A stretch of DNA of 64,000 nucleotides from Rahnella variigena (lineage in GTDB: Bacteria > Pseudomonadota > Gammaproteobacteria > Enterobacterales > Enterobacteriaceae). Position numbers and translations under genes: made by a program. The stretch is from NCBI RefSeq assembly GCF_003610915.1, contig NZ_NSDJ01000001.1, positions 2,356,001 through 2,420,000 of the forward strand, written 5' to 3'. This document shows positions 1 to 64,000 of this stretch, one piece after another. The notes under the pieces are model-generated. The model was not told the origin of the DNA and did no database searches. It saw nothing but the letters and a program-made list of their open reading frames with translations. Every line of letters starts with the position of its first letter. The stretch's first letter is position 1.

Positions 1-1
1 C

Positions 2-2503
2 GATAAAATTTACACCGGTCTGGATCTCTCACTGCTTGGCGACGAACTTCAGCCCGATCAGCTGGTAACGGCCGACGTGCTGGCGCGCGACGGGCTGGCT
101 TTCCCGGCCTTTTACGGTGAAGACATGCTGCTGCCGGAAGGCAAAACACCTGCCTATCTGGGACAAGCCGTGGCGATCCTGGTTTATCAGGATTTTGCCA
201 AATTCCGTTTCGCCAAAAATGCATTGAAATTCAAAGAGGGCGTGGTGCGCTACGGCGAGAAAACCGGGCCGCTGGAACGCGACCCGTGGGGCACGTTCCG
301 CTTCGTGCGCGTCGGGGGAGAAAATGCCTATGAAGACGATAAATTCTCCAGCCTGAAAGATATGCCGGTCTTCCCGGTCGGGATGCGCAAACACCTGCCG
401 GTCTGGCCGGAAGGCCGCGAGGGCGGCAAGCTGGACGAGCAGGGCATGTTCTACGCGGGTGAAATGGCTGATGAACTGAAATCGCCGCCGCAGGACTGGC
501 TGGTGATGTCGCGCCGTTTTACCACGCAATCCGTTGATACTTCCGCGCTTGAGCCGGATAACGCCAACGGCTGGTACGATGCTGCGACACAAACGCTGCA
601 TATGGTGGTGCCAACGCAGTCGCCGCAGGAAGTGGCGGATGAGATGCCGCGCATGATGGCGAAATCACATCGCACGGTGAAAACGCTGATTATGCACCCG
701 TGCTACACCGTGGGTTACGGCTCGAAAGATCACTACAACTTCCCGTATTACGGTGCCGTCGCGGCGATGTACGGTGACGGCACGCCGGTGCGTCTGGCTA
801 ACGACCGCTTTGAACAGTTCCAGTCAGCGCTCAAACGCCATGCGTTTGATATGAATTACGACATTGCCGTGAACCGTGAAACCGGCATGTTGCAGTCATT
901 CCATGCGGCAATGACCGCAGACGGCGGCGGGCGCAGCAACTTCACGCCGTCGGTGGTGATGGTTGGCGCAACAGCGGCACAGTCGATTTACTACTTCCCG
1001 AAAAGTGATTTATCTGCGGTCGGTCTGGCCTCGCGCGCGCTTGATGCCGGTTCAGCACGCGGCTACGGTACGCTGCAAAGTATGGCCGCCACTGAAATGA
1101 TGATGGATGAACTGGCTGCTGCACTGAAGCTGGATCCGATTGCGTTTCGTATGCGCAACGTTCTGAAATCAGGCATGAAAAATACTCAGGGCGCCATTCC
1201 GGCGGGCGCAATTCGTGCCGATGAAGTGCTGGAAAAAGCCGCTGTTCATCCGTTATGGACAGAGCGTAAAAAGCGTAAAGCCGAATACGAAATTCAGAAT
1301 CCGGGTAAACGTTATGGCGTCGGTTTTGGTTGCGTGCAGAAAGATTTCGGCACCGGCGCGGAAACCTCTTTTGCCCGCGTGGAACTCAGTGAAAAAGGCG
1401 AAATCAGCCTGTGGCACAGTGGCGCGGAAATGGGCACGGGGATGTCGACGTCGCAGTCCGTTCTGTGCGCTGAATGGCTGGGGAAACCGGCTGAACAGGC
1501 GCATTTCTCGGTGACAGACTGGTCGGTATTGCCGGTGGAAACCAGCGGCGATCCGTACATTATGTCGCAGGAAGAGCAGGACAAACTGCAAACTAATCCG
1601 CGCTGGTCGCCTTCTTACTGCTCGCCATCCAGCGCCAGTAACTCGGCCTATTACTTCTCTCACAGCACCCGCGAAGCAGCGCGTCTGATCTTCGACAACG
1701 GCATCTGGCCGGCGGCGATGGCTATCTGGCAAACCGGCATTGGTGGCGGACAGGCTGCCCCTTATATCGTGCGCAAAGAAGATGCCCGCTGGGTGGAAGG
1801 TGGTCTGACCGCTAACGGAATGCAAATTCTCAGCCTCGAAATGCTGGCGAAAAAAGTGTACGAAATGAAAGGCATGACCGGCGCAGCCGTTCACGTATTC
1901 AACCGCTGGCAATGGGCAGAAGCCGATTTTACCCTCAATAATGTGCGTCAGCGCATTCCGGTGGATGGCATGTCAGTACGTCACGGTGCGGATCAATTCC
2001 AGACCCTGGCGCGTGACGCGGTGTATTACCCGCCAACTCAGCGTAACAACGCTTCTGTGACCTACTACAGCGCGGTCGGTACGCTGGCCGAAATCGCAGT
2101 CGACATTGCCACCGGCAAGGTCGAACTCCTGACGCATCATTCCATTATGGAGTGCGGCAATCTGATCGTACCTGAGCTGGTTTCCGGTCAGCTACAGGGC
2201 GGGCTGGCGATGGGTATCGGTCACGCATTACACGAATATTTACCGCTGTACGAAGACGGGCCGGGCAACGGAACGTGGAACTTCAACCGTTACCATTTGC
2301 CGCGTGCCAGTGATGTGGCGGTCTGGAAACAGACCAGCGATATCCTGCCTGCGCTGTCGGAAACCGATCCGCCGAAAGGCATGGCTGAAGTGGTGATGAT
2401 CCCGGTCGTCGCTGCGCTGGTGAACGCCATTGCCGAAGCCACCGGCCACCGTTTCCGTGATTTGCCTGTTCGTGCTGAAAATATTCGTGAGGTTTTACAA
2501 TGA
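2..2503 (+). CDS. Molybdenum hydroxylase, molybdopterin-binding large subunit (5' partial)
   Basis: The reading frame is open from the left window edge, so the N-terminus is missing. The product belongs to the xanthine dehydrogenase/aldehyde oxidase molybdopterin-binding family. Visible family signatures are the GAEMGTG segment followed by TSQSVL, the late GIGHALHEYLPLYEDGPGNG stretch, and PPKGMAEVVMIPV near the C-terminus, where the Glu is in the position of the catalytic base of this family. It overlaps the next gene by ATGA, and that gene is a 2Fe-2S subunit followed by a three-heme cytochrome c. This is the layout of membrane-associated aldehyde, isoquinoline or nicotinate-type dehydrogenases that oxidise a substrate with water and pass electrons to the respiratory chain. 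The substrate cannot be read from sequence. The Mo cofactor family call is firm; 'aldehyde dehydrogenase' is an inference. Confidence 0.88.
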   Translation, partial: DKIYTGLDLSLLGDELQPDQLVTADVLARDGLAFPAFYGEDMLLPEGKTPAYLGQAVAILVYQDFAKFRFAKNALKFKEGVVRYGEKTGPLERDPWGTFRFVRVGGENAYEDDKFSSLKDMPVFPVGMRKHLPVWPEGREGGKLDEQGMFYAGEMADELKSPPQDWLVMSRRFTTQSVDTSALEPDNANGWYDAATQTLHMVVPTQSPQEVADEMPRMMAKSHRTVKTLIMHPCYTVGYGSKDHYNFPYYGAVAAMYGDGTPVRLANDRFEQFQSALKRHAFDMNYDIAVNRETGMLQSFHAAMTADGGGRSNFTPSVVMVGATAAQSIYYFPKSDLSAVGLASRALDAGSARGYGTLQSMAATEMMMDELAAALKLDPIAFRMRNVLKSGMKNTQGAIPAGAIRADEVLEKAAVHPLWTERKKRKAEYEIQNPGKRYGVGFGCVQKDFGTGAETSFARVELSEKGEISLWHSGAEMGTGMSTSQSVLCAEWLGKPAEQAHFSVTDWSVLPVETSGDPYIMSQEEQDKLQTNPRWSPSYCSPSSASNSAYYFSHSTREAARLIFDNGIWPAAMAIWQTGIGGGQAAPYIVRKEDARWVEGGLTANGMQILSLEMLAKKVYEMKGMTGAAVHVFNRWQWAEADFTLNNVRQRIPVDGMSVRHGADQFQTLARDAVYYPPTQRNNASVTYYSAVGTLAEIAVDIATGKVELLTHHSIMECGNLIVPELVSGQLQGGLAMGIGHALHEYLPLYEDGPGNGTWNFNRYHLPRASDVAVWKQTSDILPALSETDPPKGMAEVVMIPVVAALVNAIAEATGHRFRDLPVRAENIREVLQ

Positions 2504-3048
2504 GCATCAAAACTCAGCCAATGACGCTGACCATCAACAATCAACAATACGGCCCGCTGGAGGTTCCTGAAGGCCTGATGATGATTGATTTCCTGCACGA
2601 GTATGTGGCGCTGACCGGTTGCCGTCTGGGCTGCGGTCAGGGGATTTGTCACGCCTGCGTGGCGATCGTCGACCATGAAAGCGGCACCAGCGAAGAAGTG
2701 CGGACCTGCATCACCGGCGCCCATTTCTTCAACGGCAAAAAAGTGCGTACCGTCGAAGGGCACGCGAAAACCGATGACAAAGGCGAAGTCCACCTTTCTC
2801 CGGTTCAGCAGGCGTTTCTGGAACATTACAGTTTCCAGTGCGGTTACTGCACGCCGGGTTTTGTGAATGCGGCAACGCTGTTGCTTGAGCGGCTGGAAAA
2901 ACACCCGATCCCGCTGGCTGATCTCGAAGCGGCGATTAACGGCGCGCTGGAAAATCACATCTGCCGCTGTACCGGCTACGTGCGGTATTACGAAGCGGTA
3001 CGCGATGTAGTGATGAAAACCCCAGGTCTGATCCGGGAGCATGCGTGA
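2500..3048 (+). CDS. 2Fe-2S subunit of the molybdenum hydroxylase
   Basis: This 182-residue protein carries both iron-sulfur domains of the small subunit of xanthine-dehydrogenase-type enzymes. The N-terminal plant-ferredoxin-like cluster shows CRLGCGQGICHAC plus a later Cys in VRTC. The C-terminal helical cluster shows CGYCTPGF and CRCTGY. Its ATG overlaps the stop of the Mo subunit gene (ATGA), implying coupled translation, and its own stop overlaps the start of the cytochrome gene. It should relay electrons from the Mo centre to the cytochrome c subunit. The N-terminus has a short extension before the ferredoxin fold and no clear signal peptide. Confidence 0.93.
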   Translation: MSIKTQPMTLTINNQQYGPLEVPEGLMMIDFLHEYVALTGCRLGCGQGICHACVAIVDHESGTSEEVRTCITGAHFFNGKKVRTVEGHAKTDDKGEVHLSPVQQAFLEHYSFQCGYCTPGFVNAATLLLERLEKHPIPLADLEAAINGALENHICRCTGYVRYYEAVRDVVMKTPGLIREHA

Positions 3049-4289
3049 TGAAAAAACGTCTTTTCCTCGCGCTGCTGGTGGTGATCATTATCGTGACCGC
3101 CGTTCTCTGGTGGCGGGAAAACCGCACGCTGGATGCGCCGGTGCAGAAAGTCACTGCGGATACGGCGCAGATTGAACGCGGTCGTTATCTGGTTCAGGCG
3201 TCTGACTGCGCGGCATGTCATACCGCTTCCGGCGGTGCGCCGCTGGCGGGTGGCTATCCGCTGGAAACGCCGTTTGGCAAAATCTTTGGCAGCAATCTGA
3301 CGCCTTCTGCGGACGACGGCATTGGCCGCTGGACGTCGGACGATTTCTATCTGGCGCTGACCAAAGGCGTGGCGCCGGGCGGACGTCATCTGTATCCGGC
3401 GATGCCTTACACCTCGTACAAAGGTGTCACCCGCAAAGATTCAGACGATATGTATGCGTTTCTGATGACGCGTCCGGCGGTGGATCAGCCGGTGCCGGAA
3501 AACGAAATGCCATTCCCGTTCAACCAGCGTATGGCGATGATCGGCTGGAACCTGTTATTCCGTACCAGCGATCCGATGCCAGCCAGTTCTCAGGGGAATT
3601 CTGCCGACTGGCAGCGCGGTCAATACCTGACGGATGTGCTCGGTCACTGCGGCGAATGTCATACACCACGCGGCAAACTGGGGCAGATGGATACCGACAG
3701 TAACCTGAAAGGCGGCACGCTCGGACGCATTACCGCACCAGCGATCATCCCGGAGGCGCTGGCGCAACGTGGCTGGAACCCGGCAGATCTGAGCCGTTTC
3801 CTCGCGACTGGCATTGCGCCTCAGGGATCTGCCTTTGACGAGATGCATAAGGTTGTCGATCTCAGCACCCGTCATCTGACCGACGCCGATCACCGTGCGA
3901 TCGTCACGTACCTGCTGGGCGACAAACCGCCGGCGGCGGTGCCGGTCAGTACCGGACAGGGCGGTAATGACGCCGGACGTATCACTTATCTGGATCAGTG
4001 TTCCGGTTGCCATATGGCCGATGGTTCCGGCAAACCGCACGTCGCGGTGGCGATGCAAAACAACGCCACCTTGCGCCAGCCGGATGGTCGTAACCTGATC
4101 GTTTCCGTGCTTGATGGTTTACCGGCGCAGGATTTCCCGAACGGTGAAAGCATGCAGTCGATGCCTGGTTTTGCGGATCGGCTGAACGATGCGCAAATTG
4201 CTGAGATGGTGAATTATCTGCGCGTGACCTTCGGCGGCCTGCCGGGGGATATTACGGCGGAACAGGTGAAAGCGTTGCGCAAACACTGA
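3048..4289 (+). CDS. Membrane-anchored three-heme cytochrome c, electron acceptor subunit
   Basis: The 413-residue protein starts with a Lys-rich stretch and one hydrophobic segment (residues about 4-22), an uncleaved anchor or signal, followed by three CxxCH heme c sites: CAACH at about 54-58, CGECH at about 201-205 and CSGCH at about 318-322. Three cytochrome c domains in one chain are typical of the cytochrome subunits of gluconate 2-dehydrogenase, PQQ alcohol dehydrogenase and molybdenum aldehyde dehydrogenases, which deliver electrons to ubiquinone or terminal oxidases. The ATG at 3048 overlaps the stop of the 2Fe-2S gene; a GTG one codon upstream is an alternative. A strong terminator follows. 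The partner is inferred from the operon. Confidence 0.9.
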   Translation: MKKRLFLALLVVIIIVTAVLWWRENRTLDAPVQKVTADTAQIERGRYLVQASDCAACHTASGGAPLAGGYPLETPFGKIFGSNLTPSADDGIGRWTSDDFYLALTKGVAPGGRHLYPAMPYTSYKGVTRKDSDDMYAFLMTRPAVDQPVPENEMPFPFNQRMAMIGWNLLFRTSDPMPASSQGNSADWQRGQYLTDVLGHCGECHTPRGKLGQMDTDSNLKGGTLGRITAPAIIPEALAQRGWNPADLSRFLATGIAPQGSAFDEMHKVVDLSTRHLTDADHRAIVTYLLGDKPPAAVPVSTGQGGNDAGRITYLDQCSGCHMADGSGKPHVAVAMQNNATLRQPDGRNLIVSVLDGLPAQDFPNGESMQSMPGFADRLNDAQIAEMVNYLRVTFGGLPGDITAEQVKALRKH

Positions 4290-4312
4290 TTAATCAGCCT
4301 GATGAGCCTGTA

Positions 4313-4353
4313 AAAAAGCCCGGTGAATGATGAGTTCACCGGGCTTTTCTTTT
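4313..4353. terminator. Bidirectional intrinsic terminator between the cytochrome gene and mfd
   Basis: A 12-bp stem, AAGCCCGGTGAA pairing with TTCACCGGGCTT, has an A-run on the left and a T-rich tract on the right. It can therefore end the plus-strand dehydrogenase operon and the minus-strand mfd gene. Confidence 0.85.
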
Positions 4354-4365
4354 GCTTCGTCAGAA

Positions 4366-7300
4366 TCAGATCAGATGTTCTGTAAACTCACTCAGCATGT
4401 CACCGACAAATTTCAGGCGTTTTGGGCGGTCAGTCAGATCCAACATAAACTTCAGCTTGGTCGGACCGTCGAGACGATACACCTGCGGCTGTTTTTGCAG
4501 CAGACCGATCAGGAAGCCCGGATCGACACGGTTCTTATCACCGAATTCGATAAAGCCACCGCGCTCGTTGCCTTCGATACGCCGGATGCCCAGCTCTTTA
4601 GCTTTCAGGCGTAGCACGGCAATCTGCAACAGATTGCGCGCAGCGTCCGGCAACGTGCCGAAGCGGTCGATCAGCTCCACGCGCAACTCGTCCAGTTCAC
4701 CTTCGGTCTTGGCGCTGGCGATGCGTTTGTATAATGACAGGCGGGTATTGACGTCAGGGATGAAATCTTCCGGCAGCAGCGCAGGCATGCGCATTTCGAC
4801 TTCCGTCTGGCTGGTGGTTAAATCCTCCAGCGACGGCTCGCGGCCTTCCTTCAGCGCTTCGACGGCGTTTTCCAGCAATTCCATATACAGCGAGAAACCG
4901 ATGCTGGTCATCTGACCGCTCTGGCCTTCACCGAGCAGTTCACCTGCACCACGAATTTCCAGGTCATGCGTCGCCAGCGCGAAACCGGCACCCAGGTCTT
5001 CCAGCGAGGCGATGGCCTCCAGACGTTTATGCGCATCAACAGACATGGCTTTCGGCGGTGGTGTCAGCAGATAGGCATAGGCCTGATGATGTGAACGCCC
5101 GACGCGGCCACGCAGCTGATGCAGCTGCGCCAGACCAAAGTGATCGGCACGCTCAATGATGATGGTGTTTGCCGTCGGGATATCGATACCGGTTTCGATG
5201 ATGGTGGTACACACCAGTACGTTAAAACGCTGATGATGGAAATCATTCATCACGCGCTCAAGGTCGCGTTCACGCATCTGCCCGTGCCCGATAGCAATGC
5301 GCGCTTCCGGCACCAGTTCGGCCAGACGCTGCGAGGCTTTTTCGATATTCTCAACGTCGTTATAAAGATAATAAACCTGCCCGCCGCGCAGAATTTCACG
5401 CAGTATCGCCTCGCGAACCACCAGGCTGTCGTACTCGCGCACGAAGGTTTTGACCGCCATACGACGTGCGGGCGGTGTGGCAATAATCGACAGATCGCGC
5501 ATACCGCTCATCGCCATATTCAGCGTACGCGGGATAGGCGTTGCGGTCAGTGTCAGGATATCCACATCGGCACGCATGGCTTTGATTCGTTCTTTATGGC
5601 GCACACCGAAACGGTGTTCTTCATCGACGATCAGCAGACCGAGATCTTTCCAGCGCAGGTCGCTTTGCAGCAGTTTGTGCGTACCGATAATAATATCGAC
5701 TTTGCCTTCAACGGCATCTTCCAGCACCACATTTTGCTCTTTGGCGCTGCGGAAACGCGACATCATTTCGATGCGCACCGGCCAGCTGGCGAAACGGTCG
5801 CGGAAGTTATCGAAGTGCTGTTGTGCCAGCAGCGTGGTCGGCACCAGAACGGCCACCTGCTTGTTGTTGGAAACGGCGAGGAAAGCTGCGCGCATCGCCA
5901 CTTCGGTTTTCCCGAAACCTACGTCGCCACAGACCAGACGATCCATCGCCAGTGGTTGTGTCATGTCGGTCAGTACCGCATTAATCGCCTGAGCCTGATC
6001 CGGCGTGGTTTCAAACGGGAAAGCCTGACAGAACAGCTGATACTGTTCTTTGTCATGCTTAAAGGCGAAACCACTTTTGGCTTCGCGCTGGGCATAGATA
6101 TCCAGCAGTTCGGCGGCAACGTCGCGTACTTTCTCTGCGGCTTTCTGCCGTGCTTTCGACCAGGCTTCCCCCCCAGTTTATGCAGTGGCGCGCTTTCGTC
6201 GGCACCCCCGGCATAACGGCTGATCAGATGCAGGGATGACACCGGCACATAGAGTTTGTCTTCACCGGCGTAAGTCAGGATCAGGTATTCGGCAGTAATA
6301 CCGCCGGTTTCCAGCGTGGTCAGCCCGAGATAACGACCGACGCCGTGCTCGACGTGTACCACCGGCTGACCGGGGCGCAGTTCAGCGAGGTTGCGGATCA
6401 GCGTATCGGTATTAATCGACCGGCGGCTGTCCTGACGGCGACGCGCCACACGTTCACCAAGCAGGTCGCTTTCACAGATCAGCGCCAGCTGTTTATCCGC
6501 ATCCAGAAAACCGCGTTCACATGCGCCAATCATGATGTAACGACCGGCAGTATCGGCTTCTTCGATGCGGGTAATCAGCGTCGGCATCAGCTTGATGCGT
6601 GCCAGCAAATCCTGCAAGGTTTCGCGGCGGCCTTCACTTTCTACCGAGAAGACCAGACTGCCAGTGAAGGATTCATTGAAGCGACGCAGGTTATCCATCG
6701 GCGTTTTATTCTGCGGCTGAACGGATAAATCAGGCAGCTTTTCGTAGCTCAGGTTAGTGTTCGCGGCTTTCTTCGGCAGCGAATCGGTGCGCAGTTGCAC
6801 GCGCGGCCACTCTTTGAGTTCGGCAAATAACGAATCAACGCGCAACCACAGGTTTTCCGGTTCAAGCAGCGGACGCATCGGATCGACGCGACGGCTCTCG
6901 TAACGCTGACAGGCATCCTGCCAGAAACGTTCGGCGGCGGCTTCAAGGTCGCCGGTGTTCAGCAGCAGGGTATTTTCCGGCAGATAGCTGAACAGCGTGG
7001 TCAGTGGCTGACTGAAAAACAGCGGCTGCCAGTATTCGATACCGGCCGGGAAGGTGCCTTTGCTGACCTGCTGATACACATGCTCAGCGTCGCGACGCAC
7101 TTCGAACTTCTCGCGCCACTGGCTGCGGAACAGTTCGATGGCATTTTTGTCGGTCGGGAATTCATGTGCGGGCAGCAGATTGATGTGATCGACTTCGGTC
7201 AGCGTGCGCTGGGTATCCACGTCAAAGATACGCAGACTGTCGATTTCATCATCAAAGAAATCAATGCGGTAAGGTTCTTCGCTGCCCATCGGATACAAAT

Positions 7301-7808
7301 CGAGCAGGGCGCCACGGGTGGCAAACTCACCGTGTTCCATCACCTGATCGACGCTGCGGTAACCGGCTTGTTCCAGCTGCGCACGCAGCTTATCGCGGGA
7401 AAGTTGCTGGCCTTTTTTCATCACCAGCGCGTGACCGTGCAGGAACTCGTGCGGGCAGACGCGCTGCATCAGCGTATTCACCGGCAGAATGATGATGCCG
7501 CGTTCCATAGTCGGAAGCTGATACAAACTGGAAAGGCGCGAAGAAATGATTTCCTGATGCGGAGAAAAACTGTCGTAAGGCAGGGTTTCCCAGTCGGAAA
7601 TGCTCAGGACTTTGTTTTCAGTAAACTGCTGGATTTCATCGCGCAGGCGCAGGGCATTCTGCATATCAGGTGCGATCAGCAGCACGGGGCCGGTATGGCG
7701 TTCACTGATTTGGGCGCATTCCAGCGCGCAGGCGGAGCCCGTAAGCTGGCCTAACAGGCGGGTGTCGCCCGGACGTTCAGGCAACGAATAACGATAATCT
7801 TGAGACAT
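4366..7808 (-). pseudogene. mfd: mfd, transcription-repair coupling factor, interrupted by a one-base frameshift
   Basis: Mfd is an ATP-driven DNA translocase that removes RNA polymerase stalled at lesions and recruits UvrA. The N-terminal part (start at 7808, MSQDYRYSLPERPGDTR) runs in one frame to about 6175, and the rest (GDVGFGKTEV Walker A, LLIVDEEHRFGV, TATPIPRTL, GRVGRS) continues in another. The break is a run of seven C on the plus strand at 6168-6174. The family sequence HKLGGEAWSKAR needs eight G on the coding strand, but here the frame reads HKLGGKPGRK and stops at 5970. With one base restored the protein is 1147 residues, the normal length. The upstream ATG at 7892 is less likely because family members begin at the chosen Met. 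The lesion is either a real homopolymer mutation or a sequencing error; everything else looks intact. Confidence 0.9.
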
Positions 7809-8046
7809 AGGCTGTTTTGAGTTCTCGTTTTGGCGGCTGTCGGAGGCCAATTTGCAGACCGTATCTTGCTTCGCTGGTGTCATCGGGGTCAACCCGTTGA
7901 CGGTATAAAAGCGTCAACAGAGTCACAAAGTTAAACCGATTACTTTGGGTTAGTGGTTCCATAAAGCGGTGCTAGCCTTTATTATCCTTGATCACTTTAG
8001 TCTGCGCCACGCACTTATTTGCGGCCAAGCACTTAAAACGGATGTT

Positions 8047-9249
8047 ATGTATCAACCTGTCGCGTTATTTATAGGTCTGCGCTACATGCGCGGGCGTGCT
8101 TCGGACCGCTTCGGGCGGTTTGTCTCCTGGTTATCCACCATTGGTATCACCCTTGGGGTGATGGCGCTGGTAACCGTATTGTCTGTGATGAACGGTTTTG
8201 AGAAAGATCTGGAAGGTAACATTCTGGGTCTGATGCCTCAGGCGTTAATCACCACACCGGCCGGATCGCTTGATCCACAGAAAATCACCCATGATCAGGT
8301 GTCAGCGCTGAAAAGTGTTAACCGCGCCGTGCCGCTCACCACCGGTGATGTCGTGCTGCAAAGTCCCGGCAGCGTTGCCGTGGGCGTGATGCTCGGTGTG
8401 GATCCCACTCAGCATGATCCGCTCGCGAAATACTTAATTGGGGTTGCACAGCAGGAACTTCAACCCGGTCAGTACAACATCATTCTGGGCGATCAGCTGG
8501 CGCAGCAACTCAAAGTGCGTCGCGGTGATCAGCTGCGTCTGATGGTCACCAGCGTCAGCCAGTTTACGCCGGTCGGTCGTGTGCCAAGCCAGCGTCTGTT
8601 CAATGTGATCGGGACGTTCTCCGCCAACAGTGAAGTGGATGGTTACCAGATGCTGGTGAACATTCAGGACGCCTCACGTCTGATGCTATATCCGAAAGGC
8701 AACGTGACCGGCTGGCGTCTGTTCCTCGATAAACCGCTGGACGTCGACAGCCTGAGTACGCAAAAGCTGCCGGACGGAGCCAGCTGGAAAGACTGGCGCG
8801 AACGTCGCGGTGAGTTGTTCCAGGCCGTGCGCATGGAAAAAAATATGATGGGGCTGCTGCTGAGTCTGATCGTCGCCGTCGCCGCGTTTAACATTATTAC
8901 GTCACTGGGCTTACTGGTGATGGAGAAACAAGCCGAAGTGGCAATTTTGCAAACGCAGGGCTTAAGCCGCCGCCAGATTATGGCGCTGTTTATGGTGCAG
9001 GGCGCCAGTGCCGGTGTGATAGGCGCGTTGCTCGGTGCTGTGCTCGGCGTGGTACTGGCCACTCAGCTGAATACCATTATGCCGGCTATTGGGCTGATGC
9101 TTGATGGCGCGTCGCTGCCGGTCGATATTGAACCGGTTCAGGTCGTTGTCATTGCGCTGGTCGCCATGGCAATCGCCTTATTATCTACGCTTTATCCTTC
9201 CTGGCGCGCTGCTGCCACCCATCCCGCAGAGGCTTTACGTTATGAGTAA
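8047..9249 (+). CDS. lolC: LolC, lipoprotein-releasing ABC transporter membrane subunit
   Basis: LolC with LolE forms the inner-membrane part of LolCDE, which extracts outer-membrane lipoproteins and hands them to LolA. The start [16 protein letters not shown] matches the family and gives 400 residues. The protein has a first membrane segment near residues 25-45, a large periplasmic domain and three C-terminal membrane segments (for example [22 protein letters not shown]), the usual MacB/LolC topology. The frame is open for 26 codons upstream, but that part is not family-like. It overlaps lolD by 8 bp and heads the lolCDE operon. Confidence 0.96.
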
Positions 9250-9946
9250 TTCTTTATTATTGCAGTGTGAAAACCTCTGTAAGACTTATCAGGAAGGCAA
9301 GATGCACACCGACGTGCTGCGTGACGTGAGCTTCGCCATGCAGCCGGGCGAGATGATGGCGATTGTCGGAACGTCCGGTTCCGGTAAAAGCACATTGCTG
9401 CATCTGCTGGGCGGCCTGGATTCCCCGACGTCTGGTGAAGTGATTTTCAAAGGTCAGTCGCTGAACAGCATGTCTTCCTCGGCGAAATCCGAATTGCGTA
9501 ACCGCGAGCTGGGCTTCATTTATCAGTTCCACCATTTGCTGCCGGATTTCACCGCACTGGAAAACGTGGCAATGCCGCTGCTGATCGGCAAAAAGAAATC
9601 TGCCGAAGTCCAGGAGCGCGCGCTGGCGATGCTTGAGGCGGTTGGGCTGCAACACCGCAGCAATCACCGTCCTTCCGAGCTTTCCGGCGGCGAACGTCAG
9701 CGTGTGGCGATTGCCCGTGCGCTGGTGAATAACCCTTCGCTGGTGCTGGCCGATGAACCGACCGGTAACCTCGACCAGCGCAACGCAGACAGCATTTTTG
9801 AGCTGCTCGGCGAACTGAATGTGCGTCAGGGCACCGCGTTTCTGGTGGTGACTCATGACCTGCAACTGGCCAACCGTCTGACGCGTCAGCTGGAAATGCG
9901 TGACGGCAAGCTGCAGCAGGAATCGATGTTGCTGGGAGCGAAGTAA
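9242..9946 (+). CDS. lolD: LolD, lipoprotein-releasing ABC transporter ATPase
   Basis: LolD is a 234-residue ABC ATPase that powers LolCDE. Walker A is GTSGSGKST, the Q-loop region reads [10 protein letters not shown], the signature is [15 protein letters not shown] and Walker B is [12 protein letters not shown], followed by the H-loop VVTHD. The ATG at 9242 lies inside the last codons of lolC, a sign of translational coupling. The stop shares one base with the start of lolE. Nothing unusual is visible. Confidence 0.97.
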
Positions 9947-11196
9947 TGTCTGGCATTCCGTTTTCATTATTGATTGGCCTGCGCTTTAGTCGCGGGCGTC
10001 GCCGCAGCGGCATGGTGTCGCTGATTTCGGTGATTTCAACGTTAGGTATCGCGCTCGGTGTAGCGGTATTGATCGTCGGCCTGAGCGCCATGAACGGGTT
10101 CGAGCGTGAACTGAAAGAGCGCGTGCTGGCGGTGGTGCCACACGGTGAAATCCGCCCGGTGAATCAGCCGTTTAACAACTGGCAGGGCGTTCTGGATCGT
10201 GTGGAAAAAGTGCCGGGCATTGTGGCCGCCGCGCCGTATATCCAGTTCAATGGCCTGATTGAGCACGGTGCCAAACTGCGTGCCATCCAGCTGAAAGGTG
10301 TGGATCCGCAGAGCGAACCGCGAGTCAGTGCCGCGCCGAAATTTGTACAAAACAATGCATGGCAGAACTTTAAAGCCGGTCAGCAACAGCTGATCCTCGG
10401 TAAAGGCGTCGCCGATGCCGTGGGTGTGAAGCAGGGCGACTGGGTGACGGTGATGATCCCTAACAGTGACCCGGAAATGAAACTGTTACAGCCAAAACGC
10501 ATCCGTTTGCAGGTCGCCGGGATTTTGCAGCTCAGCGGACAGCTTGACCACAGTCTGGGCATGGTGCCGCTGGCCGATGCGCAGCAATATCAGGATATGG
10601 GCAGCAGCGTGACCGGCATTGATATTAAAGTGAATGATGTCTTTGCGGCGCAAAAATTAGTCCATGATGCGGGTGAAGTGACGCAGGCTTACGTCTACAT
10701 TAGTAGTTGGATCGGCACATACGGCTATATGTACCGCGATATCCAGATGGTCCGCGCCATCATGTATATGGCGATGGTGCTGGTGATCGGCGTAGCCTGT
10801 TTCAACATTGTGTCTACGCTGGTGATGGCAGTGAAAGATAAAAGCAGCGATATTGCGATTTTGCGCACACTGGGCGCAAAAGACGGGCTTATCCGTGCGG
10901 TCTTCATCTGGTACGGTTTACTGGCAGGGCTGGTGGGCAGCGTGGCGGGTGTGGTGATTGGCGTGATTGCGGCTTTCCAGCTGACCAACATCGTCAACTT
11001 TTTGCAAAAACTCACCGGGCATCAGTTCCTGTCGGGCGATATTTATTTCATCGACTTCCTGCCATCTGAAGTTCACTGGCTGGATGTTGCGGGCGTGCTG
11101 GTCACCGCCCTGATCCTGAGCCTGCTGGCGAGCTGGTATCCGGCACGTCGCGCAAGCCGTATTGATCCTGCCCGCGTACTCAGCGGCGGTCAGTAA
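9946..11196 (+). CDS. lolE: LolE, lipoprotein-releasing ABC transporter membrane subunit
   Basis: LolE is the second membrane subunit of LolCDE and is needed for recognising lipoproteins. It is 416 residues long and begins [22 protein letters not shown], with a first membrane segment, a periplasmic domain, and three C-terminal membrane segments ending in [18 protein letters not shown], which is typical of the LolC/E family. It overlaps lolD by one base. In E. coli nagK follows lolE; here cobB follows directly. Confidence 0.96.
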
Positions 11197-11259
11197 TGTT
11201 TTTATTAATGCAGTGTTGATGCAGTTTTAATCAGACACAGAGAGAGTAAGGAGCACTTC

Positions 11260-12090
11260 ATGCGCACACGTCATCGTCTGTGTCGGTTTCGCAAAAACAA
11301 GCGCATTCGCCATCAGCGGTTCCGGTCGAATATTTTCCACCGTGATTCGATGGCTGCGGCTTCACTGAAAAAGCCGTTTGTGGTGGTGCTGACCGGTGCC
11401 GGGATTTCAGCTGAATCCGGTATCCGTACCTTCCGCGCCGCAGACGGTTTGTGGGAAGAACACCGTGTTGAGGATGTGGCGACGCCGGAAGGTTATCGCC
11501 GCGACCCGCAACTGGTGCAGCGTTTTTACAACGAACGCCGCCGCCAGTTGCAGGCAGACGATCTCAAACCGAATGCCGCGCATTATGCACTGGCCACGCT
11601 GGAAGAAGCGCTCGGCGATAACTTCCTGCTGGTGACGCAGAACATCGACAATCTGCACGAGCGCGCCGGGAGTTCTCGTGTGATTCATATGCACGGTGAA
11701 TTGCTGAAAGTACGCTGCACGCAGTCCGGGCAAGTGCTGGAGTGGCCTGGCGATCTGAGTGTCGACGACCGCTGTCATTGCTGCCAGTTCCCCGCACCGC
11801 TGCGTCCGCACATTGTCTGGTTCGGTGAAATGCCATTTGGCATGGACGAGATTTACGACGCATTGGCGAAAGCCGACTTCTTCGTGGCGATTGGCACGTC
11901 AGGCCATGTTTATCCGGCTGCCGGATTTGTTCATGAAGCGCGTATTGGCGGTGCCTGTGCGGTTGAACTGAATCTTGAGCCCAGCCAGGTAGAAAGCGAG
12001 TTTGATATGAAGCATTACGGTCTGGCGAGTCAGGTCGTGCCGGAATTTGTGCATAAATTTCTGACGAAGAAAGACGAAGCCTGGTCGTAG
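11260..12090 (+). CDS. cobB: CobB, NAD-dependent protein deacylase (sirtuin)
   Basis: CobB removes acetyl and succinyl groups from protein lysines using NAD; acetyl-CoA synthetase is a known target in enterics. The 276-residue protein has the basic N-terminal extension of the long enterobacterial form ([12 protein letters not shown]), the NAD motif GAGISAESG (about 47-54), [11 protein letters not shown], the catalytic His at about 145 in HMHGE, and zinc-site cysteines in VRCTQSG and CHCC. The start is preceded by a good ribosome site (GTAAGGAG). A terminator overlaps the stop codon. The gene lies directly after lolE, where E. coli has nagK in between. Confidence 0.96.
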
Positions 12091-12105
12091 ACCGGGCTTT
12101 TTTTT
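12078..12105 (+). terminator. Intrinsic terminator overlapping the cobB stop codon
   Basis: The stem AGCCTGGTC pairs with GACCGGGCT (one G-T pair) around a GTA loop and runs straight into eight T. The stem starts in the last cobB codons and the stop codon lies in the loop. Confidence 0.85.
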
Positions 12106-12243
12106 CGACTTAATGGCCGTAAAGCGAAAAATTGCGCCTGTCCCGCAGACATATCTCGTTAAACTTGGCGAAAACTGACCTGACGCAATATTCACGGTTT
12201 TCATGCTGCGCATAATAAAAGCCAGCCGCCAGAGGATACCCAA

Positions 12244-13473
12244 ATGAATAAGTTGCTTGATCGTTTTCTTCATTATGTTTCTTTCGATACCCAATCTAAA
12301 CCCAATGTCAGACACACGCCCAGCACCGACGGGCAACTCAAGCTGGCGCAAGCCCTGCGTAATGAACTGACAGAACTGGGATTTTCAGATGTCACTCTCA
12401 GCGATAAAGGCTGCGTGATGGCAACCTTGCCGGGTAACGTGGCCTGGAAGGTACCGGTGATTGGTTTCATTTCCCATCTGGATACCGCGCCTGATTTCAC
12501 GGCTAAACACGTTAATCCGCAAATTGTGGAAAATTATCGCGGCGGCGATATTGCACTGGGAAATGGCGACGAAATTTTATCACTGGTAATGTTCCCCGTG
12601 TTACATCAGCTTCTCGGCCACACGATCATTACCACCGACGGCAAAACCTTGCTCGGGTCAGATGATAAATCCGGTATCGCAGAAATTATTACCGCGATGG
12701 TGCGTCTGAAGAACAGCAATATTCCGCACGGGCCGGTGCGTATCGCCTTCACGCCAGACGAAGAAATCGGCAAAGGCGCGCAGAGTTTTGATATTCCTGC
12801 ATTCGGCGCGCAGTGGTCCTACACCGTCGACGGTGGCGGAGTGGGGGAGCTGGAGTTTGAGAACTTCAACGCCGCGTCGGCCACGATTAAAATTGTCGGT
12901 AATAACGTGCATCCGGGCAGCGCCAAAGGGGTGATGGTGAATGCGTTGTCACTGGCAACACGTTTTCACAACGAGCTTCCTGCGGATGAAACGCCCGAGC
13001 ATACAGAAGGTTACGAAGGTTTCTACCATCTGACGACCATCAAGGGCAACGTTGAGCGCGCGGAAATGCATTACATCATTCGTGATTTCGACAAAACGCA
13101 GTTTGAAGCCCGTAAACAAAAAATTATTGATGTCGCGCATCTGGTCGGCAAAGGGCTGCATCGCGATTGCTATATCGAAGTGACGCTGGACGATCACTAC
13201 TACAACATGCGCGACAAAGTGGCACAGCATCCGCACATTATTGCGCTGGCGCAGCAGGCGATGAAAGATTGCGATATCGAACCAATCATGAAGCCTATCC
13301 GCGGCGGTACTGATGGCGCGCAACTTTCGTTCCGTGGTTTGCCATGCCCGAATATCTTCACCGGCGGCTATAACTTCCACGGTAAACACGAATTTGTGAC
13401 GCTCGAAGGAATGGAAAAAGCGGTCTCCGTGATTATGCGTATTGCGGAACTGACGGCGGAAAGATCTAAATAA
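12244..13473 (+). CDS. pepT: PepT, peptidase T (aminotripeptidase)
   Basis: PepT is a cytoplasmic M20-family zinc enzyme that removes the N-terminal residue from tripeptides. The 409-residue protein begins [20 protein letters not shown] and shows the metal ligands in order: His in [10 protein letters not shown], Asp in [13 protein letters not shown], the Glu pair in [10 protein letters not shown], Asp in TVDGGGVGE, and the C-terminal His in NFHGKHEF. The length is normal. In E. coli pepT is induced anaerobically by FNR; I did not see a convincing FNR site in the 150 bp upstream. It is transcribed away from cobB as a separate unit. Confidence 0.96.
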
Positions 13474-13594
13474 ATCCTGGTCAGCCTTTGAGTTATAACT
13501 TTAAACAATATAAGGCTGGTTAGATTATTCTTTATTATCCTCGTGTTACTCCTTTACTCTGGTTATAACAGCTAACCTGTCTAAATATATCTTT

Positions 13595-13630
13595 ATTTGG
13601 TATCCGTGAAAATAAGTATGCATACCAAAT
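13595..13630. repeat. 9-bp inverted repeat in the pepT/orphan-gene spacer
   Basis: ATTTGGTAT and ATACCAAAT are separated by 18 bases in an AT-rich spacer between the convergent pepT and orphan gene. There is no T-run directly after either arm, so it is more likely a binding site, a decayed element end or chance than a terminator. Confidence 0.4.
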
Positions 13631-13679
13631 CTCTGAACCTTAATCCTTTCAGACGATTGCTGCGGCTTAGATAACTTCA

Positions 13680-13698
13680 TCGGGCCGTAAAAGCCCGA
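13680..13698 (-). terminator. Weak hairpin downstream of the orphan gene
   Basis: TCGGGC and GCCCGA form a six-bp stem just past the stop of the minus-strand orphan gene. The tract that follows on that strand is only mildly T-rich. A second perfect hairpin (GGAGCTCC arms, 13721-13743) lies inside the last codons of the gene. Confidence 0.35.
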
Positions 13699-13712
13699 CA
13701 GCATTGTGTTTA

Positions 13713-14426
13713 TTATTCAAGGAGCTCCATTCCGTGGAGCTCCATCCGGCAACCGTCCGCGGCATTACCTTGTGTAGTGATCAAACATTTTTCTGGCATG
13801 GCTACTGCCCGGAACGAGAGCTGTAAGTTAAACAGGCTACGTTTTTTATCCACCATGATAATGTCGTTATTTCTGAGTATAATGTTTGAAATATTCGCCT
13901 GAGAAATTAACTTAATCATGCCGGTGCTTGAGATATAAAAGCGTGTATCGGTTCTATTTCTATCCAGAGAAACCATAGCGATCTCCCACTTGCTGCCATC
14001 ACTGGCCTTCCAGTTATCCACAGCGCCAAAAAAATCAGGAAAAATACCCTGATGCAGGAAAGAAGACAGCGAACCAATATGTTCCTGAATCCATTGATTT
14101 TTGGGTTCAATGATCTGAGTGGAAAAATTAATTTTAGATTGAGTCTCATTACCCGGAATGGATATTTTTTTATTATCAATATAATAATTCATTCGGGAGA
14201 GGTCGGCCAGCATACTCGAATTCATGGCAGACTTACCAAACCTGCGGATATCTCGATCTATATTCTTATTAATTGTATCGTATAATCTTCGCGTTATTTC
14301 AGCTGAGAGATTTCGGCTTATGTGAAGCTCAGTTTTTTTTACTTCTGATTTCGGGAGAGGGTAACTGGCAACAGTATGGGATTTAGTTAACTCATTTTTT
14401 TTTGTAAACAACTTTGTGAAGAGCAT
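13713..14426 (-). CDS. Orphan protein of unknown function, AT-rich gene
   Basis: I do not recognise this 237-residue protein. The N-terminus is rich in Lys, Ser and Thr without a hydrophobic signal peptide; the middle is a mixed helical region (NLSAEITRRLYDTINKNIDRD); the C-terminal half alternates hydrophobic and polar residues like a beta domain (DGSKWEIAMVSLDRN). The last residues repeat MELHG/MELLE because of a perfect DNA hairpin in the codons. The gene is clearly more AT-rich than its neighbours and is inserted between pepT and roxA, which suggests transfer. A soluble protein with a polar N-terminus and no signal would fit a secreted effector, but no motif proves that. The stretch upstream is AT-rich and may hold its promoter. 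Confidence 0.6.
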   Translation of the reverse strand: MLFTKLFTKKNELTKSHTVASYPLPKSEVKKTELHISRNLSAEITRRLYDTINKNIDRDIRRFGKSAMNSSMLADLSRMNYYIDNKKISIPGNETQSKINFSTQIIEPKNQWIQEHIGSLSSFLHQGIFPDFFGAVDNWKASDGSKWEIAMVSLDRNRTDTRFYISSTGMIKLISQANISNIILRNNDIIMVDKKRSLFNLQLSFRAVAMPEKCLITTQGNAADGCRMELHGMELLE

Positions 14427-14561
14427 GCCTGACCTTTGATAACCAATTGTTGGTAATGAAATATCTTTCCTGATTATAAGGGTTGAGAGAGATGTTGACT
14501 AATATCAATTTACTATTAGTTGCGGGTGAGCCATTAATAACTAAAATATTAAGTTTTTTAA

Positions 14562-14593
14562 TTAATACAGAATGCCGGAGCATTCTGTATTAA
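14562..14593. repeat. Perfect 14-bp-arm palindrome between the orphan gene and roxA
   Basis: TTAATACAGAATGC and its exact reverse complement flank a CGGA loop. It lies downstream of roxA (minus strand) and upstream of the orphan gene. It could act as the roxA terminator, though the following T-tract is interrupted by A, or it could mark the edge of the inserted segment. Confidence 0.7.
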
Positions 14594-14618
14594 TAATAAG
14601 ATTAAATAGTTCTTAATA

Positions 14619-15740
14619 TTAGTCGTTAAAGTACCAGTAACCGCCGTTCACCAGCGCTGACAGCAGCGCAAGGAATGAAGGATCGTCCAGCGCATCACCC
14701 AGCATTTCTTTGGTCACGGTTTTGTGACGGGCAATGGCATCCACTGCGCCGATATGTTCCGTGGTCATCGCTTCACCGTTGACGTAACAGGTATCGCCCA
14801 CACGCAGCACGCGCAGACCGCCCAGACGTTCCAGCGTTTCACCGGATTCCAGCAGTTCATAAATTTCACCTGCCTGATAAGGCGGTTCCGGCGGTGCCAG
14901 ATCCAGCTCATGACGCGACTGGGAAATGAATTCGCCAAACCAGCTGTTGAAATGCGCCGGATTACTGATCAGATCCAGCATCATGCCGCGCAGCTTATCC
15001 AGCTCAGCCGGTTGCACTTCGGCGGGATTTTCACGTTCAATCAGTTCCGGATCGCTGTAACGGTGACTGCCGAGTTCGCGGGAGAGCACGTAATCCGCAA
15101 AACCACTGACCATTTCGCGGGCGTTTGGCGCACGGAAACCGACTGAATAATTTAGTGAGTTCTCCAGCGAATAGCCGTCGTGCGGGAAACCTGGCGGAAT
15201 ATAAACGATATCGCCCGGCTCCAGCTCTTCATCAATAATCGCATCGAACGGTTCAACCTGCAGCAAATCCGGATGCGGGCAGTGTTGTTTCATGGCGACT
15301 TTTTCGCCCACACGCCAGCGACGGCGGCCGGTTCCCTGAATAATAAAGACGTCGTACTGATCCAGATGCGGACCCACGCCGCCGCCCGGAACCGAGAAGG
15401 AAATCATCAGGTCATCCATGCGCCAGTCCGGGATATGGCGGAACGGTGTCATCAGATGTGAAGACGGTTCGTGCCAGTGATCGACTGCCTGAACCAGCAC
15501 CGACCAGCCGGTTTCGCCCAGATGATCGTAACTTTCAAACGGCCCGTGGCTGACATTCCATTTGCCGTCGTGATTGCTCACCAGACGGCTGTCCACCTCA
15601 TTTTCCATCGCCAGTCCTGCCAGTTCGTCAGGCGAGATAGGATCCACAAAATTTTTAAAGCCGCGTTTTAGCACGACAGGACGTTTTTGCCAGTAACGCT
15701 GCAGGAAATCATTCCAGTCTAGGTCGAGTTGGTAATCCAT
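14619..15740 (-). CDS. roxA: RoxA (YcfD), ribosomal protein uL16 arginine hydroxylase
   Basis: RoxA is a 2-oxoglutarate/Fe(II) JmjC oxygenase that hydroxylates an arginine of ribosomal protein L16. The 373-residue protein has the iron triad His125 and Asp127 in GPHLDQYD and His187 in PPGFPHDGY. It begins MDYQLDLDWNDFLQRYW, which matches the family start. It sits next to phoQ as in E. coli but is a separate transcription unit, with about 160 bases between. Confidence 0.96.
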   Translation of the reverse strand: MDYQLDLDWNDFLQRYWQKRPVVLKRGFKNFVDPISPDELAGLAMENEVDSRLVSNHDGKWNVSHGPFESYDHLGETGWSVLVQAVDHWHEPSSHLMTPFRHIPDWRMDDLMISFSVPGGGVGPHLDQYDVFIIQGTGRRRWRVGEKVAMKQHCPHPDLLQVEPFDAIIDEELEPGDIVYIPPGFPHDGYSLENSLNYSVGFRAPNAREMVSGFADYVLSRELGSHRYSDPELIERENPAEVQPAELDKLRGMMLDLISNPAHFNSWFGEFISQSRHELDLAPPEPPYQAGEIYELLESGETLERLGGLRVLRVGDTCYVNGEAMTTEHIGAVDAIARHKTVTKEMLGDALDDPSFLALLSALVNGGYWYFND

Positions 15741-15899
15741 AGTATTTCCCTTGCATTAAAAGGAGGGTGGATAAAGAAGAGGGCTGTCTGTAAATGATTA
15801 TAACGGAAGGTGTTGCGGCTGAGTTGGGCAATTGCCAGCAAATTTCGAACTATGGTTAAGATTGCACCGAAATATGCTGGCAAAATGGTCGGGTAAACA

Positions 15900-17354
15900 T
15901 TACTCCAGTTCGATGCCTTGTTGCAGGCCGAAACAGACACGCATACTCGCGCCGCCCAGCGGGCTGTCGCTGATGATAATTTTGCCGTCGTATTGTTCAA
16001 TAATGTCGTTGGCCAGTGAAAGTCCCAGACCCTGTCCGGGGCGCAATGTATCCGCACGCTGACCGCGCTGGAAAATCACCTCACGCTTGCTCTCGGGGAT
16101 CCCCGGGCCATCATCTTCAATCAAAATCACCAGTTCATGTTCGGTATGTACCGCGCTGATTTCGACAAATTCCAGACAGTACTTGCAGGCGTTATCAATC
16201 ACATTACCCATGACTTCCATGAAATCATTCTTCTCTCCGACAAAGGTGATTTCCGGCGAAATATCGACGGTGATCACTACGCCTTTGCGCTGATACACTT
16301 TGTTCAGCGCTGAGCATAATCCGTCAAGGATCGCCGGCACGGAATGCACTTCGCGGATCAACAGGTTCTGTTCAGAGCGTAATGTGGCGCGATGTAGGTA
16401 GTAACCAATTTGCTGTGAAATGCGGCTGATTTGTTCAAGCATCACTGGCTCCGCTTCTTCGATGGTCATCTGCTTGCCATTACGCAGAGCGCGCAGGGTG
16501 GATTGCAAAACCGCCAGCGGGGTTTTCAGGCTGTGCGTCAGATCCGCCAGCGTAGTGCGATAACGATCATAGCGGCCACGTTCGCCGTGCAGCAAAATAT
16601 TCAGGTTACGCACCAGCCCGCGCAGCTCACGGGGCGGGTTTTCATCCAGCAATTCCCGTTCATGAGATTCCAGCTGGGCGACCTGATGAATGACCTCTTT
16701 GATTGGGCGCAGACTCCAGTACGCGGCCAGCCATAACAGCGGTACGACTAACAGTAGGTTTGCCAGCAGAACATAACTGAACCATTCCCACACCAGATCT
16801 GAACGTTGCAATTCCTGCGGTATGGTATCCACCACAACAATGTTAAGTGTCGGCAGGCGCGCCGTCGCGTTATAGGTGTTGACCGCAATGGAGTGGGTCA
16901 TCGCGTTGGCGTCGGTTTCGTCGTAGTCCTTCAGTTTATCCTGTGCTTTTGGGTTATTGCCCAGCACTTCGCTGCTGATTTGCGTGTCGGTATCCAGCTC
17001 GTAGAAGCCCGGTTTATTCATCCACGCTTTATCGATATGCGCTTCCAGCTCGGGAATGCGGCGCTCAGCCCACAGCAATTTTCCGTTGGCGTCGTAAATA
17101 AACACCAGCGTCGGCGTGTTGAGGTCGAGATCAGGGGGAACGTTGATGCTCAGCTTGTTGTCGCGCCACTGAGCCAGGCTGAAAAAGAGATTACTTTCGC
17201 CGCGTAGCAAACGGTAGGCTGTTTTATCGAAACTCACCATATATCCGACGACCGCCACCAGCCCGTAGGCCAGCGACAGCGCAAGAACAACTGCCGCGGT
17301 CGCCATCATAAAACGGACGCGAAGGGAGAAGGGTTTCCTGGTGCGTCCTTTCAT
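15900..17354 (-). CDS. phoQ: PhoQ, sensor histidine kinase for Mg2+, pH and antimicrobial peptides
   Basis: PhoQ phosphorylates PhoP in response to low Mg2+, acid and cationic peptides. The ATG at 17354 gives 484 residues and follows AAAGGA at good spacing; an ATG at 17381 directly after the phoP stop is possible but has a poorer site. Seen in order: first membrane segment ([20 protein letters not shown]), periplasmic sensor, second membrane segment ([18 protein letters not shown]), HAMP, the phospho-acceptor His in [13 protein letters not shown] box [10 protein letters not shown], and G boxes DDGPGIP and GQGLGLS. The acidic patch of the sensor ([10 protein letters not shown]) is less charged than in E. 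coli. It lies 31 bp after phoP in one operon. MgrB, which inhibits PhoQ in E. coli, is encoded at 33.8 kb. Confidence 0.96.
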
Positions 17355-17385
17355 GGCGCGTCCTTTCGTGGTGAGAAACATACCC

Positions 17386-18060
17386 TTACGGGCGGATGTC
17401 GAAACGATAACCCTGACCGCGAACGGTCGTGATCACATCAACCGGATGTTCAGCCTGTAATTTTTTACGCAACCGTCCCATCAGTACATCCACGGTATGG
17501 CTTTCGCGCAGTTCGGCATCGGGATAAAGCTGAAGCATCAGGGAGTCTTTGCTGACGACTTTCCCGGCGTTGCGGATCAGCGTCTCGATAATCGTATATT
17601 CGAACGCCGTCAGTTTAATCGGTTGTTCGTTAACGGTGAGCTCGCGGCGGGACAAATCAATCTGGAAAGGTTGAAGTGTAATGACCTGAGAGGCGAGGCC
17701 GCTGTTACGGCGCATCAGTGCCTGCATACGCGCCAGCACTTCTTCCAGATGGAAAGGCTTCGTAACGTAATCGTCGGCACCGGCTTCCAGCACAGCGACT
17801 TTATCCTGCCAGCTTTCACGGGCGGTCAGCACCAGAATGGGCAGATTGGTCTGATGGCTGCGCCAGCGGCGGATCAGGCTCAACCCATCTTCGCCCGGCA
17901 AACCGAGATCGACAATCGCTATGTCCGGCGCATGTTCATGCAAAAAATAGTCGGCTTCTTTGGCATCTTCCGCCGCATCCACCTGATGGCCCATTTCCCG
18001 CAACTGAACTGAAAGGTGATGACGGAGCAGTGCATTATCTTCAATGACTAAAATTCGCAT
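17386..18060 (-). CDS. phoP: PhoP, response regulator
   Basis: PhoP is the OmpR-family regulator partnered with PhoQ. It has 224 residues with the acidic pocket IEDN near residues 6-9, the phosphorylated Asp51 in [11 protein letters not shown], the conserved Lys in VTKPF, and a winged-helix DNA-binding domain ending in [14 protein letters not shown]. It is the first gene of phoPQ. A PhoP-box-like direct repeat about 120 bp upstream suggests autoregulation, as known in E. coli and Salmonella. Confidence 0.97.
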
Positions 18061-18183
18061 GGTGATTCCTTATCCTGACAGCACGCAAAAGGGTTTACAT
18101 ATTCTGAGTGCAATTGTAATTGATTCAGAAACATTTTAATCAACCTGAGGTCAACGCGGATGTGCTTAAACCTCAACAGAACC

Positions 18184-18199
18184 TAAACGAATTATAAAC
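18184..18199 (-). promoter_or_regulatory. PhoP box upstream of phoP
   Basis: On the minus strand GTTTA-N6-GTTTA gives two half-sites exactly 11 bp apart, the known PhoP box architecture. It lies upstream of phoP in the correct orientation and supports positive autoregulation of phoPQ. Confidence 0.75.
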
Positions 18200-18220
18200 G
18201 GCTTTTGGCAGAAAGCGCAT

Positions 18221-18246
18221 AAAAAAGGCGACCCGCAGGCCGCCTC
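18221..18246 (-). terminator. Intrinsic terminator after purB
   Basis: On the minus strand a GC-rich stem (AGGCG...CGCCT with extra inner pairs) is followed by six T, 20-odd bases past the purB stop. Confidence 0.8.
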
Positions 18247-18266
18247 ATGATCTACACCCCAAAAAC

Positions 18267-20287
<2,021 letters not shown>

Positions 20288-20430
20288 GTTTACTCCTGTA
20301 AGCGTTTTGAAACGATGAGACGCAGTGACAATGAAATAGCCCAAATTCATGGCGACAGATCATGCCATAAAACTGCCTCTAAACACAGTTCGGAATCAGT
20401 ACAGGGCATCACAGACGGACAGAAATAAAG

Positions 20431-20452
20431 CGGGACGCCCGAAAGCGTCCCG
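20431..20452 (-). terminator. Hairpin after mnmA
   Basis: GGGACGC and GCGTCCC arms around a short loop lie 26 bases past the mnmA stop, followed on the minus strand by a CTTTATTT tract. It may attenuate rather than fully separate mnmA from hflD. Confidence 0.6.
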
Positions 20453-20477
20453 TATTCAACGATATATTTACCGCGTA

Positions 20478-21608
<1,131 letters not shown>

Positions 21609-21834
21609 TTAATTGCCCGGTACTGACGGTGTTTATTCTGATGCTTGTCGCACGAGGATGAAGGCCGCGCGCATCCAAAACATCACAAAAAACCGAACAC
21701 CACAGAAACCGAACAGAGAGGAACTGCTTTACTAAGATTTCACGCGAGCTACATCGTGAAGCGCAAAATTTTATCACGTCAGGCCGGTTGCTGCATCGCT
21801 GATTAACCGCGTAGCAACAACCGGAAGGGGAGGG

Positions 21835-22281
21835 TTATTCCGGCAGATTGAAATTGTGCAGAATTTCCAGAGGATAACGCGGTGATTGCTGATAACAGCG
21901 AATGCTTTCCGCCACCAGCGGCGAGCGCAGTTGCGCAGAACCGATAATTTCCTCGGCAGTCACCCAGCGGCAACGGTCAATATCAGCATCCTGCGGTGCG
22001 GTTTCCAGCATTTCTGGCAGGTCAATCACAAAGGCGAAACGCAGAAACGGCGTGGCGTCTGGTGCCTGCCATTGGTGCAAACCCAGGAAAAATTGTGGCT
22101 CCGCACGGATCCCTGTTTCTTCATACAGCTCACGTTTTGCTGCACTGACCAAGGTTTCATCGGCTTCGAGATGACCGGCAGGCTGATTCCAGGTGACTTT
22201 GCCGTGAATGGTTTCTTCGACAACCAGAAACTTTCCCTGTGCCTGAACGATGCAGGCGACAGTAACGTGCGGTTTAAACAT
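21835..22281 (-). CDS. nudJ: NudJ, Nudix phosphatase
   Basis: NudJ hydrolyses thiamin pyrophosphate derivatives and nucleoside di/triphosphates. The 148-residue protein has the Nudix box [22 protein letters not shown], shown here as G(x5)E(x7)REL(x)EE at about residues 35-57. Its start overlaps the 3' end of rluE by 8 bp, so the two are translationally coupled as in E. coli. Confidence 0.94.
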
Positions 22282-22906
22282 GCGGAATTTCCTTCCATTG
22301 GCCGGGTTGTAAGTCGCCGAGGGTGAATTCGCCCATACTGAAGCGGATCAGGCGCAGCGTCGGGAATCCCACATGGGCCGTCATGCGGCGTACCTGACGG
22401 TTTCTTCCCTCGTATAACGTGATTTTCAGCCACGCCGTCGGGATAGATTTGCGCTCGCGGATTGGCGGATTTCGCGCCCAAAGCCATTCCGGCTCATCGA
22501 CAATCTCCGCACCCGCAGGCAATGTCGGCCCGTCTTTCAGTGTGATGCCCTCGCGCAATGATTTTACTGCGGCGTCATCGGGTTCGCCCTCGACCTGAAC
22601 ATAATAAACTTTGCCGGTACGTTTGCCCGGCTGAGTCAGCGCAGCCTGCAGTTTGCCATCGTTGGTCAGCACCAGTAAACCTTCGCTGTCGCGATCCAGA
22701 CGACCTGCGGCATAAACGTCTGTTAAAGAAATGTAATCTTTAAGCGTTGCCCGACCGGCCTCATCAGTGAATTGTGGCAGTACATCAAACGGTTTATTGA
22801 AAAGAATCACCTTTCCCGGCCCTTTTGGGGCAGATTGTTCTCTGGCAGGCCTTTTGCTGAAACGTTTAACGTTGTGATTTTTAAAAGATAGCGGGTTCAT
22901 AGGCAT
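22274..22906 (-). CDS. rluE: RluE, 23S rRNA pseudouridine(2457) synthase
   Basis: RluE makes pseudouridine 2457 in 23S rRNA. It belongs to the RsuA/RluB/E/F family and has 210 residues. The catalytic Asp is in [19 protein letters not shown] and the later family motif is [11 protein letters not shown]. The N-terminus is Lys/Arg-rich, as in other RluE proteins, with no S4 domain. It is divergent from icd, sharing a spacer of about 125 bases. Confidence 0.95.
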
Positions 22907-23032
22907 TGAAGTTGGAGAGAATTAGCGCATTATACTTGAAAAATGTTTCGGATTGGCTAGCGAGAAATATTCGAGTAATATCGTCCGGCATCTTACAAAT
23001 TTTTAACAAAAATGCGCTCGAAGGAGAGGTTA

Positions 23033-24286
23033 ATGGAAAGCAAAGTAGTTGTTCCGGCTGAAGGTAAAAAGATTACAGTAGACGCTCAGGGTAAACTGGT
23101 CATTCCTAATAATCCTGTTATCCCATTTATCGAAGGTGATGGCATCGGTGTTGACGTAACGCCTGCCATGATCAAAGTCGTTGATGCGGCTGTTCAGAAA
23201 GCCTATAAAGGCGAGCGTAAAATCTCCTGGATGGAAATCTACACCGGCGAGAAATCCGTAGAACTGTACGGCAAGGACGTGTGGCTGCCAGAAGAAACTC
23301 TGGACCTTATCCGTGATTACCGTGTTGCTATCAAAGGCCCACTGACAACTCCGGTTGGCGGCGGCATTCGCTCCCTGAACGTGGCACTTCGCCAGCAACT
23401 CGACCTGTATATCTGTCTGCGTCCGGTTCGTTATTACACCGGCACTCCAAGCCCGGTTAAACGTCCTGAAGACACCGACATGGTTATCTTCCGTGAAAAC
23501 TCCGAAGATATTTATGCGGGTATCGAGTGGAAAGCCGGTTCTGCTGAAGCAGATAAAGTGATCAAGTTCCTGCAAGACGAAATGGGCGTGAAGAAAATCC
23601 GTTTCCCACAAGATTGTGGTATCGGTATCAAACCTTGCTCCGAAGAAGGCACCAAACGTCTGGTTCGCGCTGCGATTGAATACACCATCACCAACGATCG
23701 TGATTCACTGACTCTGGTTCATAAAGGCAACATCATGAAGTTCACCGAAGGTGCCTTCAAGGATTGGGGCTACCAGCTGGCGCGCGAAGAGTTCGGCGGT
23801 GAGCTGATCGACGGCGGCCCGTGGGTGAAAATCAAGAACCCGAACAACGGCAAAGACATCATCATTAAAGACGTGATCGCGGATGCGTTCCTGCAACAAA
23901 TCCTGCTGCGTCCTGCTGAATACGACGTTATCGCTTGTATGAACCTGAACGGTGACTACATCTCCGACGCCCTGGCGGCGCAGGTTGGCGGCATCGGTAT
24001 CGCACCGGGCGCAAACATCGGTTCTGATTGCGCGCTGTTTGAAGCGACGCACGGTACTGCACCGAAATACGCTGGTCAGGACAAAGTGAACCCGGGTTCA
24101 ATCATCCTGTCCGCAGAAATGATGCTGCGTCATATGGAATGGTTCGAAGCCGCAGACCTGATCGTCAAAGGCATGGAAGGCGCTATCGCTAACAAAACCG
24201 TGACTTACGATTTCGAACGTCTGATGGAAGGCGCTAAGCTGCGTAAATGTAGCGAGTTCGCCGACGACATGATCGCAAATATGTAA
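23033..24286 (+). CDS. icd: Icd, NADP-dependent isocitrate dehydrogenase
   Basis: Icd oxidises isocitrate to 2-oxoglutarate in the TCA cycle. [13 protein letters not shown] at 23033 follows AAGGAGAGGT and gives 417 residues. The phospho-regulated serine lies in [13 protein letters not shown] (the AceK target), the Mg/substrate Asp cluster in [14 protein letters not shown], and the NADP site in [27 protein letters not shown] (shown in part). The 3' end is intact and no prophage is inserted there, unlike the E. coli e14 site. Confidence 0.98.
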
Positions 24287-24309
24287 TTGCCAAATTGTTG
24301 AAGAATCAG

Positions 24310-24336
24310 CGGAGGCTTAATGCCTCCGTTTTTTTT
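24310..24336 (+). terminator. Intrinsic terminator after icd
   Basis: CGGAGGC and GCCTCCG arms around TTAAT run into eight T, about 25 bases after the icd stop. Confidence 0.9.
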
Positions 24337-24543
24337 GTCCGCGATTAACTGATAAATGTCTCTGAACAAGGGCAATGCTTACATAAAAAATTTCAATATC
24401 AATAATTTGAGTTAAGTCTGTTGAGGCTAAGTACAATTTTTTGTTGGGGATTCAGACGGATAATAGTTTATTTTTTCGGCCTTATTGTGCATCGGGGGCA
24501 GCGGTGTTACATATGAGCCACTTTTTACCACAGGAATGACTTT

Positions 24544-26124
24544 TTGTTGCGCTCACTCCTTTCAAGCTCTCTGTTCCGTATTGATCTGCGACGCCTGATC
24601 CTGATTTTAGCCGTGATGAGCGCCTTTGTGACGCTCGCCAACAGCTTTTATGCCAGCTATCGTGTTCAGCGCCAGTTACTTATCGACAATACGCTCGAAG
24701 AGAACCGCGTTTACGCGACGAAACTGGCCGCCAGCACCGAACAGTTTCTAAAAAGTATGCAGAAACAGCTTGCCTACAGCAGTGTGATCGCGGCGAGAAA
24801 TTTTGACGATCCTGCCGTTCTGCAATCTGAAACCGCGCGTCTGAAATACCAGACCGACAGTTTTAATTCTGTCGTGCTAACCAATGCACAAGGCAAAATC
24901 CTGGCGACGTCTCCTGACAGTTTGCAACTGGTCGGTCATATCCTGAAAACGCCGGGTGCGCTTGAAGCACTGGAAGAACGCCGGCCGCTGATCAGTAAAC
25001 CTTATACCTCTGTCGCGCAGAATCTGGTGGTCGTGATTTCGACTCCGATTTTTACCGCTGAAGGTAAATACCTCGGGTACATCGCAGGCACTATTTACCT
25101 GCGCCAGAAGAGCATTTTGAATGAGCTGCTTGGCGAGCATTATTATCGCGACGGTTCTTATATTGCGGTGCTGGATAAAGAGCGCCGTATTCTCTATCAC
25201 CCTGATGCCTATCGCATCGGAGAAGTGGTGAAGCCCCGTCCGCTGACTGAAGCTGTCAGAAAAGAATCCAATGGCAGCCTGATGGTCACTAATCTGGCGG
25301 GGCAGAACATGCTGGCCGGTTACGCCGTTGTTCCTTCGTCGGGCTGGGAAATTATTACTCAGCGGCCGACTAATTCGACGCTTAAGCCACTGGAAGGGCT
25401 GATGGTCAAAGTACTGAAACATCTGACGCCGCTGGCGCTGTTGACGCTGCTTTGTGTCTGGCTGTTCTCCAGAATGATAGCCCGCCCGCTCTGGTTACTG
25501 GCGCGCAGTGCTAACGAAATGGATAAACCTGATATTTCCAGCAACATCCGTGAAATCCCTTCCTGGTATTTCGAGTCGAACCAGCTCAAGCGTGCTTTGC
25601 TGATTGGCATTAATTTATTGCAGAAGAAAATCGGCAAACTTAAATTCGAAACGCAGACCGACCCGATGACGGGTCTGTTCAACCGGCGCGGGCTGGCGAT
25701 GGCTCTGGAATCGGTAGTGCAAATGCGTCAGCAGTTTTCTGCGATTACGTTGGATATCGACCACTTCAAGACGATCAATGATTCTTACGGGCATGACACC
25801 GGTGATGAAGTGATCAGAACACTGGCCGAGCAAATCCGGCATAACGCCCGTGAAAGTGACATTCTGTGCCGCGTGGGCGGGGAAGAGTTTCTGGTGTTGC
25901 TGCCTGACACGACGCTGGCAGAAGCAGAAATGATTGCTGAACGTCTGCGGCAGAATGTGGAAATATTGGTGCTGCCGGGGATCCGCCCGATTACGATTTC
26001 ATTAGGTGTTTCTTACTGGAATCAGCAAATGGGCGAACCGGAGACGTCACTGAAACGAGCCGATGAGGCGTTATACAAAGCCAAGCAGGAAGGGCGTAAC
26101 CGCGTGGTTGTCGTACCTGAATAA
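24544..26124 (+). CDS. Membrane diguanylate cyclase with periplasmic Cache-type sensor
   Basis: The 526-residue protein has an N-terminal membrane segment (LRRLILILAVMSAFVTLANS), a periplasmic domain of about 250 residues with a double-Cache pattern (STPIFTAEGKYLGYIAGTIYL, then DGSYIAVLDKERRILYHP), a second membrane segment (LTPLALLTLLCVWLFSRMIA), and a C-terminal GGDEF domain. The active site is intact (RVGGEEF, near residues 443-449), and an inhibitory I-site RESD sits five residues before it. It should synthesise cyclic di-GMP in response to an external ligand, which is not readable. The start is TTG after CAGGA; no in-frame ATG fits better. It is a single gene between terminators. Confidence 0.92.
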   Translation: MLRSLLSSSLFRIDLRRLILILAVMSAFVTLANSFYASYRVQRQLLIDNTLEENRVYATKLAASTEQFLKSMQKQLAYSSVIAARNFDDPAVLQSETARLKYQTDSFNSVVLTNAQGKILATSPDSLQLVGHILKTPGALEALEERRPLISKPYTSVAQNLVVVISTPIFTAEGKYLGYIAGTIYLRQKSILNELLGEHYYRDGSYIAVLDKERRILYHPDAYRIGEVVKPRPLTEAVRKESNGSLMVTNLAGQNMLAGYAVVPSSGWEIITQRPTNSTLKPLEGLMVKVLKHLTPLALLTLLCVWLFSRMIARPLWLLARSANEMDKPDISSNIREIPSWYFESNQLKRALLIGINLLQKKIGKLKFETQTDPMTGLFNRRGLAMALESVVQMRQQFSAITLDIDHFKTINDSYGHDTGDEVIRTLAEQIRHNARESDILCRVGGEEFLVLLPDTTLAEAEMIAERLRQNVEILVLPGIRPITISLGVSYWNQQMGEPETSLKRADEALYKAKQEGRNRVVVVPE

Positions 26125-26131
26125 CGTTTTG

Positions 26132-26167
26132 CTCAGTCAGGGCATTGTTTGCCCTGACTGAGTTATT
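26132..26167. terminator. Hairpin terminator between convergent genes
   Basis: A 12-bp perfect stem (CTCAGTCAGGGC and GCCCTGACTGAG) separates the cyclase gene from the convergent small glycine-zipper gene and can serve both strands. The T-tracts are moderate. Confidence 0.7.
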
Positions 26168-26372
26168 TACCGGTAGCAGCTTGCTGTTTCTTTGCCTGAG
26201 CCGCCAGATGATGCCCGATGGCGCATCCTGCCACAGCCCCGATGACAGCGTGATGCTTCAGATGACCTGCAACTCCGCCTACCACCGCACCTTTCAGACA
26301 GCCTTCTGCCTGCGCCAGTGAACTGACTAAAAGTGTACCTGCCATTGCTAAACCCAGAACTGTATTTTTCAC
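26163..26372 (-). CDS. Small exported glycine-zipper protein
   Basis: The 69-residue product begins with a signal peptide (VKNTVLGLAMAGTLLVSSLAQA, GTG start after GGGAGAGATCAG). A short Gly/Ala/His segment follows (CLKGAVVGGVAGHLKHHAVIGAVAGCAIGHH), with the small-residue spacing of glycine-zipper membrane helices, and a Lys/Gln tail. The role is unknown; related small proteins are found in the envelope. The in-frame ATG upstream at 26420 would bury the signal peptide and is not favoured. Confidence 0.72.
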   Translation of the reverse strand: MKNTVLGLAMAGTLLVSSLAQAEGCLKGAVVGGVAGHLKHHAVIGAVAGCAIGHHLAAQAKKQQAATGK

Positions 26373-26698
26373 CTGATCTCTCCCAAAATGAACAAATAAT
26401 GCTGTGGCAGAAAATGTCACATCAGGTATCCAGCTGTCATTTTGCTATCTGTAAGCAGGTACTGCCGCTGTTACGCATCACGTGGTGAGAAGCCCCGTGC
26501 CGCGGGTCGTTTGAGTTAAACAACAGTTACAACTGCACAGGCGTTTAATGGCTCATTGAACAACGGTTTATATTGCCTGCCAGCAGCGGGCAACATTTTA
26601 CTTTCTTTAACTCTGCTAAACTTAACGTCAGTAACCGGCGAAGATCTTTCTACTTCGCTGTTTCCGGTTATTTTCCACCCGTGAAGAAGGATGCCGCT

Positions 26699-26986
26699 AT
26701 GACGCATCAAGAGCAATTGCAGGCCCTGATGGTTCGCATTGACGCGCTGGAACAACGTGAAAGACAACTGACTTATGCCTCAAATGCCTATCAGGCCATT
26801 CTGACGACCTTACTGGGGATCGTGGATAAAACCACTCGTGACCGGGTGATCAGCATGGTTGATCAGGCGCATGATATGGCTTATGCCAAAGCCAGTCTGG
26901 AACAGAAGGGAAACATTCTCGGCGCAGATGACATTACGCAGCGCATTTTCTTATTTGCTCAGGGGCGAGCGGCGCAATCTAAATAA
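26699..26986 (+). CDS. Small helical protein of unknown function (IraP-like pattern)
   Basis: The 95-residue protein begins MTHQEQLQALMVRIDALEQRE after GAAGAAGGA. The N-terminal half is a coiled-coil-like helix and the next part (AILTTLLGIVDKTTRDRVISMVDQAH) resembles the pattern of the anti-adapter IraP ([22 protein letters not shown]) that protects RpoS. That resemblance is from memory and weak. A 71-residue gene follows on the other strand. The start was placed at the ATG with the ribosome site rather than the longer upstream frame. Confidence 0.65.
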   Translation: MTHQEQLQALMVRIDALEQRERQLTYASNAYQAILTTLLGIVDKTTRDRVISMVDQAHDMAYAKASLEQKGNILGADDITQRIFLFAQGRAAQSK

Positions 26987-27053
26987 CGGCAGGCTGATGA
27001 TGGATAAACGACTCGTTACCCGAAAGGTTGCGGGGCTTTTGTTTGTCTTGATA

Positions 27054-27269
27054 TCAGGAGCGACGATCAGCTTTGAGCAGATTAATCGCTGCACCGAGCA
27101 AGATACGGCGCTGGACGCCGGTCGCCGTGACCAGTTGTTCATCGAGATACCCAATCAGCGCATCGGCACTCAACGGCTCACCTCTGTGGCGCATCTGGAT
27201 CACGCCATCACCGATAATACGTGCAACTTCGTCCCAAAGCGGTTGGATCTCACTTTCCGAGAATTTCAT
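27054..27269 (-). CDS. YmgB/AriR-family-like small regulator
   Basis: This 71-residue protein follows GGGAGCTGTT. Its second half (LSADALIGYLDEQL, then RILLGAAINLL) matches the pattern I recall for E. coli YcgZ (LSRKSLCAKLLCRLE, then YNALIGLL) and YmgB/AriR, small connector proteins that affect biofilm formation and Rcs signalling. The family call is an inference from this pattern. The gene is convergent with the small helical protein gene and stands alone. Confidence 0.6.
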   Translation of the reverse strand: MKFSESEIQPLWDEVARIIGDGVIQMRHRGEPLSADALIGYLDEQLVTATGVQRRILLGAAINLLKADRRS

Positions 27270-27369
27270 AACAGCTCCCGTTTGTGTGATTTACGTACAA
27301 TCTACCATCTGAGTGGCGTGTGGCAAGTGGGTTAGCGGAAAGAAGGTGAGGGCTCGAGGGATTTGAAGT

Positions 27370-27406
27370 GCCTTTCCTTACGCAGTCAAACGCCGTAAGG
27401 AAAGGC
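27370..27406. terminator. Long hairpin between small regulator and oligopeptide-binding gene
   Basis: A perfect 13-bp stem (GCCTTTCCTTACG and CGTAAGGAAAGGC, 11-base loop) lies 9 bases past the stop of the minus-strand binding-protein gene. The sequence after it has no T-run, so it may stabilise the 3' end rather than be a classic terminator. Confidence 0.6.
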
Positions 27407-27414
27407 AGGCAGCA

Positions 27415-29055
27415 TTAGTGTTTAATTACGTACAAGTCTTTGGTGTAAATGTAATTAAGCAGGCTGTCGTTGAAACCACCCACATACGGTTTAACCAGAC
27501 GTGCGCTGACATAGTGATACAGCGGAATAACCGGAGATTGTTCAGTCAGTACCTGCTCCGCCTGCTGATAGGCTTTGCCAACGTCGGCTTTATCCGTGGC
27601 TTTCAGGGCATCATTCAGTGCCTGATCATAGGCTGCATTACTGAACTTCGGTGTGTTCTCGCTGTTGCCTGTGCGCAGCGTATTCAGGAAAGTCGAAGGC
27701 TCGTTATAGTCAGCAATCCAGGCATAACGCACGACTTCATACGTCCCCTGATGCATGGTATCAAGCATTGTTTTCCATTCCTGATTCTGTAAAACAGCAT
27801 CCACACCGAGATTCTTTTTCCACATTGACGCGGCGGCAATCGCAATGCGCTGATGCGATTCAGAAGTGTTGTACAGCAGATTGAATTTCAGCGGATGGTC
27901 GGGACCAAAACCGGCTTCGGTCAGCAGCTTTTTGGCTTCTGCGTTACGCTGTTCCTGCGTCAGGCTGGCTTCTTTTGGTTTAGCGAAAGTAAAACCCCCC
28001 GTGTTATCTGGTGATAAATGCCATGCCGGGGTTTGCCCCTGACCTAACACTTTATCGGCAATGATCGACTTATCAATGGCCAGATTCAGCGCTTTACGCA
28101 CGCGCACATCGTTAAACGGCGGCTTTTGCGTGTTCATCGCATAGTAATAGACGGCGAGATAAGGGCTGACGTGAACCTGCGAGCCCAACTCTTTTTTCAG
28201 CGAGGCAAACAACGGAGAAGGTACGGTATAGGTGATGTCGATTTCACCGGCTTTATAGCGGTTAACATCCGCAGTGCCTGAAGCGATCGGCAAATACGTC
28301 ACTTTGTTAATGACGGTATGCGAGTTATCCCAGTAGTTCGGGTTGCGTACGGCGGTGATGCGCTCGTTGACTGTCCAGGTATCGAGCTTGAAAGGACCGC
28401 TGCTGACCAGATTTCCAGGTTGAGTCCACTTATCCCCGTATTTTTCAACATCTACCTGGCTGATCGGCGAAAGGGAAGGGTGTGCCAGCATGCCGAGGAA
28501 GTAGGAAAGCGGCTGATCGAGAGTAATTTCCAGCGTTTGTTTATCGAGCGCTTTGATCCCTAACTGATCGGCGGGCTTTTTGCCGTCAATGATATCAGCG
28601 GCGTTCAGCACATGCATGCTGCCGAGATAGCTTTCATAAGGTGAGGCTGTTTTCGGGTCGATCAGGCGTTGCCAGCTGAAGACCACATCTTGCGCGGTAA
28701 TCGGTGAGCCATCAGACCAGACAATGCCGGGACGTAAATGGAAAACCCAGGTTTTGTTATCTTTAGTTTCCCAGCTACCAGCCAGGGAAGGCTGTGCATC
28801 ACCCTTGCTGTCGGTAGTGACTAATCCGGCAAACAAATCGCTGAGGATGTTGAACTCCACATCGCTTTCCACTTTATGCGGATCAAGAGAAGCGGGTTCA
28901 CTGCCATTGTTGCGGGTAATTTCCTGTTTGGCCGCCAGCTCTACACCTGCGGGAACGGTCGCAGCGTAAGTGGTGTAAGAGGCCATAAAGGTGGTGGAGA
29001 GAAGAAGCGCGAGAGGTATTTTTTTAAAGCTTCCATAAGTTTTACGTATCGTCAT
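27415..29055 (-). CDS. Periplasmic oligopeptide-binding protein, OppA/MppA family
   Basis: The 546-residue protein is a solute-binding protein of the peptide (SBP_bac_5) family. A signal peptide (KKIPLALLLSTTFMASYTTYAA) is followed by EPASLDPHKVES, the family entry motif, and RPGIVWSDGSPITAQDVVFSWQRL (shown in part). The C-terminal lobe has LLYNTSESHQRIAIAAASMWKKNLGV, very close to E. coli OppA and MppA. No permease or ATPase genes are nearby, so it probably loads a transporter encoded elsewhere, as MppA does with OppBCDF. The ATG at 29055 has AGGA at seven bases; ATGs at 29061 and 29076 are alternatives. OppA versus MppA cannot be decided by eye. Confidence 0.9.
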   Translation of the reverse strand: MTIRKTYGSFKKIPLALLLSTTFMASYTTYAATVPAGVELAAKQEITRNNGSEPASLDPHKVESDVEFNILSDLFAGLVTTDSKGDAQPSLAGSWETKDNKTWVFHLRPGIVWSDGSPITAQDVVFSWQRLIDPKTASPYESYLGSMHVLNAADIIDGKKPADQLGIKALDKQTLEITLDQPLSYFLGMLAHPSLSPISQVDVEKYGDKWTQPGNLVSSGPFKLDTWTVNERITAVRNPNYWDNSHTVINKVTYLPIASGTADVNRYKAGEIDITYTVPSPLFASLKKELGSQVHVSPYLAVYYYAMNTQKPPFNDVRVRKALNLAIDKSIIADKVLGQGQTPAWHLSPDNTGGFTFAKPKEASLTQEQRNAEAKKLLTEAGFGPDHPLKFNLLYNTSESHQRIAIAAASMWKKNLGVDAVLQNQEWKTMLDTMHQGTYEVVRYAWIADYNEPSTFLNTLRTGNSENTPKFSNAAYDQALNDALKATDKADVGKAYQQAEQVLTEQSPVIPLYHYVSARLVKPYVGGFNDSLLNYIYTKDLYVIKH

Positions 29056-29182
29056 TGCCATTTCCTGCCCTGTCAATATGGTTAAATATCAATGAGTAAC
29101 AGGGTATTCATACCTTTGTTCGGTTACTTTAGCAATCTTTATGAGACTTTTGTTATTACTCTGTGAAAGGCAACACAGTGGA

Positions 29183-29374
29183 TTAGAAATCAGCGTTTTC
29201 GTGCGCCGGGATCCAATAGCCATCAATAAAATCTTCGATAGGATAGCAGCCGGCCTGCCGCAAGCCCTGCTGATGCATTGCAACGGTGCATTGTTTCTGA
29301 GTATTAAAGGCATCTACCACCAGGTCTTCACATCCTCCGCCCAGATAACAAATGGTCAAAACTAGAGCGAACAT
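29183..29374 (-). CDS. yebW: YebW, DUF1482 small protein
   Basis: The 63-residue product MFALVLTICYLGGGCEDLVV is the same length as E. coli YebW and matches it over the whole chain, including GCYPIEDFIDGYW (YebW: GCFPIEDFIDGFW). It has four cysteines and a hydrophobic N-terminus suggesting export or membrane association. The function is unknown. A strong ribosome site AAGGAG precedes it. Confidence 0.9.
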   Translation of the reverse strand: MFALVLTICYLGGGCEDLVVDAFNTQKQCTVAMHQQGLRQAGCYPIEDFIDGYWIPAHENADF

Positions 29375-29574
29375 AGCGCGTCTCCTTCTTTGTCATCAGA
29401 TTAAGCATAGAACTAATGTGTCCGTAAAAAAATGTAATAGCGCGCGTTTGCTGCATATTTGTCCGGTTGAAAAGAAGGGTAAGGGCAGAAATGGCAGAAA
29501 AGAGAATTTCAATAAAGGGCATGATATCCTCGCGACCATAATTTTTATGAATGACGTAATGGAAGGAGCAGCTC

Positions 29575-29820
29575 ATGTCCGAATCTTTAAACAGAGAACA
29601 AGAAATCGAATCTGATCTGGTTGCATGCCAGCTGGTGATTAAGCAAATTCTGGATGTGATTGAAATTATTGCGCCAGCAGAAGTACGCGAAAAGATGTCC
29701 CATCAGCTGAAAAGCATTGATTTCAGCAAGCATCCGGCAGGTGCCGATCCGGTAACTAAACGTGCAATTGAAAAAGCGATTTCATTGATTGAACTGAAAT
29801 TCACTAAGCACGACAGCTAA
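29575..29820 (+). CDS. Small helical protein, DUF2594/YecF-like
   Basis: The 81-residue acidic, helical protein follows a strong GGAAGGAG site. The pattern ([18 protein letters not shown], then [12 protein letters not shown], then [14 protein letters not shown]) resembles what I recall of E. coli YecF (DUF2594), a small protein of unknown function. The family call is tentative; the gene itself is convincing by length, start and codon use. Confidence 0.7.
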
Positions 29821-29826
29821 GAATTA

Positions 29827-29856
29827 TTGTCATGCCCGTGCTAACGGGCATGACAA
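29827..29856. terminator. Hairpin between convergent small gene and yobH
   Basis: A 12-bp stem (TTGTCATGCCCG and CGGGCATGACAA) lies between two convergent genes. It can end both, with modest T-tracts on each side. Confidence 0.7.
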
Positions 29857-29870
29857 GCCAAAAAAGTGTC

Positions 29871-30107
29871 TTATTTATTATCGACCACTTCGCCGACTTT
29901 TTTGAAGATCGGACAGTTCGCGACACCAATGACTCCGCTGTCAGAATGAATGTACTGAGAGCTGACAATCCCTCTGGCCGTTAAGTACTGGCATTTCAGG
30001 CCTAATCCCGCTGCATTCTCGCTGCTTCCGACCGTCACGCCGTATCCTGAAAATAGAAAAATAGCGTAAATCACAGCCAGTACAATAATCGTCTTAACGA
30101 TACCCAT
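29871..30107 (-). CDS. yobH: YobH-family small membrane or exported protein
   Basis: The 78-residue protein has an N-terminal hydrophobic segment (IVKTIIVLAVIYAIFLFSGYG) and the family core ENAAGLGLKCQYLTARGIVSSQ with two cysteines, as I recall for E. coli YobH. In E. coli yobH is adjacent to mgrB; here an autotransporter gene lies between them. The ATG follows GGGAG. Function unknown. Confidence 0.85.
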   Translation of the reverse strand: MGIVKTIIVLAVIYAIFLFSGYGVTVGSSENAAGLGLKCQYLTARGIVSSQYIHSDSGVIGVANCPIFKKVGEVVDNK

Positions 30108-30227
30108 TCTGAAACTCCCTAAATATCTGCTCCTGAACTATTCAGGATATTGATCAGCATAGTAGAAGTTATTTTTTAGCAAATGTCATTGCAGCAGATT
30201 CCTAATCACCACAGCCCTGAAGATGTC

Positions 30228-30256
30228 AAAAAAAATTGGCCCCGTAAAGGGGCCAA
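30228..30256 (-). terminator. Intrinsic terminator after the autotransporter gene
   Basis: On the minus strand TTGGCCCC and GGGGCCAA arms around TTTAC run into eight T, 34 bases past the stop. Confidence 0.9.
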
Positions 30257-30289
30257 TACATTACTGAAGAGTGTTATCAGACAGGCAAA

Positions 30290-32983
30290 TTACCAGCGGT
30301 ATTTCATACCCAGGTTTGCTGCCCAAGGCTGGTCAACATCGCTGCCGCCGAGGTAGTTGACACCTGTGTAAACCGTGAAGTTTTTGTTCATGTCGAACTG
30401 ACCCCCTAAACCAAGGCGGACAGCAGAACCATCAACGCCGTTATCGATACGGTCGCCGTTGATGTTTGCATCGTTTTCAGCATCTTCATACACATACGCC
30501 AGAGTTGCGTAAGGACTGATTGCCTGATCTGCACCCAGATCGAAGGTATAACCCAGGTTACCCCCCAACTCATAACGCATGCTGTCATAAGCCTGATCGC
30601 TAACATGCATGTTGTTGGTCATGCTGTAATCGTCATCGCCAATAAACACACCAGTAATGCTTGCGTATGGAGTCAGATAAGCCTGTGGAGCGAATTTCCA
30701 GTCGTAACCCAGTTTCAGACCAAAGCCCCATGCATCAGTAGTGCTGTCACCTGATACTTGCTGACCGTTGCTCATGGTGCTGTCAGTAGAGTTGCTGAAA
30801 TGGCTGTAGCTCAGAGAAGAATCAAAGAATGCGCCATTGTTGAAGTTCAGGCTGGAGTAAACGCGTGCTGACTGGCTGTCAGTATCCGCATCCGCATCAT
30901 CCATAGACAGGCTTGATTTGGCGAAGCTTGCTGCCATACCGACCAGCCACTGGCGTTCGCCACCGCCTTCGGTGACTTTATCCAGACCAACCATAATGCC
31001 ATTAACGTCCTGATCGTAATCAATTACGCCGTTGTCACCATTTTGCTGACCGCCAAAGTAGTTAACCCACACACCACCTTTGTCATTGCCCTGGGTGTGA
31101 CGTGAACTGTTCATGCGGTTTTCTAAGGTGTCTTGTTCCATATGCCAGGTTGCTGCATTGGAAGAAGGCAGGCTCAGTGCTGCATTGGCGGTAGAGGTAA
31201 TGCCTTGTTTAGCCAGCACTACAGTATCGTCATACTGCTCAGCCTGATATTGATAGGCGCCCAGATCAGCGGTGTTAGCATGAGTAAAGGTCGCATTGCC
31301 GCCGTAGATGCGGATCAGCTCTTTATTCTCATAATCAGCAACCTGGCCTTCGCCTGTCGCGTTATCAATACGTACCTGATAATTACCGTTGGTCACGCCA
31401 TTGACGGACAGATGACCGTCAGAATTGATACCGATAGTGCCCTGATCATAAACATAGTCGGCGGCAGTTTTGTCGCGTGCGTTGTTCATGTCAGAGTTAA
31501 GAACATATTCACGGCTACCGATATCGAAAGTACCGTTATCAGTCAGAACCATATTATGCGTATCAACCTGACCCAGACCTAAGTTCAGTTCAGAACCGCT
31601 GCCCACTGTGATGGTGTTGGCGTAAAGAGACGCAGTTTCTTCGGTTAATGATGCCTGACTGCCTGAGTTCAGGCTCAATACATCAGTCTTAACATCGCCA
31701 TGTGCGGAAATTTTCAGGGTTGACGCATTGGTCAGAGATATATGATCTGCCAATAGTTCAGATTCAGCAACATTCACCTGAGAACCGTTATTGACGGTCA
31801 GATCATCAATGTTTGATGATTTGGTTGTGTCCCACTCGGAACCGTTGTTCAGCGCGACATTAAACAGACCGCTTTGATAAACATCATCGCCAACCAGATA
31901 GCCATTGGTGCTGCTGAAAACAGAACCCGGCCAGATGCTGTTGGTGCTGCGGTTATACAGTGCTGAATCCATCTGAACATCTGAAGTGGCTGCGCCAACC
32001 CATTTGCTGCCATTGTCCAGTGTCAGGTTCAGTTCGTCTGTGTCATCCCAGCCATTGGTATCCAGCACACCATCTGCATTGCTGTCATAACCACCGACGT
32101 AATAGTTTTCGTCGAAGGTGCTGACAAAAGCCACGTCACCGGTAATAGTTGAATTATTGAATACGGCATTGGTTTTCATTGCGTTATCAGCTGTTGCACT
32201 TGCAACAACAGATAATGCAACGTCATCGGCCGGGGTACCTGCGGCACTATTATTGCCGTAATCGCTTGGCTTATCGGACTGGCCGTAGAAACCGGTGGTC
32301 TGCAATTCTGTGTAAGAACCAGAAGTCAGCGCGGAGTCATTAACTGTCAGCGTATTATCAAACGTATTGCCGTTATTAACGTCAGTATCAGCCCACTCGT
32401 AGCCTTGGGTCAGCGCAATGCCAGCGACGTGAGAGTTATTCTTAATAACGATGTCACTTTCCTGATCCAATGTCACCGCAACACCCATATCGTAGGTATT
32501 CAGGGTTTCATGATCACGCACATTATTAGCATCGGTTACGTCGTAATCGAAGTGTTCGTAAGTATCGTTAATAGTGGAATTATCAATGGTCAGTTGCAAA
32601 GGTGACTGATCATAATCATTACGCGCATCGCCGCAATCGGTCGACATACACTCAGAAGTGATCATGCCGTTGACAGTGGTGTTGGTAATATTCAGCGTGT
32701 TGCTACTGTTGTTATCAAAGCCCAGATAGTGAGTGGAAATAACACCATTGACTACAGCGTTATTGATTGAAGAGTAGATGTCTCCGCCAACGTAGCCGTT
32801 ATCTGCACCGTCATCATCTGCATATCCACGATAGCCGATATGACCCGCCAGAGTAGAGTCATGATAGAACGTGTCATATACGGTGCCAGATATATCAGCT
32901 GATATCGCCGCAGGTGCTGTAACTGCAACAGCGCAGGCCAGCGCTATTTTAGAAACGAAGAACTTTTTATTCCATGCATGCAT
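30290..32983 (-). CDS. Autotransporter adhesin-like protein (type Va)
   Basis: The 897-residue protein has a signal peptide (KKFFVSKIALACAVAVTAPAAISA), a passenger of about 600 residues rich in Asn, Asp, Ser and Thr with short repeated turns (LNITNTTVNG, LTIDNSTIND, VTLDQESDIVIKNNSHV) typical of a beta-helix, and a C-terminal autotransporter barrel (GVWVNYFGGQQNGDNGV to NLGMKYRW, ending in the expected aromatic residue). The whole sequence resembles an E. coli chromosomal autotransporter that I remember as YpjA/YcgV-type, but I cannot fix the symbol. It probably mediates adhesion or biofilm formation at the cell surface. It sits between yobH and mgrB, which are neighbours in E. coli, so it looks inserted. 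Confidence 0.9.
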   Translation of the reverse strand: MHAWNKKFFVSKIALACAVAVTAPAAISADISGTVYDTFYHDSTLAGHIGYRGYADDDGADNGYVGGDIYSSINNAVVNGVISTHYLGFDNNSSNTLNITNTTVNGMITSECMSTDCGDARNDYDQSPLQLTIDNSTINDTYEHFDYDVTDANNVRDHETLNTYDMGVAVTLDQESDIVIKNNSHVAGIALTQGYEWADTDVNNGNTFDNTLTVNDSALTSGSYTELQTTGFYGQSDKPSDYGNNSAAGTPADDVALSVVASATADNAMKTNAVFNNSTITGDVAFVSTFDENYYVGGYDSNADGVLDTNGWDDTDELNLTLDNGSKWVGAATSDVQMDSALYNRSTNSIWPGSVFSSTNGYLVGDDVYQSGLFNVALNNGSEWDTTKSSNIDDLTVNNGSQVNVAESELLADHISLTNASTLKISAHGDVKTDVLSLNSGSQASLTEETASLYANTITVGSGSELNLGLGQVDTHNMVLTDNGTFDIGSREYVLNSDMNNARDKTAADYVYDQGTIGINSDGHLSVNGVTNGNYQVRIDNATGEGQVADYENKELIRIYGGNATFTHANTADLGAYQYQAEQYDDTVVLAKQGITSTANAALSLPSSNAATWHMEQDTLENRMNSSRHTQGNDKGGVWVNYFGGQQNGDNGVIDYDQDVNGIMVGLDKVTEGGGERQWLVGMAASFAKSSLSMDDADADTDSQSARVYSSLNFNNGAFFDSSLSYSHFSNSTDSTMSNGQQVSGDSTTDAWGFGLKLGYDWKFAPQAYLTPYASITGVFIGDDDYSMTNNMHVSDQAYDSMRYELGGNLGYTFDLGADQAISPYATLAYVYEDAENDANINGDRIDNGVDGSAVRLGLGGQFDMNKNFTVYTGVNYLGGSDVDQPWAANLGMKYRW

Positions 32984-33491
32984 TTATTAATCCCTCAACA
33001 AAAAATAGTCAGCATGAGTAAGCTGAAAATAATTCAGCTATTATGCTTTCATTTATATTACAGAAGAGACAGAAGAACTGTTCGACGGCGGGATGATATT
33101 TTAATGCATGGTTTAATTCAACAAGGAAGTTCCAGTGAAAGTTCATCAAATTTGAAAATTTATATTTAATAATTGACGTGTTTTTAGTTTTGCATTTCTA
33201 TTAATATTTTAATTGTTGCTTCATAGTTTCTAAATAAATGTCTTTTATGGGTAAGCAGAACAGGCTGATTAAACCTGGTCTGATGCGAGCCAGGATGCGT
33301 TCTTTCAGTTCAGGCGGTTATTTATCATATTGGAATTATGTTGAGATATGGTCTTTCATGAAGTTAATGGCTTCCTCCGGTTTCTATAATTTCAATATGT
33401 AATGTATTATTACAGGGTCTGCAAAATTCATTTTTAAGAAATTCGAAAGGGAGATGTTATTTTTAAAGGCAGAATGAATAATTGGTTTTAT
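32984..33491. other. AT-rich intergenic region upstream of the autotransporter
   Basis: About 500 bases with no convincing gene. The part next to 32984 should hold the autotransporter promoter on the minus strand; its ribosome site region is TTGAGGGATT. The rest is AT-rich with long T and A runs, the kind of DNA that binds H-NS. A 63-codon plus-strand frame at 32978-33169 has no ribosome site and is not called. Confidence 0.5.
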
Positions 33492-33505
33492 TTGACGCAG
33501 GTCAA
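33492..33505 (+). promoter_or_regulatory. FNR-like palindrome with class II promoter spacing
   Basis: TTGACGCAGGTCAA matches the FNR consensus TTGAT-N4-ATCAA at 8 of 10 fixed positions and is perfectly symmetrical in its arms. A candidate -10 element TAGATA lies at 33527-33532, which places the site about 41 bases before the predicted start near 33539, the class II activator position. The transcript would lead into mgrB with a leader of about 220 bases. Confidence 0.4.
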
Positions 33506-33607
33506 CTCTTGCCTGGTTAGTATATATAGATAAAGTGAATACATTTTTATTTATGATTTACGTATGTGATTATTGCAGGATGTTTGCCCGTTAAAAGCCG
33601 ACGCTTT

Positions 33608-33641
33608 GTTATATCGTTGTTTAAGATTTTCATCGTAGTAT
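33608..33641 (+). promoter_or_regulatory. PhoP-box-like promoter upstream of mgrB
   Basis: GTTAT and GTTTA half-sites start 11 bp apart (33608 and 33619), and a -10-like TAGTAT begins 12 bases after the second half-site. This is the arrangement of PhoP-activated promoters. The first half-site is imperfect. mgrB is a known PhoP target in E. coli and Salmonella. Confidence 0.55.
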
Positions 33642-33758
33642 GTGTGTCTGTTCATTCATCCGTTGGACGTCGCCTTGAGCCCTGATAGACGCTGTTTAAA
33701 CCAAAAGAGACCTGCCATCAAATTGAAAAAGCCTGTTTTCAATGTCAGGAGGATCGTG

Positions 33759-33881
33759 ATGTTCGTTCTTTTCCTGCTCATCTGCATAGGTCTTTACCTG
33801 CTTGCGCTTAACAGCTATTGCGATCAGGGCGGGAACTTTGATCTGGGCGTTTGTGCGATCACTTCATTTATCCCTTTTTAG
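33759..33881 (+). CDS. mgrB: MgrB-like small membrane inhibitor of PhoQ
   Basis: MgrB is a small inner-membrane protein that binds and inhibits PhoQ. This 40-residue version has one membrane segment (MFVLFLLICIGLYLLALNSY) followed by the hallmark periplasmic tail CDQGGNFDLGVCAITSFIPF. E. coli MgrB ends [20 protein letters not shown], so the two cysteines, CDQ and the FIP end are kept. The ATG is six bases after a perfect AGGAGG. An in-frame TTG at 33723 would add MKKPVFNVRRIV, resembling the usual MKK start, but it has no ribosome site. The gene precedes yebO, as in E. coli. Confidence 0.88.
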   Translation: MFVLFLLICIGLYLLALNSYCDQGGNFDLGVCAITSFIPF

Positions 33882-34024
33882 GGGATCTCTGCCAGAAATT
33901 CTGTCTGCCACCAGCCCGGCAGTAAGAAAAGCCTGTTTTTTCGTTAATGGATTTGTGAATGACTTCCCTGATCAGCCGGTGATGGTAAGATGAAGGCTCT
34001 GAACATTCAGTGGTAGGGTAGTCA

Positions 34025-34297
34025 ATGTTTGATTTCGCAATGGGCCAAAACAGCCTGGCTTCATTGGTGCTGTTCGCACTCTCAGCTTTGTTATTTTTGC
34101 TGGTGTGGTTTTTTATCAGCCGGGCCAGTGTCAGGGCAAATGAACACATCGCTTTGTTGCACGAGATAGCTGAGCAACAACGCCAGCAAACCGAGTTGCT
34201 CAAGGTTCTCGCTGCACAGGCACGAGGCAAAGCGCCTCCTGTTGAAGCAGAGGATGATTCTGCTCTCAGTCTGCGTGGTTTTATTCCTGAACGATAA
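34025..34297 (+). CDS. yebO: YebO-family membrane protein
   Basis: The 90-residue protein has one N-terminal membrane segment (LASLVLFALSALLFLLVWFF) followed by ISRASVRANEHIALLHEIAEQQ, a Gln/Glu-rich coiled-coil-like helix, and an acidic tail ending in ER. The layout and the INRASSRTNEQIELLE-type motif match E. coli YebO, which also lies between mgrB and yobF-cspC. Function unknown. Confidence 0.88.
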   Translation: MFDFAMGQNSLASLVLFALSALLFLLVWFFISRASVRANEHIALLHEIAEQQRQQTELLKVLAAQARGKAPPVEAEDDSALSLRGFIPER

Positions 34298-34308
34298 TTT
34301 TACATCGT

Positions 34309-34330
34309 AAACCCGCTTCGGCGGGTTTTT
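34309..34330 (+). terminator. Intrinsic terminator after yebO
   Basis: AAACCCGC and GCGGGTTT arms around a TTCG tetraloop are followed by a short T-run. Confidence 0.88.
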
Positions 34331-34384
34331 GCTTTTGTTACTCCTTCATAAATCTGTCTTATTCTTCCGGTAGTCTCCACGCAT

Positions 34385-34711
34385 GTGCCCTGCTGGATGG
34401 ATGAACTGATGATCAAATGGTCGGAAGAAAACGATAGCGAAGTAAACCACAACATTGCTTTACTGACGGGAGAGGAACCTGAGAAGTGGTATCCCTACGG
34501 CGGTATGAAGGGCAAAGATTATTGCAACAACCCCTCCGACGCGTGGCCGATTATTTGCGCCAACAAAATCAGCATCAATTTTAAAGAGTTGCAGAGCGAT
34601 CCCCTCTGGCTGGCTGAGATAAGCAGTCCTCATGGCCAGTGGCAGGCGCAGAGCAAACGGCCTCTTCGTGCCGCTATGGTATGTTTCCTGCTTAGTAAGA
34701 CTTGCGCATAA
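34385..34711 (+). pseudogene. NinX-like (DUF2591) phage protein, probably 5'-truncated
   Basis: The core CNNPSDAWPIICANKISINF and the end LRAAMVCFLL match the pattern I recall for lambdoid NinX/DUF2591 proteins (CNNPADAWPIIVNNRISI). The usual N-terminus (a SD-x-EIN-x-x-VA stretch) is absent. The frame is stopped at 34349, and the first starts (GTG 34385, ATG 34397 and 34409) lack a ribosome site. It sits directly after the yebO terminator. I read it as a remnant of a phage gene; an expressed short form cannot be excluded. Confidence 0.55.
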
Positions 34712-34846
34712 GCAAAAGCGCAGAGATACTCAGATTGTGACAAAGTTTTGCAAAGAAGTGATTCGAATAAGCGTCGCATAAAGCGATGCGTATCAAGTGA
34801 TTAATGTTTCCTCATTTTGACAGTTGTGTCTAAGGCGGAGTCCATT

Positions 34847-35083
34847 ATGAAGCGCATCATTAAAGGTGATAAAACTCTTTCCCATCTGGTGGTTGCTCAT
34901 GCAGCTATCGACAGTCATGAAAAAGCCTACGGCAAACGCCGGCAGGGCTGGCCTTCAACCTATCTCATTAAGTATAAAGATGCGCGTGTAGCGGTCGAAG
35001 TCGTCACCCGCAGACAATCCTATGTTGCAACCCTCATGATCGGCGCCAGAAATCTGACCAAACTTTGCGGTATGCCTGCCTGA
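34847..35083 (+). CDS. Small DUF4060-like protein, phage-associated type
   Basis: The 78-residue basic protein begins MKRIIKGDKTLSHLVVAHAA after TAAGGCGGAG. The segment VAVEVVTRRQSYVATLMIGAR resembles DUF4060, a family I remember from prophages and enterobacterial chromosomes. Function unknown. Its neighbour upstream is a NinX-like remnant, so both may come from one old phage insertion. An earlier start at 34817 is less likely. Confidence 0.65.
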   Translation: MKRIIKGDKTLSHLVVAHAAIDSHEKAYGKRRQGWPSTYLIKYKDARVAVEVVTRRQSYVATLMIGARNLTKLCGMPA

Positions 35084-35142
35084 AAATCAGGAATACATTC
35101 CCGTAATCTCAAACCGTGTCGTTAAACCGACACGGTTTTGTT

Positions 35143-35433
35143 TTATACAGGCTTTCTCATCAGCTGGCGCCGGTAAACATTTCCCCGGCGGAAAGGGCGC
35201 TTCAGCAGCCCTGAAATCAGGCTGATCAGGTCAAGTACCAGCAACATTGTCCCGGTTATCGCCAGAACCATCAGCGTCAGAATGGCGAAGGCGATGACTT
35301 TGAGTGAAGCAGGGACTTTGATTCGGCGAAAGCGTGAGCTGAGCCACAGGCGGCCGTACTGGGTCTGAATCTGCATGATATGCGTCAGTCGCGCAGTAAA
35401 TGAGCGTCGGCGTTGATTGGTGTTCCTGGTCAT
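35143..35433 (-). CDS. Small basic membrane protein, unknown
   Basis: The 96-residue protein has a very basic N-terminus (RNTNQRRRSFTAR), one membrane segment (VIAFAILTLMVLAITGTMLLVLDLI) and a basic tail (KRPFRRGNVYRRQLMRKPV). The start follows an excellent AAGGAG. I do not recognise the family. It stands alone on the minus strand between two plus-strand genes. Confidence 0.65.
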   Translation of the reverse strand: MTRNTNQRRRSFTARLTHIMQIQTQYGRLWLSSRFRRIKVPASLKVIAFAILTLMVLAITGTMLLVLDLISLISGLLKRPFRRGNVYRRQLMRKPV

Positions 35434-35618
35434 AAATTTTCTCCTTTTTGAACGTCCTCAGTAAAACACACAGTTATTAAGATTTTCTTAACCGTTGATA
35501 GCTGCTGAATTGGCACATATTTTTTCACTTTCTCCCTGTAGTGTGATTAACAAATATGCTACTTAAAATGATGTGTTCACATTTTCGTTCTAACAGGAAA
35601 GCTTTCCCGTGGAGTCCT

Positions 35619-36608
35619 ATGCCTGGTAAAAATCCCTATTACGATCCTTCAAAATCTCATCATACGCCTGACGGTTTTACCAATGTTGAACCGCAGAACC
35701 GGCAGGAGGGGGATTTCAAACGCTGGAGAAAGGAACGTAAAGCCCAGCAATTGCCTGCACCGCCAGAGAAAGGCTACCAACATTTCATCAGCCAGTGGTG
35801 GCAGGAGGCGGATTTTAGCGGAACAGATGATCGTGTATGGTTTTTAGGTCACGCCTGTTTATTGCTGCGCGTGGCGGGACGTTACGTTCTTATGGATCCC
35901 GCGTTGTCGGCTCGCGCCTCGCCGCTGAGCTTCTACGGGCCTAAGCGTAAAACGCCCGTTGCTGCACCGGTTGAAAAACTGCCACCTATTGACGTCGTGT
36001 TATTTTCCCATAATCACTATGACCATCTTGATCGCGCGACTGTGCGCAAGCTGTTGCGACGTTTCCCTGACGTGCAGTTTATGGTGCCTTTGGGCATGAA
36101 ACCTTGGCTTGAGCGGCGCGGAGCGCGGTATATCGAAGAACTTGACTGGTGGCAGGAACATCAGTTTGGTGATCTGACTTTTTCAGCCGTGCCAGCGCGC
36201 CACTGGAGTATGCGCACATTTTGGGATCGCAATCAGTCCCTGTGGTGTGGCTGGGTCGTCAGAAACACTGATTTGCGCTTCTATTTTTCCGGGGACAGTG
36301 GTTATAGCAATCAATTTGAACTGATCGGTCAGCGTCTGGGGCCGTTCGATTTAGCCGCCATTCCCATCGGCGCCTATGCACCAAGATGGTTCATGAGCGC
36401 GCAGCATATGGATCCGCAGCAGGCTGTGACGGTCTTTTCGCAACTACGTTGTCAGAAAGCCGTGCCGATCCACTGGGGGGTTTTTGAATTAGCTGATGAT
36501 TCGCTGGATCAACCATTAAACGAATTAGCGGAAGCTATATCTCAAAGTGACTCGCCTGAAATGGAATTTAAACCCTTAAAAATTGGTGCGAGCATTTCTA
36601 AAGATTGA
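35619..36608 (+). CDS. Metallo-beta-lactamase-fold hydrolase, NAPE-PLD-like
   Basis: The protein (329 residues from the ATG after GTGGAG) has the metal-binding motif SHNHYDHLD, a later Asp in FYFSGDSGYS, and a His in PIHWG, with an N-terminal WFLGHACLLLRV strand. This is the lipoprotein/phospholipase-D-like branch of the superfamily that includes mammalian NAPE-PLD and bacterial outer-membrane-linked hydrolases. Substrate unknown; a membrane lipid is only suggested by family. There is no signal peptide from this start; an upstream frame to 35556 adds MLLKMMCSHFRSNRKAF, which is not clearly a signal. Confidence 0.85.
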   Translation: MPGKNPYYDPSKSHHTPDGFTNVEPQNRQEGDFKRWRKERKAQQLPAPPEKGYQHFISQWWQEADFSGTDDRVWFLGHACLLLRVAGRYVLMDPALSARASPLSFYGPKRKTPVAAPVEKLPPIDVVLFSHNHYDHLDRATVRKLLRRFPDVQFMVPLGMKPWLERRGARYIEELDWWQEHQFGDLTFSAVPARHWSMRTFWDRNQSLWCGWVVRNTDLRFYFSGDSGYSNQFELIGQRLGPFDLAAIPIGAYAPRWFMSAQHMDPQQAVTVFSQLRCQKAVPIHWGVFELADDSLDQPLNELAEAISQSDSPEMEFKPLKIGASISKD

Positions 36609-37711
36609 ATATCATTTTCCCGTTGCAGAGGGATTATAAAGTGCAATTTAGGGCTTGTTAAATGAGAAGTATTATCAATTAAAGCTTTGCATTTATGATG
36701 ACTTACAAAATGAAGGGGTTATTGATATGTTAATTGATATCCATGGAAGGATAATGTTCCCTTATCAGATATTTTGCGCGTGGAATAATTATTCGTATCG
36801 GTAAACGTAAAAATCGGCTGATGGAGCGTTATCCCTGAAATTTCTTGATATATAGTGCATTGTGCTGATTGCGCTGTCGTAAGGTCCTTGCCAGTCATGC
36901 CGTCGCAGCACCCATTGCGCGCCCGTTTTCCCAGAGCACGATAATGATGATTTGAGATTCCGATCACGGTATTTAATAATAAATTTTTATAACGATATTT
37001 TTTATATGAATAAGTGATTTTTAAAAGTTTGCGCAAGTGTTATACCAATTTAACCAACTCGCAAACTTTAATTCATTATAATGTCAAAAACGAGATGATA
37101 AGAAAACTGTATTAGAAGAGCGAGGGATTTAGAATTGAAACGCCGAAGGCGTTGAGTGATGTTATGTATTATCGGCTACACGCCGAAGGCGCACAGTTTA
37201 GGTGCATTTATTGCGGTCTGCGTTTTGTTTTGCACCATTTTATCCTTCCCTGGCGTAATTGATTATTGCATAACCAGTCATATTGTCTGGCTATGTCTTT
37301 AACCGGTTGCCCGTTCTGTTGTACAAGTGAGCACCTTGCCCGACAGACCCGCTGTCACCCGAACCTGACCTGACCCGGGGTGTTGCTTTACCACGCCTTA
37401 TCAGGCCATCAGGAAAAGGTTTTGGCCGATCTTGACAATAAAAATTCAAATAAAGGTGTGTTTTACGCTTACTGTTCTGCATTAAATGATCAATAATCAA
37501 AAACAGGTCGTTATTGTTTTGTTTGATATGCAGGTGAAACTGCAAAGCAGAAAAAAGCATGTCTATCAACATATTTCAGCATAACTGAACACGAAGTGCC
37601 TTTAACCGGCTCAAATATGTGCGACATGTCCATCACTGATTAAAAATGGCTTGCCATCGAATTCAGAGTATGTGATAACGCATCTGGGTAAAACGAGGTA
37701 CAGTTCTGTAT
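36609..37711. other. 1.1-kb region without a convincing gene upstream of yobF
   Basis: The first 500 bases are AT-rich. Two minus-strand frames (36719-37036 and 37291-37572) lack ribosome sites, and their products look non-native. Two identical short hairpins lie at 37140-37191. The right third should contain the yobF-cspC promoter and leader. The mix of compositions suggests decayed inserted DNA. Confidence 0.5.
37140..37191. repeat. Two copies of a CGCCGAAGGCG hairpin, 40 bp apart
   Basis: ACGCCGAAGGCG occurs at 37140 and again at 37180, each able to fold CGCC/GGCG around GAA. The exact 40-bp spacing and the loop identity suggest a short interspersed or REP-like unit. Only this pair was noticed. 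Confidence 0.5.
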
Positions 37712-37828
37712 ATGTGTGGCATTTTCAGTATAGAAGTTCTGAGTAAAGACGTTCACGTTGAATACCGCTTCTCTGCCGATTCTAATCTTAGTGCCTCAAG
37801 CAGTAACGACTCTAGTTTGTCTATGTAA
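37712..37828 (+). CDS. yobF: YobF, small heat-induced protein
   Basis: This 38-codon gene encodes [20 protein letters not shown] and a Ser-rich tail ending SSLSM. E. coli YobF begins [20 protein letters not shown], so identity is clear, though the tail is diverged and the product ends about nine residues earlier. It lies 41 bp upstream of cspC, as in E. coli where the two are co-transcribed. Confidence 0.92.
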
Positions 37829-37869
37829 CGCCTACGGGCGGTTTAAACAATCCAAAGGAAATACTCAAG

Positions 37870-38079
37870 ATGGCAAAGATCAAAGGTCAAGTTAAGTGGT
37901 TCAACGAGTCTAAAGGTTTCGGTTTCATTACTCCTGCTGACGGTAGCAAAGACGTGTTCGTACACTTCTCTGCAATCCAGGGTAACGGCTTCAAAACTCT
38001 GGCTGAAGGCCAGAACGTAGAGTTCGAAATCCAAGACGGCCAGAAAGGCCCGTCAGCAGTTAACGTAACTGCAATCTAA
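37870..38079 (+). CDS. cspC: CspC, cold-shock-family RNA chaperone
   Basis: CspC is a constitutive RNA-binding protein that stabilises stress transcripts such as rpoS mRNA. The 69-residue sequence [20 protein letters not shown], with RNP2 DVFVHF, differs from E. coli CspC by about one residue as I recall it (Ser for Ala near the end). The ribosome site is AAAGGAAA. A terminator follows. Confidence 0.97.
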
Positions 38080-38093
38080 GCAGCGTCAGCTGT

Positions 38094-38121
38094 AAAAAAA
38101 CCCGCCAAGGCGGGTTTTTTT
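38094..38121 (+). terminator. Intrinsic terminator after cspC
   Basis: AAACCCGCC and GGCGGGTTT arms around AA run into seven T. Confidence 0.92.
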
Positions 38122-38163
38122 GTGTCTTTTTTCAGCATGTTGAGCTGTTATTGCAAGATCACT

Positions 38164-38877
38164 CTATCGCAAGATCATAATGCCAGATTGCTGATTTCGC
38201 CCGCTGATGCCCGGATGTGAAGGGTCTTTTGCCCGCTGATGACTGTTACGCCGGAAGCTGGTGTATTTGAATGCTGTCCCCTCCGTTGTACTCCCTGCCG
38301 TTGTACAAATCGTGCAGCTGCCAGCGTGGTCAATTCCTGCAAATCCCAAAGCCTGTAGTTTAGCTTCTGCAATCGCAGCCAGATCAAGGTGACGATGACG
38401 CGGCGAAATCAGGGCAGGGGGGAAGTCGAGTTGTTGCATAAATGTATCCACAAGCTCCTGACTGACTTCGTAACAGCAAGACTGCGCTGCAGGACCGATG
38501 GCCACAACCCAGTCACGGGTATCACCCGACTGATTAATCAGTTGCGCCATTTCCTCCAGAATACCGTCGATAAGTCCCCGCCAGCCCGCGTGAACCGCGG
38601 CCACTTCCTTGCCATCTTTGCGGCAAAAAATCACCGGCAGGCAGTCCGCGGTAAAGACGGCCAGCAGAATACCGGGTACGGAGGTGATAAACCCGTCAGC
38701 TTCGCCGCAATCCTGTCCGGGCTGAGTTACATCCACAATCCGGGTGCCATGAACCTGTTTCTTTTCCGGTCGTGTGGCTTCAAAGGCTTTCAGATGAGCA
38801 GGGAGCAAGGATTCTTTATCGCCGAAGCCATGTAAAATGCCGGGGATATGGCTGAGTAAAACTGAGCTGTCACTCAT
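38164..38877 (-). CDS. Laccase-domain (YfiH/PgeF-family) protein with altered C-terminus
   Basis: YfiH-family proteins are zinc/copper-binding purine nucleoside or peptidoglycan-editing enzymes. The metal-site residues are present: His in KKQVHGTRI, Cys in FTADCLPVIF, His in AAVHAGWRG. After SFRRN the chain continues HQRAKDPSHPGISG, unlike the family. The +1 frame there reads VISGQKTLHIRASAG, which fits the usual TGRxxxxI end, and stops at 38175. The segment between CTIC and SFRRN is also about nine residues longer than usual and holds a 9-base repeat, GTACAACGG twice. So the gene probably has a recent small insertion and frame change at the 3' end. It looks like a second YfiH paralogue rather than pgeF itself. 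Confidence 0.8.
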   Translation of the reverse strand: MSDSSVLLSHIPGILHGFGDKESLLPAHLKAFEATRPEKKQVHGTRIVDVTQPGQDCGEADGFITSVPGILLAVFTADCLPVIFCRKDGKEVAAVHAGWRGLIDGILEEMAQLINQSGDTRDWVVAIGPAAQSCCYEVSQELVDTFMQQLDFPPALISPRHRHLDLAAIAEAKLQALGFAGIDHAGSCTICTTAGSTTEGTAFKYTSFRRNSHQRAKDPSHPGISGRNQQSGIMILR

Positions 38878-39025
38878 CTCGTGTCTCGGTCAGGAAAATG
38901 ATATCGCTTCAGTGTAGCTGCCTTTTATGCGGATTTTCCAGCAGTTGCAACCTCAGTGCGCCTTCTTTAGACTTACCTCTATTGCGAACTTTCGCCTCCT
39001 CAGACTTTCCTTGCAGGTTTTCTTC

Positions 39026-39847
39026 ATGACGTATCAGTGCCCGCTTTGTTTCCAGCCGCTTACGCTGACAGGTCAGCAATGGTGTTGCCCGGCCAATCAT
39101 CAGTTTGATCATGCCAAAGAGGGTTACGTGAATCTGATGCCCGTACAGCACAAACGCTCGAAGCAACCAGGTGACAGTCCGGAAATGATGATATCCCGTC
39201 GTGCATTTCTTGATGCTGGTCATTATCAGCCTTTACGGGACCGTCTGTCGGATATCCTCGATGAAGTCATTCCGGAAGATGCCCAGGCATTACTGGATAT
39301 CGGCTGCGGGGAAGGGTATTACACCGCGGCTTTCGCGGACCGGTTAATGCAGCACCGCGCGCTGAAAGTCTATGGTCTGGACGTGGCTAAAGTGGCTATC
39401 CGTTATGCTGCCAAACGCTATCACGACGTGTCATTTTGTGTGGCTTCCAGCCACCGCTTGCCCTTTGCCGACAGCTCTCTGGACGCGGTCATTCGCATTT
39501 ATGCGCCGTGTAAGGCTCAGGAGCTTTACCGGGCCATCAAACCCGGTGGTTTGGTGGTGACAGTCGCGCCGGGGCCGCGTCACTTATACCAGCTGAAGGG
39601 GCTGATTTATCAGGATGTACAATTGCATGCCGACCTGGATGAGCAACTGGATGGTTTTGAGCGGATCAGCACCGAAGCGCTGGCGTATAACATGAGTCTT
39701 TCGGGCGCACAGGCATTTGATTTGTTGCAAATGACGCCTTTTGCATGGCGAGCAACAGAGGAAGTGATGGTTGACTTAAAAGCTCAGACGGCCTTTGAGT
39801 GTGAAACAGATTTTCTCATCAGAATACATCAGCGCGCCTTAGCTTAA
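39026..39847 (+). CDS. rlmA: RlmA, 23S rRNA (guanine-745 N1) methyltransferase
   Basis: RlmA methylates G745 of 23S rRNA using SAM. The ATG at 39026 gives 273 residues beginning [12 protein letters not shown], with a zinc finger of four ligands (CPLC, then CCPANH), the SAM motif [11 protein letters not shown] and the [11 protein letters not shown] region. The upstream frame to 38927 is not conserved. Its stop overlaps the stop of the convergent mntP by 9 bp. The order cspC-rlmA-mntP-yobD-manZYX follows E. coli. Confidence 0.96.
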
Positions 39848-40411
39848 ATAGCCCAGATGCTCGAGCAAGATATTCAGTCCTGTTCCGATCAGCACCACGC
39901 CCCCTAAAACTTCGGCCCACTTGCCTAAAAGCGGGCCGATAAAGCGCCCGACCATAATTCCCAACGTGGACATCAGCAGGGTTGCCATACCGATAAAGAG
40001 CGCGGTCTGGATGATGTTCACTTCCAGTAACGCTAATCCTACGCCAATTGCCAGCGCATCCAGACTTGTGCCAACCGCCGTGGCAGCCAGGATCCAGAAA
40101 CTATGGCGTGTTGCAGTTGTGTGGACGTCATCCGGTTTATCTTTCAGCCCTTCAACAATCATTCGTGTGCCAAGAATGGACAGCAGGATAAAGGCGACCC
40201 AATGACTCCATTGCATGATGTATTGACTGGCAAATAAGCCCAGCCCCCAGCCAATTAGCGGTGTAATTGCTTCTATTACACCGAAAATCAGGCCAGTACG
40301 GAGAGCTTCACGCAGGCAAGGGCGATGAAGGACAGCACCTTTACCAATGGACGCGGCAAAGGCATCCATCGACATGCCAAAAGCCAAAATAAGCGTTGCG
40401 GATAAGTTCAC
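39839..40411 (-). CDS. mntP: MntP, manganese exporter
   Basis: MntP (YebN) is a six-helix inner-membrane Mn2+ efflux pump. The GTG at 40411 gives [21 protein letters not shown], matching the E. coli start, for 190 residues; GGGGGG lies upstream. The conserved acidic membrane motifs are [10 protein letters not shown] and [12 protein letters not shown], the two halves of the internal repeat. In E. coli it is controlled by MntR and a yybP-ykoY riboswitch; I could not find the riboswitch core in the 230 bases upstream. Confidence 0.95.
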
Positions 40412-40594
40412 GAGTATACCCCCCAAATAACGGCGCAACCTTATCATGATATTTTTATGCAGAACAACACCAAATAAATAAGGGGTTTTATATTCGGGAG
40501 TGAATTAATCTTTGCAGATAAAAGGGATTTTAAATATAGGGTTAAATAACAATCAGGTTAGTGCGGGAATATTAGAGATAAGCTTAAGCAGTAA

Positions 40595-40616
40595 AGCCAT
40601 AAATATACCTATGGCT
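40595..40616. repeat. Inverted repeat between yobD and mntP
   Basis: AGCCATA and TATGGCT are separated by eight bases. It lies just past the yobD stop and far upstream of mntP. It could be a weak yobD terminator or a regulator site. Confidence 0.4.
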
Positions 40617-40647
40617 ATAACTGATAGTCTTGTGTTAGTTTTTTAAC

Positions 40648-41106
40648 TTATTGATTTTCAACCATTAACTTGTAGATCCTTTCCAGATCATCAAGTTCGT
40701 TAACGCGAATTAATAACTTTTTCTGTTCTAGTTCAAATACCAGGACACCATCTTCTGAAAGGTTCATGCTACGGATCCTGTCATAAGTGATGAAGGTATT
40801 GGCAAAATAAAAACCCTTCGGTTTGAACAGCATCTTTGGCCAGCGGATGAACGAGAGGTAGAAAGCAATCAGGCCAAGACCAATTAACAGATAATTCGTT
40901 ACGACAGTACCATTAGCATGGATATTGTTATAAAGCAGGATCGCCAGCAGACCGATGAAAATAATGGAATCCAGTTTATTGCGGCGTCTTAGATTCACAC
41001 GCAGGCGCGTTTCACCATTTTTAGTTCCCATGATGAACTCATCGTAGATGGCGTAGGCCAGCAACAGGAGGATGAAGAGCGCGAGGACAATATCGGTAAC
41101 AGACAT
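40648..41106 (-). CDS. yobD: YobD, UPF0266 membrane protein
   Basis: The 152-residue protein has three hydrophobic segments (for example [21 protein letters not shown] and [17 protein letters not shown]) and a cytoplasmic C-terminal part reading [26 protein letters not shown], nearly the same as E. coli YobD. Function unknown. It follows manXYZ on the same strand but is separated by a terminator. Confidence 0.93.
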
Positions 41107-41162
41107 GAAAACTCCAGCTTACGGCCACAAAAGGCAAATCAAAAACAGCAAAATCAGGTCAT

Positions 41163-41191
41163 AAAAAAACCGGGGGAATGACCCCCCGGTT
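41163..41191 (-). terminator. Intrinsic terminator after manXYZ
   Basis: On the minus strand AACCGGGGG and CCCCCGGTT arms are followed by seven T, ten bases past the manZ stop. Confidence 0.92.
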
Positions 41192-41200
41192 GAGTGGTTA

Positions 41201-42043
41201 TCAGAGACCTAACAGGCCAATCCAGTAACCGAAGATACCGATGGCGAAGAAGCCAACGATGATCCACAAGGCGTTCACTTTCTTACGCAGCAGCCACATA
41301 CAACCGAAGGTCAGCAGTAATGGCACCAGGCCTGGCATCAGCTGATCCAGAATCGTCTGGACAGTGGTGACCGTGGTATGGCCTGTCTGGTCGGTGATTT
41401 TTGATACCACCAGTGGAATGTTAACGTGCGTCCACTTGTTAACCAGGGCGCCCATGACAAAGAGGCCGAGAATTGACGCCCCCTCGGTCAGTTTCTGCAG
41501 GAAACCGCCGCCCATATCGTTAACGATATCGACACCTTTTTTGTAGCCATAAGACACGCCGTAGTAGCGGGTCAGCAGACGTACAAGGTTAAACAGAATG
41601 AAGAACAGCAACGGCCCCAGCAGGCTACCGGTCATCGCGATACCCGCACCCAGTGCAGCAAACACCGGACGAACAGTACCCCAGAAGATCGGGTCACCCA
41701 CACCAGCCAGAGGCCCCATCAGACCGACTTTAAGGCCGTTGATGGCCGCGTCGTCAATAGGTGCGCCGTTGGCACGCTGTTCTTCCATCGCCAGCGTAAC
41801 ACCCAGTACAGGGGCTGCAACGTAAGGATGGGTGTTAAAGAATTCCAGATGGCGTTTGATAGCCGCTTTGCGATCGTCGTTATTTTCAGGGTAGAGACGA
41901 CGGATGGCAGGCACCATACAGAAGCAGAAGCCCAGAGCCTGCATACGTTCGAAGTTCCATGACCCCTGGAAAAGGTTGGAGCGCATAAACACACCGCGAA
42001 TATCGCTGGCCGTGAGTTTTTTAACTGCAGTTTGATCAACCAT
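41201..42043 (-). CDS. manZ: ManZ, mannose PTS IID component
   Basis: ManZ is the IID membrane subunit of the mannose-family phosphotransferase that imports mannose, glucose and glucosamine. The ATG at 42043 (MVDQTAVKKLTASDIRGVFM) gives 280 residues; a GTG three codons upstream is possible. The family sequence NLFQGSWNFERMQALGFCF and GGFLQKLTEGASILGLFVMG are present. The start lies 11 bases after the manY stop. With ManY it forms the channel and is also a receptor for some phages and bacteriocins. Confidence 0.97.
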   Translation of the reverse strand: MVDQTAVKKLTASDIRGVFMRSNLFQGSWNFERMQALGFCFCMVPAIRRLYPENNDDRKAAIKRHLEFFNTHPYVAAPVLGVTLAMEEQRANGAPIDDAAINGLKVGLMGPLAGVGDPIFWGTVRPVFAALGAGIAMTGSLLGPLLFFILFNLVRLLTRYYGVSYGYKKGVDIVNDMGGGFLQKLTEGASILGLFVMGALVNKWTHVNIPLVVSKITDQTGHTTVTTVQTILDQLMPGLVPLLLTFGCMWLLRKKVNALWIIVGFFAIGIFGYWIGLLGL

Positions 42044-42054
42044 GTCCTTCACCC

Positions 42055-42852
42055 TTAATCCAATTCGTTGTCGAGATCGTTAACACCCGGTGCAGCCGCT
42101 GCCTGCGCAGACTTGTTGTATTTCGGGCTCAACTGGATGTAAAGAACAGCCATCACCACACCAATCACACCCAGTGCAACCAGGTTGAAGTTGGTGAATG
42201 CGGCAGTAACGAAACCAAGGTAGAAGAATGGCATCAGGTAGCCAGCACGCATCATGTTGATAACCATGGCGTAACCAACCACAACGATCATACCACCGGC
42301 AATGTTCAGACCGTTGGTGACCACTTCAGGGATTGAAGCCAGCAGGTCGTGAACAATCGCAGTACCCACAGACACAGCAACAATCACAGCAGGGATTGCG
42401 ATACGCATTGCCTGGAGGATCAGCGCGGAAACGTGGATCCAGGTAATGGCGTTCAGGTTACCTTTCTCAGCCGCTTTATCCGCTGCGTGCTGGAAGGCAA
42501 CAGTGATAGTACGAACGATAATGGTTAATACCTGACCGGCAGCCGCCAGCGGGATAGCCAGTGCGATACCGGCACCGACAGACTGTCCGCCTGCGATAAC
42601 CAGAATGGTAGAGATGATAGAGGCGAGGGCGGCATCCGGCGCAACAGCAGCACCGATGTTCATCCAGCCAAGTGCAATCATTTCCAACGTACCGCCGATG
42701 ATGATCCCGGTTTTAACATCACCAAGAACAAAACCAATCAAAGTACAGGCAACTAACGGGCGGTGAAACTGAAATTCATCCAGGATCGAACCCATCCCGG
42801 CAATACATGCAACAATAAATATCAGCACAATTTGTAGTGTGGTGATCTCCAT
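42055..42852 (-). CDS. manY: ManY, mannose PTS IIC component
   Basis: ManY is the 265-residue IIC membrane subunit. It begins MEITTLQIVLIFIVACIAGMGS and has many hydrophobic segments, with FVLGDVKTGIIIGGTLEMIALGWMNIGAAVAPDAALAS (partly shown) typical of the family. It sits between manX and manZ in one operon. Confidence 0.97.
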   Translation of the reverse strand: MEITTLQIVLIFIVACIAGMGSILDEFQFHRPLVACTLIGFVLGDVKTGIIIGGTLEMIALGWMNIGAAVAPDAALASIISTILVIAGGQSVGAGIALAIPLAAAGQVLTIIVRTITVAFQHAADKAAEKGNLNAITWIHVSALILQAMRIAIPAVIVAVSVGTAIVHDLLASIPEVVTNGLNIAGGMIVVVGYAMVINMMRAGYLMPFFYLGFVTAAFTNFNLVALGVIGVVMAVLYIQLSPKYNKSAQAAAAPGVNDLDNELD

Positions 42853-42943
42853 TGCACTTCTCCTATGACCAAAGGACGCTGAGTATAAACAGGCACATCA
42901 GGCAGATAACGTTGAGGGAATCTGCACATTTGCGATGTGCTTA

Positions 42944-43906
42944 TTAATTCATCTTATTAATGAGATCCATCATCTTGAGGCGAGAGTCTGTAGAAACTTT
43001 ACGCACTTCAAGTTCGATACCTTTTTCATTCAATTTCTTGAACGCTTCGATATCTTTTTCGTCGACAGACACTGCGTTATTCACCTGAGTTTTACCCTGG
43101 CGGAAAGCCATACCACCGATGTTTACGGAGGTGATTTTCACGCCACCCTCAACTAAACGCAGAACGTCAGTCGGGTTAGTGAATAACAACATCACGCGAT
43201 CGCCAGCGTATTTTGGGTTATCCCAGACACGGATGGCTTTTGCGACGTCAACAACGTGTGCAGTAACACCAGGAGGAGCAACCTGAGTCAGCAACGTTTT
43301 ACGCACGGTATCGGCAGCCACTTCGTCGCTGACAACAATAATGCGGGTTACGTTGGTTTCTTTGGTCCAGCGGGTCGCGACCTGACCATGAATCAAACGG
43401 TCATCGATACGGGCAAGGCCGATCTTCATATGGTCGTTCGGACCGGCAGGTTTAGCCGGGGCGGCTGCTTTTGGCGCAGGTGCGGCAGCAGGGGCCTGGG
43501 CAGCAGGTTCAGGGGCTTTAAGCGCTTTCACGCCGATACGACCTGTTTCTACTGCAATGGCAACCAGTTCTGCGAAAGAAGGGTTGTCATCGCGAGCCAT
43601 GAAAGTCTCTGCCAGCATTGGGATATTGACACCGGTGACAACTTCGTAATTTTCTTTATCGACAACAATACGGCTGGCGGCATTGAACGGGCTGCCCCCC
43701 CAGGTGTCGACCAGGAAAAGGACGCCGCTGCTGGTGTCTAAACTACCCAACTTTGCCGTGTACTTTTCGATCAGGGTTTCGGCGTTCTCGCCGGGAACGA
43801 AATCGATATAGGCGACATTATCTTGTTCACCTAAAATCATTTCCGCTGTTTTCAGCAGCTGCTCAGCTGCTGACCCGTGCGTGCCGATGATAATAGCAAT
43901 ACTCAC
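42944..43906 (-). CDS. manX: ManX, mannose PTS IIAB component
   Basis: ManX accepts phosphate from HPr on His10 of the IIA domain (IIIGTHGSAAEQLL) and passes it to the IIB domain His in ARIDDRLIHGQVATRW, then to the sugar. The 320 residues show an Ala/Pro-rich linker between domains (PAAQAPAAAPAPKAAAPAKP). It is the first gene of manXYZ. The region upstream contains Mlc/NagC-like and other palindromes, in keeping with known control by Mlc and CRP in E. coli. Confidence 0.97.
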   Translation of the reverse strand: MSIAIIIGTHGSAAEQLLKTAEMILGEQDNVAYIDFVPGENAETLIEKYTAKLGSLDTSSGVLFLVDTWGGSPFNAASRIVVDKENYEVVTGVNIPMLAETFMARDDNPSFAELVAIAVETGRIGVKALKAPEPAAQAPAAAPAPKAAAPAKPAGPNDHMKIGLARIDDRLIHGQVATRWTKETNVTRIIVVSDEVAADTVRKTLLTQVAPPGVTAHVVDVAKAIRVWDNPKYAGDRVMLLFTNPTDVLRLVEGGVKITSVNIGGMAFRQGKTQVNNAVSVDEKDIEAFKKLNEKGIELEVRKVSTDSRLKMMDLINKMN

Positions 43907-44087
43907 TCGCTACCTCCTCTGTTAACTCTTGAAAAGAGTTATGCACATAAGTAATGGTGCTGATGATATCCGCCCGTTTTTATTCCTGAGGCGGACAGGG
44001 CATTCCCTGCGTACTAACGTTCCTTAATTTCTGATAAGACTGCAAAACAGTAAAATTGCAGAACCTCAACAGGTTGTGCGACGTGAT

Positions 44088-44111
44088 TTATTTTAGTGTG
44101 CGAAAAAATAA
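44088..44111 (-). promoter_or_regulatory. Candidate Mlc/NagC-type operator upstream of manX
   Basis: TTATTTT and AAAAATAA arms flank a short GC-containing centre, the symmetric pattern of Mlc and NagC operators. It lies about 180 bp before manX. An 18-bp imperfect palindrome, TGTGAATACGTTTTCACA, lies at 44147-44164; it resembles a CRP site but has an 8-base instead of a 6-base spacer. Confidence 0.35.
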
Positions 44112-44296
44112 TTTTTGTGACGGTTGTCCGTTATTGAACGACGTATTGTGAATACGTTTTCACATTGCACATTAAAACAGCATAGATGTTTCAAAATGAT
44201 GCGGATCGTAAAAAATCACACTTTATTCAAATAATCATTCCTGATAGAGTGATTTTCCGAATCATTGAACAGGAGTACCGGGCCTCAGCCCTCCCT

Positions 44297-44497
44297 ATGG
44301 ACTGTCACCGACGTCACTATTCTTCGCACTATCACCTCATTCTTACCGGCAAATACGCCCCACTGGGCCTGATTACTGCCGCACTGAAACCGCTTTCATC
44401 TGAGATTTTTATCGTGACCGCCTCTGGCATGTCTTCTGACCGCCGGACGTCACGCGTTTCTTTGCGTCATTTTTCTTTAACTCATTGCGGAGTCTGA
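44297..44497 (+). CDS. yoaL: Upstream small ORF of yoaE (yoaL-like leader)
   Basis: A 66-codon frame starts [18 protein letters not shown] and ends TGA one base before the yoaE ATG, with the yoaE ribosome site (GCGGAG) inside its last codons. Codon use is fair and the N-terminus is His-rich. E. coli K-12 is reported to carry a small gene, yoaL, directly upstream of yoaE, so position supports this call; I cannot confirm sequence similarity. No good ribosome site precedes the ATG, and the frame is open further upstream to 44186. If translated it would couple to yoaE. Confidence 0.42.
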
Positions 44498-44498
44498 C

Positions 44499-46058
44499 AT
44501 GGAATTTTTGATGGACCCTTCAATTTGGGTCGGTTTGCTGACGCTTGTTGTCCTGGAAATTGTTCTGGGTATCGACAACCTTGTTTTTATTGCCATTCTT
44601 GCGGATAAACTGCCGCCTAAGCAGCGCGATAAGGCCCGTATTATCGGCCTTTCGCTGGCGCTGATTATGCGTCTGGGCCTGCTGTCGCTGATTTCGTGGA
44701 TGGTTAAACTGACCACGCCGCTGTTCAGCATTGCGCAGTTCAGCTTCTCCGGGCGGGATCTGATCCTGCTGGTCGGTGGTCTGTTCCTGTTATTTAAAGC
44801 CACCACCGAGCTGCATGAGCGGCTGGAAGGGCATGACGAACAGGGAACACCGAACCGCGGCTATGCCAGTTTCTGGTCGGTTGTGGCGCAGATTGTGGTG
44901 CTCGACGCCGTCTTCTCGCTGGATGCCGTGATAACTGCAGTCGGTATGGTGAATAATCTGGCTGTGATGATGACCGCCGTGGTGATCGCCATGGGTGTGA
45001 TGCTGCTGGCGTCTAAATCGCTGACGCGTTTTGTGAACAATCATCCGACGGTAGTGGTGCTGTGTCTCAGCTTCCTGCTGATGATTGGTCTGAGCCTGAT
45101 AGCGGAAGGTTTTGGCTTCCATATTCCTAAGGGCTACCTGTACGCGGCGATCGGCTTCTCCATTCTGATTGAACTGTTCAACCAGATTGCACGCCGTAAC
45201 TTCCTGAAAAGCCAGTCTAATCGTCCGATGCGTGAGCGCACCGCCGAGGCCATTCAGCGCCTGATGGGCGGGAAACGTCAGCATCAGAATGAAGATGAGC
45301 CAGTCGGTGATGTACTGCCTGCATCAGAAGCTTTTGCAGAAGAAGAGCGCCATATGATAACGGGCGTTCTGACGCTGGCATCGCGGACATTGCGCACTAT
45401 TATGACGCCGCGCACCGAGATTTCATGGGTGGACTGCGAAAAGTCACCGGCTGAAATCCGCAGTCAGCTGCTGGATACGCCGCACAGTTTGTTCCCGATC
45501 TGCCGTCATTCTCTGGATGATGTCATCGGTGTAGTACGTGCGAAAGACCTGCTGGTGGCGCTGGAGAACGGCGAAAACATCGTGGCTTTCGCCGAAAAAA
45601 CGCCGCCGATTGTGGTGCCGGAAACCATGGATGTGATCAATCTGCTGGCGGTATTACGTAAAGCCAGGGGGCGTCTGGTGGTCGTAAACAATGAGTTTGG
45701 TGTGATTCAGGGGCTTGTCACGCCGCTGGACGTGCTGGAAGCCATTGCCGGTGAGTTCCCGGACGAAGATGAAATGCCGGATGTGATTGCTGACGGTGAG
45801 TCATGGATTGCGAAAGGCGGGACAGACTTACACCTTCTTCAGCAAGTTCTCGACGTGAACAATCTGGTAAATGCGGATGATGATTTTGCTTCGCTGGCCG
45901 GATTGCTGCTGTCGAAATCAGGCCAGATGCCGGTTGCCGGTGAAGTGATTGAAATGGCGTCGCTGCACTTTGAGATCCTTGAGGTGACAGACTATCGCAT
46001 CGAGCGTGTCCGCATCACCCGGATTAAGTCAGAAGATCAGTGGGACGAAAGCCACTAA
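44499..46058 (+). CDS. yoaE: YoaE, TerC-family membrane protein with CBS and CorC domains
   Basis: The 519-residue protein has an N-terminal TerC membrane domain of about 240 residues ([21 protein letters not shown], later [20 protein letters not shown], with the acidic residues conserved in TerC metal transporters), then a CBS pair ([16 protein letters not shown], then [20 protein letters not shown]) and a C-terminal CorC/HlyC domain. TerC proteins are linked to Mn2+ or Ca2+ export and to membrane-protein metalation. It is preceded by a long leader with a small ORF and divergent from manX. A terminator follows. Confidence 0.95.
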
Positions 46059-46082
46059 ATCTGGCGCAATGCCTGAAGGTAA

Positions 46083-46108
46083 AACGGCGACTCCGGTCGC
46101 CGTTTTTT
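46083..46108 (+). terminator. Intrinsic terminator after yoaE
   Basis: ACGGCGAC and GTCGCCGT arms around TCCG run into six T. Confidence 0.92.
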
Positions 46109-46136
46109 ATGCCTGAAATGGTGTGAATACTTGGGG

Positions 46137-47729
46137 TCAGACGGAACCCTGAACGTCCTGAGGTTCCATATTTTGGTTCGATTTCTGATAACGCTCCAGC
46201 CAGACGGGGAAAACTTCTACCGGCATCGGGCGTGCAAAGTAGTAGCCCTGCAAAGAATCCACTCTGCGTTTACGCAGATAATCAACCTGTTCGCGGGTTT
46301 CCACCCCTTCAGCAATCAGCTTTAAATTCAGCCGCTGCGCCAGCGTAATAATGGTGTCCGTGACCGTCGCGTTGATGGCATCGGTTCCGATGGATGCTGT
46401 GAATGCCTGGTCAATCTTCAGCACATCCGGATTCAGGGTTTTGAGATAACTCAGTGAACTGTGGCCGGTACCAAAATCATCAATAGCCAGCAGAATTCCC
46501 ATTTCCTTGAGCTGCGAAATTTCCGCGGCACGCAGTTCCTGAAGACGCGTGCGCTCGGTCAGTTCAAGCATCAGTGAGACAGAAGGCTGAGCCGGAAGCC
46601 ACAGCTTGCGGATATCATCCACAATTTCCATATTATTGAAATGCTGCGCTGCTACGTTAATGCTGACATAAAAGCCTGGAGTCGCCGGGAAGACCGCCAG
46701 ATTATCGGCAACGGTTTTAATCAGATAGCGGGTAAGTGAGATGATTAACCCGTGCTGTTCTGCCAGCGGAATAAATACATCAGGCGACACCCATTCCTGC
46801 CTGCGGTTTTTCCAGCGCATCAGCGTTTCCACACCGATACAGCGGCCGTCATCGCTGTTAATAATCGGCTGGCAATAGACCTTAAATTCGCGGTGTGAAA
46901 TGCCGTGGCTGATCGGATAGGCCAGACTGATCCTGCTGCCGGAAAGCAGATAAACCGCGGTGGCCGTCAGTAAACTGATTAACACCGAAAGCGGTAAATG
47001 TGAGGGGAGTTCATTCCAGGCCAGTTCGCTGGCTTTTTCTCCGAAGATGGAGACAGAGAAATCATATTTTTGCGATCTCTCACTCAGCAGAGGAGGGTAC
47101 GGAAGATCGTCGCTGCTGATGATGTCCTTTTTGCCATACTCGAGATATTGCTTACCAACGTTCAAAACGATATGGCTGGCATAGGGCGGTTGCGGTTCGA
47201 GCAGGAAATTCGACAATATGCCAATATTATAAACAAACAGTTCGCCGTTACGGTTATCCGGTGTTGAGGGATTCCAGAGAACCAGTGTCGGGGTATCGAC
47301 ACGGCTCCATTTCGAAGCCCGCAGTTCAAGTTGCGTCAGGCCCTGAGAAAATGACGGCAAAATGTCGTTGAGGCTGAGATCCAGCGCACCGACCAGACTT
47401 GAACAGGTGATTTTACCGTCACTGACCAGGCTGATAGAGCGTAATGTCTGCAGCCGGGCGACTTTTTGCTGAAGTAACGATTGCAGGACGCTGCAGCCAA
47501 GCGTCTGATCCAGAGGCGTTGATTTTCCGGCAGGTGACGCCGGTTCGAGTAGTTTTTCCAGCTTCTGAACGGTGTGCAGCGCGACACGTTGCTGGTCTTC
47601 TGCGATGACCTGTGCTTGTTCGTAAATACGAATGCCAAGAGTCAGAAGCAAAGTACATATCCCCATCGCGCAGGCAAGCGCAATGCGATAGTAGCGATAC
47701 TTCGCAAGTCCGGTCTGGGAGAACAGCAT
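46137..47729 (-). CDS. pdeD: PdeD (YoaD), CSS-motif cyclic di-GMP phosphodiesterase
   Basis: The 530-residue protein has two membrane segments flanking a periplasmic CSS-type sensor (first segment YRIALACAMGICTLLLTLGI, CSS at GKITCSSLVG, second LPLSVLISLLTATAVYLLSG) and a C-terminal EAL domain. The EAL signature reads ETLMRW. Other catalytic motifs are ELTE, AIDDFGTGHSSLSYL, LKIDQAF, EGVET and LQGYYFARPM, so it looks active. It should degrade cyclic di-GMP under redox control of the CSS cysteines. The gene sits between yoaE and sdaA as in E. coli. Confidence 0.95.
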   Translation of the reverse strand: MLFSQTGLAKYRYYRIALACAMGICTLLLTLGIRIYEQAQVIAEDQQRVALHTVQKLEKLLEPASPAGKSTPLDQTLGCSVLQSLLQQKVARLQTLRSISLVSDGKITCSSLVGALDLSLNDILPSFSQGLTQLELRASKWSRVDTPTLVLWNPSTPDNRNGELFVYNIGILSNFLLEPQPPYASHIVLNVGKQYLEYGKKDIISSDDLPYPPLLSERSQKYDFSVSIFGEKASELAWNELPSHLPLSVLISLLTATAVYLLSGSRISLAYPISHGISHREFKVYCQPIINSDDGRCIGVETLMRWKNRRQEWVSPDVFIPLAEQHGLIISLTRYLIKTVADNLAVFPATPGFYVSINVAAQHFNNMEIVDDIRKLWLPAQPSVSLMLELTERTRLQELRAAEISQLKEMGILLAIDDFGTGHSSLSYLKTLNPDVLKIDQAFTASIGTDAINATVTDTIITLAQRLNLKLIAEGVETREQVDYLRKRRVDSLQGYYFARPMPVEVFPVWLERYQKSNQNMEPQDVQGSV

Positions 47730-47792
47730 CGTTCTAATCCTTTTTATCCCGTGTTAATTGCAGGCTCAAATTATTTTTTTAAAGGTTTACCG

Positions 47793-48023
47793 ATGCGTAA
47801 CAGCCAGTGTGTTTTTATTGATAGTAGCTGTAAATCGTCGGATGCTCAGCCTGAGTTGCGGAAAATACACTCAGTTTCTGAGTGGAAATTAAAGAAAGTC
47901 AGCCTAAGTGACGTTGTCACTTATATTTTCCCCGAGGAACCTGGCCTGTATTTTTCTGTATTAAGAGACTCAACGATCGGGAAAATCAGGCGGAAAACAG
48001 CATGCCGTACCGGCGGGGTATAA
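47793..48023 (+). CDS. Possible small protein between pdeD and sdaA
   Basis: A 76-codon frame (MRNSQCVFIDSSCKSSDAQP...) begins six bases after AAAGG. I do not recognise the product, which has no signal peptide or membrane segment. It lies divergent from pdeD in a 450-base gap. The ribosome site is the main support; codon use is ordinary. A further coding-like stretch follows at about 48045-48180. Treat as tentative. Confidence 0.3.
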   Translation: MRNSQCVFIDSSCKSSDAQPELRKIHSVSEWKLKKVSLSDVVTYIFPEEPGLYFSVLRDSTIGKIRRKTACRTGGV

Positions 48024-48182
48024 TGCAAGTGACACATCCATTATGTTTCGATAATACAACAGGTTGTCATTAACGAAGGTTTTATTGCTGCCAGCTTTGG
48101 TCCAGATGGTATTTCCTGCGGTAACCCGGCTAAAAACGCTTCAGCTGAAGAACCGCAGGAAACTACCAATGCGAAAGTAAAA

Positions 48183-49547
48183 TCAGTCGCACTGAACCTT
48201 AATCGCCAGACCACCACGCGACGTTTCACGGTATTTTGAATTCATATCTTTACCGGTTTCGTACATGGTTTCGATCACTTTATCCAGAGACACTCTTGGC
48301 TCGCTGGTGCGGCGCAGTGCCATCCGGGCAGCGTTAATCGCTTTCACCGATGCAATGGCATTACGCTCAATGCACGGCACCTGAACCTGTCCGGCTACCG
48401 GATCACAAGTCAGACCGAGGTTGTGTTCCATACCAATTTCGGCAGCGACACACACCTGCTCAGGGCTGCCGCCCAGCAATTCCGTCAGACCTGCTGCCGC
48501 CATCGAACAGGCTACGCCCACTTCGCCCTGACAACCGACTTCTGCACCAGAAATCGACGCATTCATTTTATACAAAATGCCGATAGCGCCGGAGGTCAGG
48601 AAATAGCGCAGGTAAATGTCAGGGCTGACCGACTGAATAAACTGGTCATAATAGGCCAGTACCGCCGGCACAATGCCGCACGCACCGTTGGTTGGCGCAG
48701 TCACTACGCGTCCGCCAGCCGCATTTTCTTCGTTAACCGCCAGCGCAAACATATTCACCCAGTCGATCACGTTCATCGGATCACTGGAAAGCTTGTCGTT
48801 TGACACCAGCATCCGGCGCAGGGCAGATGCACGGCGCGGTACCCGCAGCGGCCCCGGCAACACGCCTTCAGTATTCAGACCGCGATCGATACACGCTTGC
48901 ATGGTGTGCCAGATCTTCTCGAAATACTGGTCGATCTCCTGCTTACTGTGTTGCGCCAGCTCGTTCTTCATCACCAGCCCGGATAATGACAGGCCGGTTT
49001 CCTTACATTTCGCCAGCATTTCACTGGCCGAATTAAAGCTGTAAGGCACGGTGACTTCGTCGAGAACCGGCTGACCGAAGTGTTCGTCATCGACAATAAA
49101 ACCGCCGCCGACGGAATAATACGTTTTGCTGTAAATCATTTTATCGCCAGCAAACGCATGGATTTGCATGGCGTTCTCATGGCGTGGCAAATTCTCACCG
49201 CGGAACACCATGCCGGTATCACGCGGGAAATCTACTTCATGCTGAGTGGTGCCCAGCGGCAGACGCTCACGTTGCTCAACGTCGCGGATAAAGTGGGGAA
49301 TTCCGTCAATGTCGACGGTGTCTGGCTGATTACCGGCCAGGCCTAAAATAATGGCGATATCTGTGTGGTGGCCTTTGCCTGTCAGAGACAAAGAACCAAA
49401 AACGTCCACGGCGACACGCGTAACGGCAGGCATCATGCCCTTTTCCAGCAGGTCATCAGCGAACTGTTTACCGGCTTTCATCGGGCCCAAAGTATGGGAA
49501 CTGGAAGGGCCAATCCCGACCTTGAACATGTCGAAAACGCTAATCAC
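48183..49547 (-). CDS. sdaA: SdaA, L-serine dehydratase 1
   Basis: SdaA deaminates L-serine to pyruvate and ammonia with a 4Fe-4S cluster. The 454-residue protein begins MISVFDMFKVGIGPSSSHTL. The cluster cysteines are visible in GCQGEVGVACSMAAAGL and LTCDPVAGQVQVPC. The length is normal. It is transcribed alone. In E. coli it responds to leucine/Lrp and anaerobiosis; no site was identified here. Confidence 0.97.
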   Translation of the reverse strand: MISVFDMFKVGIGPSSSHTLGPMKAGKQFADDLLEKGMMPAVTRVAVDVFGSLSLTGKGHHTDIAIILGLAGNQPDTVDIDGIPHFIRDVEQRERLPLGTTQHEVDFPRDTGMVFRGENLPRHENAMQIHAFAGDKMIYSKTYYSVGGGFIVDDEHFGQPVLDEVTVPYSFNSASEMLAKCKETGLSLSGLVMKNELAQHSKQEIDQYFEKIWHTMQACIDRGLNTEGVLPGPLRVPRRASALRRMLVSNDKLSSDPMNVIDWVNMFALAVNEENAAGGRVVTAPTNGACGIVPAVLAYYDQFIQSVSPDIYLRYFLTSGAIGILYKMNASISGAEVGCQGEVGVACSMAAAGLTELLGGSPEQVCVAAEIGMEHNLGLTCDPVAGQVQVPCIERNAIASVKAINAARMALRRTSEPRVSLDKVIETMYETGKDMNSKYRETSRGGLAIKVQCD

Positions 49548-49754
49548 GTCGAATACTCCTGTAATAGATTGCGGCAGGGAACGGGATCCCTGGCTTCCAT
49601 AAATGAACGACAGCGAGATTTCGTCTTTATGGACGGCTCTCTTGTTCTTATGGATAGACTTATAGTTTAAAAGGGCTGAGAGGCAAAAGTTTCATTTTTC
49701 GCATGAAATAAACTTATTTGATGCAAAAGTGTGATCGCTATGTAATCAGAGCGC

Positions 49755-50357
49755 TCAGACTTCGACCTGTCCGGCGAGCTGACGGATGATAGCGGCGGTG
49801 AGACCCCAGACAAATTGCTGCTGATACCAGGACAAATAAACGCGGTGATGAATGCCCCGGCGATGAATATCCAGAGGGTGATAACGTGCCAGATCAAAAG
49901 CTTCACGCAGCGGCATTTCAAACAACTCGGCGACTTCTTCTTCAGCCGGATGCAGCGGCACATCGACGGGTAACAGCCCCACTACCGGTGTGACCCGGAA
50001 ACCGCTGCTGCTATCCTGCGGCGAAAGTGTGCCTAATACATAAACCTGTTCAGGCGGAATGGCGACTTCTTCCTGCGCTTCACGCAAGGCCGTGGCGATA
50101 ATCGACGCATCACAAGCATCCGCCGCGCCGCCGGGAAAGGCGACTTGTCCCGCGTGTTTGCGCAGCTGGTCGGAGCGTCGTGTCAGTAACAGCGTAGGTT
50201 CAGGGCGGCAAATGATCGGGATCAGCACCGCAGCGTGACGGGTTCCGCGCAGCGCCGGTGCGGGCTGGCGAGGTTGCTGCAACTGAAAGCGCAATATGAA
50301 ATCTTCCACGGCGGGGGAAAGTGTCTGAATTGGCGCATGTTGTTCCAGCAAAGTCAC
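49755..50357 (-). CDS. nudL: NudL, Nudix hydrolase (CoA pyrophosphatase family)
   Basis: The 200-residue protein has the CoA-type Nudix motif: [18 protein letters not shown] with the UPF0035 block, then [10 protein letters not shown]. The family typically cleaves CoA to phosphopantetheine and ADP. It overlaps pabB by ATGA and is the second gene of pabB-nudL, as in E. coli. Confidence 0.94.
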
Positions 50358-51733
50358 GATGATGCTTCTCCTAACTGAGGCAGAATACGGGCAATCTTAT
50401 CAAAGGTTTCCTGATATTCTGCCTGTTCCTCACTGTCCGCCACAATCCCGCCGCCTGCCCAGCAATGAATTTTTCCCTGCGACGTGAGTAACGTGCGGAT
50501 GGTGATGTTGCTGTCCATGGTGCCGCAACAGCTGATATATGCGATGCTGCCACAATAGCCGTTGCGGCGATGTGGCTCGAGCTCTTCGATGATTTCCATT
50601 GCACGCACTTTCGGTGCGCCGGTAATGGAACCGCCGGGGAAACAGGCGCGTAACAAGGCCGCAGGATGGCAATCTTGCGGTAACTGCGCAGTGATGGTGC
50701 TGACCAGATGATGCACCGCCGGGAACGGTTCAACCACAAACAGTTCCGGCACGCGCACGCTGCCAGGTACGGCGACGCGCCCGATATCATTACGCAGCAA
50801 ATCGACAATCATCAGGTTCTCGGCACGATCTTTCTCCGATCCTGCCAGCCTTTCTGCCTGTCGCGCATCTTCTGTCGGATCTTCACAGCGTGGGAGGGTA
50901 CCTTTAATTGGCCGCGTCTGGATCTGGTTTTCTTTAAGCCAGATAAAACGCTCCGGCGACAGACTGAGAACGGTGTTTTCCGGCAGACGTAAAAACGCAG
51001 AAAAAGGCGCGCGGTTGGCCTGATTCAGACGCAGAAAAGCCTGCCATTCATCGCCGCTGTAATCCGTTGAAAAGCGTTGCGCCAGATTGATCTGATAACA
51101 ATCGCCGTCGCGGATATATTCCTGAATCTGCCTGAACTTTTGACCGTATTCTTCGCGGCTCATATTCGCCTGCCACGGCGCATTCAGCCGGAAAGGCGCT
51201 GATGCAGAGCGGATTTTCTGATGCTCATCAAGCCAGTGTAAACGTGCAGAAATATCGCCATGACAAATCAATGTCAAACGCTGCAAATGATGATCGGCGA
51301 TCAGCGCCCAGTTATAAATCCCGACAGCCATATCGGGCAACTCAATATCGCGTATCGCGATTTGCGGCAGATCCTCAACGCGACGCCCTAAATCATAGCC
51401 GAACAGCCCGAGAGCGCCGCCGAGAAACGGAAAGTCAGGCGAGCTTTCTGCGTGTAATCCGCAAGCAGTCAGCTGCTCTTCAAGCAAGGCGAAGGGATCG
51501 TCCTGCCGGCATTGTTCCACGCCATTTTTTTCAATCTGCGTCAGCCCGCCACGGGTGGTCAATGTTATCAGCGGATCCGCCACCAGAATATCGAAACGGT
51601 TATGCTGATGCTGTGCTGCACCTGAGTGTAAAAGCATCGCCCAGGGCAGGGCGGAAAGCGGTGTGAAGCGCTCTGTCAGTGCATCTGGCTGATAAGGTAA
51701 GGAGTGAAAAACAACGGACTGGGTGGCTTGCAT
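50354..51733 (-). CDS. pabB: PabB, aminodeoxychorismate synthase component I
   Basis: PabB with PabA converts chorismate to 4-amino-4-deoxychorismate in folate synthesis. The 459-residue chain has the chorismate-binding motifs [13 protein letters not shown] (with the Lys nucleophile typical of PabB), [31 protein letters not shown] and [10 protein letters not shown]. The gene heads the pabB-nudL pair, diverging from yoaH. Confidence 0.96.
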
Positions 51734-51895
51734 GGCTGGTATAAGCTTCTCTGGCGCGATGACGTATTTTAGGCCGATCCTAACACAGAACTGAGGGGCT
51801 GAAAGCAGCGCAGGCGATTTGCCTTATTTAGGCGTATACTGTGCAACCCCGCCTTTCGCGGGCTTTATTTATCACCAGTACAACAGGACACTCCC

Positions 51896-52075
51896 ATGCT
51901 GACAGGTATGCCTTCATTATCACATCATGAACAAGAACAGGCCGCCGATCGTATCCGCCAGTTAATGGAAAACGGCATGAGCAGCGGCGAAGCCATTGCG
52001 ACCGTTGCAGAAGAAATTCGCGAAACGCATAAAGGCGACCGCGTAACCGTCATTTTTGATGACGAAGACGAATAA
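51896..52075 (+). CDS. yoaH: YoaH, UPF0181 small protein
   Basis: The 59-residue product [20 protein letters not shown] continues [21 protein letters not shown] and ends in an acidic FDDEDE tail. E. coli YoaH has the same length and reads [20 protein letters not shown] there. It lies divergent from pabB, as in E. coli. Function unknown. Confidence 0.93.
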
Positions 52076-52120
52076 AACTGACTGACGGTTTGCGTCACTG
52101 CTTACGTCATGACAAAGAAA

Positions 52121-52153
52121 AACCGGACCCTTTTCAGGCGTCCGGTTTTTTTT
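52121..52153. terminator. Bidirectional terminator between yoaH and purT
   Basis: AACCGGAC and GTCCGGTT arms lie between two convergent genes, with eight T on the right and an A-run on the left. Confidence 0.88.
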
Positions 52154-52174
52154 CGTCTCAGCATTCTGAATCGT

Positions 52175-53353
52175 CTAGCCTTTAACAACCACCGCAGCGG
52201 CCGCTTTTTTCGCCTGTTCCACGGCGTCTTCAACATTGTCTGCAATCGCCAGCGCCACGCCCAGACGACGCTTACCGCTGATTTCCGGCTTGCCGAACAG
52301 ACGAACCTGATTGTAGCCCGTCAGCGCATTTTCCAGACCGCTGAACGTGACGTTATTGCTGGTCAGTTCCGGCAGAATCACGGCAGATGCAGAAGGGCCG
52401 AACTGGCGGATTTTACCCACAGGCAGGCCGAGGAACGCGCGCACATGCAGCGCAAACTCGGACAGATCCTGAGAAATCAGCGTCACCATACCGGTGTCGT
52501 GCGGGCGAGGGGAGACTTCGCTGAAAATCACGTCATCGCCGCACACGAACAGCTCAACGCCGAACAGGCCTTTGCCGCCCAGCGCTTTCACCACTTTCTC
52601 CGCGATGTCTTTTGCACGCTGCAATGCCAGCTCAGTCATCTGCTGTGGCTGCCAGGATTCGCGGTAATCGCCGTCTTCCTGACGGTGTCCGATTGGCGCG
52701 CAGAAATGAATGCCATCAACAGCGCTGATGGTCAGTAAAGTGATTTCGAAATCAAACTTCACCAGTCCTTCAACAATCACGCGTCCGCCGCCTGCACGGC
52801 CGCCTTGCTGCGCGTAATCCCATGCGGTCTGCAACTGATCGGCGCTGCGGATCAGGCTCTGGCCTTTACCGGAAGAACTCATGACCGGCTTGATAATGCA
52901 CGGATAACCGATGGCATCGACGGCCTGACGGAAAGCCGCTTCATTATCAGCGAACTGATACGTCGATGTCGGTAATTCCAGGGTTTCAGCGGCCAGACGG
53001 CGAATGCCTTCGCGGTTCATGGTGAGCCGGGTCGCTTCGGCGCAAGGCACCACGTTGTGGCCCTGTTTTTCCAGCTCAACCAGCATGCTGGTTGCGATGG
53101 CTTCGATTTCAGGCACGATAAAATCAGGGCGTTCACTTTCGATAACTGCTTTCAACGCGTCGCCGTCAAGCATGTTAATCACATGACTGCGATGAGCGAC
53201 CTGCATCGCCGGTGCATCGGCGTAGCGGTCAACGGCGATCACTTCCAGGCCAAGACGCTGACATTCGATGGTCACTTCTTTACCCAGCTCGCCAGAGCCT
53301 AATAACATGACGCGGGTGGCGCCGGTGCGCAGTGCAGTACCAATGGTTAACAT
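52175..53353 (-). CDS. purT: PurT, formate-dependent GAR transformylase
   Basis: PurT makes formyl-GAR from GAR, formate and ATP, an alternative to PurN. The 392-residue ATP-grasp protein begins [26 protein letters not shown], with [16 protein letters not shown] as the nucleotide-binding loop and [27 protein letters not shown] (partly shown) for Mg2+ binding. A PurR-type operator lies about 70-90 bp upstream of the start. Confidence 0.97.
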
Positions 53354-53424
53354 AGCTTCGTACCCAGATCTGTGATGAGTGAAAACAGGAATTTCGGCGC
53401 GCAGTATATCTGAAATAAACGGCG

Positions 53425-53440
53425 ACGAAAACGATTGCGC
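53425..53440 (-). promoter_or_regulatory. PurR-type operator upstream of purT
   Basis: ACGAAAACGATTGCGC matches the PurR consensus ACGCAAACGTTTGCGT at 13 of 16 positions. It lies in the purT promoter region. E. coli purT is a known PurR target. Confidence 0.65.
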
Positions 53441-53614
53441 GGCACGTCAGGTAAAATTCTCTGTGCAACAAAAATGTGTTTTACAGGATTTTTTTCAGCC
53501 TGTTTTCTGCTGTTTAAGGCAGCCGGTGAGCGTCTCTGTTATCATTTAGCCAAACCATGGCGTCAGGCTTCCTGCCGCTGCCCCGATTTTTGCCTCACAT
53601 AAAGAGTTATCGCC

Positions 53615-54997
53615 TTGAGCACGCATTCCTTTTCTGCCCTGACATTGCCCGCTGAGCAACTTTCCAACCTGAATGAACTGGGTTACACCGAAATGACCCC
53701 GATTCAGGAAGCCTCTTTGCCTGCTATTCTGCAAGGTCAGGACGTTCGCGCTAAAGCCAAAACCGGCAGCGGTAAAACGGCCGCCTTTGGTATTGGTTTG
53801 CTGAACAGCATTACCGTTTCACAGTTTGTTGCTCAGGCGCTGGTGCTGTGTCCGACTCGTGAACTGGCCGATCAGGTCAGTAAAGAGTTACGTCGTCTGG
53901 CGCGATTTACCCAGAACATCAAAATTCTGACCCTGTGTGGCGGCCAGGCGATCGGGCCCCAGCTCGAATCCCTGGTCCATCCGCCGCACATTGTGGTGGG
54001 TACGCCGGGCCGTATTCAGGAACACCTGCGTAAAGGCACGCTCAAGCTCGACGAGCTGAAAGTGCTGGTGCTGGATGAAGCTGACCGCATGCTGGACATG
54101 GGCTTTAGTGAAGATATCGAGGATGTCGTCAGCTATACGCCGCAGGACCGCCAGACGTTGCTGTTCTCCGCGACCTATCCGGACGGCATTGAGCGCATCA
54201 GTTCCAAATTCCAGCGTCAGCCGCTGAAGGTTGAAATCGAAGGTGAAGATGACATTGCCGATATTCAGCAAATCTTCATTGAAGCCGGTAAGCAACAGCG
54301 TTTATCCCTGCTGGCTGCGGTGCTGTATCAGTATCAGCCAACGTCCTGCGTGGTGTTCTGTAATACCAAGCGTGACTGTCAGGATGTTTGTGATGACCTG
54401 AAAGCGAAAGGCATCAGCGCGCTGGCGCTGAATGGCGACCTTGAACAGCGTGATCGCGATCGCGTGCTGGTACGTTTCTCCAACGGCAGTTGCCGTGTGC
54501 TGGTAGCGACAGACGTGGCCGCGCGCGGGCTGGACATTAAACAGCTGGGACTGGTGATCAACTACGAGCTGTCTTTCGATCCGGAAGTTCACGTTCACCG
54601 CGTGGGGCGTACCGGCCGTGCAGGAACGAGCGGTCTGGCCGTCAGCCTGGTGACGCCGCAGGAAATGCCGCGTGTGACCGCGCTGGAAGATTATACCCGT
54701 CAGCGTTTCACCTGGCAGCCTGCTGCTCAGGCGCTGGCCGCAACGCCGGTGGCGCTGGATCCTGAAATGGCGACATTGTGTATTGATGGCGGCCGCAAAG
54801 CCAAAATCCGTCCCGGCGACATTCTCGGTGCGCTGACAGGCGATGCAGGACTAACCGCTGCTGAAGTCGGTAAAATCGATATGTTCCCGGTTCACGCCTA
54901 TGTGGCGATCCGCCAGAAAAGCGCGAAGAAAGCATTGCAGCGTTTGCAGGAAGGGAAAATCAAAGGCAAAAACTGTAAGGCCATCATTTTACGATAA
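53615..54997 (+). CDS. dbpA: DbpA, DEAD-box RNA helicase
   Basis: DbpA unwinds RNA near hairpin 92 of 23S rRNA during 50S assembly. The 460-residue protein has Q motif, AKTGSGKTAAFG (motif I), PTRELADQV, DEADRMLDMGF (motif II), SATYP (III), VATDVAARGLDI and HRVGRTGRAG (VI), and the C-terminal rRNA-binding RRM ending GKIKGKNCKAIILR. The start is TTG at 53615 after AAAGAG, in the right place compared with E. coli DbpA. Confidence 0.95.
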   Translation: MSTHSFSALTLPAEQLSNLNELGYTEMTPIQEASLPAILQGQDVRAKAKTGSGKTAAFGIGLLNSITVSQFVAQALVLCPTRELADQVSKELRRLARFTQNIKILTLCGGQAIGPQLESLVHPPHIVVGTPGRIQEHLRKGTLKLDELKVLVLDEADRMLDMGFSEDIEDVVSYTPQDRQTLLFSATYPDGIERISSKFQRQPLKVEIEGEDDIADIQQIFIEAGKQQRLSLLAAVLYQYQPTSCVVFCNTKRDCQDVCDDLKAKGISALALNGDLEQRDRDRVLVRFSNGSCRVLVATDVAARGLDIKQLGLVINYELSFDPEVHVHRVGRTGRAGTSGLAVSLVTPQEMPRVTALEDYTRQRFTWQPAAQALAATPVALDPEMATLCIDGGRKAKIRPGDILGALTGDAGLTAAEVGKIDMFPVHAYVAIRQKSAKKALQRLQEGKIKGKNCKAIILR

Positions 54998-55196
54998 AGG
55001 CTTTGCGCTGATAATTTTACGTTAACGGCTTATCTTTGAATCGAACGTCATATTGTTAATGTTGTGTTATTGCCTTGTTGAGGATTATATTATCTAACGC
55101 AAGCGATGACCTTGCCATTAGTGGGGCTATTATTTTTAAGGTCCACGGCTCCGGCAAGGTCAACTGGATGAACGACAAAGACTGGGAAGACGAACG

Positions 55197-55562
55197 ATGA
55201 AAAAGTTAATCTTGGGCGTTGTGATGGCCGTTGCAGGAATGAGCAGCCTGAGCCAGGTCGCACAGGCTGATGAACCCGAAGTGAGAACGGCAACGGTGAC
55301 ACCGTGCGCCATGGCCACCAAAGATGACGTGGCCGCGCTGGTAAAACGTGATTTCCTGCAAAATCGTATTCCGCGCTGGGATGCGGATAAAAAAGTGCTC
55401 GGCACTTCCACGCCGGTCGCGTGGGTGGTGACCGACAGCATCAGCGGCAGTAATGCGAAATGGGATATCCCGCTGAAAGTGCGTGGTGATCACACCGATA
55501 AAACCTATCAGGTGACCCTCAACTGTCAGATTGGCGAAATCAGCTACAGCGCGCCGTTATAA
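55197..55562 (+). CDS. yebF: YebF, secreted small protein
   Basis: YebF is a protein that E. coli exports to the medium through Sec and outer-membrane porins. The 121-residue precursor has a signal peptide (MKKLILGVVMAVAGMSSLSQ, cleavage near AQA-DEP) and the mature pattern LVKRDFLQNRIPRWDADKK and KWDIPLKVRG, matching YebF (VKRDYQQNRVARWADDQK; KWSVPLTVRG). Two mature cysteines are kept. Its ATG overlaps the stop of a short upstream frame. It lies between dbpA and ptrB. Confidence 0.93.
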   Translation: MKKLILGVVMAVAGMSSLSQVAQADEPEVRTATVTPCAMATKDDVAALVKRDFLQNRIPRWDADKKVLGTSTPVAWVVTDSISGSNAKWDIPLKVRGDHTDKTYQVTLNCQIGEISYSAPL

Positions 55563-55684
55563 GCACCGACTGCGTCCGTTAACTCCTTAGCGGACGCATT
55601 ATTTCCCCGCATTGACGTCTCTTGGTTTCCCTGTCTAAACCTGTCACTCTTGTCACACCGCAAAGAGGACAAAGAGATCCCGAG

Positions 55685-57724
55685 ATGATGACACCTCCAA
55701 AGGCTGAAAAACGCCCGCAAACCCTGAGTATTCACGGTGATGACCGTGTCGATAATTATTACTGGCTGCGTGACGATGACCGCGCCGATCCTCAGGTTCT
55801 GGCCTATCTCACGGCTGAAAATGAATTTACTGAACAGGCCATGCAGCCACAGCAGGCATTGCGTGAAACGCTGTACGGCGAAATGGTGGCGCGCATTGCG
55901 CAGCAGGATCATTCCGTTCCTTACGTGAAACACGGTTATCGCTATCAGACCCGTTATGAGCCGGGCAACGAATACGCCATCTATCTGCGCCAGCCTGCCT
56001 CCGGACAAGAAAACTGGAGTACACTGATTGATGGCAATGAGCGCGCCAAAGACAGTGAGTTTTACACGCTGGGTGGTCTGGATATCAGTCCTGATAATCG
56101 ACTCATGGCCGTGGCGGAAGATTTTCTTTCCCGCCGTCAGTACGATATCCGTATCAAAAAACTTGATGACGAAACCTGGACAGACGATCTGTTAAAAAAC
56201 ACCTCCGGCAGCAGCGAATGGGCTAACGATTCTCAGACGCTGTATTACGTGCGCAAACACAAGAAAACGTTACTGCCGTATCAGGTTTATCGCCACGTGG
56301 TCGGCACGGATCCGAAAACCGACAAGCTGGTGTACGAAGAAAAAGACGACACGTTTTACGTCGGACTGGATAAAACCACGTCTGAAAAATACATTCTGAT
56401 CCACCTCGACAGCACCACGACTTCCGAGATCCTGCTGCTGGATGCCGATGATCCGCAGGCCAAACCGCAGGTATTTCTTTCACGTCGTAAAGATCATGAA
56501 TACGCCCTCGATCATTACCTTGGGCATTTCTACATCCGTTCCAATAAAGATGGCAAAAACTTCGGACTTTATAAGAGTGAAGATGGCGTGGAAGCCAACT
56601 GGCAGACGCTGATTGCACCGCGCATTGAAGTGATGCTGGAAGGCTTCAGTCTGTTCCGTGACTGGCTGGTGGTGGAAGAACGTCATCAGGGTCTCACGCA
56701 GTTGCGTCAGATCCACTGGAAATCCGGTGAGGAAAAATCACTGGCGTTCGACGATCCGACGTATACCACCTGGCTGGCATACAATCCGGAACCGGATACG
56801 TCCTTACTGCGTTATGGCTATTCCTCGATGACCATGCCGAGCTCGTTGTTTGAACTGGATCTCGATACGCATGAACGTACCTTGCTTAAACAGCAGGAAG
56901 TAAAAGATTTCGATGCAGACAATTATCGCAGCGAACGTGTCTGGGTTACGGCGCGCGATGGTGTGAAAGTGCCGGTGTCGCTGGTGTATCGTCGTGAGTT
57001 GTTTAAGCCGAATGAAAATCCGTTGCTGGTGTACGGCTACGGTTCTTATGGCAGCAGCATGGATCCGGCATTCAGCGGCAGTCGCCTGAGCTTGCTGGAT
57101 CGCGGTTTTGTTTTTGCACTGGCGCATATTCGCGGCGGGGCAGAGCTGGGGCAGCAATGGTACGACGACGGTAAGCTGTTCAATAAACTCAACACTTTCC
57201 ATGATTTCATCGATGTGACCAAAGAGCTGGTGGCTGAAGGCTACGGCGATGCCGGACAGGTGTATGCGATGGGAGGGAGTGCGGGCGGCTTACTGATGGG
57301 CGCAATCATTAATCAGGCGCCGGAGTTGTATCACGGCATCGTGGCGCAGGTTCCGTTCGTTGATGTCGTGACAACTATGCTGGATGAGTCGATTCCGCTG
57401 ACAACCGGTGAATACGACGAGTGGGGCAATCCGAACGACAAAGCCAGTTATGACTATATGCTGCAATACAGCCCGTACGATCAGGTCCGCGCGCAGGCCT
57501 ATCCGCATATGCTGGTCACCACCGGTTTACATGATTCGCAGGTGCAATACTGGGAGCCGGCAAAATGGGTGGCGAAATTACGCGAGCTTAAAACCGATGA
57601 TAACCAGTTGCTGATGCACACCGATATGGATTCCGGGCACGGTGGTAAATCCGGCCGCTTTAAAGCCTATGAAGATATCGCGCTGGAATACGCTTTTGTA
57701 CTGTCGCTGGCGACGAAAAACTGA
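55685..57724 (+). CDS. ptrB: PtrB, oligopeptidase B (protease II)
   Basis: PtrB is an S9A serine peptidase that cleaves after Lys and Arg in short peptides. From the ATG at 55685 it has 679 residues: an N-terminal beta-propeller (begins near [20 protein letters not shown]) and a C-terminal alpha/beta hydrolase domain with the nucleophile in [12 protein letters not shown], Asp near [12 protein letters not shown] and His in DSGHGGKSG. Double ATG at 55685/55688; the upstream frame to 55622 is not family-like. Confidence 0.96.
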
Positions 57725-57861
57725 GTATCAGGCTTTCCCCTAAATAATTCGAATGGCAGGCAGGCGGCAACTGAGCGAATCCCGATGAGCTGACATGGGT
57801 CAGTGATTCGGGTGAGTAAACGCAGCCAACGCACCTGCAATTTGAAGTATGACGGGGACAT

Positions 57862-57885
57862 AAAAAAACCCGCTCTCGGCGGGTT
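57862..57885 (-). terminator. Intrinsic terminator after the Lys-rich small gene
   Basis: On the minus strand AAACCCG and CGGGTTT arms are followed by seven T, about 20 bases past the stop at 57905. Confidence 0.88.
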
Positions 57886-57904
57886 TGATCTACGAAGTAC
57901 ATTG

Positions 57905-58006
57905 TTAAGCAGAAGCTTTCTTGGCTTTTTTATCAGCCTTTTTTTCGGCCGGTGTTTTCAATGGCTTTTTCTTCGCATTCTTTTTGCTATCCATTCCTTT
58001 ACTCAT
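57905..58006 (-). CDS. Lysine-rich 33-residue protein
   Basis: A short frame encodes MSKGMDSKKNAKKKPLKTPA followed by EKKADKKAKKASA, with about 40% lysine. AGAGAGG lies five bases before the ATG and a strong terminator follows, so a dedicated transcription unit is likely. Such small Lys-rich proteins occur in enterobacteria, without a known function; nucleic-acid or ribosome binding is only a guess from charge. Confidence 0.75.
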   Translation of the reverse strand: MSKGMDSKKNAKKKPLKTPAEKKADKKAKKASA

Positions 58007-58240
58007 AATTGCCTCTCTTAAAGCGGGTGGATTGGGTTGCTCACCTATTTACTGCTTAATTCGGGTCAGTTGCAAGCACCTTCGCGTTTCCCACAATACT
58101 TTACAGAGGAGTGATATTTCATCAGCTGGCATGTGATGCAATCAAATTGCGCGATAAGTATGCGAACGGCATACAAAACAACGGTTTTTGGAGATAACCA
58201 CTTGTTGTAAGTGGGCCAATGCGCTGTTATTAAGATGTAA

Positions 58241-59239
<999 letters not shown>

Positions 59240-59257
59240 CGTTTCCTGCTTTCCCGC

Positions 59258-59488
59258 TTACTTTTGCTTAGGCTCGTAAGGTAAGCGGGAGAACTTATGT
59301 GATTCCCCGCGATAAAACATCACCCGTTCACGAAAATAAGTGCGCAAATGCGCAGGCTGCTCGCGTTCTGCTATCTCCGCGACAACCGGCATGTTGTAGC
59401 GTTCTTTGAAAGCCACCGCTGAGGCGGCAAGATCGACGTTAATGCGATCCATTTCGTCTTTGCTGATTTCAGCCAGATTGATACTCAT
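59258..59488 (-). CDS. holE: HolE, DNA polymerase III theta subunit
   Basis: HolE stabilises the epsilon proofreading subunit of the polymerase III core. The 76-residue chain [20 protein letters not shown], then [15 protein letters not shown] and [10 protein letters not shown], matches E. coli theta ([30 protein letters not shown]) along its whole length. It converges on pip. Confidence 0.96.
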
Positions 59489-59893
59489 TGCTGCTTCCTG
59501 GTGATCCGTTTTGCCTCATTGTACCCGAGGCAGACGCCATCGTGAATGTTGTGATTTTACTTTTACACTATCCCTAAGAAGAGAATTGGCAGGTTAATAT
59601 TAAGAGTAAATAAGAACCATTCACAAATCTGAAGTGATAATTAACTTCAATAAGAACTCGCTAATTAATATTCTGAATAAGAATGATTCTTTTTAATATC
59701 CATCTATATGTTAATGATTATCATTATTGTATATTCATGTAAATAAAATACTTTTATAAATCATTATTTTAAATGTATTTGTTATTTCGTTGAATATTAA
59801 TGTGAATCGGGTGTTTTTATTTTGTGTTGATGCGGGCATAATGCGGATAAATAATTCAGCCCACCTGCCGTAATTTAAATCCGGAGCCGTACC
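59489..59893. promoter_or_regulatory. AT-rich ftnA control region with Fur box
   Basis: About 400 bases without a gene, strongly AT-rich. At 59710-59728 GTTAATGATTATCATTATT matches the Fur consensus GATAATGATAATCATTATC at 16 of 19 positions (the central base is T or A in known sites). A second weaker palindrome, AAGAATGATTCTT, lies near 59679-59691. In E. coli Fur activates ftnA by displacing H-NS from such upstream DNA; the AT-richness fits that model. Confidence 0.7.
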
Positions 59894-60400
59894 ATGCTTA
59901 AAAAAGAAATGATTGATCAGCTTAACGAACAGCTGAACCTCGAGTTTTATTCTGCCAATTTATATTTGCAGATGAGTGCATGGTGCAGCGATAAAGGCTA
60001 CGAAGGTGCTGCCGCATTCCTGAAACAGCATTCAATGGAAGAAATGGATCACATGCATCGTCTGTTCAAATATGTCAGCGATACAGGTGCTCTGCCACTG
60101 CTGGGCGCCATTGCTGCTCCGCCGGTGTCTTTCGAATCGCTGACCGATTTGTTCAAGCAGACTTACGAACACGAACAACTGATCACTCAGAAAATCAACG
60201 AACTGGCAGATTTGTCCATGACGCTGAAAGATTATTCTTCCTTCAACTTCCTGCAATGGTACGTTGCAGAGCAGCATGAAGAAGAAACGTTGTTCAAATC
60301 TGTTCTGGATAAACTGGCGCTGGTAAGCAATACCGGCAACGGTTTGTTCTTCGTGGATAAAGATCTCAAAAATATGGTGGCCCAAGCTCCGGCTGGTTAA
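59894..60400 (+). CDS. ftnA: FtnA, bacterial ferritin
   Basis: FtnA is the main iron-storage ferritin (24-mer, non-heme). The 168-residue chain has the ferroxidase ligands in [14 protein letters not shown] (Glu), [12 protein letters not shown] (Glu, His), [12 protein letters not shown] (Glu) and [13 protein letters not shown] (Glu pair and Gln). Length and spacing match E. coli FtnA. It is preceded by a Fur-box region and followed by a terminator. Confidence 0.96.
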
Positions 60401-60425
60401 TTTTCAGTTGTGTGAGCTTGCAAAC

Positions 60426-60456
60426 AACGCAGAGTGCTTCGGCCTCTGCGTTTTTT
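60426..60456 (+). terminator. Intrinsic terminator after ftnA
   Basis: ACGCAGAG and CTCTGCGT arms around a GC-rich loop are followed by six T. Confidence 0.9.
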
Positions 60457-60542
60457 ATGTTTTTATGACAAACGTTTTAAGCGCGTTTGCGCTAAAGTGT
60501 CGGCGTTATAAATTCATCATCAAGCAAGCCAAGGAAATTATC

Positions 60543-60926
60543 GTGTTCAATAAAACCACTTCTCTTTGCCGTGCCCTGGCAGTCTCAGCCGTTTTGCTGA
60601 GCGGATTTATCTCACAGCAGGCTTCTGCTCATGCTCACCTCAAAACGGAAACTCCGGCGGCGGATGCGGTTCTTACAGCCAGTCCGACCGAATTATCGCT
60701 GGGTTTCAGTGAAGGTATCGAGCCAAATTTCAGTAAAATTACCCTGAAAGATGCCAGCCAGAAAACGGTGAAAACCGGGAAAATGACCCTGGCTGCGAAC
60801 GATAATACGCAGGCCGTGCTGCCCCTTACCGATGCGCTTGCCGCCGGGAAATATGTCGTGACGTGGAATGTGGTTTCCGTTGATGGTCATAAAACAAACG
60901 GTCAGTACAGTTTCACTGTTAAATAA
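60543..60926 (+). CDS. yobA: YobA, periplasmic CopC-domain copper-binding protein
   Basis: The GTG at 60543 follows AAGGA and gives a 127-residue precursor with a signal peptide ending SQQASA-HAHLKTETP. The first mature residue would be His, as needed for the Cu(II) site of CopC proteins, with further ligands near SVDGHKTNG. The family shows GFSEGIEPNFSKITL in the middle. It heads yobA-yebZ-yebY, a copper-uptake/handling cluster in E. coli. The frame further upstream to 60408 lacks similarity. Confidence 0.93.
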   Translation: MFNKTTSLCRALAVSAVLLSGFISQQASAHAHLKTETPAADAVLTASPTELSLGFSEGIEPNFSKITLKDASQKTVKTGKMTLAANDNTQAVLPLTDALAAGKYVVTWNVVSVDGHKTNGQYSFTVK

Positions 60927-60929
60927 GCC

Positions 60930-61814
60930 ATGAGCCTTACAGCACTTTTCGTCCTGTGTCGGTTCGTGCATTTTGTGTCATTAATGCAAATCTTCGGACT
61001 GAGCGTATTTTGCTCATTGCTGGCGCCTGACGGATTTTCGGCCATTTTACAGCGTAAAAATCAGACGCTGATGGTTTGGTCCGGGCTGCTTGCAGCAGTC
61101 ACTTCTGTCGGAATGCTGGCTATTCAGGCAGCGCTGATGGGCAATGGCTGGGACGATATCCTCAACATTAACGTGTGGATACTGGTATTAACCACCGCAT
61201 TTGGCGAAGTCTGGAGCTGGCACTTATTACTGACCGCTGTGCTGTTACTGGTTCTGTTAATGGAGTGGATGCCCGGACGTCATGTCCTGCTGTTTCTGTG
61301 CTCGCTGGGTTTACTGATCACTCAGGCTTTGATTGGCCATGCGGCCATGCATCAGGGCTTACTGGGACTGGCACAGCGGACTAACCATGTGGTGCATTTG
61401 CTCAGCGCAGCCTACTGGTTCGGGTCTTTACTGCCTTTACTGACCTGCATGTTGTATGCCCGCGAGCCCTCTGCAAGACCCTACGCGATTGTGACGCTTA
61501 TCCGTTTTTCTGTCTGGGGACATGCCGCGGTCTCGCTGGTGATCATCACCGGTGTCATCAATACCGCCATTGTTTTGCAGCGCTGGCCCACCGATATGAC
61601 ATCGCTTTATCAGTGTCTGCTGGTGGTCAAAGTGATACTGGTCGCGATGATGGCGGCAGTGGCTGTCTATAACCGTTACCGGCTGGTGCCCCTTATGGGT
61701 AAAGACCCGCAGAGGGCGCAGAGCCGTTTTATCACCATGACCTGGCTTGAATGGGGGCTGGCGCTTAGCGTTATATTGCTGGTGAGTTGGTTCGCGACAC
61801 TTGCCCCGCGCTGA
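60930..61814 (+). CDS. yebZ: YebZ, CopD-family inner-membrane copper protein
   Basis: The 294-residue protein has about eight membrane segments and the CopD pattern: RFVHFVSLMQIFG at the start, WSWHLLLTAVLLLVLL, GHAAMHQGLLGLAQRTNHVVHLLSAAYWFGSL (partly shown) and HAAVSLVIITGVINT. Histidines in these helices are the likely copper ligands. It starts three bases after yobA. Confidence 0.94.
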   Translation: MSLTALFVLCRFVHFVSLMQIFGLSVFCSLLAPDGFSAILQRKNQTLMVWSGLLAAVTSVGMLAIQAALMGNGWDDILNINVWILVLTTAFGEVWSWHLLLTAVLLLVLLMEWMPGRHVLLFLCSLGLLITQALIGHAAMHQGLLGLAQRTNHVVHLLSAAYWFGSLLPLLTCMLYAREPSARPYAIVTLIRFSVWGHAAVSLVIITGVINTAIVLQRWPTDMTSLYQCLLVVKVILVAMMAAVAVYNRYRLVPLMGKDPQRAQSRFITMTWLEWGLALSVILLVSWFATLAPR

Positions 61815-61863
61815 AACGGTCATCTGAAGATTACAAAGAATTTAATATCATCGAGGAAAAATC

Positions 61864-62199
61864 ATGAGGAAAACACTGCTAGCCTGCGTGCTGCTTACCT
61901 TATCTGCCAGCAGTTTTGCCGCACCGCAACTGGAGACCATCAGCCGCCTGCAATACGGTAAGGACTGGGCCTTCACCCGTGAAGAAGTCATGCTGCAATG
62001 CCGTCCTGGCAATGCGCTGTATGTGATTAACGACAGTACGCTGGCGCAATATCCTCTGAATGACGTGGCAAAAGAGCAGGTTAAAAACCATCAGGTTCAG
62101 GCGGTGCCCCTGGAGAAAATCTGGCTGGATGACCCGCAGAATCCCGGACAAAAAATGAGTCTGACACCTTTTATCGCCAAAGCTGAATCGCTCTGCTGA
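61864..62199 (+). CDS. yebY: YebY, DUF2511 periplasmic protein
   Basis: The 111-residue precursor has a clear signal peptide ([19 protein letters not shown]) and the family core [26 protein letters not shown] with two cysteines (the second at the end, AESLC). It is the last gene of yobA-yebZ-yebY, as in E. coli, and probably acts with them in periplasmic copper or heme handling. Confidence 0.92.
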
Positions 62200-62341
62200 A
62201 GCGCCGTGCTGCGGGTAAATGGCTGATGTTAATCCCATGTTTTGCGTATGTTGTCACACAATGAAAATAATGCCTCATTGTTATTATCACTATGTTTCAA
62301 ACTGAGTGGAAATTAGTCATCTGTCGTCTATTCTTTAAGTT

Positions 62342-62445
62342 GTACGGCTTAACCGCCTGCATTAATGCCAACTTTTAGCGCACGGCTCTCTCCCAAGAGC
62401 CATTTCCCTAGACCGAATATAGGAATCGTATTCGGTCTTTTTTTT
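62342..62445 (+). ncRNA. sdsR: SdsR (RyeB) Hfq-dependent sRNA
   Basis: The segment CCTGCATTAATGCCAACTTT, then GCGCACGGCTCTCTCCCAAG and the terminator hairpin GACCGAATAT...GTATTCGGTC plus eight T are almost identical to E. coli/Salmonella SdsR as I remember it. SdsR is a sigma-S-dependent sRNA that represses ompD, mutS and others, and it pairs with the antisense RNA RyeA/SraC made from the opposite strand. A -10-like TATTCT lies at 62329-62334, which gives a start near 62341. As in E. coli it lies beside yebY. The 5' end is approximate. Confidence 0.93.
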
Positions 62446-62513
62446 GACTGTTTTTCAAAACAATCACTTATAGTAAAAACAATAACTTAGGCTGTTTTCA
62501 CTTACCTTCAATG

Positions 62514-63569
62514 TTACTCATTTGGATTCTCCATCGCCATTTTATCGCCACTGATTTGAGCCAGCGGATTCAGGTGGATAGCGTCTTCCAGGTGATCCGG
62601 GGCAAAGTGCGCGTATCGCATAGTGACCCGGATATCTGAGTGCCCGAGGATGCGCTGCAGCACGATGATGTTGCCACCGGCCATCATAAAGTGACTGGCG
62701 AAGGTATGGCGTAGGACGTGCGTCATCTGACCTTCCGGCAGTTCGATGCCGGCCAGCCTGATCACCCGATAAAACTGCTTATAGCAGGGTGAGAAGGGAG
62801 TGCCTTTACGGGCGATCAATTCGTCATAGAGAGGGCGGGCGAGGGGAACGGTACGGTTCTTTTTACCTTTGGTATTGATGAAGGTGAGTTTATAGGGAGA
62901 AATCTGCGAGCTTTTGATTTTTGCCGCCTCGTTCCAGCGTGCGCCGGTTGAAAGGCAGACTTTAACGATAAGCGTTAATTCGTCATTTCCATGCTGCTCA
63001 CATGCTGCCATGAGCTGCAGAATTTGTTCCTGAGTCAGCCATGCCATTTCACGTTCCGGCTGGTCGAACTCGCGGATGTTTTCCAGCGGGTTAGGTAACG
63101 ACCATTCCCCCAGGCGTTTCAGCTCATTGAACACCGCCCGCAGAAAAGCATGTTCACAATTCACCGTACCGGTGGAAACTTTACGGGTTGCCAGGCTGGT
63201 ACTGTAGCCGTTATCAATTTCACCTCTCAGTCGCTGATCACGATAGTGTGCCCAGTCCTTCGGTGTGATCATGCTGGCTATCGGGTCACCCATTCCCGCG
63301 CTGATAATCCTTAGTTTGCCCAGACGTCCCTTTTTATCATTCAGAGAGCAGCCGTGCAGGCTGTACCAGAGTTCGACCAGTTCGCTCAGCTTCCGCCGGT
63401 CTTCCTTCTCGCCCAGCCAAGGTTTGTTATTCGCCTGATCCATGGTGTAAGTCTCAAAGGCTAAGGCTTCACCCTTGGAATCAAACTGCCTACGGCATCG
63501 CTTACCTTCCCGCCCGTTCGGGTAACACTCACATAACCATTTACCGGTAGACAGCTTTCTCACACTCAT
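62514..63569 (-). CDS. int: Phage-type tyrosine integrase (P2-like)
   Basis: The 351-residue protein has an N-terminal arm-binding domain (SVRKLSTGKWLCECYPNGR), a core-binding domain, and the catalytic domain with Arg211 in STGARWNEA, Lys near 234-237 in NTKGKKNRT, His284/Arg287 in THVLRHTF, His310 in LGHSD and Tyr319 in TMRYAHF. This matches P2/186-type phage integrases. The ATG at 63569 is five bases after AGGAGG; a GTG one codon earlier is too close to it. A LexA-type box lies about 30 bp upstream. Confidence 0.93.
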   Translation of the reverse strand: MSVRKLSTGKWLCECYPNGREGKRCRRQFDSKGEALAFETYTMDQANNKPWLGEKEDRRKLSELVELWYSLHGCSLNDKKGRLGKLRIISAGMGDPIASMITPKDWAHYRDQRLRGEIDNGYSTSLATRKVSTGTVNCEHAFLRAVFNELKRLGEWSLPNPLENIREFDQPEREMAWLTQEQILQLMAACEQHGNDELTLIVKVCLSTGARWNEAAKIKSSQISPYKLTFINTKGKKNRTVPLARPLYDELIARKGTPFSPCYKQFYRVIRLAGIELPEGQMTHVLRHTFASHFMMAGGNIIVLQRILGHSDIRVTMRYAHFAPDHLEDAIHLNPLAQISGDKMAMENPNE

Positions 63570-63598
63570 CACATCCTCCTTTTTGAGAATATGAATTT

Positions 63599-63618
63599 TA
63601 CTGTATATAAAACCAGTG
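63599..63618. promoter_or_regulatory. LexA (SOS) box beside the integrase gene
   Basis: TACTGTATATAAAACCAGTG keeps the CTG...CAG core with the right 10-base spacing and an AT centre, very like the umuDC operator. It lies about 30 bp upstream of int on one side and 160 bp before the next plus-strand gene. It implies that excision or another element function is tied to DNA damage. Confidence 0.7.
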
Positions 63619-63776
63619 TAAATGTTTGATTTATTCAGTCGTATACATGCATAGTCAGCACATAGACAGTTTGTCTAAGCAAGTAACTTTTGGAATGGGA
63701 TCAGGAGAAACGGTGAAATTTTGATTTCAGATTGTTAAGATTGCTCTTAACAGTTTGCTCTCACTATAAGGACTTA

Positions 63777-64000
63777 ATGATGAAGTTTGTTCTGGGATTT
63801 GCCGCTTTAGTGCTTCCGTTTGCCGCGAGTGCTGCGTTTATTAACCCAATGGAATTCGATGGTTCCGAAGCGCAAAAACAAGAAGTAATAGAATACATCA
63901 AGGCGAGGGTGAAGGCCGATTACTGTGATGGTGCCGTTGATATGTGCCAGCCAACAACGCTTCGTATGATGGAAAAGCAAAATCTGACCGCTTTTAAGAA
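63777..64000 (+). CDS. Exported protein of unknown function in the integrated element (3' partial)
   Basis: The frame starts ATG ATG after ATAAGGA and runs to the window edge. The product begins with a signal peptide (KFVLGFAALVLPFAASA) followed by AFINPMEFDGSEAQKQEVIE and two cysteines (YCDGAVDMCQ), suggesting a periplasmic or outer-membrane-bound protein with a disulfide. I do not recognise it. Lying beside the integrase and pointing away from it, it may be cargo of the element rather than a phage structural gene. Confidence 0.7.
   Translation, partial: MMKFVLGFAALVLPFAASAAFINPMEFDGSEAQKQEVIEYIKARVKADYCDGAVDMCQPTTLRMMEKQNLTAFK

Follow-up and report, generated by a model that had tools for sequence, protein, structure and literature searches.

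Phage integration into the end of a small RNA gene raises the question of what becomes of the RNA, of its terminator, and of the antisense RNA whose promoter lies on the invaded side. The sdsR (ryeB) locus of Rahnella variigena raises this question, as a tyrosine integrase gene adjoins it. The window, that is, the whole analysed stretch of 64,000 nucleotides, corresponds to C1:2356001-2420000 of a 5.5-Mb genome in two contigs. The features of the locus are collected in Table 1.

Table 1. Features of the sdsR locus and of the adjacent element (window positions, unless the contig is given).
Feature	Position	Strand	Basis
yebY (DUF2511), host gene left of sdsR	61864..62199	+	PF10709, 134.2 bits
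RyeA/SraC family match, largely the reverse complement of sdsR	62303..62448	-	RF00101, 136.8 bits
sdsR (RyeB) small RNA	62345..62444	+	RF00111, 110 bits (gathering score 38)
Terminator hairpin of sdsR	62410-62438		followed by a T-run
Left copy (attL) of the 19-bp core GTATTCGGTCTTTTTTTTG	62428..62446	+	two plus-strand copies in 58 kb
Two copies of AACAATNACTTA, candidate integrase arm sites	62459-62470, 62478-62489	+	similar sequence seen by eye in other P2-type loci
P2-type tyrosine integrase, 352 aa, 3' end facing sdsR	62514..63572	-	ORF and domain matches
Small ORF in the prophage, 137 aa when read beyond the window	63732..64000	+	ORF list
Right copy of the 19-bp core GTATTCGGTCTTTTTTTTG	C1:2455376-2455394	+	exact match to the left copy

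The insertion left sdsR and its terminator whole: the RF00111 match is full-length, and both the hairpin and the T-run are present, as the initial annotation had stated. The yebY gene adjoins sdsR in E. coli K-12 as well. The families RF00101 and RF00111 form one clan (CL00105), so the RyeA/SraC match provides no independent evidence for a RyeA transcript, and we rejected it as proof of RyeA in Rahnella. A match to the cspA thermoregulator RNA was also found in the window (37706-38123, RF01766, 148.5 bits).

The integrase contains domains PF24624 and PF00589 and matches phrog_1 (integrase). Its stop codon lies approximately 69 bases beyond sdsR; the distance of 68 bases given in the initial annotation is thus about right, but it leads to the stop codon and not to the start of the gene. 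The core GTATTCGGTCTTTTTTTTG consists of the 3' arm of the sdsR terminator, the T-run and one G. In the 58 kb read, it occurs exactly on the plus strand at C1:2418428 (window 62428) and C1:2455376, 36,948 bp apart. Since these are the only two plus-strand copies of the 19-mer in this region, chance was rejected as an explanation of the far repeat; it is the repeat of the sdsR 3' end for which the initial annotation had proposed to search at the far junction. The repeated part comprises only the 3' arm and the T-run, and the whole hairpin is not duplicated. The core copy of the element restores this part of the terminator, in agreement with the earlier suggestion that the element rebuilds it. 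The integrase presumably recombines in or beside the 19-bp core, and the paired AACAATNACTTA repeats may serve as its arm sites.

The element continues beyond the window, and all ten of its proteins tested have matches to phage families (tail, tape measure, sheath, tail fibre, capsid, terminase, portal, replication nickase, repressor, PAPS-reductase type). Related peduovirus records are about 70% identical to it in DNA. A small DNA-binding regulator (NF007241) is, we assume, an Ogr homologue. Judged by its sequence, the element is a P2-like prophage (Peduoviridae) of 36.9 kb in the Rahnella genome. The small ORF at the window end has no family match in NCBIfam or Pfam. Just past the window end, near the integrase, there is a FosA-type fosfomycin-resistance glutathione transferase gene (C1:2420544-2420945, L005:8544-8945; NF000496, 198.6 bits at a cut-off of 180). 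At the right end of the prophage, beside attR, we observed a type I-A retron (C1:2451510-2454809; L383:110-847, L007:244-1878, L007:1865-2809) with all components present: the reverse transcriptase and PtuA-like ATPase (PADLOC RT_I-A, ATPase_I-A), the PtuB/HNH protein (PtuB/HNH_I-A) and the msr RNA (RF00170, 81.3 bits, L007:2955-3021). The second contig encodes another P2-type integrase (C2:713340-714332, L008:5341-6333), with 52.5% identity over 339 aa.

Each of 14 Rahnella genomes has one SdsR match, and the state of the adjacent DNA varies. An intact 352-aa integrase follows sdsR in five genomes including that of the window, the other four proteins being 95-99% identical to it. Three genomes contain fragments of the P2-type integrase, two have the lambdoid type (one frame of 361 aa and one fragment), and two retain only decayed integrase ends (L016, L020). 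No integrase trace is detectable after sdsR in the remaining two (L009 and R. ecdela L018). Thus, in the comparison with relatives that the initial annotation had called for, the integrase is not present in all Rahnella, and it is accompanied by phage genes. As the empty site we take the R. ecdela locus, which aligns to the right flank of the prophage at 85% over 1378 bp. Immediately beyond the far junction, on its right, a profile of P2-type integrase ends matches the DNA at 33.1 bits, compared to 9.6 for the best of 3320 shuffles. This flank is the scar left by an older P2-type integrase, and hence the site has been used at least twice.

We then considered the locus across the GTDB family of the window in a draw of 149 genomes from 148 genera. 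An SdsR match was found in 87 of them, 86 being above the cut-off, and all 86 loci were examined. Loci from other Rahnella, E. coli K-12 and 80 of 118 named loci were added; the named loci are among the matches listed for one exact pattern and are not a random sample. Altogether 179 loci were examined, 159 of them non-redundant. An integrase or its remnant follows sdsR in 119 of the 159 (partly named loci among the matches listed). Integrase frames of at least 300 aa were observed in 27 loci (20 lambdoid, 7 P2-type), shorter fragments in 33 (27 lambdoid, 6 P2-type), and a fossil alone in 59, leaving 40 with no trace. The 86-genome survey by itself yields 10 long frames, 19 fragments, 24 fossils and 33 loci without trace. 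No phmmer integrase match lies on the plus strand in any of the 159 loci. The remaining 38 named loci were held out, and 28 of these, again among the matches listed, were usable; 25 have an integrase or remnant and three have none, and all 13 phmmer matches lie on the minus strand. As controls, no integrase trace was found in 30 Spot 42 loci (30 of the loci found) or in 44 upstream flanks of sdsR.

Among the matches listed, long integrase frames occur in Serratia, Yersinia, Rouxiella, Buttiauxella, Citrobacter, Kluyvera, Enterobacter, Lelliottia, Phytobacter and Escherichia, and P2-type integrases at sdsR were found in Buttiauxella and Serratia as well. An integrase match at most 2 kb downstream of the core is present in 78 of 120 IMG/VR contigs among the matches listed; the best match of each has the same orientation, and 17 of the 78 have no sdsR upstream. 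In E. coli, 227 of 5426 genomes contain at least 80% of an sdsR-integrase-excisionase stretch; for the K-12 type locus, with 80% or more of it in a single place, the number is 5139. On these sequence data the sdsR terminator is an order-wide landing site used repeatedly, in one orientation, by at least two integrase families, in agreement with the use across the order that the initial annotation had suggested.

Insertion at ryeA/ryeB of Salmonella was published in 2008 (Balbontin et al., via PMC7380047). According to the available part of PMC7380047, phage phiW104 of S. enterica DT104 has its insertion point in the final 23 bp of ryeB; the 5' part of ryeA is changed, ryeA transcription being lowered and that of ryeB raised. 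The initial annotation was therefore right to describe the Salmonella locus as an insertion hot spot. The two prophages share the sRNA locus and its end, and in both the insertion replaces the DNA where RyeA begins; they differ in host genus, in the phage and in the core, which in Rahnella comprises 19 bp plus near-matches. The site being already known, the Rahnella prophage is a further member. The lowered ryeA transcription in the phiW104 lysogen suggests that phages do not always fully replace the promoter.

The integrases of the PSP3 group (Eganvirus, P2-like) are 62-64% identical to that of the window, and PSP3 and Midge have an ogr-type gene after int. However, in PSP3, SW9, Midge and 613R3 there is no sdsR core beside int, and by eye a different terminator-like hairpin is found there. 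The assumption that integrases of this group always act at sdsR was rejected, as the core is absent beside int in five phage records. Terminator-like hairpins with T-runs were seen by eye after the integrase stop codon in records L346-L350, and thus terminators may be frequent sites of integration for this integrase group. The PSP3-group phages carry a DUF2511 gene (the yebY family) directly before int, yet no sdsR core; it lies at L347:443-781 in PSP3 and at the same place in L346 and L348, L349 having an unnamed ORF of the same size. This gene is possibly a trace of former residence at sdsR. On the lambdoid side, the closest well-known phage to the integrase of one Escherichia sdsR locus (L152) is of the HK022 type, a distant relative with 40.8% identity. 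The HK022 integration site presumably lies elsewhere. The nearest record to the L152 integrase is Flyfo siphovirus Tbat2_3 (72.7%).

The consequences for RyeA can be followed in E. coli K-12, where SdsR and RyeA of this same locus form a toxin-antitoxin pair (PMC6610125). The annotated RyeA starts 38 nt past sdsR, that is, beyond the core, so the earlier remark that RyeA may start or end in foreign DNA holds as a general point. In the available part of PMC6610125, the ryeA promoter is sigma-70 dependent, and the primer used to mutate it changes five bases. These bases of the -10 region map to 46-51 nt past sdsR, within a relic that spans 45-110 nt past sdsR and resembles the 3' end of a lambdoid integrase gene.

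Several profiles were used to recognize such fossils. With a protein profile of 13 lambdoid integrase C-termini, 21 further loci score higher than any of 1980 shuffled sequences; K-12 is not one of them. A DNA profile constructed from seven intact integrase ends produces a graded series, with all matches above 0 bits on the minus strand. K-12 reaches 7.9 bits with this profile, a value that one of 2000 shuffles of its own sequence equals and that the highest of 3300 pooled shuffles (12.1 bits) exceeds. The score rises to 17.4 bits when 25 loci of at least 24 bits are added, and is 20.3 bits when the training set consists of intact ends and strong fossils (22 sequences); none of 2000 own shuffles is as high in either case. 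A longer DNA profile extends the integrase homology to 44-146 nt before the stop codon in 17 fossils scoring above 15 bits, and has no match in seven of 31 fossils, including K-12.

The conservation within the fossils is uneven. Of the 31 fossils that have no integrase frame, all but L066 contain CTGGAC and TGNTAT at constant spacing (30 of 31), and 23 contain the full TGNTATGGTT. Agreement with an intact end is 99% for CTGGAC, 95% for TATGGTT and 72% of cells for the 17 bases after CTGGAC, with mean entropies of 0.07, 0.23 and 1.37 bits, respectively (rank test p = 1e-5); shared ancestry of the fossils may account for part of this uniformity. A profile picks up sequences close to the consensus more readily, a bias that does not single out the promoter positions. 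In six held-out fossils, two of which have identical blocks, CTGGAC, TG and TATGGTT are invariant and the spacer is variable. The TG, a free base and TATGGT form an extended -10 pattern; CTGGAC precedes the hexamer by some 20 bases, an unusual distance for a -35 box. In six of the seven intact ends of the class, the motif is encoded by the last residues EYVMV or EYDMV. Thus the E. coli ryeA promoter looks like part of a decayed integrase 3' end. Selection may have caused the conservation of CTGGAC and TGNTAT, and the relics outside E. coli may function as promoters too. Next to the relic in K-12 lies pphA (L107:1314-1970), described as similar to the phage lambda phosphatase (PMC6610125, available part); the lost element may have brought this gene along.

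Candidate antisense promoters of another kind were found in elements whose integrase stop codon lies about 133 nt past sdsR. This type-B motif, TGTTAA plus TG[GA]TATAA between the integrase and sdsR, was also observed in E. coli E2865, together with an integrase, an excisionase, recT and recE, and in loci of Klebsiella, Raoultella and Citrobacter without an integrase. Of 165 loci, 86 have TGNTAT on the antisense strand 40-125 nt past sdsR and 18 have it there on the other strand, compared to a mean of 16.3 and a maximum of 30 in 200 shuffle rounds. Of the 119 loci with an integrase trace, 74 contain a type-A or type-B motif, versus three of the 40 without; this association is partly circular, as fossils are recognized partly by the same bases. 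Among the held-out loci the motifs occur in 16 of 25 with a trace and in two of three without, both of the latter being type B. At intact genes, which are free of the circularity, the motif was found in 10 of 20 lambdoid loci and in none of seven P2-type loci. Some prophages at sdsR bring an antisense promoter-like motif of their own.

In the Rahnella window, no antisense sigma-70-like, extended -10, type-A or type-B site was recognized, though such scans are weak, and thus RyeA is only putative there. One possibility, which we regard as somewhat less probable than even, is that antisense RNA over sdsR arises in the lysogen by read-through from the integrase gene or from a phage promoter that escaped recognition. 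The integrase indeed reads toward sdsR, and the scan of the window found no terminator-like site on the minus strand between its stop codon and sdsR. On the other hand, integrase genes are often weakly expressed in lysogens, and the negative promoter scans, for what they are worth, also speak against this possibility. It may also be supposed that the window contains an ordinary prophage at a known hot spot and offers nothing beyond Balbontin et al. 2008. The use of the last 23 bp of ryeB by phiW104 in S. enterica DT104 (PMC7380047, available part) is in line with this. However, the argument covers the insertion, whereas an integrase origin of the ryeA promoter was not found in the literature searched, Balbontin et al. 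2008 excepted, and we doubt that the case ends there.

Two other explanations concern the likeness between the ryeA promoter and integrase ends. The promoter could be old host sequence, from which the integrases beside sdsR captured their 3' ends. Integrating phages commonly share host sequence next to attP, and homology alone gives no direction. However, the bases in common code for a C-terminus that is usual in lambdoid integrases, including the K-Y-L-D block, whose tyrosine we take to be catalytic; the same block occurs in integrases whose DNA in this region differs greatly; and the strong fossils have stop codons and shortened ends. This makes capture from the host highly improbable. Convergence on a promoter motif would also produce such a likeness, and it is true that K-12 alone is weak against the intact integrases and that the strongest bases are promoter elements. 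Against it, a graded series in constant register connects K-12 with the intact genes, the best intact pair shares 25 of 33 block bases (34 of 57 with upstream bases), and the held-out loci have the same pattern; convergence thus seems unlikely. It is probable, in our estimate, that the RyeA antitoxin promoter of E. coli and its relatives is a domesticated piece of an integrase gene, kept after the rest had decayed, and that phage turnover rewrote the control of SdsR.

Taken as a whole, the account in which phages integrate at the sdsR terminator and decay to relics, one of which became the ryeA promoter in E. coli, is in our opinion very likely. It draws on the att cores, the gene content of the prophage, the differences between relatives, repeated use of the site, strand bias, fossils and conserved promoter elements. 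Points against it are the failure of some profiles to recover K-12 or to set it above shuffles, the intact loci that lack the motif, the type-B motif in two held-out loci without a trace, and the lowered ryeA in the phiW104 lysogen. The phage attP, carrying the 3' half of the SdsR terminator, would recombine via the integrase with the same sequence of the host. The phage copy would then provide the terminator 3' arm and T-run, so that SdsR keeps both its sequence and its terminator, while the DNA past sdsR, the seat of the ryeA promoter in E. coli, would become phage DNA. Phages would insert in one orientation, with the integrase 3' end beside sdsR, and what remains of a dead integration would be the final integrase codons. 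In this scheme the C-terminal codons (E-Y-V/D-M-V-stop) would already contain an extended -10 element pointing back over sdsR; in E. coli and its relatives such a relic would have turned into the RyeA promoter and persisted as the remainder decayed. Phages arriving later would exchange the antisense promoter present for a different one.

Phage insertion at this locus is known from Salmonella; the integrase origin of the ryeA promoter is apparently new. No link between this promoter and an integrase was found in the open-licence literature searched, which did not cover Balbontin et al. 2008, including the available parts of PMC6610125, PMC7380047, PMC5495878, PMC5575072 and PMC7577506; the origin of the promoter is not discussed in the available part of the first of these. 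That the site is order-wide, with an integrase or its remnant at 119 of 159 loci, points to where RyeA may have come from; this RNA is the antisense partner of an sRNA that is widely conserved among enterobacteria. It would follow that RyeA is absent, or driven by another promoter, in lineages that lack an integrase trace, and that in a lysogen it depends on the resident phage. If this is true, the 3' coding sequence of a phage gene gave rise to the promoter of a regulatory RNA, and successive phages at the site have altered how a conserved stress sRNA is controlled.
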